From: Albifimbria verrucaria
Lineage: Eukaryota > Ascomycota > Sordariomycetes > Hypocreales > Stachybotryaceae
DNA: 64,000 nucleotides
Direction of reading: 5' to 3'
Assembly: GCA_020081605.1 (NCBI GenBank)
Contig: JAHREC010000007.1
Location: 868,001-932,000 of the forward strand
This document shows, piece after piece, positions 1-64,000 of this stretch (positions are counted from its first letter, which is position 1; each line of letters begins with the position of its first letter). Both the position numbers and the translations under genes were made by a program. The notes beneath the pieces are model-generated. The model saw nothing but the letters and a program-made list of their open reading frames with translations. It was not told the DNA's origin and did not search any database.

Positions 1-1182
1 ATTAGAGGATGTCAAGCTGATTCTGGGTAATCAGAGTGCCATGTTTACAGGGGTGATGATCCTGGCAAACACCTCTGGCCGGCACACGGATGCGAGGTTG
101 TGTGTGGGAAATTCAGAGTTCTTTTTGTCGCAAGGTACAGTTGAGATAAGTGGGTATGAGTGATTTGTCTGAAAGAAACGACCGTGTAGGGTAGGATGTC
201 AGTCTTGGTGAGGGGATGTGGTGCTGTAGTTGAATGTTCAAGTCGTAAGTGATTGATTTACCCATTAAATCTCCTTGACAAGTTACAACAATTGCCTGGT
301 AAAAGAGCAAATCCAATACTCGAATAGCCAACCACATAAAGAAACCACACTTCCACAGACTACAATAGAAATAAAAACAAAATTATGGTAACATGAATGT
401 TTAAGCAATTATTCTACTATTTTTGGAAGAATTGCTTCTCAAACACAGCTTGGGAAAAATGATTGAGAATCACTGAGTGATAAAGGTACAGTATAGGGTA
501 GACAGGACCTCGTGGTACTTCCGCAACGTGGGTATCAGAAAAAGTGACACTGTAAAGCAGCAAAGGTACTCTGTACAGTACAAGCCTGATTTAGTCTGCT
601 TTCTTTTGGCTCTGATTTTATTCCCATTTTATGGTACTTAGAAGACGGAGAAATACATGAATATTTAGCTACTACCAATACTTGGAGATAATACCTGTAT
701 TTCCAATAATACTACGAAGGTCATGAATCCGTCATAACATGGGGTTTTAGTTGACTCTTGTGTGATCACTTTTTTTACCCACTTTGATATGCATGCCTGA
801 ACAGAGTTGCCTACCCAGCTGGGTGATGAGGTGATTCAATGCTGATATTGTACTTTTCTTAAAGAGATCAATTGAGGGCTCTAGATGGCGAAAAGTAAGA
901 TAAATAAAAGGAATAAAGAAGAAGAGAAAACCACTTGCACAATACAATCTCTTTTCTTTGATTCATCTTGTCGTAAAGCCTGGCATCTGGAGCATCCCTA
1001 CGCAGAACAAAAATGCCCCACCAGAATGAAGACTTCACCACCTCTTATCGATAAGCGAAACCGCCGAAAAAATTTCCCACGCAAGCCAAAGTGAGGTGAA
1101 GCTCAGCGCAGCATCCATCCAACAGGATCACCAATTGCGCACCGCCAACCAATCCAACGTGGCGCCAACCGAGCCGGTCGAC
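1..1182. other. AT-rich intergenic stretch, no gene supported
   Basis: The stretch is A/T-rich with only short open frames that have no recognisable motif. The part just before 1183 is probably the promoter and 5' leader of the RPA43-like gene. I see no tRNA, repeat array or mobile-element hallmark. Confidence 0.5.
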
Positions 1183-2588
1183 ATGTCGGAGTCCGTCAAG
1201 AACCCAGATGGGAAGAAGCACAAGTCCAAGGTGCCCAAGGACTTGAAGCGTGCCCGCGAGGACGACGCCGCTGCCGATTCCGAGCCCAAGCACAAGAAGT
1301 CTAAGAGCATATCCGCCGCCATCGCCGCGCCCGAGGCCGCCTCCACCGACGCTGACAAGAAAAAGAAGAAGAAGGAAAAGAAGAGCAAGACCGAGGACGA
1401 CGATGCCGCAACCCAAGATGACGCTGGCAAGAAGCACAAGAAGAAGGCCAAGGGCGAGGCAGCTCCGGAATCAGCAGAAGCTCCAGCTGTCTCGACAGAG
1501 GATGGCGAGCTAAAAAGAAGAAGAAAAAGAAGAAGGAGGCTGAAGGCACCGACGATGCCGCCGACGCTACCGAGAAGAAGAAGTCCAAGAAGCAACGCGA
1601 GAAGGCTTCCCAAGACACAGAGCCTGCCAAGCCCGAGGCAGAGGAGACGCAAGCTGATGTCGACGCTATGGACGTTGATGAGCCTGATGCATCCAAACCC
1701 TCGCAATCTTCCGCCATCTACCAACCTCCCGATATCCCAGCCAACCCTCAATTCCCTTCTACAGCCAAACAGTCTCTCTCTACGAACCTCTATACCCCAT
1801 TGGCTGGGCACAGCCGGTCACAAGTGCCCAGTCTCAGCACCTGCGACACCTCCGCAACTGCTACGTCCCTCACTGCGCGGCGTGCTTATGGACTACAAGA
1901 ACGTTGCTGTGGGCGAGTTCCCTGGCCGACAGGGCGCCGCGACCGATGACGATTCGCCCGCCATCGTCTCTTCCAGGACGAATTCGCCGTTGGCTTTGGT
2001 TGGATCACTGCCGACGTCGAGCTTTTTGTTCCCAGCCGTGGTGCTTGGATGGAGGGCAGCGTGAACCTACAGACTGAAGGTCATATTGGTGTTGTTTGCT
2101 TTGGCAAGTTCAACGCCTCCATCGAAGCCCGCCGCTTGCCCTCGGATTGGAAGTGGGTTTCCAACGAGGCCCCTGAGGCTCAGGGCTTTGAAGAGACCGC
2201 CTCCGTCATCACCGCCGACGATCACGGTGTGGTCCGCCAGATCCATAGCACTGGCTTCTGGATGGACGGCGCGGGTCAGAGGATCAAGGGCAAGATCCGC
2301 TTCCGCATACGAAACTTTGACGTCGGCAGCAGCGGTGAGACTAGCTACCTGAGTCTGGAGGGTACCATGCTGGACAAGCCGGCCGAGAAGCGTCTGGTCG
2401 AGGAGGAGGCACAGACCGCGCGCCTGCGCAAGGAGAAGAAGACCGGACAGAGACGCGAGAAGCGCAGGGCGCCAGAGTTCAGCATGACCCGCTTTGCGAC
2501 CGACGGCGAAGGAGAGGACCAGGAAAACGGGGATGCTGCCAACCAGCCGATGACCTGGACGGCCAGCCGGGCGGCGAGCGAGTCATGA
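1183..2588 (+). CDS. RPA43: DNA-directed RNA polymerase I subunit RPA43-like (frameshifted in this assembly)
   Basis: This is probably the RPA43 subunit of RNA polymerase I, which with RPA14-type partners forms the Pol I stalk and contacts Rrn3 in the nucleolus (family knowledge). The first ~150 residues are a Lys/Glu/Asp-rich tail with long lysine runs, typical of nucleolar proteins. A Pol I/Rpb7-like region follows, recognisable by GWITADVELFVPSRG, WMEGSVNLQTEGHIGVV and FNASIEARRLPSDWKW; the C-terminus is basic. The ATG at 1183 opens the lysine-rich frame. Four shifts near 1511, 1750, 1850 and 1962 are each repaired by one extra base (for example CCC to CCCC near 1750), giving one continuous protein. 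They look like sequencing errors. The gene is convergent with the FHA gene downstream. Confidence 0.8.
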
Positions 2589-2884
2589 GGCACAGTGGCT
2601 AATGGAGACCTAGAGACTACGTGCCAGATATTTTTCACGGAGTAAAAGGGATCGTTTCATGGAGCATAGGGAAAAAGTCTCGAGTGGGAGTGTTTGTGTC
2701 TATTGAGAAGCGTTCTGTCTGATGTGCTAGGTATCATCCTGTTTACCAAAAGTAACAAATGCGCCGTGTCCCTGCGCCCCGCTTTGTATAAAAGGCACAC
2801 CACAATCTTCTGTGCCTGCAATGCCCATGTCCTGCCCAAGCGTAAAAACGTACAATGCAAAATGAGTGCCAGCCCCATCCTGAT

Positions 2885-3621
2885 TCATGCTGTCGCCTTG
2901 ACCATGGGCTCCCACGGCCTGGCCAGGTTCCATATGTAGAACTCCCCACCGGCTTGTCGCCCAGGCTCTTGACGAAGATGTGCTTGAAGAGAGGCGTCGC
3001 CGAGAAGAGCGGCATGACGGGATCGACGGATGCGCGGTCCCAGCCGTAAGTAAGACCGTCAACCCAGTTGGGCTGGGCGCAGAAGGTGTCCACGCGGGTC
3101 TTGTAGGCGTCCCAATCGGCGGAGTGGTCGTTGACGACGAGGTGGAAGCGCACGCCCTGGATGTCGATGGTGATGCGCCGCACCGCATCCGGGAAGCCTT
3201 GCGTGCAACCGGAGCTGAGGATCCACGAGTAGTCCGTCTTGTCGCCGACGCTGTCCCAGTCGTACCACACCTGCGTGCCCCGCTCCGAGAAGTCGTCGAG
3301 CACGAGCCGGTTCTCGCCATCGAAGCCCAGCGAGCAGTGCTGCGACGAGATGCCGGGGAGCTTGGGCAGCACGACGTCGCAGCGATGCGGGTCGGTGCCG
3401 AGGACGAAGCTGCCGGGCCGCTTGGGCGCCTGATCGAAGGTGAGCTGGACGGCCTTTTGCGGGCGGCTGGTCTTGAGATCCGGCAGGTGGGACGACAGGA
3501 AGTCCGACGAAGACGTAGAGATGGCGCGGTGGGTGTTCTCGGCCATGTTAGTGACCTTGTCGGCGTAGGAACCTCGTGCCGTGGGAACCAGCCAGGCGAT
3601 GATGTTCTGAGGGCTTGACAT
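2885..3621 (-). CDS. FHA-domain protein without kinase domain
   Basis: The predicted protein is about 245 residues. It starts MSSPQNIIAWLVPT and contains an FHA-like core with the segments GSFVLGTDPHRCDVVLP, ISSQHCSLGFDGENRL and VLDDFSERGTQVWYD. FHA domains bind phosphothreonine peptides. In filamentous ascomycetes this kind of FHA module is often followed by a protein kinase domain (family memory, not checked). Here the frame reaches a stop at 2885-2887 soon after a short WNLARPWEPM-type segment, and no kinase motif follows. One shift near 2942 in a G run is needed to enter that last segment; without it the frame runs on to 2743 through unrelated sequence. The start at 3621 was chosen because the similarity begins there; an upstream in-frame ATG lies at 3645. 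Confidence 0.65.
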
Positions 3622-4974
3622 GATGTCGTATAGGATGTGTAACAAATTAAATGGGGTATTGTGAAGAGAGAGAAAAAAGAGTATCCGGAATGAGACAGAC
3701 TGAGAGAAATGAGACGACGGAAGAAGATCACAAATGGAATATATGAGTAGTAATGAATGGCAGAGTGACGCAAATCTTCTCTGGATGTATTAAGTCGACG
3801 TAAAACGAGTGTCGTCCACACAACTAAACGCCTATCTTTTGCAGATCGGCGTCGTGATTAACAATGAAAGCTTGACTGATAAACAAGTTTCCAGCTCCGC
3901 ATGATATACTTCATGCTTTATACCTACCTGGACGTCGGTGCACCCATGGCGGTGTCGGTTGCATGGACAACCAAGCGAACGCGCCCGCCCCTCCTCCCAT
4001 CTGCAGCGTCGGACGCGACGCGAAAGCACCTGACGGCGACGGGAGCTGGGGATGCCGAGTTGAAAACAACCGTTTCAGGTTTTCGGCCGTCCCCGCGCGT
4101 GGTTTCCGTCGTGGTGTTCTGGGGTTGGTTGGGCACGTTGGGATGGTCGTGACAGAACGGGCGCGTCTGGGCCAATCGTTGCCGACGCGTACGAGCTAGG
4201 TGCATGGCCATGGCCCGCAGACCTGCGCAGGCCGGCTGGATTGTGTGGACGAAAAAACGTAAATAAATAGCGAGGCCGGGCTAGCTGCCCTCCCGAGTGT
4301 GAATCACGGCGACGTGGCTGCCTGACATGCCAGAGGTGTTCTGCAGTGGAGGACTGGTTCGTCGCCGGACTGGACCAGGCGTGCTGCGAGTCGACGGAAG
4401 CGTCTGCGTTTCAAGAGGTGCGTTTCCACTGCCCTATGTGCCAAGCCGCCTGTCACTGGACATGCAGGAGTTGGAGGCACGTCTTGGTGGCATACAGCTC
4501 GTGCTGGGACCGTCTAAGTGGCTGCTCGGGGACGGACGTGAGGCGAGGCAGCGATATGAGTCACAGTAGACATCGACATCTTGCAGGATTGCTTGATAAC
4601 AAAGCTTGCATGCATTTCCAGGTTTTGTTTCGTCAGGGCTATTGCATGGCCGTGACAAATTTTTTACCCACTTCATACGAGCTTGCTGCGCTTGCAGGAG
4701 CTGATGCTATCATGGGCAATTAGCCAGCGCAGACGATGTACCTACCAATTGCTGGGTTTGTGATGATGACGTTGAAAACTCATACCGGGCCAGTGCCAGG
4801 ATGAGGTTGGTTTGCAGTGAGACATGAACATGCACGAACGAATGTTTTTGTTGGCATAGTTTGACCTTGAAGATGCTATTCCAGGCATTTCGTAACGATA
4901 TGGGCCATGGTGTTGAGGAACTTGCTGCCTTATTCCCCAGGCACCACTTTTTACACGACCGACCTTGAACCGAC
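3622..4974. other. Intergenic region, no gene supported
   Basis: This 1.35 kb stretch holds several short overlapping frames (for example at 3901-4199 and 4327-4723) with no domain signature, no convincing splice pattern and no frame preference. It probably holds the promoters of the divergent FHA and NDUFB7 genes. Nothing else can be supported. Confidence 0.5.
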
Positions 4975-5517
4975 ATGGAACAACCTCCAGACAGCTCTGC
5001 TGCACCTCCAAACCACAACAGCTTCGAAGGCCAATTGAAACCGCAAAATGGCTTCCGACACTGCAGCACCGGCGCGGCGTACGTAAACCCCCATCCTGAT
5101 GCATTGGCCGTCGTCACTGCTGTCGCTCGAGCTGACCCGCTTCCCACAGAGGCGACCCGCGAGGAGATGCGCGATGCCCGTCTTCCGCTCGCCTACCGAG
5201 ACAGCTGCGCCCACCTCCTGATCCCCTGAACAAATGCCGGAGAGAGACCTTCTACGCCCCGTGGAAGTGCACGGTACGTACGCCGGAGGGTGGTTGAGGT
5301 GTCCACGTGGAGCACCGGAGGGCAGAAGCTTGGTAGCCAAACGATGACTTGGCTGCTGGCCCTGCCCCAAACGCAATTGTGACGGCCGGGGTGCTGACGT
5401 CGGTGACTACAGGACGAGCGACATAGCTACGAAAAGTGCCAGTACGTCGAGTTCAAGAAGCGAGTGGCCAAGATGGACGAGCTGCGGGAGGCCAAGGGCG
5501 GCGAGAGGAGCAACTAG
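4975..5517 (+). CDS. NADH:ubiquinone oxidoreductase subunit NDUFB7/B18
   Basis: This is an accessory subunit of mitochondrial complex I. The hallmark is the twin CX9C-type arrangement that holds a helical hairpin in the intermembrane space. Here RDSCAHLLIP and LNKCRRETFYAPWKC give the first cysteine pair, and after one intron DERHSYEKCQYVEFKKR gives the last. Exon 1 is 4975-5273 and exon 2 is 5413-5517. The intron 5274-5412 starts GTACGT and ends CTACAG. One base is missing in the C run near 5222-5226 (ATCCCCTGAAC); adding one C joins the two parts of exon 1. The protein ends GGERSN. About 134 residues is close to the size expected for fungal B18. Confidence 0.85.
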
Positions 5518-6464
5518 ACAACCTGCGCGCGAGAGGGGCCACCGTCGATATCCGGGCATTGTACATATACTGCTGTGCGGGAAGAACCAGGAATAGAGCA
5601 ATTGTCAACGTCCGATGTGGTGCCACGATGGTGATGCAGTGAGCTGGCCACAGCGGCCCGGCTGATGCGGTGGGTGCTTACCAAGCGTGTCCAGCCGTGA
5701 GAGGAAATGCTGTGGGAGAACGTGTTGTGTCTATGAATGCGGTGATATGGGGCTTTGCAGCGTATGCCCGGTCGTGTCTTACGATGCAGAACAGCTAGCC
5801 CGTCGAAATGCCAACGCATCTCATCCGCCGATGCCTCGACGTTGCCAACCATGCTGTCTCGCAGGCATGATGTCACGGGCTGAGTTTTGAGTTGATGATG
5901 GGTTTTGGTTCTCGATTCATGATTGACAAGAGCATGGCATAGCAGCAATGATGTGATGGCTTGTGACTATGGTGTTTGCGATGAATGGTGACCCAGCAGA
6001 GCAAAACTCAGCCCCGAACAAGCCAATATCTAGCCTACCTGTATTCCTCCCTCGTACTCCCTATACCATACCAAAACAATTCACCCAGATATATCCACAT
6101 TAATAACAGCAACACTCAGCTAGTCTTGTCATGACAGGGCACCATCACTCGACGCGGAAGCCTACAATACAAACATAAAGCTAGGCTTCTCTGACCTAAC
6201 AGCTAGCTCTCAATATAAAACAGAATTCTCAACATCACGCTCCACTCCCAGTCAATTTAGAATGTAAAAAACACACCTCCTCCTATCTTGGCAACCTTCA
6301 ATTGTCCAAACAAGACTCCCACTACCCCTCGTCTTTGCCACATAACACAACAAGCTTCACACTTCACATCCATCCCCAACCACCCAAACCAAGCCCACTC
6401 TCCATCACAGCAACCTCTCCCACCACAACCACAAAAACACCATCGCTCCAAAAGCAAAAAGAAA
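5518..6464. other. Intergenic region, no gene supported
   Basis: No open frame here shows a domain. The stretch near 6250-6460 is rich in C and A on the plus strand and leads into the tRNA-Pro gene. Its AAAAA at 6456-6460 is the Pol III terminator (TTTTT on the coding strand) of that tRNA. Confidence 0.5.
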
Positions 6465-6565
6465 GGGTCTGACCGGGGATTGAACCCGGGATCTCCCGCA
6501 GACTAGAGTTCTGTCAACTCCGGGTTTTTCCCGAAGCGGGAATCTTCCCACTAGACCATCAGACC
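6465..6565 (-). tRNA. tRNA-Pro(CGG) with a canonical 29-nt intron
   Basis: On the minus strand the arms are: acceptor GGTCTGA/TCAGACC with discriminator C (usual for eukaryotic tRNA-Pro), D stem GTCT/AGAT, anticodon stem CCCGC/GCGGG, and T arm CCGGG-TTCAATC-CCCGG. The anticodon loop starts TTCGGG, so the anticodon is CGG. The intron at 6501-6529 lies between nucleotides 37 and 38, the standard position for the eukaryotic tRNA splicing endonuclease. A T5 terminator follows directly. This gene is a useful internal contrast to the unusual tRNA-Ile inserts at 21.5-21.8 kb. Confidence 0.93.
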
Positions 6566-7373
6566 CGTTTTAATGTGGCGAGCAGCAGAGTTGGAACAGG
6601 TTTTGAAGGGTAGTGATGCTGGGGGCTGTTGAGGGAGGGTGGGAGAGGGTGGTTGTGGTGGTTGATGTGTGGGTTGGAAGTGTTGGTTGGAGGTTTGGAA
6701 GTTTGGAAGTTTGGAAGTTGTGGTGCTTGGTGAGCGCAGGTGAGGGACCATTCTCATGATCTTTTTGTTTCGTGATACTGTTTCTGTTGATACTGAACTG
6801 CTTCCTGACTTTGCTACGACATATGAGACTATTTGTAAATGTGTAGATGCATTTGTCAAGACTGTGTATGTATTGGCCTAGTATAGCAAGTGGAAGCGAA
6901 GTATATGGAGATGTTTAAACTTGGGAGACAATACACTCATACCAGCCAGGCATGACTATTTAGGGGATCATGATTTGATAGTATTGCAAGAGTAAGATAA
7001 AAGTGGTAGCAAATGGAATTGAATAGAGCAGACACGATTTGACCGTTAATCGTGTGCTGGTGCTTTAATTGTAGCTGAGTAGACAGGTGGGTAGTGGTGG
7101 TGGGCTATCAGGAGACTGCTCACATCACCTGGCAGCCTTCATTCACTCATAGTCACAAACTCCAAGTGAATACCATAGTTGTAGAAATCACAAAGGAAGT
7201 CAATTTTCTATATATCCTCCATATTTTATTCAATTTCTGTCCATAACAATCTCAAACTCAGACCCATAATTTTCCCGCTCAATACTCAAGTGTAGATAGG
7301 TAGCTCTCTAGAAGCTGGAAATGGAAATTGACCTAGGAAATCCAGACAAAGAGAGAGAAAGTGCGCAAGACAC
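6566..7373. other. Intergenic region with G/T-rich short repeats
   Basis: Around 6640-6725 the plus strand is strongly G/T-rich, with three to four copies of a TTGGAAGT-like unit at about 6688-6718. No gene is supported. The part from about 7200 on is likely the 3' region of the YCII gene. Confidence 0.5.
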
Positions 7374-7821
7374 TTATTTGCCGACGGCGCGGGCGCGGTC
7401 GCCAGCCTCCTTGCGGACCTTGGCATCGCGCTGCTGGATCTCGGCGGTGTAGCCGGCACCGAGGTCGGAGGCGTCGACGACGCGGCGGAAGAAGATCTGG
7501 GCGCCGGGGACGGGGCACTTCTTGGCCCAGGAGAGGGCCTCGTCGGTGTTGTTGGCCTTGATGATCCACCAACCGGTGACGTGGTTCTCAGAGGTGACGT
7601 CGAAGGGACCCTTGACGGCGTCGGCGTTGCCGCTGGCGTCGAACTTGATGTTGTAGGCATCGGAGGAGGTAGGGGCGAGGGCGTCGCCGCTGAGGAGGAC
7701 GCCGGCGGCGTTCATCTCCTCGTTGTACTTGGTCATGGCCTCGAAGGCCTCGGTGGGAGTGGTTGGCAGGGCCGCCCTCGGAAGAGGCATCGGCGCGCAT
7801 GAAGAGGACGTACTCAGGCAT
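7374..7821 (-). CDS. YCII-related (DGPF-type) domain protein
   Basis: This is a small protein of about 149 residues starting MPEYVLFMRADASSEGG. It contains the family-typical GPFDVTSENHVTGWWIIK segment followed by the amphipathic stretch DEALSWAKKCPVPG. YCII-like proteins form ferredoxin-like dimers; some are linked to dehydrochlorination-type or DGPFAETKE-related enzymes, but the cellular role of the fungal members is not settled. The start at 7821 gives the N-terminus expected for the fold. A shift near 7772 is repaired by one extra base in the GGCCC region and joins the N-terminus to the frame ending at 7374. The tail is rich in Lys and Arg. Confidence 0.8.
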
Positions 7822-8786
7822 TTTGAAGGTTGGGGTTGTTGTTTTAAAAGGTGGGAAAGGTTGTAGAAGTGTTGTTGGAAAGTTGATTGATTGCTTGGTT
7901 GGATTGCTGGATTGTTGTGCTGATGATGAGAAGAGAAGCTGATGATGGTCGGGACATCGTCCTCTTCTTATACTCAATTGTCAATCATATTCCCCGGTCA
8001 ACGACAAGACCTCTCGAGCGCCACGATACTAAGGCATTGACAACATTTACAGCGATGATACTCCTTCGTCAAGTGCCGTTGCGTCTCACTCGGCGAGATT
8101 GCGTTGCTGACAAGCTCGGAATTGTGTGGTGTTGCTCTAATCCGGGGTTGCGCCGTGTGCAGACGGAAGTTGCACGAGGCTCACCCTACCACGCATGAAC
8201 CCGTGCTGGGACGGGCAGGTAGTGGGAAACAAGTAATCGCAGTCTGCCGGCATCGAAGGCTGACACGACCACAGTTGCCTATTGCTGGCCCGAGCCTTGT
8301 CTCTCCGCATGAAAAGCCCATCTCCGCGAACCCAATAAGAGGATTCGCATGGTGAGGAGGGCGACCCTGGAGAGAACCCCACCTGAGACCAAGCTGCGAA
8401 ACGGGCTGATCCAAACACGGCAAAGAAAACAAAACAATACACAAAGTGCAGTCGTTCCATGCATTGACGGAGACTCAGCGTAGATCATGAGTAATCGGAT
8501 CCCTCCGGTGGGGGCACCGAGGCCTGAGGCCGGACACCCGGGATGAGCCCCACATCACACCGGAGAATAGAAGCCCGAGTCCGGCATGATTTGCCCGTTA
8601 CTGCTGCTGGGCCTGGACCAAGCCCACTTTCATTCCTTGTCATCATCACGCCTGGGAGAGCAACAAATGCCACGCTCCTGGCTGGCACGAGCATCAACAC
8701 TACTAGCCAATTGGACTGCTTGAGAGGGCGGGGTCATTACGTCGTGGAGCAGAAGGGTAGCATATGCCTCAGTCTGGCCTCGGAGC
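7822..8786. other. Divergent intergenic region
   Basis: The region lies between the divergent YCII and DUF6454-like genes. Short frames are present but have no motifs. It probably holds both promoters. Confidence 0.45.
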
Positions 8787-10051
8787 ATGGTCACCTACAC
8801 CCAGGTTCCTGGCGACGAGAACGAGAGCGACGACCCTCGACGCAGGACGGTCCTCAAGTTAGCCGAAGGCCCATCCCGCTGGTTCCGGCTGGCAGGCAGA
8901 GTCGCCGTCTCCCTCCTCGTTGTCCTCATCCTTGGCATGGCCCTGGCCTTTGCCGCCACGCAGCTCGCGGCGCCCGTCAGCTTCGCGCCACCGTTGAATA
9001 GCAACATGTCTTGCACGCCCCTGACCAGCGGCGATGCGCCAAACATCACCTTCTACCGGGACGAGCCGCTGGCGCTGTCCCGCTCCCGCCGTCGCACGCT
9101 GACTCGGACGGCGAGGAAATCATCAGGCTGTTTCAGACGCTGGGCCGCTCTACGGTCTGGAAGAACATCGCTAATATCAGCTTCGAAGGCGACACGGGAG
9201 AGCCTGAGGGCATGGTGCGCCTCGGCCCAGACCGGTATGTAATCAGCTCGGGCGAATGGACGGAACGTACGCAAAAGTACGAGGGCGGCGCCATCATCAA
9301 CGGCACCGACCGCACGCCTGGCAAGGGCTTCGCGCATCTATTGGTGTACAATGGCAAAGGCCAGCGCATCGCAGATGCTACCATCACGAGGCCTGGAGAG
9401 CTCGAGTATCACAACGGCGGCATTGACTACGACGGCGAGTTCATCTGGGGCACCGCCGCTCAGTACCGGCCCAACACGACGGCATCTGTCTACAAGGTTG
9501 ATCCGACAACGTTGCAGCCTCAACATGTTCTGAACTACGCCGACCATCTTGGTGGCATCGTACATGACACAAAGGACAACACCGTAACCTGCCTCAATTG
9601 GGGAGGACGAAACGCCTCTACCTGGGATCTCTCGAAGCTCCACGATACAAAATCATCAAGCTCGTCGTGCAGTTCATCAGCGCCGAAGCCGCGCAGTGTT
9701 GTGCGCAACCCATCTTACTTTGTCGATTATCAAGACTGCAAATGGCTCGGCCACAGTGAATTTTACGGCGGCAAAAGCGTGATGCTGTGCTCAGGTGTAG
9801 CCACGATTGGCGGGTACAACCTGGGCGGCATCGCGCTCGTCGATGTTGCGACCATGACGCCGCTGGCTGAGGTGCCGATTGCGCTGGAGAGTGCCAAGGG
9901 CGTACGGCTCACGCAGAACCCTATGGATGTGAGTGTTGAAAATGGGCGATTGCGGTTCTACTGGATGCCCGACCAGCATGACAGCACGATGTATATATAC
10001 GAGGCGCAGCCAGACAGTCCTTTTCAGTTTGGTGGTGGACAGCAGGCATGA
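8787..10051 (+). CDS. DUF6454-like membrane-anchored protein
   Basis: The predicted protein is about 420 residues. It has a short polar N-terminus (MVTYTQVPGDENES), one transmembrane helix at about residues 34-57 (VSLLVVLILGMALAFAATQL) and a large outer domain. The outer domain resembles the DUF6454 family: IRLFQTLGRSTVWKNIANI, GDTGEPEGMVRLGPDRYVIS, LEYHNGGIDYDGEFIWGTAA and LGGIVHDTKD. The repeated D/H-rich turns suggest a beta-propeller-like fold (inference). The topology suggests a type II membrane protein or a secreted ectodomain. A single shift near 9083 in a C run (CTGTCCCGCTCC) is repaired by one base. The biochemical function is unknown. Confidence 0.7.
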
Positions 10052-10576
10052 GAAAGTGCTTGATCCAAATGTAACAAAATTAATTCTATCTGTTTTTACA
10101 TAGACAAAAATGGAAGCATTCATTCAGTTCGTATTATGCTTATTGTTCATCCACATAGCATGTCCTCGCCACTACTACTGTCGGGGCTCGCTAAACCAGA
10201 TGGCATAGAACTAGAAGATTGCCACGCCTGGGTGAACATAGCCTAACAGGGCATTGCAATCCCTTCGCCCTTCACCCACCAGCGCCTGTGATTCAAGGCT
10301 TGGCTGCAGCAGACAAAGTTGATAGGTGGATCACTCGGCTTCGTAACCGAGTCGTCTCCACCGGCCCTTTGTCTTGTCCCGCACTTCCCTGGTTTTGATT
10401 TATTTACACAACATCGTCTGTGGCACAAGGCTAGCCAATGAATCATTTATCTTTTACTTAAGATTTTTCGACTCCTCTGTGTCGGCAGACAGCAGTCTGT
10501 AGAGTCTTCTCCGCCTTGACTCTACACGTTGGGTTGAGACGCTGGCAGTCAGCAACACCAGGAGCAGACATACAGG
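10052..10576. other. Intergenic region, no gene supported
   Basis: This holds the 3' region of the DUF6454-like gene and the promoter of the 2EXR gene. A pyrimidine/purine mix precedes the ATG at 10577. No other feature is seen. Confidence 0.45.
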
Positions 10577-11764
10577 ATGGCAGCCACCAATGATGAAGGC
10601 CGGGACGATAAGCCGCTTAAGCAGACCTTCAATTCTCTTCCTCTAGAGATTCGAAACATCATTTGGGAAGCAACTCTCCCATCCCGTCGCTTCTTTCAGG
10701 TCAGCGATATTGGCCGCTTCTCCCACAACCCCACTCCTGGCGCAGCCCTTGGTGCTGTGCCCATTTTCACCTTGCACGTCTATCATAGCCCACCCATAGC
10801 CACCCAGATATGCCGAGAATCGCGTTCCGTGGCTCTGCGTCGGGGCTTCTTCCTCCAGTCCCAACGAGCCCCAGACGAGAAAGGTGCCGCCGTCGACCCG
10901 GGAGTGTGGTTCAATCCAGATCGCGACATCCTGTACTTTGACTGCAATCTACGCTACTTCTTGAGGACGAGAGATGGAAAGCCATGGTACGAGGTGCCTG
11001 GATGGGATAGAGTGTTGCATGTTGGTGTTGAGTGGCGAGCGTTCTTCCGCGACGTCCCGCGTTTCACGGAAAATCAGGATATGCGACCATCATGGCGGGC
11101 GGCATTTGCACTTCTGTACATGTACATGCCACAAATGAAGACTGTCAACTATATAATACCCATGGCATGCCGCACGGGCGGACCCATGTGGGTGCGGGAA
11201 CAACGAGAAGCCGCCCAGTCCGACGCCGAGCTGATCCCTCTGCCGGAGGACGCGCGCATTCCTTGGGAGACGAGGCTAAACCCGGGCGGAGTGAGCGGAC
11301 CCGCCCCAATAGCTCCGCAGGCGATCAACACGACAACTTACATAACTACGTGGAAGGAGGTGAGGAAGAATATGCTCCAGGCATTTGAGAGAGAAGGGAC
11401 GAATAAACCGGACCCGGTAAGGGGGCTGGTTTGGCAGACAGTGATTTTGAAAAGGCGTTCCAGGAACCACCGCAGATTTTGGGCTGGTGGTTGGCAAGGA
11501 GACCGGCGAAACTGGAAAGGAGCATGTTCAGCGGTGACTGGTGAGGTTGATGGAGATATGCAAAAGGAGTTTGGAAGGGTGCAGGTGATGACTATAGGAG
11601 CACAGTTTGATGCTATGAATATACCCCCGTTTCAGTCACGACCCTCAAAATCTTGGGATTTGCTCCCTTTCTTCATCTGCAGAGACCTGATATGCAAAGT
11701 TACAATGGAAAGATATGGTGTTCCTCCAACAAGATTGAATGAAGAGCCGTGCCGTCCAGCCTAG
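10577..11764 (+). CDS. 2EXR-domain protein
   Basis: This is an uninterrupted 395-residue frame. It begins with the 2EXR signature (FNSLPLEIRNIIWEATLP), followed by a typical IATQICRESRSVALRRGF segment and PDRDILYFDCN. 2EXR proteins are numerous in Pezizomycotina and resemble F-box-associated proteins, but no activity is established. The C-terminal half has no further motif that I recognise. The frame is clean, without the frameshifts seen in neighbouring genes, so the start at 10577 and the stop at 11764 are secure. Flanking genes give no clue to its role. Confidence 0.85.
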   Translation: MAATNDEGRDDKPLKQTFNSLPLEIRNIIWEATLPSRRFFQVSDIGRFSHNPTPGAALGAVPIFTLHVYHSPPIATQICRESRSVALRRGFFLQSQRAPDEKGAAVDPGVWFNPDRDILYFDCNLRYFLRTRDGKPWYEVPGWDRVLHVGVEWRAFFRDVPRFTENQDMRPSWRAAFALLYMYMPQMKTVNYIIPMACRTGGPMWVREQREAAQSDAELIPLPEDARIPWETRLNPGGVSGPAPIAPQAINTTTYITTWKEVRKNMLQAFEREGTNKPDPVRGLVWQTVILKRRSRNHRRFWAGGWQGDRRNWKGACSAVTGEVDGDMQKEFGRVQVMTIGAQFDAMNIPPFQSRPSKSWDLLPFFICRDLICKVTMERYGVPPTRLNEEPCRPA

Positions 11765-12050
11765 GCCTTCATAGAGCTCACAGTTTTGGATGAAGCAGAA
11801 GATGCTATGGTTCACATCGTGCACAGACGATTCCGGCTCATCAACTTTATCATTCCTAAAAATAGATGTATTGTATATTTCCAAAGCCATGTAATCATTC
11901 TGACGTCGTTATCAGCTTTCCGCGCCTCTATCCTGCCTAAGCCCACCCATAAGTTGCATTCTAGAATATATACTGTCTTGTGTATCGTGGTGTAGGGCCA
12001 TCTGATAGATCCAAACTGGGCCCGTGGTGGCAGCATCCTCATAAAAACTA

Positions 12051-14808
12051 TTAAGGAGCATAATTACTGGGTAAGAAGTCGAAATTGAAACCATCTAGGT
12101 TTACCATTTCTTGGAACTGAGTATCCTGTAACGTTCCATCGCTAACATACTGAGGCCCGGGGAGGTGGCGAGCAGGGCCTAGATTGCCCATAACGTTGGG
12201 AAAGGTGTCAGCGGGAGCGATGAATTGTTGGCCGTTCGAGTAAATGGGATCTCTATCTAGGGCTGCTTCTCCCGTGGGGGTGCATCTGTAGATATTGGCG
12301 TTTGTGACGAGTTTGAGCCAGTCTGGGTTTGATGATCCGTCGGGACAACGGTATCAGATGTGTTTCGATGCAGAATCATGGCTTGCATGTAGTCGGACAC
12401 TGCGCGGCAGACGACCGGAAACAATGTGCGCTCAGCAATCTGAGGATTCCGCCACAAATCTGGATGGTTGGACAGACGATTAGTCACACTGGCCGCTATA
12501 CCCTCGTCAAATCCTGGACCAAGGATTCGGAGAATTTCAGCCTGTTCTTCAGGACTCATGGAAGCTTCGTAATCTTGGAACTGTTAGTTAGGTTTGGTGT
12601 AGACTCAGGGAGGTGGGTGAAGGCAACTTACAGGGTGATGGAATCTTATCGTCCTGGGGATACAATATCTTATACATCCTCACCCATTTGAAGCTCTCTG
12701 TAGCATTCTTCAATCCTCTTCCAGACCTCAGCTTCTTCTCTGTCTCTCTATCAATGCCAACTAGCCAAGAGGGAGCAGTGTCTACTATATCGCAGGATTC
12801 TTCCATTCGGCGATGTGCCTTGAGTTCCGCCTCATCCTTGTCGAATTTCGTGAAGCATCTATCGCAGTGAATGGGAATCATATGCGATCTGTAGATATGC
12901 TCTCTGTTTCGGTTAGAAGCAAATTACATTGAGTTTGGCTGGGGCTAGTGCAACCTACTTCACACGATGGACTGAAGGCCATCCTCCTCTTTGACAACGA
13001 GGCCATCTTGCTCCCCATATTTCTTGGCAAACGGACATGCATACTTCTTTTCTTTGGTATCGGATTGATCTTCCGGCATTGGTGTCTCGAGCCTTTGCCG
13101 CTTGTTCTGGTCATCGTCGTCTCCTCTACCTCGGCCACGAGGCCCGTCACCTTCTAGTGGTCTCTTTTCTTTCGCGCGGTCGCCATTGCCATTCCCAGAC
13201 CCTAAACTGGAGGATTGACCAGGATTGACGTTTCCGCTGCTGGTGTTTGTCTCTGGAGAGCAGGACCGCACCCAATCAAGAACCCTGGCTGTGACGATAG
13301 AGACAACAGACTCGTATACAGAAAGAATAATAGGCAACTGATGCGGAGGTAGAGAAGAAGCGATGCATGCTTCGTACAATGATTCGTCTGTCTCGTCTGT
13401 AATATCCGACAGTGAAGCCTCGTCCTCAGTAGTCTCATTCACAGTTGAGGCAGAGAGATCCGAAACTGAAGTGGCAGAGCTTGTGGTCTGCGGTCCAGAG
13501 CTCCCTGATGTCGAATTGGCCGGATTTGCCGTATCTACGGAAATGGACTCAATACCACTGCGAGAATCAGACGGGTCAGACGGTGGTACCGTTTCCGCGT
13601 GGTCAGGGACGGCCGCTCTGAGATGGTATTCAGCTTTGGGCACCCAGCGGCATCTGAGCCACCTTCGCGAATGGTGCTTAAGCATGGCCTGCTGGTGCTT
13701 TCTGTATCTTTTCCAACATGTGGGGGCTGTATGGGCTTTCCTCATCCTGATGGCGAGCGCCGCGTTCTTGAGCTATCCAGTCTGGAAAGTGAATCTTCCC
13801 ATGATCCTGGAGATAGACACGCCTTTCCGAGGTGGCCACGAATGACTGGAGGATCTTAACGTCGTCGTCGTTCATTTTGGTCGAGAACTGTGGCAATGGC
13901 ACACCTCGCGGAACATGGTTCCCCGACAGGCCATGAGCCCCAGCTATTGATGAGGCAGATGACATATTCTCGCTTCGTAGAGACTCGCAACGGGTTCGTC
14001 CGGAGCTAGATCTCACCGACATTTCTCTCAAACTGGTCGCGGAAGAGACCCTGGAAGATGGATGAGAGAATATTGAATCGGCAAGAGAGCTGTTTGTTGG
14101 AGAGGAGCATCTTCGGGACAAGGGTAGATGCCATTGGCTTGAGATGTCGGGTTCATTCTCGTTACTGGTCGGACGTGGTGGCTTGGATTCGACGACTAGC
14201 CGAAATTGTTAGACTTCATGTGTATATTGGGGTATGATCGATATGAGATCTTTACCTCGCTGTTCTTTGTCGCTGCTATTTCCTGTTGCACCGAAAGAGG
14301 AATCGGTACCCTCATGGTGAGGTTGAGGGCGAGGCCAGCGGCTGCCCACACCAATGAGTTCAACCGGATGGTCAGGCTTAGGTGAACCACCTTCCTCCTG
14401 TGCAGATGAAGCTTCAGCCATATCGAGTGATTGACGCTCGTCTAGCGAGTTTTCTTCCGCTTGTTCAATGTCTGTTGGCACGATTGGCCTTCTGTGTCGA
14501 TTCACCATTCTCATGGATGAATCCCAAACCTTACTCCAACTACGATAAGATGGATCCTTGGTAAGCTCATTATTCTGTGGAGGAGGGTTCGTATTCGAGT
14601 AGTGGAGGGGCAGCATAGCTGTCTTTTGTGGTTGAAATAGACTAAGACAATGTTTGAAGCCTGTCACAAAAGCCTCCGGAAGAGTCGAAGCTGGCACCTC
14701 TTGGTGCGCGTCAGGTTGCCTTATCATGACACTGTTGGCTGTGATACCAGGGAAGCAGGACAAGGCTTCGGCTTCTGGCGGCCTAGGACGTCCCAAGTTG
14801 ACTCCCAC
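12051..14808 (-). CDS. Large fungal C2H2-type zinc finger protein
   Basis: I assign four exons: 14808-14256, 14195-12959, 12903-12632 and 12573-12051. All introns are GT-AG, 55-60 nt. The long N-terminal part is Ser/Pro/Glu-rich and disordered. A conserved segment follows (KILQSFVATSERRVYLQDHG, FPDWIAQERGA). Near the C-terminus is the diagnostic zinc-binding block: CPFAKKYGEQ, then GGWPSVHRVKEHIYRSHM after one base is restored near 13006, then IPIHCDRCFTKFDKDE and LKAHRRMEESC. These give two C2H2-like fingers as found in a large Pezizomycotina family, some members of which sit on NACHT/STAND-like proteins; the role is unknown. Single-base shifts near 13682, 13006 and 12263 are each repaired by one base. 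The C-terminus ends DFLPSNYAP. Confidence 0.72.
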
Positions 14809-14941
14809 ATGGACACACAGTCAGACGCCGAATGGTTCGAAACTCAATCCCTTCGAAGTGCGGAGCTATCGGACGTTTGGAGCGAGGGCGAGAGTTTGCG
14901 TAAACGAAATGGAGACACGATTACGGACTACCGAAAATAAA

Positions 14942-14974
14942 GGCGTCGAAGAAGGCGTCGAAGAAGGCGTCGAG
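14942..14974. repeat. 12-bp tandem repeat (GGCGTCGAAGAA), about 2.75 copies
   Basis: Two perfect copies of GGCGTCGAAGAA and most of a third lie head to tail about 135 bp upstream of the C2H2 gene start. It is a simple repeat. Confidence 0.85.
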
Positions 14975-15029
14975 GTCGCCGGAGCGTGATGACAAGGGGG
15001 TTTGGGTGGGGAGCAGGAGGTGGGTGGTC

Positions 15030-15056
15030 TTCATCCTGCGCAATGCGCAGGATGAA
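15030..15056. repeat. Perfect 13-bp inverted repeat with 1-nt spacer
   Basis: TTCATCCTGCGCA is followed by one A and then TGCGCAGGATGAA, its exact reverse complement. The 27-nt palindrome lies upstream of the C2H2 gene. It could be a dimeric protein-binding site or a cruciform-forming site; no known consensus was recognised. Confidence 0.8.
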
Positions 15057-16713
15057 GCGGTCGCAGAACCCAACGGGGCAGAATCATATACTGGAATTCC
15101 CAGTCGGCGCGAAACCCATGTCATGCAATTCCTGGTCGCTCATGTGGCCGGCAAAGATGACCTAGTTCGCAAAATCACAACCGTTGCTGCAAAGGCTCGA
15201 AGAAGCCGGGTTTGCTATTCTGCGAAGCTTGCTTCTTCGCGATGAGGAGAACAAGAAGCTCAGGACGTAGGATAAAAGCTCTCAGAAGCCCTCGGATTGC
15301 TTTGCTTGCTGTACTTTATTAGTTTGCACGTAGAACGATTACAATAGAGAATTTCTCCAGACTCGGTTACAGATCCAATATGCCAAACCAGCCCGCAACC
15401 ACATCATTGGCCCCTGGCTACGGCTCTAGTGGCTCATCATACTCAGGGTTGGTATCAGCAGGCGCCCGTAAGGTAAACGCATACTGACCACATCACAGAA
15501 GCCGAGCAGGCCAAGTCAATCCCACCGCAGCCTCTGCATCCGAACTGTCGCCAGCCATGCTGCGTTACCTTGGAGAAGCGCCCCAATCACGGCACGCCTA
15601 ATGGTACCGAAGCCTTTTCCTCCGCAGAAGAAGTGAGAAAACTCAGACATGCCGGCAAGTGTATGTGCTTTGTTGCATTGGGAAGAATGAACGTGATCAG
15701 GCGGTTGGGGGCTGTGGCTGGCTGGCTGGACATGGTATCCAAGCAAGATACCAAGAACGGTACGGAGTACTTGGTGAGAGTCGGGATCGATCGGAGACAA
15801 ATAACATGCACTTTGATTCGGAAAGGCGTCAACTGATGGGCTATGAGTGTAGGCGAGCAAAGCTTAGACCAGGGGCTTCTAGGGAACGACACAGCATGTG
15901 AAGCAATGACTAATGCCTGCCTCTCAAAAGGGTGTTGTCATGAGCACAGGCCATTGCTAGAGAAACTTATAGACTATGTTAATGGAGTTTCAATTTTACA
16001 ACTGATATGTCTTGTCATAATATCCGTATTGAGAGGAAATGAATCTCGCACCAGCACCCTAGGAATGGAGACCTATCATTCTCGTCCGATGAACCTATGA
16101 AGGCGAATCCTTTCTTGAAATCTTGCGATGTTACTATCTGCCCGATGCTTGCTTCGGGAACTTATTCGGTCATGCATGTCGCCAGGTTCGTTTCTAGGTA
16201 GAGATTAGGCGCCAGCCCGCCGTCTTGGTGCCCAGCCTTCAGATCTGCAACCGCTCTTGTGCAGCTACTCCGCCACCACACTCGACAACCCTTGCTGCGC
16301 CTTGCAATCTGCCTTTGCATTGTGAAGCCAATACGACATGCATAGAGTCCATACCGTTTAGCTTTAGTGCAGCCTTTTTCGCGGCAGGCGTTCTTACCTT
16401 GGCATGCTGCATTTCCTTTCCAAGGCATAGTAGAGGACTTGGACAGATTTGGACAGAGCTAGACCATGTCACAAATGTAGAACCATTGACACACAAAGAA
16501 TCCCTTAAAGTTGTAATGTTCTGCCATGAGGTCGGTGAAGCTCAATGGAGCTTCTGGGCTGTGAAGATCCTCGCAGGGGTCACAAAACAGGAAGCAAAGG
16601 ACCGCTGAGTAAGGTCTCAATTCGGAGGATACTGGCACAAATCTCACTGCATGTTGTATTGTAATAGCCAATAATCTACTATGGATTTATGCTTGTTATT
16701 TGACGTCTGTTTA

Positions 16714-16778
16714 TTCTGACGATTGTTGGTTTTGACGATTGTTAGTTCTGACGATTGTTGGTTCTGGCGATGGTTCGT
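16714..16778. repeat. 16-bp tandem repeat, about four diverged copies
   Basis: Four head-to-tail copies of a TTCTGACGATTGTTGG-like unit, the last one diverged (TCTGGCGATGGTTCGT). It lies about 220 bp upstream of the alpha/beta hydrolase start, so it may be promoter-proximal. Confidence 0.8.
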
Positions 16779-16998
16779 TTCAACTACCTATTCCCAGAAT
16801 AGACATAACAAGCAAGCTCAATACTGACCCCGCTAGATTGATCTTACTTCACAAAATAATCCCTCTGCCAACTGTTCAATTGCGCTCTTAACTGAAGTTA
16901 TTTGACCCGAGTTCAACCACGAGAAGGTGACTCGAGCCCGTGAACTCAAGCCTCAAAGAACGGTGAAAACACCACATTCTACGAATATACCAGTCAAG

Positions 16999-17816
16999 AT
17001 GGCCAAACCAACCGTAGTTCTTGTTCCAGGAGCATGGTGCCCACCAGAAATTTACGCAGATGTGGTGAAGCACCTCTCCTCCCACGGATACACCGCAAAA
17101 GTTATAGCTTTGCCGAGTGTTGGCGCTGAACCGGCCAAACCAGACGCTACGGCCGATGTCGAGGCTATCCGGAGCCATCTCAGACAACTTATTGAAGTTG
17201 AAGGGCAAGACGTGGTCCTTGGATTACATTCTTACGCTTCATTGCCTGGAAACAATGCTGCCGAAGGCTTCTCCAAGAAGGAGAGGGAGGAGAAGGGACT
17301 CAAGGGCGGAATCGTTAGATTTGTGCTCGTTGCCTCACACCCTGGCAACGAGGGCCACTCTCTTTGGGCTTCTGACGCAGTTCCTCCAGAATGGATGAAG
17401 GTCGATGTGGAGGTAAGCAACACTTCCTAAAAGAAGAAGGAATTGCCTCTAACATGTGTATAGAAAGGTACCGTTAGCATTGGCCCTGAAGATGCAAAGA
17501 ATCTCTTCTTCCATGACCTCCCTCGGAGTTGGGAGATGAATGGACCCGAAAGCTCCGACACCACAGTATGGGTGTCTTCAGCAGCATCATGACATATGCT
17601 GCTTGGAAACACATCCCTTCAACGTTTGTCCGAGCCGATGGGGATCGCGGCTACTTCTCCCCTGCTGTTGTTGACCAGTTGCTGCAGGCTTCAAGAGAAG
17701 TCGAACCTACAGCCTTTGACGTAGAGGAACGTACGGATGCAGGGCATCTTTTAATGGTCAGCAGGCCAGAATGGCTAGGTCAGGTTCTACGCCGAGCCGC
17801 AGGAGAGAATGTTTAG
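16999..17816 (+). CDS. Alpha/beta hydrolase (AB hydrolase-1-type esterase)
   Basis: Exon 1 is 16999-17412 and exon 2 is 17464-17816. The 51-nt intron begins GTAAGC and ends TATAG. The N-terminus MAKPTVVLVPGAWCPPEIY is the first strand and oxyanion loop of the fold. The nucleophile elbow reads VVLGLHSYASLPG, with Ser as the likely nucleophile; the glycine usually found two residues after it is Ala here. A late Asp (HIPSTFVRADGDRGY) and His (DAGHLLMVSRPEW) complete a plausible triad. One base is missing near 17524 (CTCCCTCGG), which shifts to the frame DEWTRKLRHHSMGVFSS. About 255 residues is normal for this family of small fungal esterases. The substrate is unknown. Confidence 0.8.
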
Positions 17817-18590
17817 AGTTACCAGAAAACTGTTTCTATAGATCCCGGATAGACCTGCATTGAAGTAGAATCTCATGGCTCATGGCTTACAGCATTCGTG
17901 TAGACTCAACATTGGTAATAATTGAAGCAATATCTGGTCAAAAAGTCCATCGTTGCTACTCCTGAGATAAATGTAGCTTTGCGTAGCTCATTCTCATTAA
18001 TTAATACCTATCCTTGAACTTGAACTGTTGTCTTGTTACAGTCTAACTCAAGGGCCATTTATCTCAAACCAAACGCAAGCGAAGGCAGCCTCAATCTTCT
18101 CTAAGCCCATTTCTATCTCGAATACTCAGCGTTAGTAAAATGAAGCCTATTGTGATGTCTAGGTTGGATACTATGAAGGCTAGAGTCTACCACTCTCGCA
18201 TTGGACACGGAACTCTGGAAATCAGCAAGGAATCAACCGATTTGCCATTTTTACATGTATTTAACTCTTGATTTGGTCATATTGCGAAATAGCTTTTGTA
18301 GAATTTGATCTTCTAGCTCTTGTTGTGCTCTATGACCAGCGCTAAGACAGCACCCTGCAAAGGCCCCTTCAGGTCCGCCATCAACGTCATCGAGTCATAT
18401 GCATTGCCTCCTTGCATTTACATCTGCATACAGGCTTCATGAGTTTACCCAAACATACCCTGCATCAGGGCTTCTCAAATCTCCAAAGACTGACTCAAAA
18501 ATCCGTAACTTCATTCGATTATGCTTTTCCAAGGCGCTGCCTCACCACATTGCCTCAATTCTCAGCGCCGGGGGCGTCAACTCAGCCGTG
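17817..18590. other. Intergenic region, no gene supported
   Basis: A/T-rich region between two plus-strand genes. An in-frame extension upstream of 18591 exists (from 18399), but the conserved protein most plausibly starts at 18591. Confidence 0.45.
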
Positions 18591-19956
18591 ATGAAGCGTA
18601 CTGCAGCTGGCGCAAGTTCTGTCAAGGCAAAGAAGCCTCGCGTGGAGGTGCCTGAGTATCATCTAACGCCTTCCGTGAAAGACGAAAATGGTGGAATTGT
18701 TTGGCCGGCCCCGAGCGACCAGATTGACAGGGCGAGGGCTTTCATACTTGAATGGTGAGATGCCTCTCATCTGATTGGCACGTATCTGACTGTAACTGTT
18801 TAAGCGTCGCCGCAAAGAAAAACACCTTGATCGTTCCAGACAAGGACGCAGATGGACTTACTTCTGGGGCTATCCTCCAGAAAACGCTGGTGTTGCTGGG
18901 TTTAAGCCCCGAGTTGATCTCGGCGCATTTGGTCAAGAAGGGCAAAAATATTCATGACGAAGAGGAGCGCAACTTGATGGCGGGTCTGAAGCCCGACTAT
19001 ATCTTTGTTCTTGACCAGGGCTCACGAAAATCACCTCCTGTCATCGACGCACCTCACAAGGCTTTGATCATTGACCATCACCATGCGCTCGCAGACGATT
19101 TTCCCAAAGGTTCGGAGCACGTCTCAGCCTGCAACTCTCCCCTGTTGCCACCAGCTCGCTTCTCACATATCATATCTGCTCCGAGCTGCACGAAGATGTT
19201 GTCAAAACCTGCGACTGGCTCTGTGCCATGGGTACACACGGCGATCTCGGAAACACCTTGAAATGGGAGCCGCCTTTTCCCGACATGAAGGCGACGTTCA
19301 AGATGTATACGAAAAAGGCCATAAATGAGGCAGTATCTTTGATCAATGCTCCAAGGCGGACCGCTTCTTACAATGTCCCATCCGCCTGGGAAGCGCTGAT
19401 GGCCGCGAAGACACCGACGGACTTGCTCAAGGACCATCGTCTCTTGACAGCACGAGAAGAAGTCAACGCAGAAGTAGAGCGCTGTACCCACACGGCTCCA
19501 AAGTTCTCTGCAGATGCAAGGATAGCCGTGTTCCGCATCAACTCCGCTGCGCAGATCCACCCGGTCATAGCTACCCGCTGGGCCGGGCACCTAACATCTC
19601 CTAAGCTAGAGGTTGTGCTTGTTGCTAATGAGGGTTACCTCCCGGGCATGGTCAACTTCTCCTGTCGGATCCCTCGCAGCGCACGCGCCCGCGACCCTCC
19701 GGTCAACATAATCGAGGTCCTCCGTGACCTGGCAGGCCGCGCACCGGATCCGACGCTGCGAGAACGACTGGGTGAGTCGTTTGCACGAGGGCATAAAGAG
19801 GCCAGCGGAGGCATCGTGCCAAAGGAGGAATTCGAGGAGCTCATGGCCATTTTAGAGATTGGAAAGAAAACCGAAGGAGCAAGCCCAAAGAAAAAGGGTC
19901 CTCAGATGCCTAAGCAGTCAAATACTCTGATGAACTACTTTGGGAAAAAGCCATGA
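18591..19956 (+). CDS. DHH-family phosphoesterase (RecJ-like) with C-terminal PIP-like motif
   Basis: Exon 1 is 18591-18754 and exon 2 is 18805-19956, with a 50-nt GTGAGA...TTTAAG intron. The DHH catalytic motifs are in order: LIVPDKDADGLTSG (metal-binding DxDxDG), YIFVLDQGSR, IIDHHHALADD (DHH) and CAMGTHGDLG. The later region resembles a DHHA1 domain (GYLPGMVNFSCRI, LGESFARGHKEASGG). RecJ-type proteins are ssDNA exonucleases or nano-RNases; the fungal members are not well studied. The protein starts basic (MKRTAAGASSVKAKKPRVE, NLS-like) and ends QSNTLMNYFGKKP, close to a PCNA-binding PIP box, which suggests a nuclear replication or repair role (inference). One base is missing in the C run near 19141. 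About 437 residues. Confidence 0.8.
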
Positions 19957-20107
19957 TCAATCGCAGCCTTTACCTGCTGCGAGCAACATCACTATGCGCA
20001 TAAACATACCACATGCAGCTCGATCAGCCTCATGAGGTACAACGCGGGCTTCAATGAACTCCCATCAAAGGGACCAGTGGTTTAATGTTTACCATTCACG
20101 AAACTCA

Positions 20108-20748
20108 TCATACAGCATGTAGAGTAGCCTGTCCATTTGCCTGCTTTTCGACCTTGTACGCCTTCCATCCCGCCTTGGGCAAGTCAATTGACTCATCCTC
20201 TGCCAGAAACTTCATGAACACACCATGCGTTACCACAACCACATCCCGCTTATCGGTATCGGACTCTTTGGCCAACTCCTCCACCAGAGTCAACAGCTTG
20301 TCTCTAACCGCTTGTGCACGTGCCTTGACCGCAGCATCATCCGCAGTGTTCGGCCCCGTCTTCGCGTGCCATCCGTCTCGTAGCACGCTAAAGTCCAACG
20401 AAGGAAACTTTGCTTCTAGCAATTCACGATCGGACCCGGTGTCGCAAGGAGATCACTCCGCTCTTGTAAGTCGGGGTCTAGGATGAGACGAGCCCCGGCA
20501 TCGATACCGCTGTCACCGATGAATCGCTTGTCTATAATGGAACCGAAGGCGCCGAGAGTGGTTTGTACGGCACGAGCAAGAGGCGAGGTGAGAACGACGG
20601 CAACGGAAGATAGAGCAGGGAATGATTGGGCAAGTGCAGACGCTTGGCTTTGTCCGAGCTCAGTGAGTGACGGGTCGCGATGAGAGAAGTCTTTGGAGAC
20701 GTTGTGCTCAGATTCCGCGTGTCGAACCAAGTAGATAGTCGACGCCAT
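20108..20748 (-). CDS. Histidine phosphatase (phosphoglycerate mutase-like)
   Basis: The protein is about 213 residues. It starts MASTIYLVRHAESEHNVS with the RHG/RHA catalytic loop, whose His forms the phosphohistidine. TSPLARAVQTTLGAF follows, and then VVVVTHGVFMKFLAEDE with the second catalytic His. A PGM-like fold with unassigned small-molecule substrate is the best reading; cofactor-dependent glycolytic mutases are longer and differ. A single missing base near 20444 (CTCCTTGCG) shifts between the two halves and, when restored, gives CDTGSDRELLEAKF, which is typical of the family. The start at 20748 is the ATG right before the catalytic strand. Confidence 0.83.
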
Positions 20749-21501
20749 TGTATTGATGAGTAGAGGGTTTTCTATTATTTTCTTCCTCAAGATGAATGCT
20801 ATAATACTCCAATTTGCAGCACCAGAATTGAATCAATTTCCTTGTGTGGTTTATAACGAGGCATTAATCTACAAGTCATGATGTCGTGTATTCAGCCGAG
20901 AATAGCATGTTTGCCCTCAGCGTGCGCTACTAGTGATGCTATCACCTGCTATTGGCTGTAGGGGATCACGCAATTGCACGAGACAGCTGGTAGACCAGGG
21001 TCGTTAGCAGGCGCTAACATCTTCATCAACTTTTGATAGTGATATTTTGATAGTGATATGTATTAAGCAAAGGAGAGGGCATGTTGTGATGAAGGATTGA
21101 GCAGTCGAGGAGCAGGTATGAGTAAAAATGACGAGTCAGAAAGGTACCAAACCTGGTACACAGACCAAGACACTGGATTTGGAAAAGCTTGTTACCGAAG
21201 GAGCTTATGAAAACGGCGCATCTGAACCTGATGCGGGAGGTCAAGCCTACAGAGTTGTATCGTGTGCAGGTGAAATACGCTCGGAACATATAAGCCGGCA
21301 TCTCTAAGCCTCGCCGTTTTCATCGTAATCGAGATCTCATCTAGATCAGTCAAGCGTGCCATTCACACCCAGCGCAGCAACCGCTGGTAAAGCCGAGACA
21401 TTTGGCAAATCGGCCACCCACGGAACGGGACCAAGGGTTAGACATGCTCAGTTGAAGGGAGCAAAAGTTACGAGTCCCTAAGACATGGGAGCAAAAAGAA
21501 C
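20749..21501. other. Intergenic region upstream of the tRNA-Ile cluster
   Basis: No gene is supported. A duplicated TTTTGATAGTGATAT-like unit is at about 21033-21059. The AAAAA at 21493-21497 is the Pol III terminator of the first tRNA-Ile gene on the opposite strand. Confidence 0.5.
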
Positions 21502-21630
21502 TGGTCAGTATGAGGGTCGAACTCATGACCTTCGCATTATTAGTACGACTGGAGAGGAATTAGTTTTGAATGATCGATGTCGTGATATGATGGCTGCACA
21601 TACCGCTCTAACCAACTGAGCTAACCGACC
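21502..21630 (-). tRNA. tRNA-Ile(AAU), copy 1, interrupted at position 26/27 by a spliceosomal-type intron
   Basis: The exonic arms are complete: acceptor GGTCGGT/ACTGACC (one G-U pair), D arm GCTC-AGTTGGTTA-GAGC, G26, anticodon arm TCGTA-CTAATAA-TGCGA with anticodon AAT, variable AGGTC, T arm ATGAG-TTCGACC-CTCAT, discriminator A. The 74-nt mature form is normal. A 55-nt insert (21549-21603) separates G26 from the anticodon stem. The Pol III A box (TTAGCTCAGTTGG) and B box (GAGTTCGACCC) are intact on either side. A TTTTT terminator lies just past the 3' end. These signs argue for a live gene rather than a pseudogene, provided the insert is removed. Confidence 0.9.
21549..21603 (-). other. 55-nt GT-AG intron-like insert inside tRNA-Ile copy 1
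   Basis: Read on the tRNA strand the insert starts GTATGTGCAG, has AAAACTAATTCC near its 3' end and finishes CTCTCCAG. This matches the fungal spliceosomal layout: GTATGT donor, CTRAY branch site about 12 nt from the acceptor, CAG acceptor, total length about 55 nt. Removing exactly GT...AG yields GAGCG/TCGTA, identical to the uninterrupted tRNA-Ile at 22734-22807. The longest T run is two, so Pol III would not stop inside. Confidence 0.8.
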
Positions 21631-21708
21631 ACGCTTGAGACTGCGAGATCCAGCCCTGAATTAAATCCCCAGACTATACACGAGATAGAAAGAGCAAAAA
21701 AGAAGGAA

Positions 21709-21836
21709 TGGTCAGTATGAGGGTCGAACTCATGACCTTCGCATTATTAGTACGACTGGTGAGGGAATTAGTATGCGTGGTCGAAGATGTTGGTGATAGT
21801 TGTACATACCGCTCTAACCAACTGAGCTAACCGACC
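21709..21836 (-). tRNA. tRNA-Ile(AAU), copy 2, interrupted at position 26/27 by a spliceosomal-type intron
   Basis: The exon sequence is identical to copy 1: same acceptor pairing, D arm, AAT anticodon, T arm and discriminator A. A 54-nt insert (21756-21809) is at the same site between nucleotides 26 and 27. The terminator is TTTTTT on the tRNA strand (AAAAAA at 21696-21701). Copies 1 and 2 are about 80 bp apart in the same orientation, suggesting a local duplication followed by divergence of the insert interior. Confidence 0.9.
21756..21809 (-). other. 54-nt GT-AG intron-like insert inside tRNA-Ile copy 2
   Basis: Read on the tRNA strand it starts GTATGTACAA, has GCATACTAATTCC (very close to the TACTAAC-type branch consensus) and ends CCTCACCAG. 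Compared with the copy 1 insert, the donor, branch region and acceptor are conserved while the middle is clearly different. That is the expected pattern if only the splicing signals are under selection. The longest T run is two. Confidence 0.8.
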
Positions 21837-22733
21837 TGGTGTGGGGGTGACGGTTTCCCCGCGGCTTTATATGCCAGGAATTCTAGCGTCGTTAGTGTTG
21901 AATGAATCTGCAAGGATACTGTAGTTTGGGAATGGTTGTCCATCTTGGCTGGTATCCTCAGCCATGAGCCGAACCGTTCGTTTCTAAGCAAGCCTAGTCA
22001 CAAGGCGCATACCGTACGGAACATGAGGCTCATTTCATCACCTGCAGATACGAACTGGAGGGGGCTTTTTGTATATGCAACGACTCGTTTGCAGGAGAAC
22101 CAACCAATAACAGTGTTTCGTTGATCAGTCTCCCTTGGTTTAGGCCGAGACATCAGTGACAGGTCACAGACAAGGAAAGGCAACTTCGTAACATTGAGAT
22201 CATGCTTATGATTCGAAATAAGTGAAGTTTTCAGCTCTTATTAAGCTAAGGACATGTTCAACACAGCCCTTTCGTCTGTATACTAATGTTGCCGATGTGG
22301 TGATGGATGGCTCTGGAGGAAGATACACGAATTTTGTCGTGGTCCTGAACAATCTTTTGGAAAACGACCACCGTTCCATAAGAGACCTAAATATCATCAG
22401 GAATAAAAGGAAGGATAGTAATTTGTGATTTAATGTCTTTCATCTAGTAATGTATACCGTACAAGGAAATCTGGAGGCCTAGCCAAGTGTAGTTGATGGA
22501 GGATATCAGTAATGGCATGTGCTATAAACTTACCTTGGCCTCACTCAACCGCCAGGGCCGCGGAGATAGCCTATGCCTTCTTGAATTGCACTTTGGCAAC
22601 ACCATTTTTATAGGAGCATCAATCAACATTCACATAAAGTGATTAGAAAAAAAGGAAGAAATCAGAATCATTCCAAGCGAAACGAGGCTAACATCAGACC
22701 TGCCAAGTGAGTGGGAAGAAACCACAAAAAGAA

Positions 22734-22807
22734 TGGTCCGTATGAGGGTCGAACTCATGACCTTCGCATTATTAGTACGACGCTCTAACCAACTGAGCTA
22801 ACAGACC
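22734..22807 (-). tRNA. tRNA-Ile(AAU), uninterrupted copy
   Basis: A 74-nt intronless gene. Acceptor GGTCTGT/ACGGACC, D arm GCTC-AGTTGGTTA-GAGC, G26, anticodon arm TCGTA-CTAATAA-TGCGA (anticodon AAT), T arm ATGAG-TTCGACC-CTCAT, discriminator A. From nucleotide 8 to 65 it matches the interrupted copies exactly once their inserts are removed; acceptor-stem pairs differ in a compensated way. A TTTTT terminator follows. Confidence 0.95.
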
Positions 22808-24879
22808 ATGCGAATTGATAACGACTCACTTATTATGCATTCTCAATTGTACTAAGATTTCCGGTGACACCCTTGCTCTGGCACTTTGTTTAGCCCTTTG
22901 CCTCTCGTCATTTCCTTTACAGAATTGTCTACAATCCTTCATACATTATGATCGTCCTCGAACTCCTCTGAAGTCCCTCGCTTCTGTTTATACTTGGCTT
23001 TACTCGCGCACCGATGGCCAGTTGTTGTATGTTCTGTCCTTTTACGATATCGACATTATTGCAATATTGGACTCATGTTGATAGCTTTATGGGCATGCCT
23101 TCAGTAGTACGGAGCTATCTAGATCGAATCTCACAAAATAGTAAAGTAAACATACTTGCTTGTAGGGTTATGCTCAGCAACGCTTTTTATGGTAGCCCTT
23201 ATCTTACAGACAAGCATATGTCTTTCATGGAAGCGCAGGAGAGCAAGTATTCTGTTTGCAACCCAATCCTTGATTTTCTAGAGACTTGGTATCATCGGAG
23301 CAACGAAAAGTGGATTCTTCTGACAGCAACCCGATTTGATAACCATGAGCATCTAGAAAAGCTGTCTAAGGCTAACTTGTAACCAGCCATTGTCATCTAT
23401 GCACTTTAGATCAACAGAGCTGAGATTCGTCCGGAACAACTCATTACAATTAAGCTTGAAACGGACACAGCGGGTTTCACGCGCCATCAGATTTTTGTAC
23501 ACGATATTTGCAGTGTTACCTCGTTCTAAGTTCCTACTAGTGGTGCAGCTATCGGGTGATCACAATCAACTCTGGTCAAATGCCGGAACAGTGATTGGTT
23601 GCCTCGTGAGTGTGCCCATCAGGATAATCAAAAGGCGAAACTCGGCAGCCAAATGTCGGTGAACCTAGTTAGATATGAAATAGTAGGAGAGCCATTTGTA
23701 GCCATGAGATTGAATAAGAATTGCTCAGACTCAAAGCCCACGTCTAATTTCTTCACGTTACCTCATGGCTTCGCATCAATGACGACAGGTGTATTCGGAC
23801 CTATTCTCAGTTCACTGGGGCTTTTCTGCATGAGAATCAGGTTTCTGCAGAGCCCCAGTTTGATAGACGCTGTATTACGACATTTGTCGCTCCAACAAGG
23901 CCAACGCGTCTGGCTGTGTGTCACCGAGGCAGTGAGACATGGTGTGGCTCTACCAGGTGCCCAGGCCATTGGCAGCACCTTGTTCAGGTGACATGCCTGC
24001 CCCTTACGTAGAAACAGGATACGGTAATGTAAGGGTCCTATGGCTGAACGAATCGCCACATTAGCCTTCCTGATCCGAGTTGCCGATTGTGTACTTGGTA
24101 GAAACCAGATCCGTGACCGAGGGCGGCGTCCTACCATCATTGTGACACCACCCCTGGCCAGCATCATTATGCCCATATCACGCAAACGCTCAAACATCTT
24201 CATCGACACGGCTTAGCGCTAGGCTTGTATCCCTTTGGCTTCAATAACGAGGATTTAAATCGGCAATCTCGTCTACCAAATATAGCAGACATGGACGCAA
24301 TCATGCCAAGTCTCCGTTTTGAGACAACCAAACCAGCAAAAGCTACAGCCGTGTCCCGATCCGGAAAATGTCTCGAGTGTAATTGACCCGGTTGTCGAAT
24401 AACACGGCCTCGATGCCTGGACTTAGTCTCAACACGGCCAAGCAGACGATGGTTCCAGCGGCACAGCCCAAAGGCATTTGCAAAGGCTATCGAAAAGGTC
24501 GTTAGCACCCTCAATTTGCTAACGCACGCGGCAAACAATGCCTTAATTGGACGCCACTAAGGCACCGGCACCCCGGAGCTCCGGCATCCAGAGCCGTCAG
24601 CATTTCACCAGCCTGTGGATACCATCTTCAATGTTACAGCTCGGGGAGAGGGAGGTGATCTGGAACCAGCCATGTGGATTTGCTGCTTGTTCTAGCCCAG
24701 ACGTCTTGCCTCGCACCCTCATCGCCCTATCACAAAGACGGCTTTGTCTTGGGGCCTGCTGCCTATGGAACAACCGCGCTCGCCATGTGCGGCGCGAGTA
24801 CAAGAGCACGCTGGTGCCCGCACCGCCGGGTGTGGAGGAAGTTCTCTTGTCTCGTCCTTTACCTTCAACCGACAACACA
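22808..24879. other. 2 kb region without an assignable gene
   Basis: Open frames exist at 22815-23382 (two overlapping frames), 23390-23662, 23599-23991 on plus and 23763-24209 and 24200-24538 on minus. None shows a motif, signal peptide or clean splice pattern that I recognise. The stretch around 24000-24450 is long-open in more than one frame and may be a degraded gene. The last ~250 bp are probably the multicopper oxidase promoter. Confidence 0.4.
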
Positions 24880-26798
24880 ATGGCCTTGAAGCTGGTGCCA
24901 TCGTTGCTCGTCCTCCTGACGCAGCCTTTCTTCGCTTGGGAGCAAGACGGGAGTTTGACTTTGAGATCACCTGGGCTCGAGAGGCCCCGGCAGGTCTGTC
25001 TAGACCTTTACTTTTAGTCAATGGCCAATCTCCGGGTCCTCTTATCGAAGTTGACCAAGATGATTGGGTCGTTGTTCGACTTCACAACAATGCAGCGTTA
25101 AAGTCTGCCATCCACTTTCATGGTAAGTACAACAACTATTATATACTTATTCTATACTTACAATTTATTCAAGGTCTTGAGATGCACAACTCTCCTTGGA
25201 CTGATGGCGTTCCTGGTGTCACCCAACGTCCCGTCCCGCCCCATACCAACTTCACCTATGAGTTCCAAGCAACACAGTACGGAAGCTACTGGTACCACGC
25301 TCACTACCTCAGCCAGATCGAGAACGGCCTAATGGGCCCTATTGTGATTCACCCTCGCCCTGGCGACCCCAAGCCCTTCAACCTCATCTCTCAAGACGAG
25401 AACGCGATCAAGGCAATGGAGCATGCTGAGCACAAGGTCCGACCGCTGATGATCTCGGACCTCACACGCCTACACGCCCATGAGAAGTGGCTCGTGACAC
25501 AAGCTGCAGGTCTTGAGATCACATGCTACGATGCCTTTCTATTCAATGGCAAGGGCAGCGTCGGATGCCTCACTCCTGAAGACATTGAGACGCATATAAG
25601 CCCACAACAGGAACGATTGTTGAAGCTTTCCCTGGCTCTCAATTGACAAACAAAGGGTAAGCTCTTCATGATTCTTACAACTTTAACCGAGAACCGTATT
25701 TTACTAACACGCCAAAGGTGCTTGCCTCCCAAGGTTATGGGTAGAGTCGGCGGTGTCAACGCTGTCTTCAACACTAGTGCCATCCCGCGCCGCATCTTTT
25801 ACGATTGTCAACCGACCGAAGGCGATATCGAGGTGATCCATGCGCCCAAGTCCTCTGTTCCTGGGGAGCGCTGGGTGGCCATAGACCTCATCGCCGCCAC
25901 CAACTTCTTCACATATGCGGTGTCCATCGATGAGCATGACATGTGGATCTACGCCATGGATGGATCCTATATCGAGCCACAGAAAGTCCAGGCCGCTATC
26001 ATGACCAATGGCGACCGCTTCTCGGTGCTTGTCAAAACTAGCAAGCCGGGAGACTTCAAGATCCGCGTCAATTCGGTTACTGCGACGCAGATGCTGACCG
26101 GCCATGCGCTGCTATCGGTTGATGGGGCTGGCAAGAATGCTAGATCCGAATCCAAGCCTCACATCAACATTGTCGGTGGACCTACGTCCAAGGGCGTCGC
26201 CTTCTTTGACCAAACCAAAGCCGCGCCATTCCCACCTGACCCCATTGCCGAGGTCGCAGATCAAACTCATATCCTGACCATGCACATTGACGGCGCGTCT
26301 TACCTCTGGGCATTGAACGGATCGCGCCTAATGCCCAACAAACTTGATGACGCACCACCAGTCCTATTCTATCCCCAGCCAGATGTTCAGAACAATGTCA
26401 CAATTACAACACGTAACAATACCTGGGTAGACCTGATCTTCATCGCCGCTGAAATTCCCATGCCACCTCACCCAATTCACAAGCACGGCGTCAAGATGTA
26501 CGAGATCGGCTTCGGCACGGGGCCGTTCAAGTGGGCATCTGTCGCCGAGGCCGTCAAAGACCAGCCCGAGAACTTCAACCTCGTCAACCCTCCACGCAGA
26601 GACTCGTTCGCGACAATACCCGCTGGCAAGGACATAACATGGACAGTCATGCGCTACCACGTCACCAACCCTGGGCCGTGGCTGCTACATTGCCATATTA
26701 TGAACCACATGATGGGTGGCATGATGATGGTGATTCAGGATGGCATAGATGCCTGGCCAGAGGTGCCGTTAGCATATCGGGACAAGCCCAAGGAGTAA
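24880..26798 (+). CDS. Multicopper oxidase (laccase / ascorbate-oxidase-like), secreted
   Basis: Exons are 24880-25122, 25174-25656 and 25718-26798; introns are 51 and 61 nt, the second with a CTAAC branch site. A signal peptide (MALKLVPSLLVLLTQPFFAW) is followed by the first cupredoxin domain (FDFEITWAREAP, VNGQSPGPLIEV). All four copper motifs are visible: IHFHG, WYHAHY, HPIHKHG and HCHIMNHMMGGM. Type 1, 2 and 3 copper ligands are therefore present and the enzyme should oxidise phenols or similar donors with O2 reduced to water. The axial type-1 position is Met. Missing bases near 24945 and 25631 (CCC run) are each repaired by one base. About 600 residues is normal for ascomycete MCOs. Confidence 0.85.
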
Positions 26799-27369
26799 TA
26801 ATGGAGAGGCGCATTTAGGGTGGGAATAGTCGAGTTCGTATTGATGGCGTTGGGCGGATAGGCGTTGGACCCCTTGTATGAATTGAAGCAGAGCGTCGAT
26901 ACATCAGAAAACTACAAAACACTGTAACATTTAAATAGTACAACCAGGAAGGAGTCCTAGAATAGGGCAAACTCTTCGAATTCAACATGCTCGATGATTC
27001 ATCCATAAGCGCCAGCCTGCCTAGAGTCGCAACGTGTGATCCCATAAAGGCGCAGCCTAAAGCGGAGCTAAGAAGGATTATGCGAATCCCTGCATGAGGC
27101 AGCCTTTAAATGCACTATTCCCACCGACGTGGTACTGACTCGGATCTAACGTCGGATTCCATCCTGTAGGCAGGCGTTTTCTTCCCCATGCCTTTAGTAA
27201 GTTGGCGTGTGGGATTGAGACGCATAGCTGGCAGAGCCATACTCAAATATAGGAGATTCCCTTCCCTAAGCTGGCCTTTGGCTTTTCGCGACGAATATCT
27301 GTCTTGCCACTCGTAGCTAACACACGAAACTACTCATCTTCAATCAAGAAACCAAAGAGAAAAACAGCC
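26799..27369. other. Intergenic region, no gene supported
   Basis: 3' region of the multicopper oxidase and promoter of the dioxygenase gene. No repeat or RNA gene is seen. Confidence 0.45.
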
Positions 27370-28271
27370 ATGCAGAGGACCACTTATACCTCTAGACCAG
27401 TGGACATCCCGTCCACCTTCTTGAGCGGCCCATCACCAGCACCAATCGTCGCCAAAGATGTCCCTTCAAAACGTCCGACGTGCCCGAGTACAACGGCAGC
27501 GTAGCCATTATCCTTGACAACGTCATCTCACCCGAGGAGTGCAAGCAGCTCATCGCGCTCGCTGAGGACTCGGTCCCTCGCACGGAGGACGAAGACGCAG
27601 CCGCTGACTTCTCGGCATGGAAGCCTGCCATGGTCTCTTCAGGAGTTGGAACGGAGTTCATGGATCAGTCGTACCGCAACAGCGACAGGATTGTCTGGGA
27701 CGAGCAGACAGTCGTGGACCGCTTGTGGGAGCGCTGCATGGACGTGCCGCAAGTGAAAGAAGCCATTGCTAGGGTCAACAAGATCAATGGCAGGCCGAAT
27801 GGAAAATGGGTATTCCATGAGCCCAACAAGCGCATGCGTTTTTGAAGTACTCCAAAGGCCAGTTCTTCAAGCGTACGTCTACCCATTCTCCAATGAGTCT
27901 CATCAGTTACTAATTCATTCTTAGCACACGTCGACGGACCTTACTGGTATGAGAAAGACGGCCAGGAGTTTGAGACGCATTTCACGCTACATCTCTACCT
28001 CAACGACTCAGCCGCCGTAACCGGCTCCTTCAACGGCCTTGTCGGCGGCTCAACGGCGTTTCTCTCGCGGGACCGGAAGCGAAAGATAGACGTTGACCCC
28101 AAGGCGGGCAGCGTCTTACTTTTCCAGCACAAGGGACTACTTCACGAGGGGGCAAAGGTCGAAAAGGGCATCAAGTACACCATGCGGACGGATATCTTAT
28201 TTAGGTGGATTCCAGATGAGGAGTCAGAGGGCAGACCCCAGATACAAAACACCAGCTCGCATCACAATTGA
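27370..28271 (+). CDS. 2-oxoglutarate/Fe(II) dioxygenase (prolyl 4-hydroxylase-like)
   Basis: Exon 1 is 27370-27872 and exon 2 is 27925-28271, with a 52-nt GTACGT...CTTAG intron carrying a TACTAAT branch site. The iron triad is visible: His and Asp in PHVDGPYWYE at the start of exon 2, and the distal His in LLFQHKGLLHEGA. The Arg of YTMRTDILFRW is the expected 2-oxoglutarate ligand. The N-terminal part (VAIILDNVISPEECKQLIAL) is typical of P4H-alpha-like enzymes. The substrate in fungi is not known. Two missing bases, near 27453 in a C run and near 27840 in a T run, split exon 1. No signal peptide is seen, so it is likely cytosolic or nuclear. The stop lies only 16 bp from the end of the convergent Prp2 gene. 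Confidence 0.82.
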
Positions 28272-28287
28272 ACAAATCTTTTGCCAT

Positions 28288-31200
28288 TTACCTCTGTTTG
28301 GGCATCTTCTTCTCCTCCATCGCCTCGATATCCTTCTTCTTGTGGAAATGAGGCGCCAGCTCCGCTAGCCACCTGATCTCGATGGGCATTACGCTGCGCA
28401 TGTATTCCTTCGTCGTCTGTACCAACTCGAAATATACCACCATTTTCTCCGGCGGGTCGACGCCCATTAACACGCTGCTGGGGTGTATATACACCGTGGT
28501 GTTATTCTTGACTGTTCTGTAGCTGTCGCCGCTCTTCTGTAGTCGTGCGGCGTTGGGGAAGAATCCAGCCGTGATGGCGCGCTTGATCGGGCGAAGATTG
28601 GTTGCGCCGCACGTAGACATTGTCACTTCGACACGCTCGCACAGCTTGGCGAGCTGGTCTCGTACGTCTCTAGCTCGGGTTAGGGAACGCTGCTGTAAGA
28701 AGTTCTCGCGTGACCAGATTGGCGAGAAGTCACTATCAACCCATTGGTTCCAGACATTCAGCAGTGTGACGTGATCGCCACCATCCTTGACCGTAAATCT
28801 GTTTCGTGCGCTGTCGGCATGGATCTTCTTGTCCTTGGGTCGGAAGAACAGCGCAGACGCCTCACCAAGCATGGCAATAATGGACAGGACCTCTTCAACG
28901 CATCCTTCCTTGTCGGCAGCAAGAACCGCCTTTGCCAGCATCGGATCTGTAGGAAACTCGGCCATCTGGCGTCCCATCTTTGTGAGCTCTCCCTTGTGGT
29001 TCAAGGCCTGCAGGGCAAAGAGCTGATTCAAAGCACCAATAAGAGCTTCTGTCGGCGGAGGATCCATGAACTCAAAGTCAAGCAGCTCGTTGATACCCAG
29101 AGACTTCAGTTGCAATACAACGCCGTTGAGGTTCGTCCGCTGAATCTCAGGCGTGGTAGACTCGTCCATCTCGTTCATGTAGGCAAACTTGGTATACAAT
29201 CTAAAACATTTACCCGGTCCAACACGTCCGGCACGACCACTTCGCTGGTTGGCAGAAGCTCGGGAGCACGGGACGACAACCAGGTTAGACATGCCGGTGG
29301 CCGGGTTGTAGATGTTCTCCTTGACATAGCCAGGATCGATAACATAGACAATGCCGTCAATGGTCAAACTGGTCTCGGCAATGTTGGTGGCAAGAACCAC
29401 TTTTCGTGCGCCTTCTGGTGTAGGCTCGAAGATTTTGGACTGCAGCTCGGACGGCAAGTTGGCATAAATAGGACAAATGACCAGTTCTTTAATTCGACTG
29501 CCAAGTTTCTTCGCCGTCTCAGCAATTTCTTGCTCAGCAGCTTCAATTTCATCCTGACCCGTGAGGAAGATGAGAATGTCACCCTTTCCTTGGGTAGTGT
29601 GGATTTGAAACGTCGTCGTAATAGCTGCAGCCAGGTAGTTGGCCTCAGGGGCAGGGGTATAGTATATGTCAACGGGGTATCGTCGACCTGGAATATTGAA
29701 AATAGGCGCGTCGTCGAAGTATTGCGCAAACTTCTCAGCATTCATTGTAGCCGAAGAAATAAGCAGCTTCAAGTCGCGTCGCTCGCGGGCCAGATCCTTG
29801 ACCAGTGCTAGCAGAATATCTGTATGCACCGTCCGCTCGTGCGCCTCATCAATCATCAACGCCGAGTAGCTGGACAGGTCCGGCTCCGTCATGAATTCTC
29901 GGAGAAGCATACCATCGGTCATGTACTTGAGGATGGTCTTGTCGCTAGTGTTGTCCTCGAATCGAATCGAGTAACCAACTTCATTTCCGACCTTGACGCC
30001 AACCTCGTCAGCGACACGAGCGGCTACACTCATGGCGGCCACTCGTCGCGGCTGCGTGCATCCCACCTTCATGCCGTTCTTGGTGTATCCGGCCTCGTGT
30101 AGGTATTGAGGAAGCTGCGTAGTTTTACCGCTACCGGTTTCACCAACAATGACCAGGATTTGGTACTGCTCCAGAGCTGCCAGGAACTCGTCGCGGTATT
30201 TGTAGATAGGAGACTTTTCCTCGTCTCCTGTATCGATAGCTGCTTCTTCTCTGCAGCCTCGATCTGCGCATCCAGGAACATCTGTTCCTTGGTAAGACCT
30301 TTTTGGTCTCCTGGCATACGAGAGTCGAGGTTCCATTGGATGTACTGCGCGTCGTCCATGACATAGTCGTAGTCCTCATTTTCTCTCTCAGCCCGTTGTA
30401 TTTGAGCCTTGGCCTTGGTGGCCTGCTCCTTTCCCACTCTTCATGTTCTGTCACGAACTTCTCCTGGCCGTACTCGTCCTTTTCGACATAGCGCTTGTAC
30501 AAGGCCTCTTCCTTCTTTTTCATGTCGACCTTTCCTCTCTCGGTGATGTAATCCTCGGGGATCATGTATCCATCGCGGTGGTCGTCGATCCTCAATCGCT
30601 CCTCGGCCAGGCGCAGAATCTCCCGGTTTTTGGCAAACTCTGCCTTTTCTCGTTCCGACAGCCTCACGCCACTGCGCAACTCTTCTGTTTCTTCAGCGAC
30701 CTGTTTCCGCAGCAGGGCCAGGCGCTCAGCCTCTCGCTTCTTGAGGTACTCCTGTCGCGATCTCTCTCGCAGGTCGGGCAGCGCAGCACTTCTGGCGGTC
30801 GAATCTTCCGCAAGCTTTCTTCGAGACGACGATTCGCCGTCTCGGTCGTACTTCTTGGATCGTCCGTCATCCTTGTCCTTCAGTCGTTTCGCGAAAGCTT
30901 CTCTCTCCTCAATGTCCTTTTGCCGCTCCAGCTCTTCTTTAGCACCGTCGGAAAGGTTCCCGTCGTCGTCTCCATCGTGACTGAGCTTGACGCGCTTGCT
31001 TGCGGATTCGCGAAACTCGGGCTCCTCCTCTTCCTGCTCCTGTTCGTCGGACGGGGGCTCTTCGTCGGCCCACCTGTCGTCGAAGTCGGCGTCATCGTCG
31101 CGTCGTCGCAATTGCTTGGAGCGGCTGTGGTGAGACGAGCCGCGTCGCGGGGACCTGGAGCGGCTACGGTCTCGTCGGGATTTGGAGTGTCTCGAGGAGG

Positions 31201-31310
31201 AAGCCTCGTCGCGATCACGATGGCGATGCCTAGGCTTCTTTTCCTTGGTGACCTTCTGGGGTCCGACCTCGTCATCCCCATCGGGATGAAGGCATACTTT
31301 TGGAGCTCAT
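28288..31310 (-). CDS. PRP2: Pre-mRNA-splicing DEAH-box ATPase Prp2 (DHX16)
   Basis: Prp2 remodels the activated spliceosome (Bact) before the first splicing step; Spp2 is its G-patch partner (family knowledge). The N-terminal third is Arg/Ser- and acidic-rich with coiled segments. The helicase core shows [13 protein letters not shown] (motif I), [25 protein letters not shown] (DEAH box), [34 protein letters not shown] and QRSGRAGR (motif VI). HA2/OB domains follow ([17 protein letters not shown] region, [20 protein letters not shown]), and the C-terminus ends KKMPKQR. The length of ~1000 residues fits Prp2 rather than Prp16 or Prp22. Frame breaks lie near 30437 and 30226 (one base missing each) and near 31284, where a GGGG run appears one base too long. 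The start ATG at 31310 gives [11 protein letters not shown]. Confidence 0.92.
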
Positions 31311-31839
31311 GGCGGGCTAGAAGACAAGACAAGGGCAAGCTCTGCTGAGTCCTCGCCGGTGAAATGAGTGCTGACGTGGTTCCAAAAGTCCTGCCAGCGA
31401 GCTACCAGCTCAAACTCCCATCACGGCCGTTATCACCAAGCAAGATCTACTACTGTACGGATTATGTAGAGCTTAGACTAAATGCAGCCTGGATGCGGAT
31501 CTTCCGAAATCCTGGGGCAGGTTTATCCGGAATGCGCATGGAATTGATCCGACACCCAATCAAAGCGCCCCGATAAGGCTAGCTCTACAGGGGTCCAGCG
31601 ACAATGCCAGGGATCTCGGGGAGAATGCGCCTCTGTTTAAATAATGTTAACACGCTGGTATCTTAGTTGGTGTCTCTCCCCATGACCATGCTTTGAGTCC
31701 AAGTTTCCTCTTCTCCCCATTCCGTCTTTGTTTTTTCCTTTGCACGCTGCAGGAACTCATATAATTAGAGCATCTAGACGGTCATTGCTTTTGTTTCGCA
31801 CTTGCTTAAGGTTCCCTTCACTGGGCAACTCTCAGCGCA
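31311..31839. promoter_or_regulatory. Divergent promoter region between Prp2 and the ER Hsp40
   Basis: 529 bp between two divergent start codons. There is no gene. A pyrimidine-rich leader precedes the Hsp40 ATG at 31840. The region may hold shared control elements, but no unfolded-protein-response consensus was identified with confidence. Confidence 0.45.
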
Positions 31840-33188
31840 ATGTGGTTCCACGGCGCGGCCCTCATCCTCCTGCTGGGCCTTGTCCAGCTGGCGCTCTGCG
31901 CCGAGGACTACTACAAGGTATGCATATGGAACATGGCTGAGTGTCTGTGCATGGATAAGCTAACAATGGTAGATTCTTGGAGTGGACAAAAAGCAACGGA
32001 CAAGCAGTTGAAGTCGGCATATCGCCAGCTATCCAAGAAATACCACCCAGATAAGAACCCGTATGCTCAACCACCACCGTCACCTTGACTGCAGACTAAC
32101 AAGCTCCCAGTGGCGACTCCACCGCTCATGACAAGTTCGTCGAGGTCTCCGAGGCCTACGGCGTCCTGAGCGACGCCGAGACCCGTCAAATCTACGACCG
32201 CTACGGCCACGAGGGTGTCCAGAACCATAAGAACGGCGGTGGCGGCGGCCACGATCCCTTCGATATGTTCAGCCGTTTCTTCGGCGGCCACGGACACTTC
32301 GGCCGTAACTCCCGTGAGCCTCGTGGCCACGACATCGAGGTCCGTGTCGAGATCTCCTTCGTGACTTCTACAACGGCGCCACCACCGAGTTTCAGTGGGA
32401 GCGCCAGCACATTTGCGAGACCTGTGAGGGTACAGGCAGCGCCGACGGCAAGGTCGATACTTGTTCTACCTGCGGCGGTCATGGTGTGCGTATCGTCAAG
32501 CAGCAGCTCGCCCCGGTATGTTCCAGCAGATGCAGATGCGCTGCGACGCCTGTGGCGGTCGTGGCAAGACCATCAAGCACAGGTGTCCCACATGTAACGG
32601 ACAGCGTGTCGAGAAGAAGGCCACCAAGGTCAGCCTCAAGATTGAGAGAGGTGCCGCCCGCGATTCCAAGGTTGTCTACGAGAACGAAGCCGACGAGAGC
32701 CCTGACTGGGTCGCCGGCGACCTCATTGTCACCCTATCCGAGCGTGCGCCCAGCATGGAGAACAACCCGGACCGCGTCGACGGCGCTTTCTTCCGCCGCA
32801 AGGGCCACGACCTGTACTGGACCGAGGTGCTGTCGCTGCGGGAGGCCTGGATGGGCGGTTGGACACGCAACCTGACGCATCTGGACGAGCACGTGGTGCG
32901 CCTGGGTCGCCCGCGCGGACACGTCGTACAGCCCGGCCATGTCGAGACCGTACAAGGCGAGGGCATGCCCGTGTGGCACGAGGACGGCGACAGCGTCTAC
33001 CACAAGCACGACTTCGGCAACCTGTACGTCACCTACGAGGTCATCCTGCCGGACCAGATGGAGAGCGGCATGGAGAAGGACTTCTGGGCCATGTGGGAGA
33101 AGTACCGCGCCAAGAACGGCGTCGACCTGCACAAGGACAGCGGTCGGCCAGACGTGGCCCGCCCAAGGCGGACAAGGACGAGTTATGA
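31840..33188 (+). CDS. ER-lumenal Hsp40 (Scj1-like DnaJ) with C-terminal KDEL
   Basis: Exons are 31840-31917, 31973-32060 and 32111-33188. A signal peptide ([20 protein letters not shown]) leads into a J domain ([26 protein letters not shown]). A G/F-rich linker and a zinc-finger-like cysteine domain follow ([42 protein letters not shown]), then the C-terminal peptide-binding domain. This is a type I DnaJ co-chaperone that should activate the lumenal Hsp70 (BiP/Kar2). Single missing bases near 31990, 32358, 32516 and 33163 break the frame. With the last one restored, the protein ends ADKDEL, a perfect ER-retrieval signal; read as given it would run into a wrong frame and lose it. Human and yeast type I homologues in the ER (Scj1, ERdj3) are similar in length, about 410 residues. 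Confidence 0.85.
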
Positions 33189-33910
33189 TGATGTTGTTAC
33201 GGGGAAAGAAACGAAAAATCAGCAATCAGAGGCGCAATGGGATGGGGTCTCGGATAGACGAATATAGCGTGTATGACATGTTTGCCGTGTCTAACTGGAA
33301 TAAGAAGAACGATACCAGAAACTCCAGTGCATCCCGTATTTTTGAATGTGCAAGACGATGTAGAGGCCAGGACGTTACGTTACGCAAGGGCCGTATGGTG
33401 TGGTACAGACAATCTTCCCTTGCGTCATTGAGCAGATGTGCTTCTTTACTGTGCTCTCATGATAGTCCTCGTATAAGTGCAAGCCTTGTCCCCGTTTCTA
33501 CGATTTCTACTCTGCCGCACTGGCTTTCACTCGCTAATAGCTACGATTCGCGTCTCGACACATAATCTGGTGGTGGCTCATCTCCTAATTCACTCCACGC
33601 AGCGTTCCTACGTTCTTCATAGTTGAATATGTCGGAATCACTGCTCAAGTTACCTCTATTTTCGCCATGTATTGGTGAGTATTCAGCTTTCGATTTGTTC
33701 CCATTGGTGTGCTTGTCTTCAATCACTCTTGGTTTGTGTTATCCCTTAATCAACCCATATCTCTTTATAAAGAAGACTGTCTCTCTCCAAGAAGAACTCC
33801 ATCCCCTAAACCATTCATACCTTCGAAGAAACACTATAGCCGTAAACCAACTTCCTCAGCCACTACCAAACGCACCATCTTGGTAATACTAAACTAATAC
33901 AGCTACAGCC
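33189..33910. other. Intergenic region, no gene supported
   Basis: Downstream of the Hsp40 stop the KDEL frame closes at once. The rest is A/T-rich with pyrimidine tracts near 33700-33870 that may be the leader of the small gene at 33911. Confidence 0.45.
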
Positions 33911-34144
33911 ATGTCTGGAAGCATCACCGGCTCTCCTTCTCCTATCAAGGGGTCTTTCGAAATCATCTGCTGCGCCGGATGCGACGCCTGGCATGCCGAT
34001 ATCCCTGGCGAGCGAACCCGGCACTCGAACTGTCTTGGCGATCGTGTTGCCCGCGAGAAAGAGGAGGCGGCGCAGGAAAAGAAGGACGAAGGGCAGGACA
34101 ATGGGGGCAAGGACGGGAAGGCAGATGTAGCACCCGCGAGGTGA
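33911..34144 (+). CDS. Small hypothetical protein (77 aa)
   Basis: The frame starts MSGSITGSPSPIKGS. A compact cysteine/histidine cluster follows (FEIICCAGCDAWHADIPG and one more Cys), and the tail is highly charged (Glu/Lys/Asp-rich). No family is recognised. A pyrimidine-rich leader and a good start context support it modestly; there is no signal peptide. The CCxxC...H cluster could bind a metal (inference). Confidence 0.45.
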   Translation: MSGSITGSPSPIKGSFEIICCAGCDAWHADIPGERTRHSNCLGDRVAREKEEAAQEKKDEGQDNGGKDGKADVAPAR

Positions 34145-34482
34145 TAGGCAACATGCCAAAACCTCGAGCTCCAAGTCGATGTTACCAAGGATCGCCATTG
34201 GTGATGAGCCTCTATCCAGCTGGGATCTTTGAGTGCTACAAACACCATGGACGGGCACCACATTATCCCTGAGTACAGAACTCACCCTGGAGCAAGCGCA
34301 TATTGCAACAGACACGTATACCGTGAAGTAAAGTCAAGATAAAACATAATAATAATTAGTCAAGCCCTTAAACCACTGTTTTCTATCAAACATATCAGTT
34401 CATGTAATCGTAGGCTCATATCATATCTCTAGCTTCCCTAGCCAACTTGAAATCCAACGGAAAACCATAAATACTTCCTCCA

Positions 34483-37400
34483 CTAAGAAGTCCCAAGACA
34501 ACGTATAGGAAATAGATCGTTCAAAAGAAATGAAAACATGGGTTTGATCGTTACATCATCAAGGTCGTCATCTCCGCTTCCTGTGCTTTGTGTCTCTTGC
34601 GTCCCCGCCGTCATCTTCAATTCTTGCGTGGTTGCGATCACGCTGTCCATGCGATTCGTCAGGTTGTAGAAGACCTCCACCGATAACCCCTCCGATGAGA
34701 TTTAGCCAACTCTGTCGTCCGTCGAGAACATCCGTCATTGTTCGAGCTAACCTCTCCACGACCTCTCCTCGGTACCGCTGACCTGCCACGCCCCCGCACA
34801 TCCCAATCGCCAGGATGTCGGGGTCGCCGCTCAAAATCTCCTCTCCTGCTTGTCCATCTGTTTCGGCCTAGGTTGGATCCGTCCAAAGGCCTACCATAAT
34901 CGTCAAAACGTGCTGGCAGAAGCTCCACATCCTCTTCAGAATCAGATACCCCAGAGTCATAATTGCGGGCTGGGCGTTGACTGATAAGGGGCGATCGGAC
35001 GATGGATCTGAAGACCGTCGACGAAGTATCGGTGGTCGAGAAACAGAGGCGCGCTCTTGGCTGGCTGGGATATCATCATCCTCATATAAATCTCTTGTTT
35101 CGTGCTTGTTGCCTTCCGCTTCCTTCGCTGCGTGCTCTCTCTTATGCCTCTCCATGGTCATGGAGCTCTTAGGAGAAAGCGGAATAAAAGTTACGGATCT
35201 GGCACCTGGTTGTCGTTCCTTGTCTGGGGAAGGGCCAAGGTCTCGCGGAGGGGCTTTAGACCATCTGACGGGCGGTTAGTGACTGATGACAACGACCTCA
35301 GGGCAGCCAAAGCCCTCGCAGTACGACTTGACGCACCATCATCTCTTCCCCATCTCGGCTTCGGTGGCTTCGGGTAGTGTCACTCACATTGTCTGGCGGG
35401 ATCCTGCCGCCGGCTGGAGGAGGTCCTGGGGAGGCGGAGGAAAACCGCTAGCAGGCCCGGGATTGGGGGCGGAGGGTAGCCGGCGGCAGGAGCAGAACCG
35501 GGAGCCGGGGCGGCCCGGAGGAGCCTGTGGAGGATAGCCAGTGTAGTCTTGGGGCACGTAGGGCTGGTACTGTGGTTGGGCTGGATCAGGGAAGGTGTGA
35601 AGACTTGCGCCACCCATGGGGGAGGAGTGTTGTCGGGATAGGGAGGGTAGTAGGCGCCACCAGAGGCGGTAGGCGGAGAGTGAGGCCTGTCGCGGTGATC
35701 GGTGTAGTAGCGCTGCCTCTCATCATCATCCTCGTCGTATCCTGGATCTCGAATTAGTATGGCGTAGTTTAGTCTGGAATTTGATACTCACGCCTTCTAC
35801 TATGGTCTCGGTCCCTGGAATCTCTGTCCCTGGACCTCGTTTCCCTGGGATCCCTATCCCGGGCATCTCTATCCCGGGAAGCTCTATCGCGCGAACGGTT
35901 ATCTGCTGCCTCCCTATCCCTCTTTTCCTGATCTCGACGATCCTTGAATTCCTTGATACCAATGGCCGCTGCACCTGCTGCGGCCATGTCCTCAGTCGGC
36001 TCTTGCTTCGCTTCCTCTCAGGGTCTGACAATGAGCCAGACCGATCGCGATCACGCCTCCTGCGCCGTCTTTCCCTCCTCTCCTCAGCCTCAGACTCGTA
36101 GCCGCGGGCTGACGTGGCGGATCGGTTCGTGGGCAGAGGGTCATTCCCGTATTCAACTAGCCCTAGTTCAGGGTCAGCTGTGGCGTCGGTACGTAGAGAT
36201 CTGGCCTGCGACCTGCTCCTGCTTCTACTCCTACTGTGCGAGTACCGACGGCGGCGGTAGTCATCGTCGTCACTACTGCTGTAGTCGCGGTTGTCCTTCT
36301 TTTCCTTATCCTTGTGGTTCTTCCACATTTTAGTTGCGACTCCTGCAGCGGCGGCGGCTCCGGCGATTTCGGCACCGCGACGGAGCCTCGACTTGCTACG
36401 GGAGCAGGAGCGGGAGTGGCTGTGTCCTCCCTTGGACTTGGACCTGTCACGGAGATGCTTCACTATGCCAGCAGTGGCCGCTGTTCCAAGAGCAGCCTTG
36501 GCGACCGTTGAGAGGCTTCTGCGACGGCTTCGGCTGCGGCTTACGGGGGCGAGCGAGAGTACTCGCCATCAGAGTATTTGCCTCGGTGACGGCTCCTTCC
36601 ACGACGGGACTCTTCCTTCTCGATCTTGTTGGTCTGGTAGTATTTGGCGGCACCGGCGGCAGCCAAGGCGACAGCAGCTACGCCAAGACCCTTCTTCAAG
36701 ATGGAATGACGGTCAGGGACTCCTCGCCGTCGCGGTAGCGGTCGCCGTATGCGCTGTGGGCCCGCCTGACGGCTTCCGTTCCGAGGGCTCCAAGGGCGGC
36801 ACCGGCGAGGACCTTGCGACCTCGGTTCTCCTGTAGCTCGCCGTCCTTGTCGCGACGAGCGGCCAGGAGCGCGGTGAGACCTGCGGCAGCAAGGGCGCCT
36901 TCTGCGAGGTAGCGCTTATGGTGGGGGCTCTCGCTGCGCTCTCGGCGTACAACAGTGCGCCGAACGTAGTAGTCCTCGTCGCCGACATGAGTCGTCGCGG
37001 CGGCGGTGGTCATAGCGGGAGACGACGCCGTAATCGTGATCGTGACCACGGTGGGAGCCGACTTCTCGACGCTCATGGCGATACCAGTACTCTTCCTCTG
37101 ACGGCTCACGTCGGACCATTTCCCGGCAGGGTTCCTTGTCTCTCACGACGACGACGCCGGGGTCCTGGCGAGGGACGATTATGGGTGCAGGGGAGGAGCC
37201 TCCTGGACAATGATCTTCTGAGGCTCTGGAGCTCGCTGGCGGATGATGACGGGGGCAGGAGGCGGGAGGCCGGGGCGTAGTACTCGGTCTCCTTGCGGTA
37301 GCGCTCAACTTCATGGCCAAGGGGTCCTCGAAGCGCTCCTCGACACGCTTCTCGACACGGATCTCGTCATCCTCATGGCGATGGTGGTGGTGATGGTGGT

Positions 37401-37794
37401 GTCCATGGCTGTGGCTGTGGCTGTGGCGTGAGCGCTTGTCCCAGTCACGGTCGGCATCCCTGGACTCGTAGACGGCGACGCGGGAGCGCTCGGGTTCACG
37501 CTCAACGTCGCGCTCGTAGTAGACGCTGCGCTCACGCTCAGCGCCGTAGGGTTCGAAGGCAGAGTGCGGCCTGTCAGGAACAGCAGAGCGGCGGTCGACC
37601 TCGAGCAGGTCACCAGAGGTACGGCCAGCGTAGCCCGAGTAGCGAGAGCGACGGTCGTCGTCGACCTCGACAACGCTCCGTTCGTAACGGCCTGGGTTCA
37701 CTTTGTAGCGGCGGACGGTGGTGCTCCGGTAGCGGTCATCGTCGTCGGAGCCCTCGTCGCGGTAGACGCGGGTCTCGCGGTAGACGTCGGCCAT
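34483..37794 (-). CDS. DUF3824-type low-complexity protein
   Basis: A large protein starting MADVYRETRVYRDEGSDDDD. It is rich in Arg, Ser, Asp, Glu and His. A His-rich run lies at 37380-37435 (HSHSHSHGHHHHHHHRH). Further on there are repeated Ala-rich helical units typical of DUF3824 proteins: YLAEGALAAAGLTALLAA, VLAGAALGALGTEAVRRA, LGVAAVALAAAGAAKYY, VAKAALGTAATAGIVKHL, AEIAGAAAAAGVATKMW. Each is followed by a basic RS/RD-rich stretch. A Pro/Gly/Tyr-rich part and a C-terminal LARTMTDVLDGRQSW segment follow. At least one intron is clear (GTGAGT at about 35787, TACTAAT branch). Several one-base shifts occur, so exon limits are uncertain. The 3' end is 34483 or 34568 depending on a shift near 34670. 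Function unknown; the Ala-rich units could insert into membrane (inference). Confidence 0.7.
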
Positions 37795-38147
37795 GGCTGA
37801 GCTCGACGAGTGCGAGGGATTTGATCTGCGCGAGGTGGTGAAGCTATTGAGTATGTGTGTCTGTGTCGAGGGAGAAAACTAGGTAGGCTGGTGGTGGTAG
37901 TGGTGGTGGGTAGCAGTGGGTAGGTGGGTGAGGGGATGACGACACCAGCGGAGGGCGCGGAGTTGGAAGGACAAGAGGAAAAGACAGTGGGAAAAGAGGC
38001 AGCCTTGCTTGGACCTGGAGGATTAAAGAGCGCAGTAGGACGCTGTGGTCACGCCAAGGACAGGTCAGAAGGGGTTTAGGGTGATTGAGGAGGGAGGATG
38101 AAAAGGTTGAATGAGTGGGAGAGAGAGAAGAGAGAGAGGGTGATGAG

Positions 38148-38212
38148 CAAGGCAAGGCAAGGCAATGCAAGGCAACGCATAGCATAGTCGAGCCAAGTCA
38201 AGTCAAGTCAAA
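38148..38212. repeat. Pentanucleotide repeats (CAAGG)n and (CAAGT)n
   Basis: About five imperfect CAAGG units at 38148-38173 are followed after a gap by nearly four CAAGT units at 38194-38212. They lie about 360-420 bp upstream of the DUF3824 start codon. Confidence 0.8.
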
Positions 38213-38270
38213 TGTATTCCATGCATCCAGCAGGTGAAGTGGGGGTGGAAGCAGCAAAGAGAGGGAGGGT

Positions 38271-38330
38271 CACTCACTCTTCACTCTTCACCCTTCACTC
38301 TTCACCTCACTCGCTCGCTCACTTACTTAC
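38271..38330. repeat. CACTCTT-type pyrimidine repeat tract
   Basis: A run of CACTCTTCAC-like and CTCGCTCGCTCA units gives a long C/T/A tract with little G on the plus strand. This is a simple-sequence region upstream of the DUF3824 gene. Confidence 0.7.
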
Positions 38331-38405
38331 AGCACCCACTGCACTGCATTGCGCTGCACTGTACCCCGTAGGGCTACTATTGTAATGGGTGAGGGTGTGT
38401 GCGGC

Positions 38406-38425
38406 CATCCCATCCCATCCCATCC
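38406..38425. repeat. (CATCC)4 microsatellite
   Basis: Four perfect CATCC units. Confidence 0.9.
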
Positions 38426-38626
38426 CTGTCTCTTCACTTTTTCTTCTTCTTTCTTCTCCCTGCTTGTCTTTGGACCCAGACAGACAGAGCCTTGTTCCCC
38501 AACAGCCCAGTCCTGGAACTCGCTGGAACCACAAGTTGTGAGGATTAGAAATTGGGCTCCCGTCAGGAAACATGCGGCATCCATGTGAGACTGGCCCATT
38601 TATTTAACAGGGATTTTTATTTGGTG

Positions 38627-38647
38627 TTATTTATTTATTTATTTATT
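38627..38647. repeat. (TTAT)5 microsatellite
   Basis: About five perfect TTAT units in an A/T-rich stretch. Confidence 0.9.
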
Positions 38648-40103
38648 ATTAGTATGAGCATTAATTTTTTTAAATCTAGCCAGATGAGGCTCACTACTGG
38701 TGGTGGAGGCGAGCCAGTACCAGCACAATTACTTCGTTGAGGAAAACCACTATGCCATGTAATAGGATCGCAGGACAACAGCAAAAAGGGAAAAATGAGG
38801 GATGAGGAAGGGGAAATTTTTTTGAAAAAGAGATCACAGCAGGGTATTGTCAAGATGGGATGAAATAAAGTCACACTAAATTAAAATAATTAACCAAATA
38901 CAGAGCAAAATGAAACAGTGAAAAGAAGAGCGCAGAACAGAATAACCAGAAACTGTGCCAGACATCATCATGACCAACGAGATGGTCACCCGCAGCCATC
39001 CAATGCCTCAGCCATCTCCCCCAAAGTCCAGTTTCATGGCCTCGTGATGGGCCAAAATGTGGCCGCCTGCTGACGACCCAGCCAGGCCCGCGCTCAAACC
39101 ACACGACACGGGCTAAAACTGAACAGGCAGACGCCTCGTGATACAGCAAGGCTGTGGGTCTGGCTCGTAGTTTTCAGCCTGTGAATCCGCCTTGTTTTTT
39201 TTTTCTTTCTCTGCTGGAACTAATAAGCGCTTTCTGCTGCGCCACGCACGGCCCTTCTCACACGAGGCTCGGCGCCTGTCAAGGGCCATCCCCGTCTGCG
39301 TACGGTACGTTAGCCGGGCCCTTGGTTGTTAGTCGGCTCTTCTGCCATGGTATTGAAAAGGCTAGGCGACGGCTAGCTCTCCTCCGTGGGCTAGGAATTG
39401 GATAGACGGTATTACAGCTTAGAGACAGGGCCTATGTGGTGGCATGTTGGAGCCCCATCTGTGTAAGTCAACAATTTCCGTATACGTCACTGGCACCCAT
39501 GTCGTCATAACCAACACCTGTCCAAAACCCCTGTTACTGTACAGAATATGTTGGTGACAACTACCAAATGCAGCACATTATCAACTCGGAAGCGCCCATC
39601 TTGCAGCACATCACGATCTGCGCGGCACCGTACTTTTCTGTACTCCCTGTAGAACCCTTTGTTTCGCTTCTCGAGACATTCAACGCGAGGCCTCCTATCA
39701 CCGAGCGTCACATGCAGGCTCAATGCAAGACATGGCGTCCTGCGCCTCGGCCACGGCGGCCCTGCCGTGCATGCCAAATCGCCACTGACCAGATGTCCGC
39801 GGAAGAGAAGAGAAATTCCTCACGATATGTAGTCGCGTTACCTTAAACCACTTGGCACGGGTCCTCCCGAAACCATGCGGCCCTTGCCGTGCCTGTCCGC
39901 CAACCAGGCCTCCGGAGCTCCGGTGCTTGGTCCACTGTCACCGTTGATATGCTCGACGCCGCTGAACTTTGAGGCAACAAGCATAATATTCAGCCAATAG
40001 CCGTCTTCTATCTAGTCTAAATTTGCGTGCACATCTCCCATCCTAGACTTCTCCCTTCTATTCTGCCGCTTCCTTCTGCTTCCCAGCCTGCCGATCCGGC
40101 CGT

Positions 40104-41042
40104 CTACCACGGCGACTCACCGCCGGGGTACTGGTTCAGCCCCGGGTTGTTCTCCCAGCCCTCCACGTGGATGTTGAGGAATTTTCCATTGTCCTCCTTC
40201 GTGGCCCCATCGACAATCTTCATAATGGCCTTGACGCTTGTGTCCACATCAATGTCGGCGCGGTCACCGCCACCAAGATCCGTCTTGACCCACTGCACAC
40301 GTCTCTGTTAGCCCCATCATCGACGACTGGCTTGCTGCCCAACGATAAACTTACCCCTGGGGAGATGGCTGCGAAGGTGAAGCCCTCTTCAGCGAACGAC
40401 AGTGCGTATTGCACCGTCAACATATTGAGCGCGGCCTTGGTAATCTTGTAGGCCGGAGCCGGTGCAACAGTGAACTTTTTCGCCATACTGATGGACCCAA
40501 ATGTAGTGCTCCTGCTGACTGTCAGAAAATGCTTTGAGCCCGACCAGATTAATGCATCGTATGCTCACATATTGAAGACCTGCTTCAAATTTCCCTTTGC
40601 AGCAGTGGCAGAAACCCGCTCGTGACGTATTGCACGCTTGTCACATTGGTCTTGAAGCTCGAGTCAAGATCATCCCTTGATGGAGTACTCTGTTAGTAAA
40701 CACCTCTCAACTCAAGGTATATGGGGCTTCTTACATGTGCTGGATGCCTGCAAATGTCCAGTTCATGACGCCGGCATTGTTGAACAGCAGGTCCAGTCCC
40801 TTACCGTTCAAGGACTGCTCGACCTGTGCAACAGCTTTCTTGACATCCTCCTCCTTAGTCACATCCACTGGCACAATCTCCACACGGCCGTTGGATCGCG
40901 AAGCTAGATCTTTCAGAGCGTCCGTGATGGTTCGCGCAGCAGCGAAAACCACCGATACTTCAGAGGCAGGTCGCGCTGCCAGTGTGGTGCAAAGTCCAAG
41001 GCCAAGGCCCCGCGACGCGCCAGTAATCAAGTATGAAGCCAT
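40104..41042 (-). CDS. Short-chain dehydrogenase/reductase (SDR)
   Basis: Exons on the minus strand are 41042-40735, 40675-40569, 40511-40355 and 40292-40104. Introns are 59, 57 and 62 nt, all GT-AG. The Rossmann motif is ITGASRGLGLG, followed by LLFNNAGVMNW (NNAG), GSISMAKKF (catalytic Ser) and AYKITKAALN (catalytic YxxxK). A classical SDR of about 250 residues that uses NAD(P)H; the substrate is unknown. The tail (VDGATKEDNGKFLNIHVEGW) resembles fungal C-factor/sniffer-like SDRs. One missing A near 40605 (CAAAGGG) disrupts exon 2. No biosynthetic cluster partner is next to it. Confidence 0.87.
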
Positions 41043-41889
41043 TTTATAAGATGACGAGCTGAGTATTCAATGAGTTCGATGCTGTTGTATGATTTCAAGC
41101 CGGAAGATGAGAGCAGGAATCCGAAGGTATTAAATATCTCTGTATCCTTAAGGCAGCTCAGCTCAGAAGAGGTAATTCCCGCTATTGTTTGATGACCGAA
41201 TGAAGCTATACCCAATTGTTTATTTTGAGCCGTGGCCAGCTTATCAATTCAAACAACAACACCAACATGTGCGGTGTTTCTCAAGTGCCCACCAATCAAC
41301 CTCCTACTAGGTTCACGGGAATAGTCCGAGTACCCTGTACAGGCACCCATATTACTATCACCCATATCCCAGATCTCTGGGATCAAGTACAGGCAACAAA
41401 ATTACTTTATCTCATAACCTAGTTTCGTGGGGATAAATGCAAAATAGGCAACTGAATTCCCGCATCCCGGGCGACAGGCATCGAGAATGGCATTAAGTCC
41501 TTTAACCCCGCGACCTATCTCCGGAAACACCAGTCGACTGACAAAGCATTGCACTTGGACACGGCACAGGCAACCTGGTATACGTGACCGAAATTGGAAG
41601 AATGAAGAACTTAGAAATGCGAAAAGAATAATCTTAAGCCTTTCTCTATATCTAGAACCATTGGTGCTCAAGAATGCTGGCTGCAGAAGGCCGATGTGTC
41701 CAGTTGAAGTTGAAGATCCATTTAGCAGGTTCTACATCTCATGCGTCTATATCATCTAGCATACGGGGAGTCAGTTGAATATCTAATAGCTGCCCTTTGT
41801 AGGGATTTTGTTTAGTATGGACGCTCTACAGGCATTGCAAACCCTCAGAGCTCCAGCCGCCTTGTCACTTCACACGGCTCATCCCCTAC
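41043..41889. other. Intergenic region, no gene supported
   Basis: Promoter side of the SDR gene followed by A/T-rich sequence without supported features. Confidence 0.45.
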
Positions 41890-41959
41890 CCTAACTGTTA
41901 CTTCTTCCCTGATTCTTGGCATATTAGGATGGCAGTCTGGCGTGTGGAACTTATGGAAT

Positions 41960-42290
41960 ATGTCTTAGGGTGTGCCTTTATGAGGCAAAGATATGCTTGA
42001 GTACGTCTTGACTTCTCGTCGTTTACCCAGTTCAAGCAGATTAAGACCAAAGTTATGCCGTATTCGCAAGATATTTGGATGATTTGGGCCTTCAATCTGG
42101 ATTAGGCTCTGGAGAGCGGTGAAAAAGCATTTCCGCTTCATTATACTGGCTCTGTAGATAGTTCGTGAAAGCAAGTTGCGTCTAGCACCTCTGTGTTGAA
42201 ACGTAATAAATCCGAGATGGACTTGGAAATTTTCAGTGGCATCCGTATAGATTACCTCAGCTACATCTAGTATGCCAAGTGATGCATAAC
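41960..42290 (-). pseudogene. Relic of a TPR (kinesin light chain-type) protein
   Basis: On the minus strand one open stretch carries recognisable TPR pieces: LGILDVAEVIYTDATENFQVHLG and then CFFTALQSLIQIEGPNHPNI, followed by LRIRHNFGLNLLELGKRREV. The GPNHPN...LELGKR pattern is typical of kinesin-light-chain-like TPRs found in fungal NLR-type proteins. The middle part has lost the repeat pattern, and no start, N-terminal effector or NOD is found nearby. Flanking sequence is A/T-rich. It is probably the 3' remnant of a decayed repeat protein. Confidence 0.45.
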
Positions 42291-42861
42291 GGAGGCCAGA
42301 CGTACAGTGACACGCATTGTCCTTGGATCGGATTTGTCATGAAGTTTGCGGTTCGGCACCGGAATAAGGCAAAGCATAGCTTTCGCCTCGTCTGGGACGC
42401 CTTGTTAAGGAATAGCAGAAATATTACCTCAATGGAGTCAAGCATTGAAGACCACCCGATTAACAGCTGAAAACCTTATAAGGAAATGCGAAGGATATCT
42501 GAATTTTGCCAATTCTTGGAAGCCCATGCATATTGACTAGACTTTGGAGTTCCACGAAACCCTACTTCCTCATAATGAATGATATAAGACTCATATAGTT
42601 GGGAAACTAACCAAGTTTCTTAGACAGCACGGGGGTGGATAGGATTTGGCTTTGGTGGATGAGACATGGACTCTGCAAATTTCGGACGTCCCTCGTTGAC
42701 TGGGTGCAATACTGAGCGGAGTCTGTCTATGGATCAGCAATTATGGTTCATGAGCCACTGTAGGTAAACAGCCTGTCAGAAGTCACTGTAACAACACAGA
42801 ACAAGACAAAGTCTGAGAGCGCAATATAAATGTCAACGTGAAATTATTAATCTAAACCATC
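42291..42861. other. A/T-rich intergenic region
   Basis: No supported gene. It may contain further remnants of the TPR gene, but they cannot be followed in frame. Confidence 0.4.
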
Positions 42862-43481
42862 TTAAACTGTCTTCAGCCCTGTAACTCGGAAAACAAAATC
42901 TACTCGTTCTTTTATGTCCTGCATGGTATTAGGGATAATGTAGTACCGTAGACCAGCCTCTTCAAGCACCTCGCGGAATATGCGATACATAAGATTCCAG
43001 TCACTTTGACCGTCAGGCATAAGGCGAACACCATCGTTCTGTAACCACGCCGTTTCAGATTCACACAAAAGATAATCGACTCCGACATTCGGTCCCTCAG
43101 GAGGCGCCATGTTGTAGAGGTTTCCATCTTTCGGGCAGCATCTATACCGACGTATCGTCTCGCATAAACCATGGGATCAATACCCGACCGATCCGAAATA
43201 AACCATGATGCAGTAATGAGCGCTTCTGCTTCCGCTTGAGCTTGACCATCCTGTATAAGTTTTTGTAGTTCCAGACATCGTGCCTTAGATGTTCTAATTT
43301 CTTCTGTAATAAAACTGTGTCGTTTGAGTATCGTTCGTGCAACCTCGGATATAATCTGTGGTTTCTCTATAATAGCTGCGTCGCCAGCGATCTCCCTCTC
43401 TAATGCATTAACAAGAGTTGTCTTGCCGGTACACTGCGGGCCGACAATAAAAATGTTTGGCATAGGGCTTCTATTCGACAT
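42862..43481 (-). CDS. AAA/NadR-Ttd14-type P-loop protein
   Basis: The protein is about 205 residues. It starts MSNRSPMPNIFIVGPQCTGK with a P-loop (GPQCTGKTT). ISEVARTILKR follows, as does SWFISDRSGIDPMVYARRY (Walker-B/lid-like region). The end reads WNLMYRIFREVLEEAGLRYY and FVFRVTGLKTV. This pattern fits the AAA_28 / NadR-Ttd14 group of nucleotide-binding proteins; the reaction is not known. A single missing A near 43127 (CGAAAG to CGAAAAG) joins the two halves. An alternative ATG lies seven codons upstream at 43502. It is divergent from the RdRP-helicase gene. Confidence 0.75.
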
Positions 43482-43852
43482 AGTGAATGTATATTTGTAC
43501 ATGTATTTGATTGAAGCAAACTTATCTCAACGAATAAATCACGGAGAGGGGCGGCTTATATCTGTGCACTGCCTGCATAACAAATGCAGGAGGCCTACCA
43601 TCACGCCTTCATACTGCGCATCCTGCGCATGAACACTTGCACCTCCAATAATCTTTTGCTTTTATGTCTGTCCCAACCTATCAGAACGTGTAGTCCGCCT
43701 CATTAATCAAGAGCAATTTCGTAAAAATCCTGTAGCTGGCCGAAAATCTTATAAATGATATTTCGAGACCTGCCCCCAGCATTCTACTAGCTTTGACATC
43801 CCCAAACCTCACGAACCCCTGCGAATCCTCAAAGCATTCACCAGAACTCACC

Positions 43853-46800
43853 ATGTCGGCAAAAGCAAACTGGAAGAGTTTCAACTGTACCCTACAGTCC
43901 ATTCTCAGTCTTGATGACCGTGTTTGGGATTTCCATGTGTCCGGTATCCCAGAACCCCGATACCTCAATGCCGAGAGGCTTATTAAACATGTTTCAATCG
44001 AGACCGACCCCATACAGGGACTCATTCTATCCGACTTAGGATTGAACCTGCTGCATCTAACCGTGCAATTGAGAGTGATCCATTGGATAAGTTCGTCCTG
44101 CTCTCTCTGTCTGCTTTTCGTCGGCTTGGACGCCCTAGATCAACAGAAACTGCACAAAACAGTCGGCAACCCCGCAGTCCAAAAGATATAACAGACTACA
44201 TTGTAAAGCTTCTAAGGACTGGCTTGAGCCTCCAAGGTGTGCATTACAACTTTTACGGACATAGCAATAGCCAGCTCAAGTCACGCTCATGCATTTTGAT
44301 TGCTGCGCCCAAGGAACATGCTGCTGCAAAAGTCGAGGCCATGGGTGATTTTGCGGCACTCAAAACAGTTGGAAAAATGGCCAAACGTATCGGATTGCTG
44401 TTCTCTACGGCCGAGACAGTCATGAATATCAGTCCTGAGCGATGCGAGGACATACCTGATATCGAATCAGAAGGCTATATCTTCACCGACGGATGTGGCT
44501 TGATTGCTCCTAGTCTCGCTCAAGACCTAGCCCGGAGAGCCCGAATTAAGTTTCGAAATGACCGATATACACCCTCGGTGTTTCAGATTCGCTATCGTGG
44601 GTATAAAGGGGTTGTGACAGTTGACCCGAAAATGACCAAACAAGCCGCGCTTCTCAAGCTGAGAAAATCGATGAAGAAATTTAGCGGCAGTAAAAACTAC
44701 TCGTTTGGAGTAGTAAACTACTCAAAGGTCTTGAAATTTCTTCTGATCAATTTACATGTAGGCAAATGCTCACGGTTGACCAGCCTTACTCCTACGGCCA
44801 TCTCAATGACGAGACGGTGATCCTTCTAAATGCCCTTGGCATATCCCACGAGGTCCTCTTGAAGAAACAGGACGATCACTTCAATCTTCTCGCCAATGCC
44901 ACATCTAGTTATCAAGATGCATTTCGCTTCTTGAGTTACATCAACAGACCTGATCTGGCCGAAAAAGTCCTTTTGGAAAGCATCCATAGCATGAAGCCAC
45001 AAGTCCAGAGATTGGTCAATATTGAGTATTCAAAATGCTCAACAAAAGAGCACGCAACGTTGTCGCATATTCGTGCTTAAGTCTCGTCTTCTATTTGGTG
45101 TATGCGATTCATGGGGTGTTTTGGAAGAGGGAGAGTGTGCTGTCAAAGTGACCATGGAAAACAACGGGCAGGCCTACACACTAAACAATGCTGAGGTCCT
45201 TGTCACTCGAAATCCTTGCCTGCATCCTGGAGATTTACAAAAGTTTCGCGTTGTCCATCGGCCTGAACTCTCACATCTAGTTGATTGCATAGTATTCTCA
45301 ACGAAAGGAGAGCGACCCGGCGCCGACTTGATGTCTGGTGGTGACCTTGATGGGGACCAATGTCAGCATTTCTAAATTTGTTCCTGTTTCTTTTGTAATG
45401 CTTCCCAAGCTGACGAGTGGAGCAGTCTTTGTATGTTGGGATAAGGACCTCATACCATCAACTGTGTCCGAGCCAGCCGACTATTCTGGGACACAAGACC
45501 TAGTACCATTTCGCCCAGTTACTTTTGACGATCGTCTTATATACTTTGCTACATACACGAATCCTTCTTTAGGTAAGATCAAGAACCTATATCTAGAATG
45601 GTCTAGAGCCTTGGGGCCTTTAGCTCCGCAATGTCGAGAACTCAACACGTTATTTTCACAAACAGTAGATGGAAACCAAGATTGTAAGATTCCTGAGAGA
45701 TTACGCAATCCGAAATCAGCGTCATCCAATACGAAGCCTTTCGTTCTTGATGTACTCCACCAACGAGGGAGTGAGTTTATGTACATGAAGACGCTTCAGA
45801 AGCCATATGATCTTGATGGATTCGATGAAGAGGCCATCCAAATTTTGTTGTCCATGGACAAGATCGCCATGTCCGAATTCGAGTTCTTTATTCTTACTCA
45901 CAAATGGTGTCGGAAATTTGGACAGCCTTTGGAGTCATTTTTGTCCCTTTTGACTTCAATGTGTTGAAGCCTGAGGAGAAGGCATGGGTGTTGGCACAGT
46001 TACCCGTGTCAAAAGATACACCTGCACTTGTTCTGAATGCTTTGTGCTCTTCGAATATTCTGAGCCGGGAAGAACTCGCACACTTTCAGCTTGATTATCC
46101 TGGCATACGGTGGAAATGCGTTTACGACTCGGCCATAGATCGCCTGGGCACTTTTCTCGACGCAGCATCCACGAACATGGGCATTTTTCACCGTACAATG
46201 CTTGTTTTTCAAATCCATGAACGACTTTCTATCGCTGTCTATGTTCCAAAGGCCATTGATGCATCTCAAAATTGTCTTGTCGACAATACCTGCCGACTCT
46301 TTGCTTTCCCCATACTCAAGGTCGTGAAAGGCAAAGTCGTTTAGCTCTTCCTACCAAAATGAACTACCGATTATACTGTGATGGCGAATTGTTCCAACTT
46401 TTTGAAAACAGAACATCAAACTCATGGGTTTATATTGCACGTCCAGGCTCTCGGGCTGGAGAGCAGAACGGACAGAACAAAGGAAAACAGAGACGGCAGC
46501 GGCAAGAAGATATTGATCGAGGCACGCAAGTCGAGATATGCACTAGCATTGCACTTGACAAATTCAGCCAAAATCTTGCAAGACATATTGGGGAGGGGTT
46601 AATCGATCACCAATATCAGCTGCTGTTAGTTGGCGAACCGATGATGCGGTGAAGTGATGCTGACTACAGTACAGGAAATCTACGTCATCAGTAACAGAGA
46701 TGTCGAATCCCTCAAGACCCTAGACTTATGGCTGGAATGTATAGATACAACGAAAACTTTGCCATTATTCCAGCAAACTCCTAGGGAATACACTGTTCCT

Positions 46801-49262
46801 ATAACCGAAGACAGCATCTCTGAGTCAGACCCGTCTTGGCTGAAAGAAATTGTGAGGCGTGGTAATATTACAGGCTTGAATAGCCTAGAATCCATCGATT
46901 GCTATGAAAAAGTCTTTAACGCACTGCTTAGCGCCAACCAAAAGTCTTCACTTCTTCACTGCTTCAACTTCATTTTCGAAAATCTTTCGTTTACAAGAGT
47001 GGATGTCAAATCACTTTTGCAAGCCATGGTTAATCTTTTAGATATAGAACCGACCTTAGCCATTGCGTTCGGGCGGAGCCTCGAGAACGAGGATTCAAAC
47101 CCGGATCTTTCAGTGCTACTTGGGCCCTTTGCGGTATCAATACTACGAGCCTTTGTTAGAGCAGCAAACTTCGTGGATAGCCTTATCCTAGAGCCACTCT
47201 CATCTACAATATCTCGGTTACCGCCAAGAGTGCTACCGATCAGTGAACTTCATCATATAATGGAGCTCATATGCTTGGCGGTAAGATCACAGGACCTGGC
47301 ATTACGTATCATTCAAGCGTTTCTGCAGCCTGGGTTTAGTCACTTGCTTGCGAGTGATCCTAGTACAGTGGAACAAGTAGTGCAGAAATTGGCGGCAGTA
47401 GCTATGGATTACATCGAACTACCTAGAGAAGAAATTCAAGAAAGGAAGGATTTTCTTGAACTGTCTCTCTATCTGGGAGGAGCTGGCGAGCATCCCCTAT
47501 TGGAGATACCCTTCAGGATCGACTCAACGGAAGAAACACCAAAAATCTGGTCTCATGTTAGCCTAACTACGGCATCTCTTCCAACGAATGCGGTACTCCA
47601 AAACAACTACAGTTTTGACGCTCTTGTCGTCTTTGTTGAACCTGGCTGCGTACGACTGAGGTACTTTCAACCACTTCCATCATATTTTCAGCAGTGCTCT
47701 TGGCAGTTGCAAGTCCGTGGCTCGTTCGCTTTCACCAGAATATTAATGGGTGCTGTGACTACATTCTATACGTCATTTCAGAGTGAATGCAAGTTTGCAA
47801 GAAAGTTGCTTGGCTTGCCGCCTCTCGCTCCTTCAAGTGTTCGAGCCCCTGGGCGGAAGTGGCGAGCGATCCAAGGCCTGAGCCACAACCAAACCGAGGC
47901 CATCCAAAAGCACTCGAACACGAGTTGTTATGTCTTTGGACACCACCTGGAACAAGAAAGGTTGAAACAATAGTGGAGATGATGTGTGCCCTGCAGGAGA
48001 CTTATACAAATGCGCGTCTCTTAGTAGTAGCCTCGACCCATACTGCTATCGACAGCATAATGCGGCAATATCTGAAGCGTAAACAAGAACGGCCACTTCA
48101 AGGAAAACGACAAAACAATTTAGTTCGAGTATCGAGTGAGGTGAGACTTTTTACATCTTATAATTCGAGTTGTCAAGAACTCTAAATGTCGCTTGGTACA
48201 CTGATATTAACGCATCTCCAGATCTGCCATGTCGCAGATGATCTGCGCCATTACACTTGCGACGCACTAGTCAGCCACCATAGCTATTCTGGTCCTAAAC
48301 GCACAGAAAAACAAGTGATCGGAAAAAGTGATATCATATTCGCAACTTGCGTTGATTCAGGACATAGTCTCCTCACCCAGGAACATTTCGATGTCATAAT
48401 TATTGATGAGGCTTCTCGACTCACAGAGCAGACAGCTATGACTGCGCTCGTTAAAGGTCGAGATAAAGCTATCTTAATAGGTGATCATGCTCAACCTCGC
48501 CCAAGGGTTGGTCGAGAAGCACTTACACTCGGCTTCGACGAGTCGCTCTTTGAAAAGTTGATGACACGACATAATATCACGAAACATCTCTTGGATACAC
48601 AGTATCGGATGCATCCAAACCTCTGCTACTTTAGCTCGAAACAGTTTTATGGGGATAGACTGAAAACTGGGGTAAAATCAAGCGGCAGACCACTGAACCC
48701 CTGCGGGTTTCCTTTTCCTCTTGCAAGACAGCCATCAAAGTCTAAACAGCTTTTGGAGTATACTCGAGCCATCTTTATCGAATGCCGTACACCAGAGGTG
48801 CTGGGCCAAGTTTCAAAAGAGAACAGAGGCCAAGCAGAGCTTTGTGTCACTGTTTGCAAGCGTTTGGTTGCGCCTTCAACTGCGAACACTACGGGGCCTC
48901 CAGCTTCTACCCCTAAGTTCGTACATCAGTCTATTGCTATTCTCGCACCATACGATCGCCAAGTTGATTTGTTGAGATCAAAGGTTTCAGAAATATCCTC
49001 TAAGATTCAGGTCTCTAGCATTGAGCACTTCCAGGATGAGGAGGCTGACATTGTGGTGCTTGTGACAGTGCGGTGTAACGAACATCATGACATTGATCCC
49101 CTTGGGAATGGGAGACTGATGAATATTGCTCTCACTAGTGCTAGGGTGGCCTTGATAATTATCGGAAATAAAGAAACGCTGGCAGGAGGGAAAGCAGGCC
49201 AGGGTTGTGAAGATTTGTGGACAAACATCTTGGCCTGGGTGACAGATGTCAGCATACTCTGA
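43853..49262 (+). CDS. RNA-dependent RNA polymerase fused to an SF1 (UPF1/SAD-3/Hrr1-like) helicase
   Basis: A gene of about 1700 codons. The RdRP part shows HYNFYGHSNSQLKSRSC, IFTDGCGLIAPSLA, FQIRYRGYKGVVTVDP, RIFVLKSRLLFGVCD and the catalytic loop SGGDLDGDQ. A long middle region leads to a helicase: CLWTPPGTRKVETIVE (motif I), IIIDEASRLTE (II), ILIGDHAQPRP (III), LLDTQYRMHP (IV), SIEHFQDEEADIVVLVTV (V) and MNIALTSARVALIIIGN (VI). Clear introns are 45362-45425 and 48141-48221; one near 44729-44784 has a weak GTCTTG donor. At least eight one-base losses break the frame, and all are repairable. RdRPs make dsRNA for quelling, heterochromatin or meiotic silencing. The helicase motif I, V and VI residues are substituted, so this domain is probably inactive as an ATPase. 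The N-terminus before the RdRP core is short. Confidence 0.78.
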
Positions 49263-49864
49263 GGTAAATGGTCGATGTGACCAGGAGGGCCATGGAGGGT
49301 ACGGTAAAAACCCTGTCAACATGTTCTACTTTCAATTTGAGCGTGAAAATTGATTGGGGCAGTCTGAAGCTTCAACGAGGCAGCCCTGAGCTGTGGCTTG
49401 AAGCAGCCAGAGCCTAGACCCCAAAGTGACGAAGCTGATAAGGACTATACTTGAATAACTCGCTTAGCTGACATTGGAGATGGCTGTTCAAGTTTGTCAA
49501 GTCGCACGTGGCCCTCGCAAAACATTTCCATGAACCATATGCAATTATGGCTTACTTAACCTCCGATATTGAAGTGGCAGTTACTTTGGGCTGCAAATGC
49601 GGGGATATCATGGTATGGAATCAAAGCCCTTGACCCAAATCTGCACAACCCACAGAAAGCTTCTATCCGCCATGCCTCGACATGATAGAAACTGGTCTTC
49701 GGGCCTGTTGAAGCCAACAAAAGGAATCAGAGAGGTAGTCAACACGGGAAATCCATCTATTGCCCACCATCAGTATGGTATAAACATTAATAAATGCAGT
49801 AAACTTGTGAAAACTGGACTCATCTACACGCCAAAAAACTCCAGAGGCAAGTATTTTGTCCTCC
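49263..49864. other. Intergenic region, no gene supported
   Basis: Short frames such as 49597-49875 have no motif. Nothing else is seen. Confidence 0.4.
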
Positions 49865-50194
49865 TTAACCCTTGATCGTCCAAGTGTGATTCCAATGATC
49901 TATACCGCATATGTAGTCTTTGAACTTGAGTACCTCATAACTTCCTACTGAAGTCGTAATCACACGGTTTTCGTTGGCATGTATTCTGAGTCTTGCGCAG
50001 TCCAGGTATACCAACCCGCGGTTCTTTTCCCCAAACATCCAATCATCGCCGTTGCCAGGTTGGACTACCTGGTGGTTAACCTGACACACGCGAAAGTTTT
50101 GAACGTATTGAGGATCACAAAGATCGTCTCTAGGGTCCCAGGCGTAATCGAGGATAAGCTCGTCATCGATGAGCGTGATACCAGCGGGGCCCAT
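49865..50194 (-). CDS. Hypothetical protein, possibly a last exon
   Basis: The frame is open from a stop near 50260 and reads ACERKTSDRCFQQFEPFC before the first Met at 50194, then AGITLIDDELILDYAWDP and WMFGEKNRGLVYLDCARL. Cysteines are spread along the piece, and no signal peptide is visible in this frame, so an upstream exon may be missing. No family is recognised; the composition looks coding. Confidence 0.35.
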   Translation of the reverse strand: MGPAGITLIDDELILDYAWDPRDDLCDPQYVQNFRVCQVNHQVVQPGNGDDWMFGEKNRGLVYLDCARLRIHANENRVITTSVGSYEVLKFKDYICGIDHWNHTWTIKG

Positions 50195-50739
50195 ATTACA
50201 GAACGGTTCAAATTGCTGGAAACAGCGGTCTGATGTCTTTCGCTCGCAAGCAGTGGACTAGTAATGGTAGACTATGAAAGACTCCGATATGACGTTAAAG
50301 CACACGGACGCACTGTACAGGCGGCCTCGAGCGTGTTGTCTCCCAGTAGGTAACCACGTTTCTTAGAATTCGTAGTGGTATTGGTATTGAATGCATTATA
50401 ATAGACCTAATAGGCCATGGATGCGACCTGATATTTTCCTGCACTTACCAAGTGCCAAGTATTCCAACTCAGAATGCTCGGTCTGCTCACTGGAAGCAAT
50501 CGAGCCCTGAGTCTATGATATCAGCTATAGAACCTCCCCTAAAAGATACCTTCCAAGTAAAACAACAGTGGAACAATCAAACTGTTTCCAGAGTCCCTTC
50601 CCACTGGCCAATATCGCGCATCATCATCAGCTGGGATAAAATACTATGCTATGCTCAAAGCTACACTCTTCAATTAGTCTTAAACGCCCTCTAGGTTTAA
50701 TACTTTTACAAAGAGGCAACAGGCCTTGAGGGTACAGTC
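50195..50739. other. Intergenic region, no gene supported
   Basis: No motif-bearing frame or RNA gene was found. Confidence 0.4.
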
Positions 50740-51382
50740 TTACATAGCGGCGGAAAGTAGTATCCAATATGTCCAGATACCAGCATTGTACAGCCTTGGG
50801 TAACTGGGACATATCTCTAAGTACTCTGCTTCCAACACACGTGTACCATACGCCTGGCATCGTCTGGATTTTTCATAGCAGTCCTTCATCACAAAAGAGG
50901 CCCCAATAAGGCCTACGACGGTGGAAAATAAGAGTTTGGGAATGCCGCTGGCCATTCGGTGACCGAAGATGGTGGTGTTTTTCAACCACAGACTATGCGC
51001 AATCCATAAGATATTGGCCCATATGACAGCATATGACTAGTAAAAGTAAGTTAACCAATAATGAATTATGATATGGAACGATGAATTACCAGCCAAAATT
51101 CGATTCGCGCAATTGTTAGTGTTCCACTACGGTAGAAACTCACGACCTCGCCCTCTTTCGTGCGTTTTAAGATATCGTCTACATCATATGCAAGGGCGAT
51201 AGTGTACGCGACTAACATTGTTAGGAGGTATATGATCAGCATTAATTGTTTTGCCACTCTCTCTTTATTTCCTCAGTATCCGCTGGTCTTCCATCCTTTG
51301 GCTCTGGCATTGCTGAGCCCTGTTCCGTAAGAGATTCTTTGGCCGGGCGAGGCAGCAGCATCGATGCAAGACGTGACGCCAT
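50740..51382 (-). CDS. Hypothetical integral membrane protein (about four helices)
   Basis: Exon 1 is 51382-51090 and exon 2 is 51036-50740, separated by a 53-nt GTAATT...TACTAG intron. The soluble N-terminus (MASRLASMLLPRPAKESL) is followed by helix 1 (LMLIIYLLTMLVAYTIALAY), a helix spanning the splice junction (FWLSYAVIWANILWIA), helix 3 (GIPKLLFSTVVGLIGASFVM) and a last hydrophobic stretch (GIWTYWILLSAAM). A Cys-containing loop lies between the last two. One missing G near 51253 joins the N-terminus to helix 1. About 196 residues; no family is recognised. Confidence 0.6.
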
Positions 51383-52174
51383 TATTGAAGAATGAGAAAA
51401 GCAAAGTCCCAGTAGCTAAAAAGACTAAGGAGCAAAGAGGGGAAAGAATGGATTGTGGAGAGATAAAGCTAGGTAGTCTCTTGATGTGTCGGTGTGTTGC
51501 GAGGCGCAGCAGCCCCCAATAGATATTGCTGCGCCGTACGTTTCAGCCAACATTTCCATTCTATAAATAGCTCTACGTTATTACGGCAGTAAGGCCAGAT
51601 TTTTAGGCAAGTTCGTATATTTTATCGACTGAGCAAATTCCACATTCGGTCCCCTTCCTGCTGCTTGCGGTCATCGCAGCTCACCGCAACAAGCTCAGTT
51701 CCACAAAAGTGCATGCCTGCAATGAAACATTTCGGGACCTCGGCGTATCCTTAGTTGCCGATAACGCTGAGTCAAGACTTGGCACAATATATACACCGTT
51801 TGTATAGAAACATGCAGCAGCTAGGAGCTTTATGAACATCTACGTATTTGCGTGACACGTATTACCAATGCAGTTATTCTCGCTCTAGAATGATAAGTCC
51901 GGTAAGTTTAAATACTATAGCAATTAACAGCAGACGAGTTTTTGGCAGCTTTGACGAGAATTCAGAACACTACAATGAGACAAACCCTTACTAAAATAGA
52001 AAGCTGAATAGCTATGTGCTAATGAAGAGGGAATGGCAGCTCTGTAATGCAAGACATGTTTTACACAAAATAGCATACAAAAGACTCTTATCCCGTTCAT
52101 AATATAAAAGCATCCTAGTTCCTCTCATTTGTCTCCTCCCCATCTCACTTAGATACGCAGGCTTAATATTCATC
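51383..52174. other. A/T-rich intergenic region upstream of hydrophobin
   Basis: Likely holds the hydrophobin promoter and leader (pyrimidine-rich just before 52175). No gene was found. Confidence 0.5.
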
Positions 52175-52590
52175 ATGAGATATGTAACTGTTTCCGTATG
52201 CCTTCTTCAGGCCCTTTCAGTCGCTGCTTCTGTTGACTTTATTTGGACTCAACCAGCTTGCTTGTTCGATGATATACTCATGCTTCCTACATGCTGTCCC
52301 TTCAAGGGATCACCCTCGCGACTTACTACTTGTAGGACAAGTACGACATCTGCACGATGAGGATGTTAATCAAGAGTGATGTATGAGAACTAACTCAAAT
52401 TAGTGGGCACCTATTACACAGATCTTGACAACCTAGAAGGTCTCTGCAAGATCCTACAAAGTGAGCCGTTATGCTGCTTTGAGCGTGATGTAAGTTCCTG
52501 GGACTGTTGAGCCTGGGATGGACTGTTAATGATTTGCGTGCAATGTAGCCAATTGATGGCACTGATTGTGACAAGCCTCCTGGGCTCTAG
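52175..52590 (+). CDS. Class II hydrophobin
   Basis: A 97-residue secreted protein in three exons: 52175-52340, 52404-52489 and 52549-52590. Introns are GTACGA...ATTAG (63 nt, CTAAC branch) and GTAAGT...TGTAG (59 nt). The signal peptide is MRYVTVSVCLLQALSVAAS. After splicing, eight cysteines follow C-X10-CC-X11-C-X16-C-X8-CC-X10-C-X6-end, exactly the class II spacing. No single frame shows more than half of this. Hydrophobins self-assemble at air-water or cell-wall surfaces and help aerial growth and attachment. The loops (for example CCPFKGSPSRLTTC) differ from well-known cryparin/HFBII types, so it is a divergent member. All three exons are in frame with no sequencing breaks. Confidence 0.8.
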
Positions 52591-53290
52591 TAAGGATGGA
52601 GGTTTGAATGATTTGACTTAAAAACTTTGAGGATGAAGGAGGCCTCACAGTGTTATGAACTGGTAGTAAATGAGAATAAATTCGCCATGAACACGACCGG
52701 ATATTTCTCTCAGAGTGAAGTCGTACTGTCATCCCTGTGTAGAAAGAGGAAAAATAATAATATTCAGGTGCTTGATTCTTGCACTCCCTTCTGCGTTTTT
52801 GCATGAAACCATACATCTTAAATTGCCTTTGAGAAGGGAGAAGGTGTCACAGATTTATGGCTGCACATTTGCGTCCTCTGCACTAAGCTGGTGATTCATC
52901 TGCGCCACGAAACTCATAATACTCAGATTGCCTAGTTTGCAGTCTCCTATTAGCCTATCTTCATTTTGAGCAAGCTTAATATCAAACCTACAGACGCAGT
53001 TCTTGAGCAGCTGGCTGTAGCAAAGTGTATTACAAAGCATAGAAAATTGATTCCTCCTTACTTTTAACACGTAGATAAAACCGTCAAGTCTCAGGTTCTG
53101 ACACTGGAATGCATCGTCGTGTCAAGACTAGGTGCCGTGAAGCACAGTCACGTGCGACAAGCGGATCTTGTGAGGATCTTATTTTCGCTTTATTAGCCTA
53201 CCAGCCTCTCCAATCTTACCACATTTTAGTTAAGATCAACCATGAATTCTGGCCTATGTATTTCGAGTTGCTGGCAGAACACACTGCATC
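52591..53290. other. Intergenic region, no gene supported
   Basis: Terminator side of the hydrophobin gene and promoter of the Zn2Cys6 gene. No motif-bearing frame. Confidence 0.45.
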
Positions 53291-54530
53291 ATGAAGGACC
53301 ATGTCAAATCTCGTCATGGCTGTCTACGTTGCAAACATCGAAAGGTCAAGGTGAGAGAGGGGTGAATGGTTTCAGTTCGCTCAAATTTGTGCTTACAATT
53401 TTGTCTCTTAGTGCGATGAGACTCTGCCGAGCTGCAGACGGTGTTTGCAACGTCGAGAGGTATGCTCGTACCTGGCAGAGTATGGAGGCATAGGCACATT
53501 GCACTCTCCAAGAACCGAGCTGGCGCCATCAGCAAGAAGAGAACTTAACGAAGAGACTCCACCTAAATCAGTTCAAGAACTTCAATATACTAGTACCTCG
53601 TACCTAGAAGACATGGCACTAGTGCACCAGTTTCTTACGTCAACATATAAGACACTCTGGAGCAATCCCAAGGGGCAGCTGATATGGCGGGATTTTATCT
53701 TTCAAACAGCCCTAAACAATCCGGTACTCCTTCATGGCCTCCTTGCAACATCGGCCTTACACAAAATCGCGCTCGCAAGCTCGCACTCGCCAGAACTTGA
53801 GCAGACCGCTTTACGCAAGCAGACTGCCGCATTAGCGGGGTTTGGATCAATGCTCCACGACGTCAAAGCCGAGCAGTACGTTGTTGCTTACCCTATGTCA
53901 CTGTTGGTGTCATATTGGGCATTCGCATCAAAAAGTCTCCCCGGTAGTGTTGATATTTTAACTACTGGTCAAGAAAGCCATATAGCAAGAACCCCGGAGT
54001 CGAGCCGCTCAATGACTAGCGCTTTGGACAGTTTTATAATACTGTTACGGAGAATACAACCCACGAAGCTGGTTTTTGCACAATTCAGAGATTCTCTTCT
54101 ACAAGGCGTATTTGCTGAAATGGCAATCGTACCTCGTGAGGAAGAATTGCCCGAACTAACAGAGTCTGAAGCCTCTCTTCTCAACCAGTTAGATCTCCAC
54201 TTGGAGCAAGCTGCATTCCCAACTTCTTCTATTTCAAGAAACCCTATCTTCACCATTCGATACTTGTACCGAATTGTCAAAACCCCTGAATGGCTCCATC
54301 TGATTGCTGCGTGGCCTATCCAACTCACAGAAACATTCATAGATATGGTTAAGAACCGGGACCATGCCGCATTGACCATTCTTGGTTATTGGTCTGCTTG
54401 TTTTGGTTCGCTAGATGGTCAGTGGTGGGCCACGGGGTGGTCAAAAGCGCTGTTGGTTGAGATTAGGGATGTTGTTCAGTCGCAATGGTTAGAACTCGTC
54501 GAGTGGCCATGCAAATGTATTGGTCTATGA
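53291..54530 (+). CDS. Zn2Cys6 transcription factor (UPC2-like C-terminal region)
   Basis: Exon 1 is 53291-53350 and exon 2 is 53412-54530, with a 61-nt GTGAGA...CTTAG intron. The binuclear zinc cluster spans the splice site: HGCLRCKHRKVK, then CDETLPSCRRCLQRREVC, giving C-X2-C-X6-C-X6-C-X2-C-X6-C. The rest resembles the fungal regulator domain found in Upc2-like proteins (WRDFIFQTALNNPVLLHGLL, ATSALHKIALASS), with no frameshifts. 392 residues. The splice junction right after RKVK is common in this family. It sits next to an RTA1-like gene (convergent) and a hydrophobin, but regulation of either is only a guess. Confidence 0.88.
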
Positions 54531-54799
54531 TTGAAACCAGACAAAGCAACTCTTAATTGCTCCGTAACCTGCCCATCTTTTCAGATTTCCTATCATGCCC
54601 AGCTCGCAATAAATCCATATATTTATGTATCGTTGACAAGAATGCAAAGTATCGTAGGTCTGAGATGATGTAGTAGAATGTTTTGATACAGTTCGGGGAC
54701 ATCTTAAGTAGAGCATGTGAATATAACTTGATACATCCAAGTAATGAGAGTGAATACACCCTATCGAAGTCATTGGAGCCTCGGATTAAAGTCTGAGCA

Positions 54800-55827
54800 T
54801 CATCTGTGGCTCTCAAGTTCTAAATTTCCACTGGATAAGGATTCTGACTGGGCGTGTTTTACCTGGCGTCCAGATTTCATGATTGGAAAGAAATATCCAG
54901 GATGAAAAATCGTGAGGGCAACCGCGGCTAAAGCAATCATACTATTGATCCCGGCGTCAGTTTCTGTTTATCAAAATAATTATCAATGACTCACAGTCCA
55001 TCAAGAATCAAAAATTCCTTCTCATTCCGCATTCGAGGATTTCCCCAGCCTCCAGCCATTTCGGGCAGCCTAGGCCAGAGATGTTAGTGAGGAGCAAGCG
55101 TAGCAGGCTAATTTCCTTACCTGTAAATGCACCTTATAAGCACGGTGACATATGCAAACCCTACAGCTATAAGGAAGAATCGGGCATTGCGGGACTCTGG
55201 AGTCCCCGATAGATCGATACCTTGCTGAACCTTCCGCTTATGGCGGACTTGTCGTATCGTGTAGTCAATGGTTAAGACTCCACAAGCAGCCATAGTGGCA
55301 ACCTGGAAAGCAATACCAGCAATTATGATATTGTTGCCTGTGTTGAGGAGATCCAAATTGTCACCTGCTGAGCCTGCTAATCCACCTCCAGCAGCTTGCA
55401 GTAGGATTGACCCAGCATCACAACCAATAAAAATCCAGGTATAGAGCTTTGGCTTGAGCCGCGAAGCCCCTGGCCCGTAATAGAGAATGGCATGTTTTAT
55501 AGTGAGGTAGATACCGGCTGCAGTAAAGGAGGGACCGATGATCAAGCATACGATTTGTATCCTCATGCCTGTATCGTTCCATGGGTTGTTGTGCATAATC
55601 ACACGTCCTACATAGCCGATGGTTTCGAGGAGCGCGCCTATCGCTACCACGATTGAGTAGGCGAACACTCTGGTATGGTATCCAAGGACAATTTGCGCGC
55701 AAACGACAATCGCAAAGACTACCAGCAATATCGTGTTTGGGGGTAGGGATGGCGTATAGCCGTAGGTCGTTGCTTCGACTGGGCAGGTGGGCGAGACATC
55801 CGTACAATCTCGGGTAGACATTTCCAA
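54800..55827 (-). CDS. RTA1-like seven-helix membrane protein
   Basis: Exons on the minus strand are 55827-55121, 55069-54995 and 54941-54800, giving 307 residues without frameshifts. Introns are 51 and 53 nt. RTA1-like features are the outer N-terminus (TRDCTDVSPTCPVEATTYGY), helix 1 (ILLVVFAIVVCAQIVLGY), GALLETIGYVGRV, LIIGPSFTAAGIYLTIKH, IFIGCDAGSILLQAAGGG and the late RCIYRLPEMAGGWGN segment with EKEFLILDG. RTA1/RSB1-family proteins are linked to lipid translocation and to resistance to toxic compounds such as 7-aminocholesterol in yeast (family knowledge). Substrate unknown here. It is convergent with the Zn2Cys6 gene. Confidence 0.88.
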
Positions 55828-56768
55828 TTTATAGCTGCTTCTTTAGAAGAAACTCAAGTAAGGAAGGAATGAGAAATAAAACATTACGTCGTTACAGTAA
55901 ATGGATTTTGGGTTGCTTATGAAGTATTCTGATTCTTGGCCCTGCTCTCAGTATCCGAGATGCAGCCTAATGTGGTTAGTTGTCCGAGCTCTGGGCCACC
56001 GTCCCGGCCGTTGCCAGCTATCCTTTCTTAACTAGATCAGGTTAGTTATGCGAGGAATCCGAGGCTGGAGTACGTTAGGTCAGTCAGCCGAACCATCTGA
56101 TCCGTCATTGAGCATGTTGCTATATCATAAATATCTGTACCTTTACTTACTTTGTTTTCTTTCTCATCCTTTCCCTCTTCCTTTCACGGTGGGCAAATAG
56201 AAGACGTGCATAAGTTGCACTCGAAGTCGCCAACCATATGGTCCTTTGTGTAATAATAAACAGTTCCCTCAATATCCATTCATTTATACCAACATTTTGT
56301 AGGTGGGAGGTCATGAGATCCGGGCGTTCTAAGTATTCACTGAGTCGTGATGCGATGTCATGATCGCTGCCTTACTTCAGGGTAGGCTGTCATAAGGGAC
56401 CGTCCGAACACTGACTGTTGGAAGCAACCAAGGCTAGAACCTACCTAGCAGCGGACTCTACAGTAGATTCATGGCTAACTTCTAACAGAGAAACAGAAAA
56501 GTAAAAAATGTCTATAGAGTGCTATGCTCAAGATAACTTGACCAATATTGATGTTTATTTGAATTTTGTTTGTGCTCTATCAATGGTCAAAATTAAAACT
56601 CTCCTGATTGATATCCCCTAGTACGGGCTTTCAGCGCACTTCAGAAGTTCCTCCAAGTTTGTATTTTCAATGTGATTTGATCCTTAGTATATTTTGTGCG
56701 AAAAATACGCGTCACAAGCTGAAAGTCTTGCTTCGGTCCAAGTTATTGGGTTTAGGGAGACTCCTTGC
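55828..56768. other. Intergenic region, no gene supported
   Basis: Between the RTA1-like promoter and the 3' end of the esterase gene. No features seen. Confidence 0.45.
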
Positions 56769-58162
56769 TTACAAGCATTGAGAATACCCTTCATAGTATT
56801 GTCAGTAAATTTCACCTTGCTGAGATGCTGGATAAACTTACAATCGTTTGCCTTGACGCAGGTTGTTCCACTGACACACTGTAGCATAACATTAGTTCTC
56901 GGACTAGGATAAGGGACGCTCATCACATCAACGTACCACTGTCGGCCCGGTCCAACCGTTTCCTCCGCATTGTCCCCATCGTGGCACTGTGCCAGGTTGG
57001 CCAGTACCTCCTGTTGTCGTAGTGGTAGGAGCGGTGGATGTCTGCGACTGGCTTGTCGTCGTTGTGGTTGTCGTCGTCACTGTCACGGGATTCTGTACAA
57101 AAAAATTAGGGCAATGCTGAACAACTGGCGGGTGGTTATCATACCACGAAACCAAACCATTTCAAGTCTTCCTCGGGAAACGTATCGATTGAATGAGTAA
57201 CGCCAGTACCAAGGAAGGTCTAATATTGTTAGCTACCATGTTTTACGAAATTCGTGCGAGTCCACGTATTAAAGAATATCGACTGACCTGCAACTTATCG
57301 CCAAAGACATACTTGGTATACGGGCTTCGTGGGAAGTTTGGCGTTGTCGACAGGGCCGTAGTCGGGTAGCCGAAAACACCAGTCCATTGCTTGATGGTCT
57401 CGTAGTAATTTTGCACATTCAAAGCTTCATCAACAGAGCCATGGTAGATTTGCATTTTTGGTCTTGGTCCTGTGTAGCCGGGATACATGTTGTTTACAAC
57501 ATTGGTCCACTGCTGCTGTGTCCAAATGGATTGACCAGTTGAGCATGTGGAGTTCCAGAAGGCGGGGATATCGTCGGCGCTCATAAAGCAGCCAGCAGGA
57601 ACACCCGCATAAGCAATGCCTGCGGCAAATACATCAGGGTATGTCGCAGCAAGAACATTCTATGGTTCTGTAAGTTCATGAGTAGTATCGTGTTGAGGAG
57701 GTAACGAACCGTCATCATGGCACCTGATGAAATACCGGTGGCGTACACTTTGCTCTTGTCACCCCTGTATTGCTGAAGAACAAATGACACCATATTGGCA
57801 ATGGAGTTGCTCGCGCCGCCTCCATTGTGTGTCAAGGTCATCTTTGATGAAACGTCCCAGCAGTTGGAGTCCGTGTATGGTGTCTGAGGGTAGATGACAA
57901 TGAAGCCATACGTCTCAGCATAGCGTGCCCACTGGGTGCCCTGATAGTAGGCTTGTGCGCTTCCACTGCACCAATGGACACCGACAACAATCGCAGGTTT
58001 CGCAGCGAGAGTTTTCGGCACATACAGCCACATGCGCGTGCGTGTTGGGTTCGAGCCATAGGAGGTCACTTCGGTAAATGTAGATCGAGGCACCACCTCA
58101 GCGCCAAAGGCGAGGTGGCACAGGGCCAGAACCCACACGCTCAAGAGGGTTGACAATTGCAT
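56769..58162 (-). CDS. CE1 acetylxylan/feruloyl-type esterase with C-terminal CBM1
   Basis: Six exons: 58162-57710, 57659-57288, 57219-57145, 57092-56937, 56878-56842 and 56788-56769, 370 residues, no frameshifts. A signal peptide (MQLSTLLSVWVLALCHLAFG) precedes an esterase domain with GVHWCSGSAQAYYQG, ATGISSGAMMT (GxSxG nucleophile), FAAGIAYAGVPAGC and the His in TGVTHSIDTFPEED. A Thr-rich linker follows and then CBM1: RWGQCGGNGWTGPTVC, VSGTTCVKANDWYSQCL. The last two exons are only 37 and 20 nt, so the cellulose-binding module is split over three exons. Secreted and likely acts on acetylated xylan bound to cellulose; the exact ester bond is not certain. Confidence 0.88.
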
Positions 58163-59191
58163 CGTGACTGAGCCGTGCCGAGTCTTTCATTTTACATAGG
58201 GATGGACGAGCAGTATATAAAGGTGTTGTACTTGCCATTGGAAGCTGGATTGGCTTCAATTGGCGAGGCGGACTGTCGACCTCCGTCAAGATTTGTTTGC
58301 ATACGCGAACCCTCCTAAGCCAATCGCCTTTCATTCCGGCCGTGTCATCTCCGATGTCTTTATTCAATCTAGACTTGTTGCAGGGTTACGTACATCGGCT
58401 GCAGGTCGTTCATGCATAAGTCCAGACTATCCTACTGAATGTTGCGGCGGTCTTCTGCCCTCGATCAATTGGATCAAGCATCGGTTTTCACTCTCCACTC
58501 ATTCATCCTGGCAACCACGATGAGGGGCTCGGTCTTTGTTGGTGCAGAAGCTGACCCCAGAACTCCATAATGTTGCAGTTCCACCAATCGCTCGAACGGA
58601 GGTGGCATTTGTAAGGTTTTCGATTCACTCGATAAAAGCGAATACATGCAGCAAGAAAGGTCATATATCCGTATGAGGCGAATCTTCAAACATGAACACC
58701 CACATGTTGCAGGGCAGGGTGCAGGGCAACAATTGGTCCCTGATGTTGGGCTTGCGAAGTTTTGGGATCGCTTCATGCGGGAACCAGATTTCAACATGGA
58801 TTCTTAGCTAACCAACCTCAAATCATCTACGTTACCTAGTTCCTGGGGCATAAAATACACGGGTGAACGCATTCAAACTCAAGTTTCTCAATGTATCAGG
58901 TGCAGCTCATCTTTAATCTAAAACAGTTGACAGATATGAGCTCGGGAGGTTTCTAGCAATTGAAATGTCGCTGATGGAATTACCCGAGTTAGGTGCATAA
59001 TGGGAACGGCTGACTATCGTCTTTACAAGTCTTTTTTTTTTTTTGTTGTTCGCAATGTGTTCTCAGTTTGCATACTGGATCTAGTGCATGGAGAACCCCG
59101 CGGCGGTGAGCTGGATTCAGAACCCTTGCCTACGTTCTTTCGAGACATCTCCTTCTCGTAGAGCCAACCGAAACACATCAACAGTCGCCCA
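58163..59191. other. Intergenic region, no gene supported
   Basis: Divergent region between the esterase and the DUF6601-like gene. A T12 tract lies near 59033-59044. Frames at 58474-58797 and 58260-58523 have no motif. Confidence 0.45.
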
Positions 59192-60160
59192 ATGTCGCCC
59201 GAACAATCCTCGCTGGACCAACTTGGCACGCCTTTCTCGCCAGAAAATGGGCTGGCCTCAGCAGACTCCTGTGTGGCCAATCTCCCTGCCTCTATCGTAG
59301 CTCACGGCCAGACGATCCGACCTGCTCGCAACTTGGCCTCCTTTCTGCTTGCGGATCTTGAAACTCAGAAGATCGACCGAATATATAGTTATCTCTGGTT
59401 TGCGCGAGGCAGACTCATGCAAGCTCGATCACTTCATCGAAATGCAGTATCTCGTCGACAGATTGTGATAACTGAGAGTCCCAGTGAACATCTCATATCG
59501 GACTATTCAGTCATCTTCATCAAGCCACTTCCAGAATATCTCTTGTCACATGAGTTCTGGAAACTTCATCTCGCTTGCGATAAAAGATTGCATTCAGCGG
59601 CATGTGGTCTTCTATTGTCGTACACGTGGTTGATAGCATACCAGACCGACTTCAACATTGCCCAAGACTGTCATCTTCTTCCCATCGGCATGACGTGGAA
59701 ATTTTGGATAAGATTTGCTTCAGATTTTCTAGATCACCTCAAAGCATCACAAAACCAATTGATCAGCGACAGATATCTCTATGGTGAGCTTCGAATGAGT
59801 CGAGTCAATTATATCTACAAGCTTATCCCTTCACTTTGGTTCAACGACAATCCGATGCGAGGTTTTATGCCAACATCGATGTGGAACAAATCCTTCTTGG
59901 AGCGCAATGTGACACGACTTTTGGGTATTTTCGTCTTTTTCTCACTCGTTCTCTCAGCTATGCAAGTTGGTCTTACTACAGATCAATTGAGAGACAATGT
60001 TGCTTTTGCACAAGCCTCTTATGGATTTGCAATTGCCTCCCTCTTCATAGTCTTGTTCTCTGCAATAGTTAGCATATTTACATTCGTATGGTTGGTGAGA
60101 TACAAAATTATCTTGCCTTGGACCTTGGGGTTGCAAGAGATCCGAGGCCATGACTATTAG
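59192..60160 (+). CDS. DUF6601-like membrane protein
   Basis: An uninterrupted 322-residue frame. Conserved-looking stretches are IYSYLWFARGRLMQARSLHR, RQIVITESPSEHL, VIFIKPLPEYLLSHEFW and LYGELRMSRVNYIYKL. Two transmembrane helices lie near the C-terminus (GIFVFFSLVLSAMQVGL and ASLFIVLFSAIVSIFTFVWL). This fits fungal DUF6601 proteins, whose role is not known. The start at 59192 is the first Met after a serine-rich leader; in the other frames no better start exists. Confidence 0.78.
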   Translation: MSPEQSSLDQLGTPFSPENGLASADSCVANLPASIVAHGQTIRPARNLASFLLADLETQKIDRIYSYLWFARGRLMQARSLHRNAVSRRQIVITESPSEHLISDYSVIFIKPLPEYLLSHEFWKLHLACDKRLHSAACGLLLSYTWLIAYQTDFNIAQDCHLLPIGMTWKFWIRFASDFLDHLKASQNQLISDRYLYGELRMSRVNYIYKLIPSLWFNDNPMRGFMPTSMWNKSFLERNVTRLLGIFVFFSLVLSAMQVGLTTDQLRDNVAFAQASYGFAIASLFIVLFSAIVSIFTFVWLVRYKIILPWTLGLQEIRGHDY

Positions 60161-60475
60161 CGATGAAAGCATACGATGGAAGTGGCGATGCTATAACAAG
60201 ACGAAGTTCGGGGTTCTTATCGAACGGGTGGCACTTTACAACTCTGGGTTTCTATGGAGTAAATTTGGATCTTATAGACCTTCACGTCAGCAAATGAATT
60301 AGGCCTCAACACTGTTACACTTCGACCTGTGGACAGAGACCATCAATTATCAGGTAAACTCGTACTTCCAGACCCAAAAGCCTAAGAAATAATTATTGGA
60401 TGAAAAGAACTACGAATGATTCCCAAGTCAAACTCGCATAGTCCATGACAAACTAAATTTAGATCTCCTTTCACA

Positions 60476-63400
60476 TTAATTCTTCTTGCGATTCCACTTC
60501 TTTACTCGGAACACGTAGTAAAGAAGAACTGCCATGAAGAAGTTGAAAACAACATATGCCCAGACAATCCCATAATTCCTCCAGCGTTCTGACCAGTAAA
60601 TGTTAGATCCAGCCAAGAACTGGTCAGCTACACTCAAGGAGCAGTAGCGACACTCTACGGTGTCCTGTGGATTTTGCAATTGTCCCGGAGCCTGCTGAAG
60701 GTATGGAGCCATGTACTCGCCACAAGTCTGACCGGACGGGGAGGGAATCTCAAAGTCTCCCTATCCGCACATTCGATAGGTCGTCCATGCAGCTCTGTTG
60801 CAGCTATACCTCCAACCCAATAAGTAAATGGACTAACCCGATACATGAAGATCCAGAACCCAGGTAATGCTTCGGGGTTTGCAGAACACCGCAAAATGTG
60901 ATACTCATCAAGGAGAGGAGGGTGACAATGTGAGCAGCAGTCTGCGCGTCTGGCATAGCAACTATAGTCATTTGCGCAAAGGCACCTGCATATATGAAGA
61001 TTTGGACAATGAATAAAAGGACTAGGCCTTGGCGCTCAGAGCTCTGATTAGCTCCCATGACAGGGAAATACCAGCAAGCGTAGATGAGAATGCCAGTCAT
61101 GATCTGATATGGTATCTCAACAAGGATGTTGGCAATAATAAATGCTTTCCATGAGTATGCTTTGCTTGGTTTCTCTCGAACCTCGTAGAGGGACCTCTGT
61201 GTGACGAATAGAGGCTGGATCTGTTGGACGAGTGTAGAGAAAATTGTTGTGATCATGAAGATGGAAAAGATAACCGTTTGCATGCCAGCTTGACTCGATT
61301 CTGGTCGGTAAAATGAAAAGCCAATGAATAAACCAGCAGCAGTACCGAGGGCAAATTTGGCAAAGACATAACCTGGCATTCTCCAGTATTGCTGAAAAAT
61401 ACGGCGAACAACTTGCCATAGTTGACTCATGAAGGGCATGGCGAATTCCGAATGTGCACCTGCTTCCTCGGATCCCGCGGGAGCTTCGTGAAGTTTCTCA
61501 GCATGAATTGCTTCAATCTCATTTTGTACTTCAACACTCTCTTTGCTTGCCTTCCAAAGTGAATGCCAATCTTCTCCAGCACCGTTGGTGCCGTTGTTGA
61601 CAATCTCAAGCATGTATTCTGCAGGGTTCTCAGCATCGCCGCAGATGCGTGCTCCATTAGATTCGAAATAATCCAGCAGAATGCGCGAATTTTGACCAAT
61701 GTCGCCAAAATAGACGGTTTTACCGCCCTTTGCGAGGAACAAAAGGCGATCAAACGCCTGGAAAAGTACAGCGCTTGGCTGGTGGACTGTGCATAGGATT
61801 GCCTGGCCAGCGTCTGCAAGTTTCCGGAGAAATGCACAGATGGCCCAAGAACTCTGGGAGTCAAGTCCGCTGGTGGGTTCGTCGAGGAAAAGCAAGAGCT
61901 TTGGCTTCGCGGCAAGCTCAACACCTATTGTCAGAAGCTTGCGCTCTCGTACGTTCAGTCCCTCACCCGGTACACCGACAATCGCGTCTGCAAACTCTTC
62001 CATTTCGAGCATTTTTATGACTTCTTCCACAAATGCGAACTTCTCTTCTTTGCTCACAGAGGCTGGTTGGCGTAGCATGGCGCTGAAGCGGAGGCTCTCG
62101 CGAACAGTAGAGGTCTCAAGGTGTAAATCTATAGCAGCAATTGATTAGGTTCAATCAGAAAATGACGGAGTATACTTGAGAAGCACAAATACATACCTTG
62201 CTGTTGCACGTATCCAGTCTTGCGCTGGAAACTGGGATCCCGCGGTTTACCATTCACAAACATATCGCCAGTGATAACGCCCATCGTTGTCCGTTGGGCA
62301 AGTACATCCAGAAGTGTAGTTTTGCCAGCTCCAGATACGCCCATCAAAGCTGTAAGAGTTCCAGGACGAACCCAACCAGAAACATGATCAAGCAATCGCC
62401 TTGGCTCATTCTTGATATGGATATCGTACACGACTTCTCGCCATGTGAAGATGTCTTTCTGCGGCTCGATAGCACCGACATCTCCAGCACCAGATGAGGC
62501 TTCTGGCTTCTTCTCGTTGACCGTGTTGCCAACTCCATCGGAGCTTTGGGCATGGTCTCGAAGATGTGCAGGAACATGGCCTCGTTGAAATACAAGCGCC
62601 TCCGCAGTGCTTGCAGTCGACGAGTTGAGCTCAGTAGTCACAAAGTACATGATCATAAATGCGAAAAGGAATGCGAGAAGGATGCCAAAGTTTCTCCAAA
62701 CGTGTGAGTAATAGTAGTTGTAGTTGGCCGCAATAAACGCATCTCCACTGACTGTTCGCTCGCCCGCTACCGCACCCGCTACGGAGCAGATATACGAGTC
62801 TCCCACAAGAGGCGAATACTGAGGGACGAGAGATGAACAAGTGAATCTCCTTCCATGAAACTCATTGGCGACTAGAATTTCGAATCCATAAAAGATAGGA
62901 TTTATCCATCGGATCCAAGAAAACCATGGATGCATGTCTGGAACGGTGATCGTGAACCCGGTGTAAATGACCAAAGCAAGAACCAGGACACCCGATAACG
63001 ACATGGCTTGGGAAACAGTCTTGGTAATGGCTGCCATGGTACGGAACACCGCGCTCATCACAAACGTTGATACGAATGTGATAAGGAAGTAAATGAAGAA
63101 CTGAGACGGCTCTCGTCGTAAACCAGAGAGGAAATACAAGACGATGTTGAAACACACGGCGGACAGAAATTTGATGGGTATGTCCGCCACAATTCCAGCA
63201 GCCGCTTCTGTCGCTGGGTGACAGAAAGCATACGAAGCATGTTTTTCCACAATTGGGCGCTGGGCGTACAAACTGTTGATTTCGGAAATGGCTGTCAAAG
63301 CATTGACGAGAATGGCAATGAACAAGACAGATCCTTTGGCATAGAAGCCAGCTGTAGCGTCTGGGTTCCCAAAGAAGATAGAACCAACAATCAAGGCTAT

Positions 63401-64000
63401 GATAATTTGACTGCAGCAGGAAGTAAGAGTTGACGATTTATCGTTCCATAGCCTCTGATAAGCCCGCTTGGTGTTGAGTCTAATCTGCATCAAAATGCTG
63501 ATTGTGTAGGGCGAGTTGGGTCGAACATGATTTGCTTGGCGCATCATCTTCTGCTCTCGAAGCTCAGCAACTTTGTCGCCACTGCGTACCTCCGCTTCAT
63601 AGTTTTGAATGTCTTCTATAAGAGCTTCATATTCTCTCGATTTTCGCCAGTAACGTTCAAACTCCTCTGGAGTGCGAGGAACTTGCTTCTCCATGCCACG
63701 CTGAGGCTCTCGCTCCTGTGGATTTGTTACCGACGTAAGGAAATCGCCAGTAGTCTGACGTGCAGGGCAGTGCCAGCCTTGGCGTTCGAAGAATGCCTTG
63801 GCTTTGTTGGCGGGACCAAAGTAGATCTGCCGGCCTTCGTAAAGAACCGTAACCTTGTCGAACAGTTCGTAGATGGCCTGGCTCGCTTGGTAAATGGCAA
63901 TAGCGTTGGCTTGGTGACCGATATCAGACACCATACGAAGCGACTGAACGAATTTGTACGCAGTGGCAGAGTCAAGACCTCTGGTACTGTTATCCCAACA
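60476..64000 (-). CDS. PDR-type ABC transporter (ABC-G), 5' part outside the window
   Basis: Only the part from the end of the first nucleotide-binding domain onward is present. [11 protein letters not shown] marks the NBD1 D-loop at the edge, then TMD1, NBD2 with [16 protein letters not shown] (Walker A), [15 protein letters not shown] (signature), [15 protein letters not shown] (Walker B) and TVHQPS (H-loop), then TMD2. One intron is at 62129-62196. The C-terminus ends [11 protein letters not shown] full-size exporters pump hydrophobic drugs or metabolites at the plasma membrane. Two one-base losses, near 60872 and 60740 in C runs, split the last part of TMD2; restored, it reads [20 protein letters not shown] and [14 protein letters not shown]. 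The start is beyond 64000. Confidence 0.92.

Follow-up and report, generated by a model that had tools for sequence, protein, structure and literature searches.

Two adjacent tRNA-Ile(AAU) genes of the fungus Albifimbria verrucaria each contain, between nucleotides 26 and 27, a short insert that carries the signals of a spliceosomal intron. From the organization of the DNA it is very probable that both are functional genes whose RNA polymerase III (Pol III) pre-tRNAs are spliced by the spliceosome. The genes lie in a window of 64,000 nucleotides (contig JAHREC010000007.1, positions 868,001 to 932,000), the whole stretch of DNA that was analysed, together with an intronless tRNA-Ile(AAU) gene (Table 1). 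An initial annotation had proposed that a Pol III transcript is processed here by the spliceosome. The present analysis supports that proposal: most of the testable features fit, and the processing is predicted from the DNA.

Table 1. Coordinates of the split tRNA-Ile(AAU) genes and associated features in the window
Feature	Position	Strand	Details
tRNA-Ile(AAU) gene 1	21630-21502	minus	129 nt; exon 1 = 21630-21604, exon 2 = 21548-21502; 26/27 interruption
tRNA-Ile(AAU) gene 2	21836-21709	minus	128 nt; exon 1 = 21836-21810, exon 2 = 21755-21709; 26/27 interruption
Intron 1, spliceosomal-type, gene 1	21549..21603	minus	55 nt, GTATGT...ACTAAT...CAG
Intron 2, spliceosomal-type, gene 2	21756..21809	minus	54 nt, GTATGT...ACTAAT...CAG
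Branch-point-like CTAAT, intron 1	21559..21563	minus	A 12 nt from acceptor
Branch-point-like CTAAT, intron 2	21767..21771	minus	A 13 nt from acceptor
Intronless tRNA-Ile(AAU) gene, empty-site comparison	22734..22807	minus	Rfam RF00005, 65.4 bits; ARAGORN
T5, Pol III terminator-like, gene 1	21493..21497	minus	5 nt past gene end
T6, Pol III terminator-like, gene 2	21696..21701	minus	8 nt past gene end
T5, Pol III terminator-like, intronless gene	22726..22730	minus	4 nt past gene end

Structure, constraint and transcription signals of the split genes

Genes 1 and 2 are spaced 78 bp apart and, inserts aside, have full acceptor, D-, anticodon and T-arms. Both coordinates and sequence agree with the initial description of complete tRNA arms interrupted after nucleotide 26, in a numbering that counts a base 20a. 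The sequence likewise bears out the description of inserts of 55 and 54 nt that start with GTATGT, contain CTAAT near the 3' end and finish with CAG. Excision of GT...AG from genes 1 and 2 yields identical 74-mers with a complete cloverleaf and the anticodon AAU, and a terminator-like T-run follows each gene. The resulting junction, annotated as GAGCG-TCGTA, is indeed identical to the corresponding sequence of the intronless gene; a difference at pair 5:68, which the annotation had not mentioned, must be added. The spliced 74-mers differ from the intronless gene solely at 74-mer positions 5 and 69, the two partners of this acceptor pair, which is G-U in the split genes and U-G in the intronless gene, so that pairing is kept. 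The excision junction is ambiguous by one base, with G at both cut ends, and is settled because the GT-AG rule picks the cut. When the cloverleaf pairs were imposed, 20 of 20 were complementary, in the unspliced RNA of the split genes as well. Unconstrained minimum-energy folds gave the full cloverleaf in neither split gene, nor in the intronless gene, and are uninformative either way. With the insert at the hinge, folding of all four tRNA helices would in principle be possible in the unspliced transcript.

The two split genes were compared for the distribution of their differences. In a computed alignment of introns 1 and 2, the signal columns (GTATGT, CTAAT and CAG) were identical at 14 of 14 positions and the other columns at 25 of 42 (Fisher p 0.005). 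The insert middles are identical at 18 of 32 positions, a value reached by 10% of shuffles. For the 60-nt flanks, identity was 0.52 downstream (shuffles 0.51) and 0.51 upstream, about two standard deviations above the shuffle value of 0.44 (sd 0.03). The exons are identical at all 74 of 74 positions. Turnover has thus been extensive in the flanks and inside the inserts but has spared the tRNA body and the splice signals. Exons and signals that stay constant while their surroundings turn over are what would be expected under selection for both the tRNA and the excision of the insert. For a random insert of the same base composition, the chance of a 5' GTATGT together with CTRAY 8-20 nt before a terminal YAG is approximately 1e-7. 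Exon-only gene conversion could add to the exon identity. Genes 1 and 2 are probably related by duplication, and because they are adjacent and probably duplicates, the evidence from the two counts as one event.

Each of the three tRNA-Ile(AAU) genes in the cluster is followed by a T5 or T6 run starting 4-8 nt downstream, and T-runs inside the genes, introns included, never exceed two. A and B boxes of the split genes were read by eye against the consensus. A/T-rich words were also noted upstream; they come from a short self-chosen list that had no chance control, and carry no weight here. The T-runs bear on the idea that RNA from these loci arises and is spliced only as part of Pol II transcripts, with the tRNA product incidental or regulatory. 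In favour of such an arrangement, Pol II transcripts are the usual setting of spliceosomal introns (PMC8527467). Each gene has its own T5 or T6 run, however, and the exons show the constraint of a tRNA, which leaves this idea with hardly any probability.

Occurrence in the genome and number of tRNA-Ile(AAU) genes

Pattern searches covered the genome of 48.4 Mb in 41 contigs. A pattern joining the D-arm to GTATGT (up to 3 mismatches) found genes 1 and 2 alone. A second pattern, CTAAY...YAG followed 24-27 nt on by a B-box core, matched 19 places, namely genes 1 and 2 and 17 others; a full anticodon stem with T33 was absent from all 17 of these others. A CTGAY pattern ending in CC gave 17 places, which were judged by eye. 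The scope of the search was thus the 26/27 insert with a CTAAY branch and a GTTCRANNC B box. A model (R1) run over 77 sequences gave 61 matches, in which the split genes scored 89.1 and 84.7 bits and the next match 52.2, scores to be read with the Ile row that R1 contains. A query of gene 1 with intron 1, used as a check for introners, matched this cluster alone (common words skipped, 2 candidates scored). Four scans of viral contigs gave no match; one was a control, which showed that they contain no tRNA-Ile with this anticodon arm, and this collection is therefore uninformative on conservation.

Two patterns for the 3' half of the split tRNA (up to 3 mismatches, whole genome) recovered three genes, all in this cluster. 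A fourth tRNA-Ile(AAU) gene, intronless and of clearly different sequence, was encountered by chance at L038:614-687 (G000:C15). The genome therefore contains at least four tRNA-Ile(AAU) genes, and since a further intronless one exists, the split genes could be dispensable. An argument that set gene number against codon usage was dropped, the tRNA-Ile(AAU) count being incomplete. Its ingredients were the Ile codons AUU and AUC, which make up 5.6% of the 2842 codons counted in six ORFs of the window, and nine Phe and nine Asp tRNA genes found by ARAGORN. An Rfam tRNA census, with 63 matches from 63 scored of 1591 first-look candidates, is incomplete, whole isotypes being missing from it.

The gene number also bears on whether the split genes are tRNA pseudogenes, in which the inserts arose by chance or as a copy of an mRNA intron and from which no mature tRNA is made. 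Other tRNA-Ile(AAU) genes are present in the genome, and according to a passage in the review by Yoshihisa (PMC4090602), genes with short insertions in the D- or T-arm, mostly one of many synonymous genes, are supposed pseudogenes. Against pseudogenes stand the full identity of the exons, next to insert middles and flanks whose similarity is that of shuffled sequence or close to it, and the fact that the splice signals, pair 5:68 and the T5 and T6 runs have all been kept. Taken together, these observations make decayed genes improbable, and functional genes with spliced pre-tRNAs remain the preferred reading.

Two protein-coding ORFs were also compared with their relatives. The ORF at 25668-26798 encodes multicopper oxidase (laccase-like) domains; because many of its named relatives are about 600 aa long, the gene probably extends upstream beyond the ORF. 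The best match of the laccase-like ORF was at 96% identity; the best named ones are Stachybotrys elegans (63%), then Stachybotrys chartarum, Paramyrothecium, Neonectria and others. Named matches of a PDR transporter ORF include Ophiocordyceps and Fusarium. As judged by sequence, these protein relatives point to Hypocreales, the order to which Stachybotrys and Fusarium belong.

The inserts compared with other introns

The fungal intron consensus, as given in the part of PMC5832005 that describes it, comprises a GTRWGT donor, an RCTRAY branch site and a YAG acceptor (CAG preferred), with a branch distance of 6-36. Both inserts fit it, with a GTATGT donor, an ACTAAT branch site 12 or 13 nt from the end and a CAG acceptor. 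Introns of the host itself were sampled from 10 gaps between Pfam-matched exons at seven proteasome loci (seven of 14 matched places, chosen for adjacent exon matches). Frame-keeping GT-AG introns of 55-92 nt close six of the 10 gaps; three of the remaining gaps are without a frame-keeping candidate and one has 17 unconvincing candidates. One of the six introns is 55 nt long, and two start with GTATGT, one of which (L110) is among the three introns (L109, L110, L111) that had two candidates, the choice being made by a score favouring usual donors. CTRAY occurs 12-18 nt before the acceptor in four of the six, and in none of those four is it CTAAT. A de novo count of motifs in 237 kb of host DNA was led by the donors GTAAGC, GTAAGT and GTGAGT, with GTATGT outside the 14 most enriched, and its enriched branch pentamer was CTAAC rather than CTAAT. 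De novo motif assemblies totalled 944 against 1222 in a reversed control, and those with good donors 35 against 32. Since this count is weak, the host comparison rests on the proteasome introns. In length and signals the inserts thus appear to resemble the introns of this fungus, although the de novo count points the other way. Joining of ORFs with EM, applied to 58 sequences (237 kb), was rejected as a source of a host consensus, as it returned 832 noisy groups and no usable consensus. U6 is represented in this genome by one strong match (47 of 3037 first-look candidates scored), which is intronless.

Canonical eukaryotic tRNA introns lie at position 37/38 and are removed by the SEN endonuclease and an RNA ligase. 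The tRNA-Pro at 6566-6464 in the window, which the initial annotation had named as an example of this normal case, was also found by ARAGORN to carry a canonical intron, which is 29 nt long and follows the base adjoining the anticodon. ARAGORN placed introns at the canonical position in tRNA-Met, tRNA-Lys and tRNA-Leu elsewhere in the genome, and SEN is therefore probably present. Two further tRNA genes with extra nucleotides were noted in passing. The first, at L070:2975-3073 (G000:C6), is tRNA-Arg(ACG)-like but differs in its acceptor stem, and its anticodon loop holds an insert of 27 nt that lies, as judged by eye, near 37/38. ARAGORN named this gene tRNA-Gly; it may be an unusual isodecoder whose insert is a canonical intron. 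The second, at L086:287-378 (G000:C41), is a tRNA-Asn gene that is longer by about 18 nt, again near 37/38 by eye, than the other three in its cluster.

The inserts of genes 1 and 2 share with canonical tRNA introns that they intervene in a tRNA gene and would have to be removed for a mature tRNA, but they lie at 26/27 rather than at the SEN-type position 37/38, and have donor, branch and acceptor signals. According to a part of a 2026 review (PMC13149111), tRNA splicing relies on structure and not on GT-AG motifs. Introns away from 37/38 do occur in nuclear-type tRNA genes of C. merolae and nucleomorphs, as PMC4090602 describes in part, where they are bulge-helix-bulge-related or, in Guillardia theta, 3-24 nt long; the same review, in which the word stem 'spliceosom' does not appear, calls eukaryotic non-canonical tRNA introns rare. 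By analogy with these nucleomorphs and red algae, and with archaea, the inserts might be non-canonical introns cut by SEN at bulge-helix-bulge-like structures, their GT-AG ends being coincidental. A scan for such structures found three of four central pairs in gene 1 and two of four at most in gene 2, with a flanking helix of at least two pairs in neither; the scan has little power, because the canonical tRNA-Met intron also scored just three of four. The probable presence of SEN and the three central pairs in gene 1 are consistent with such cleavage. The low pairing in gene 2 (a weak test), folds around the splice sites that are unlike between the two genes, and the minute chance calculated above for the full GTATGT-CTRAY-YAG arrangement argue against it, and SEN cleavage is very unlikely to be the explanation; removal by the spliceosome is the favoured one. 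Group I and II introns have a catalytic core of some hundreds of nucleotides. A self-splicing intron of either group was rejected for inserts of 54-55 nt, and no Rfam intron family reached the gathering cut-off in the window.

The split genes also affect annotation. ARAGORN without introns, and Rfam at the gathering cut-off, each reported the intronless one alone of the three tRNA-Ile(AAU) genes in the cluster. With introns allowed, ARAGORN called one split gene tRNA-Trp(CCA) and the other tRNA-Cys(ACA) and placed other introns in them; an annotation that relied on ARAGORN would therefore give them wrong names. tRNAscan-SE 2.0 handles non-canonical introns in archaea, according to part of its description (PMC8450103). 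An annotation tool can thus miss or mislabel such split tRNA genes.

Precedents and proposed processing

Spliceosomal introns are regarded as a feature of Pol II transcripts; the known exceptions lie in U6, U3 and some rRNA genes. Among the closest in kind are the introns of fungal U6 snRNA genes in S. pombe and others, which are likewise mRNA-type introns in a small Pol III RNA (in part from PMC5832005); there the host RNA is U6, whereas tRNAs, the hosts here, have a splicing pathway of their own in SEN. Introns of fungal U3 snoRNA genes resemble the inserts in their GT-AG ends, GTRWGT donor, RCTRAY branch site and CAG acceptor, but they lie in another RNA and are longer, with a mean of 92 nt compared with 54-55 nt, as reported in sections of PMC5832005. 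In that source, intron-bearing and intronless U3 paralogues are described in one genome for eight species, including Fusarium, and a passage states that, among small structured RNAs, frequent interruption by an intron is known for U3 and U6 alone. Action of the spliceosome outside Pol II transcripts is further exemplified by ectopic spliceosomal introns in lichen rDNA, and one of these, 57 bp long, is spliced out of Pol I rRNA in yeast, as parts of PMC8527467 report; those transcripts are Pol I rRNA, and the ones considered here would be Pol III tRNA. A tRNA with a spliceosomal intron was not found in the open-access literature, as surveyed through best-ranked titles and abstract openings. Judged by analogy, the mode would be that of the U6 and U3 introns, and the host RNA would be the new part.

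In the proposed pathway, two functional nuclear tRNA-Ile(AAU) genes would carry short U2-type introns at the hinge between D-stem and anticodon-stem. Using the internal promoter, RNA polymerase III would transcribe the gene in full and stop at the T5 or T6 run. The spliceosome would then act on the pre-tRNA, with U1 on GUAUGU and U2 on ACUAAU; the 54-55 nt would leave as a lariat and exon 1 would be joined to exon 2. End processing and modification would follow and give rise to an ordinary tRNA-Ile.

It is accordingly likely, though predicted from the genome sequence, that one fungus uses two chemically different splicing pathways for its tRNAs, canonical introns being removed by SEN and ligase and those of tRNA-Ile(AAU) by the spliceosome, and that part of its isoleucine decoding depends on splicing capacity. 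If true, the spliceosomal exceptions would extend to tRNA itself, and a pre-tRNA that is short, folded and presumably uncapped would prove to be a possible substrate for U1 and U2. The supply of a tRNA would be tied to the splicing machinery, and the cluster would provide a natural pair with and without the intron for the study of spliceosomal intron gain.
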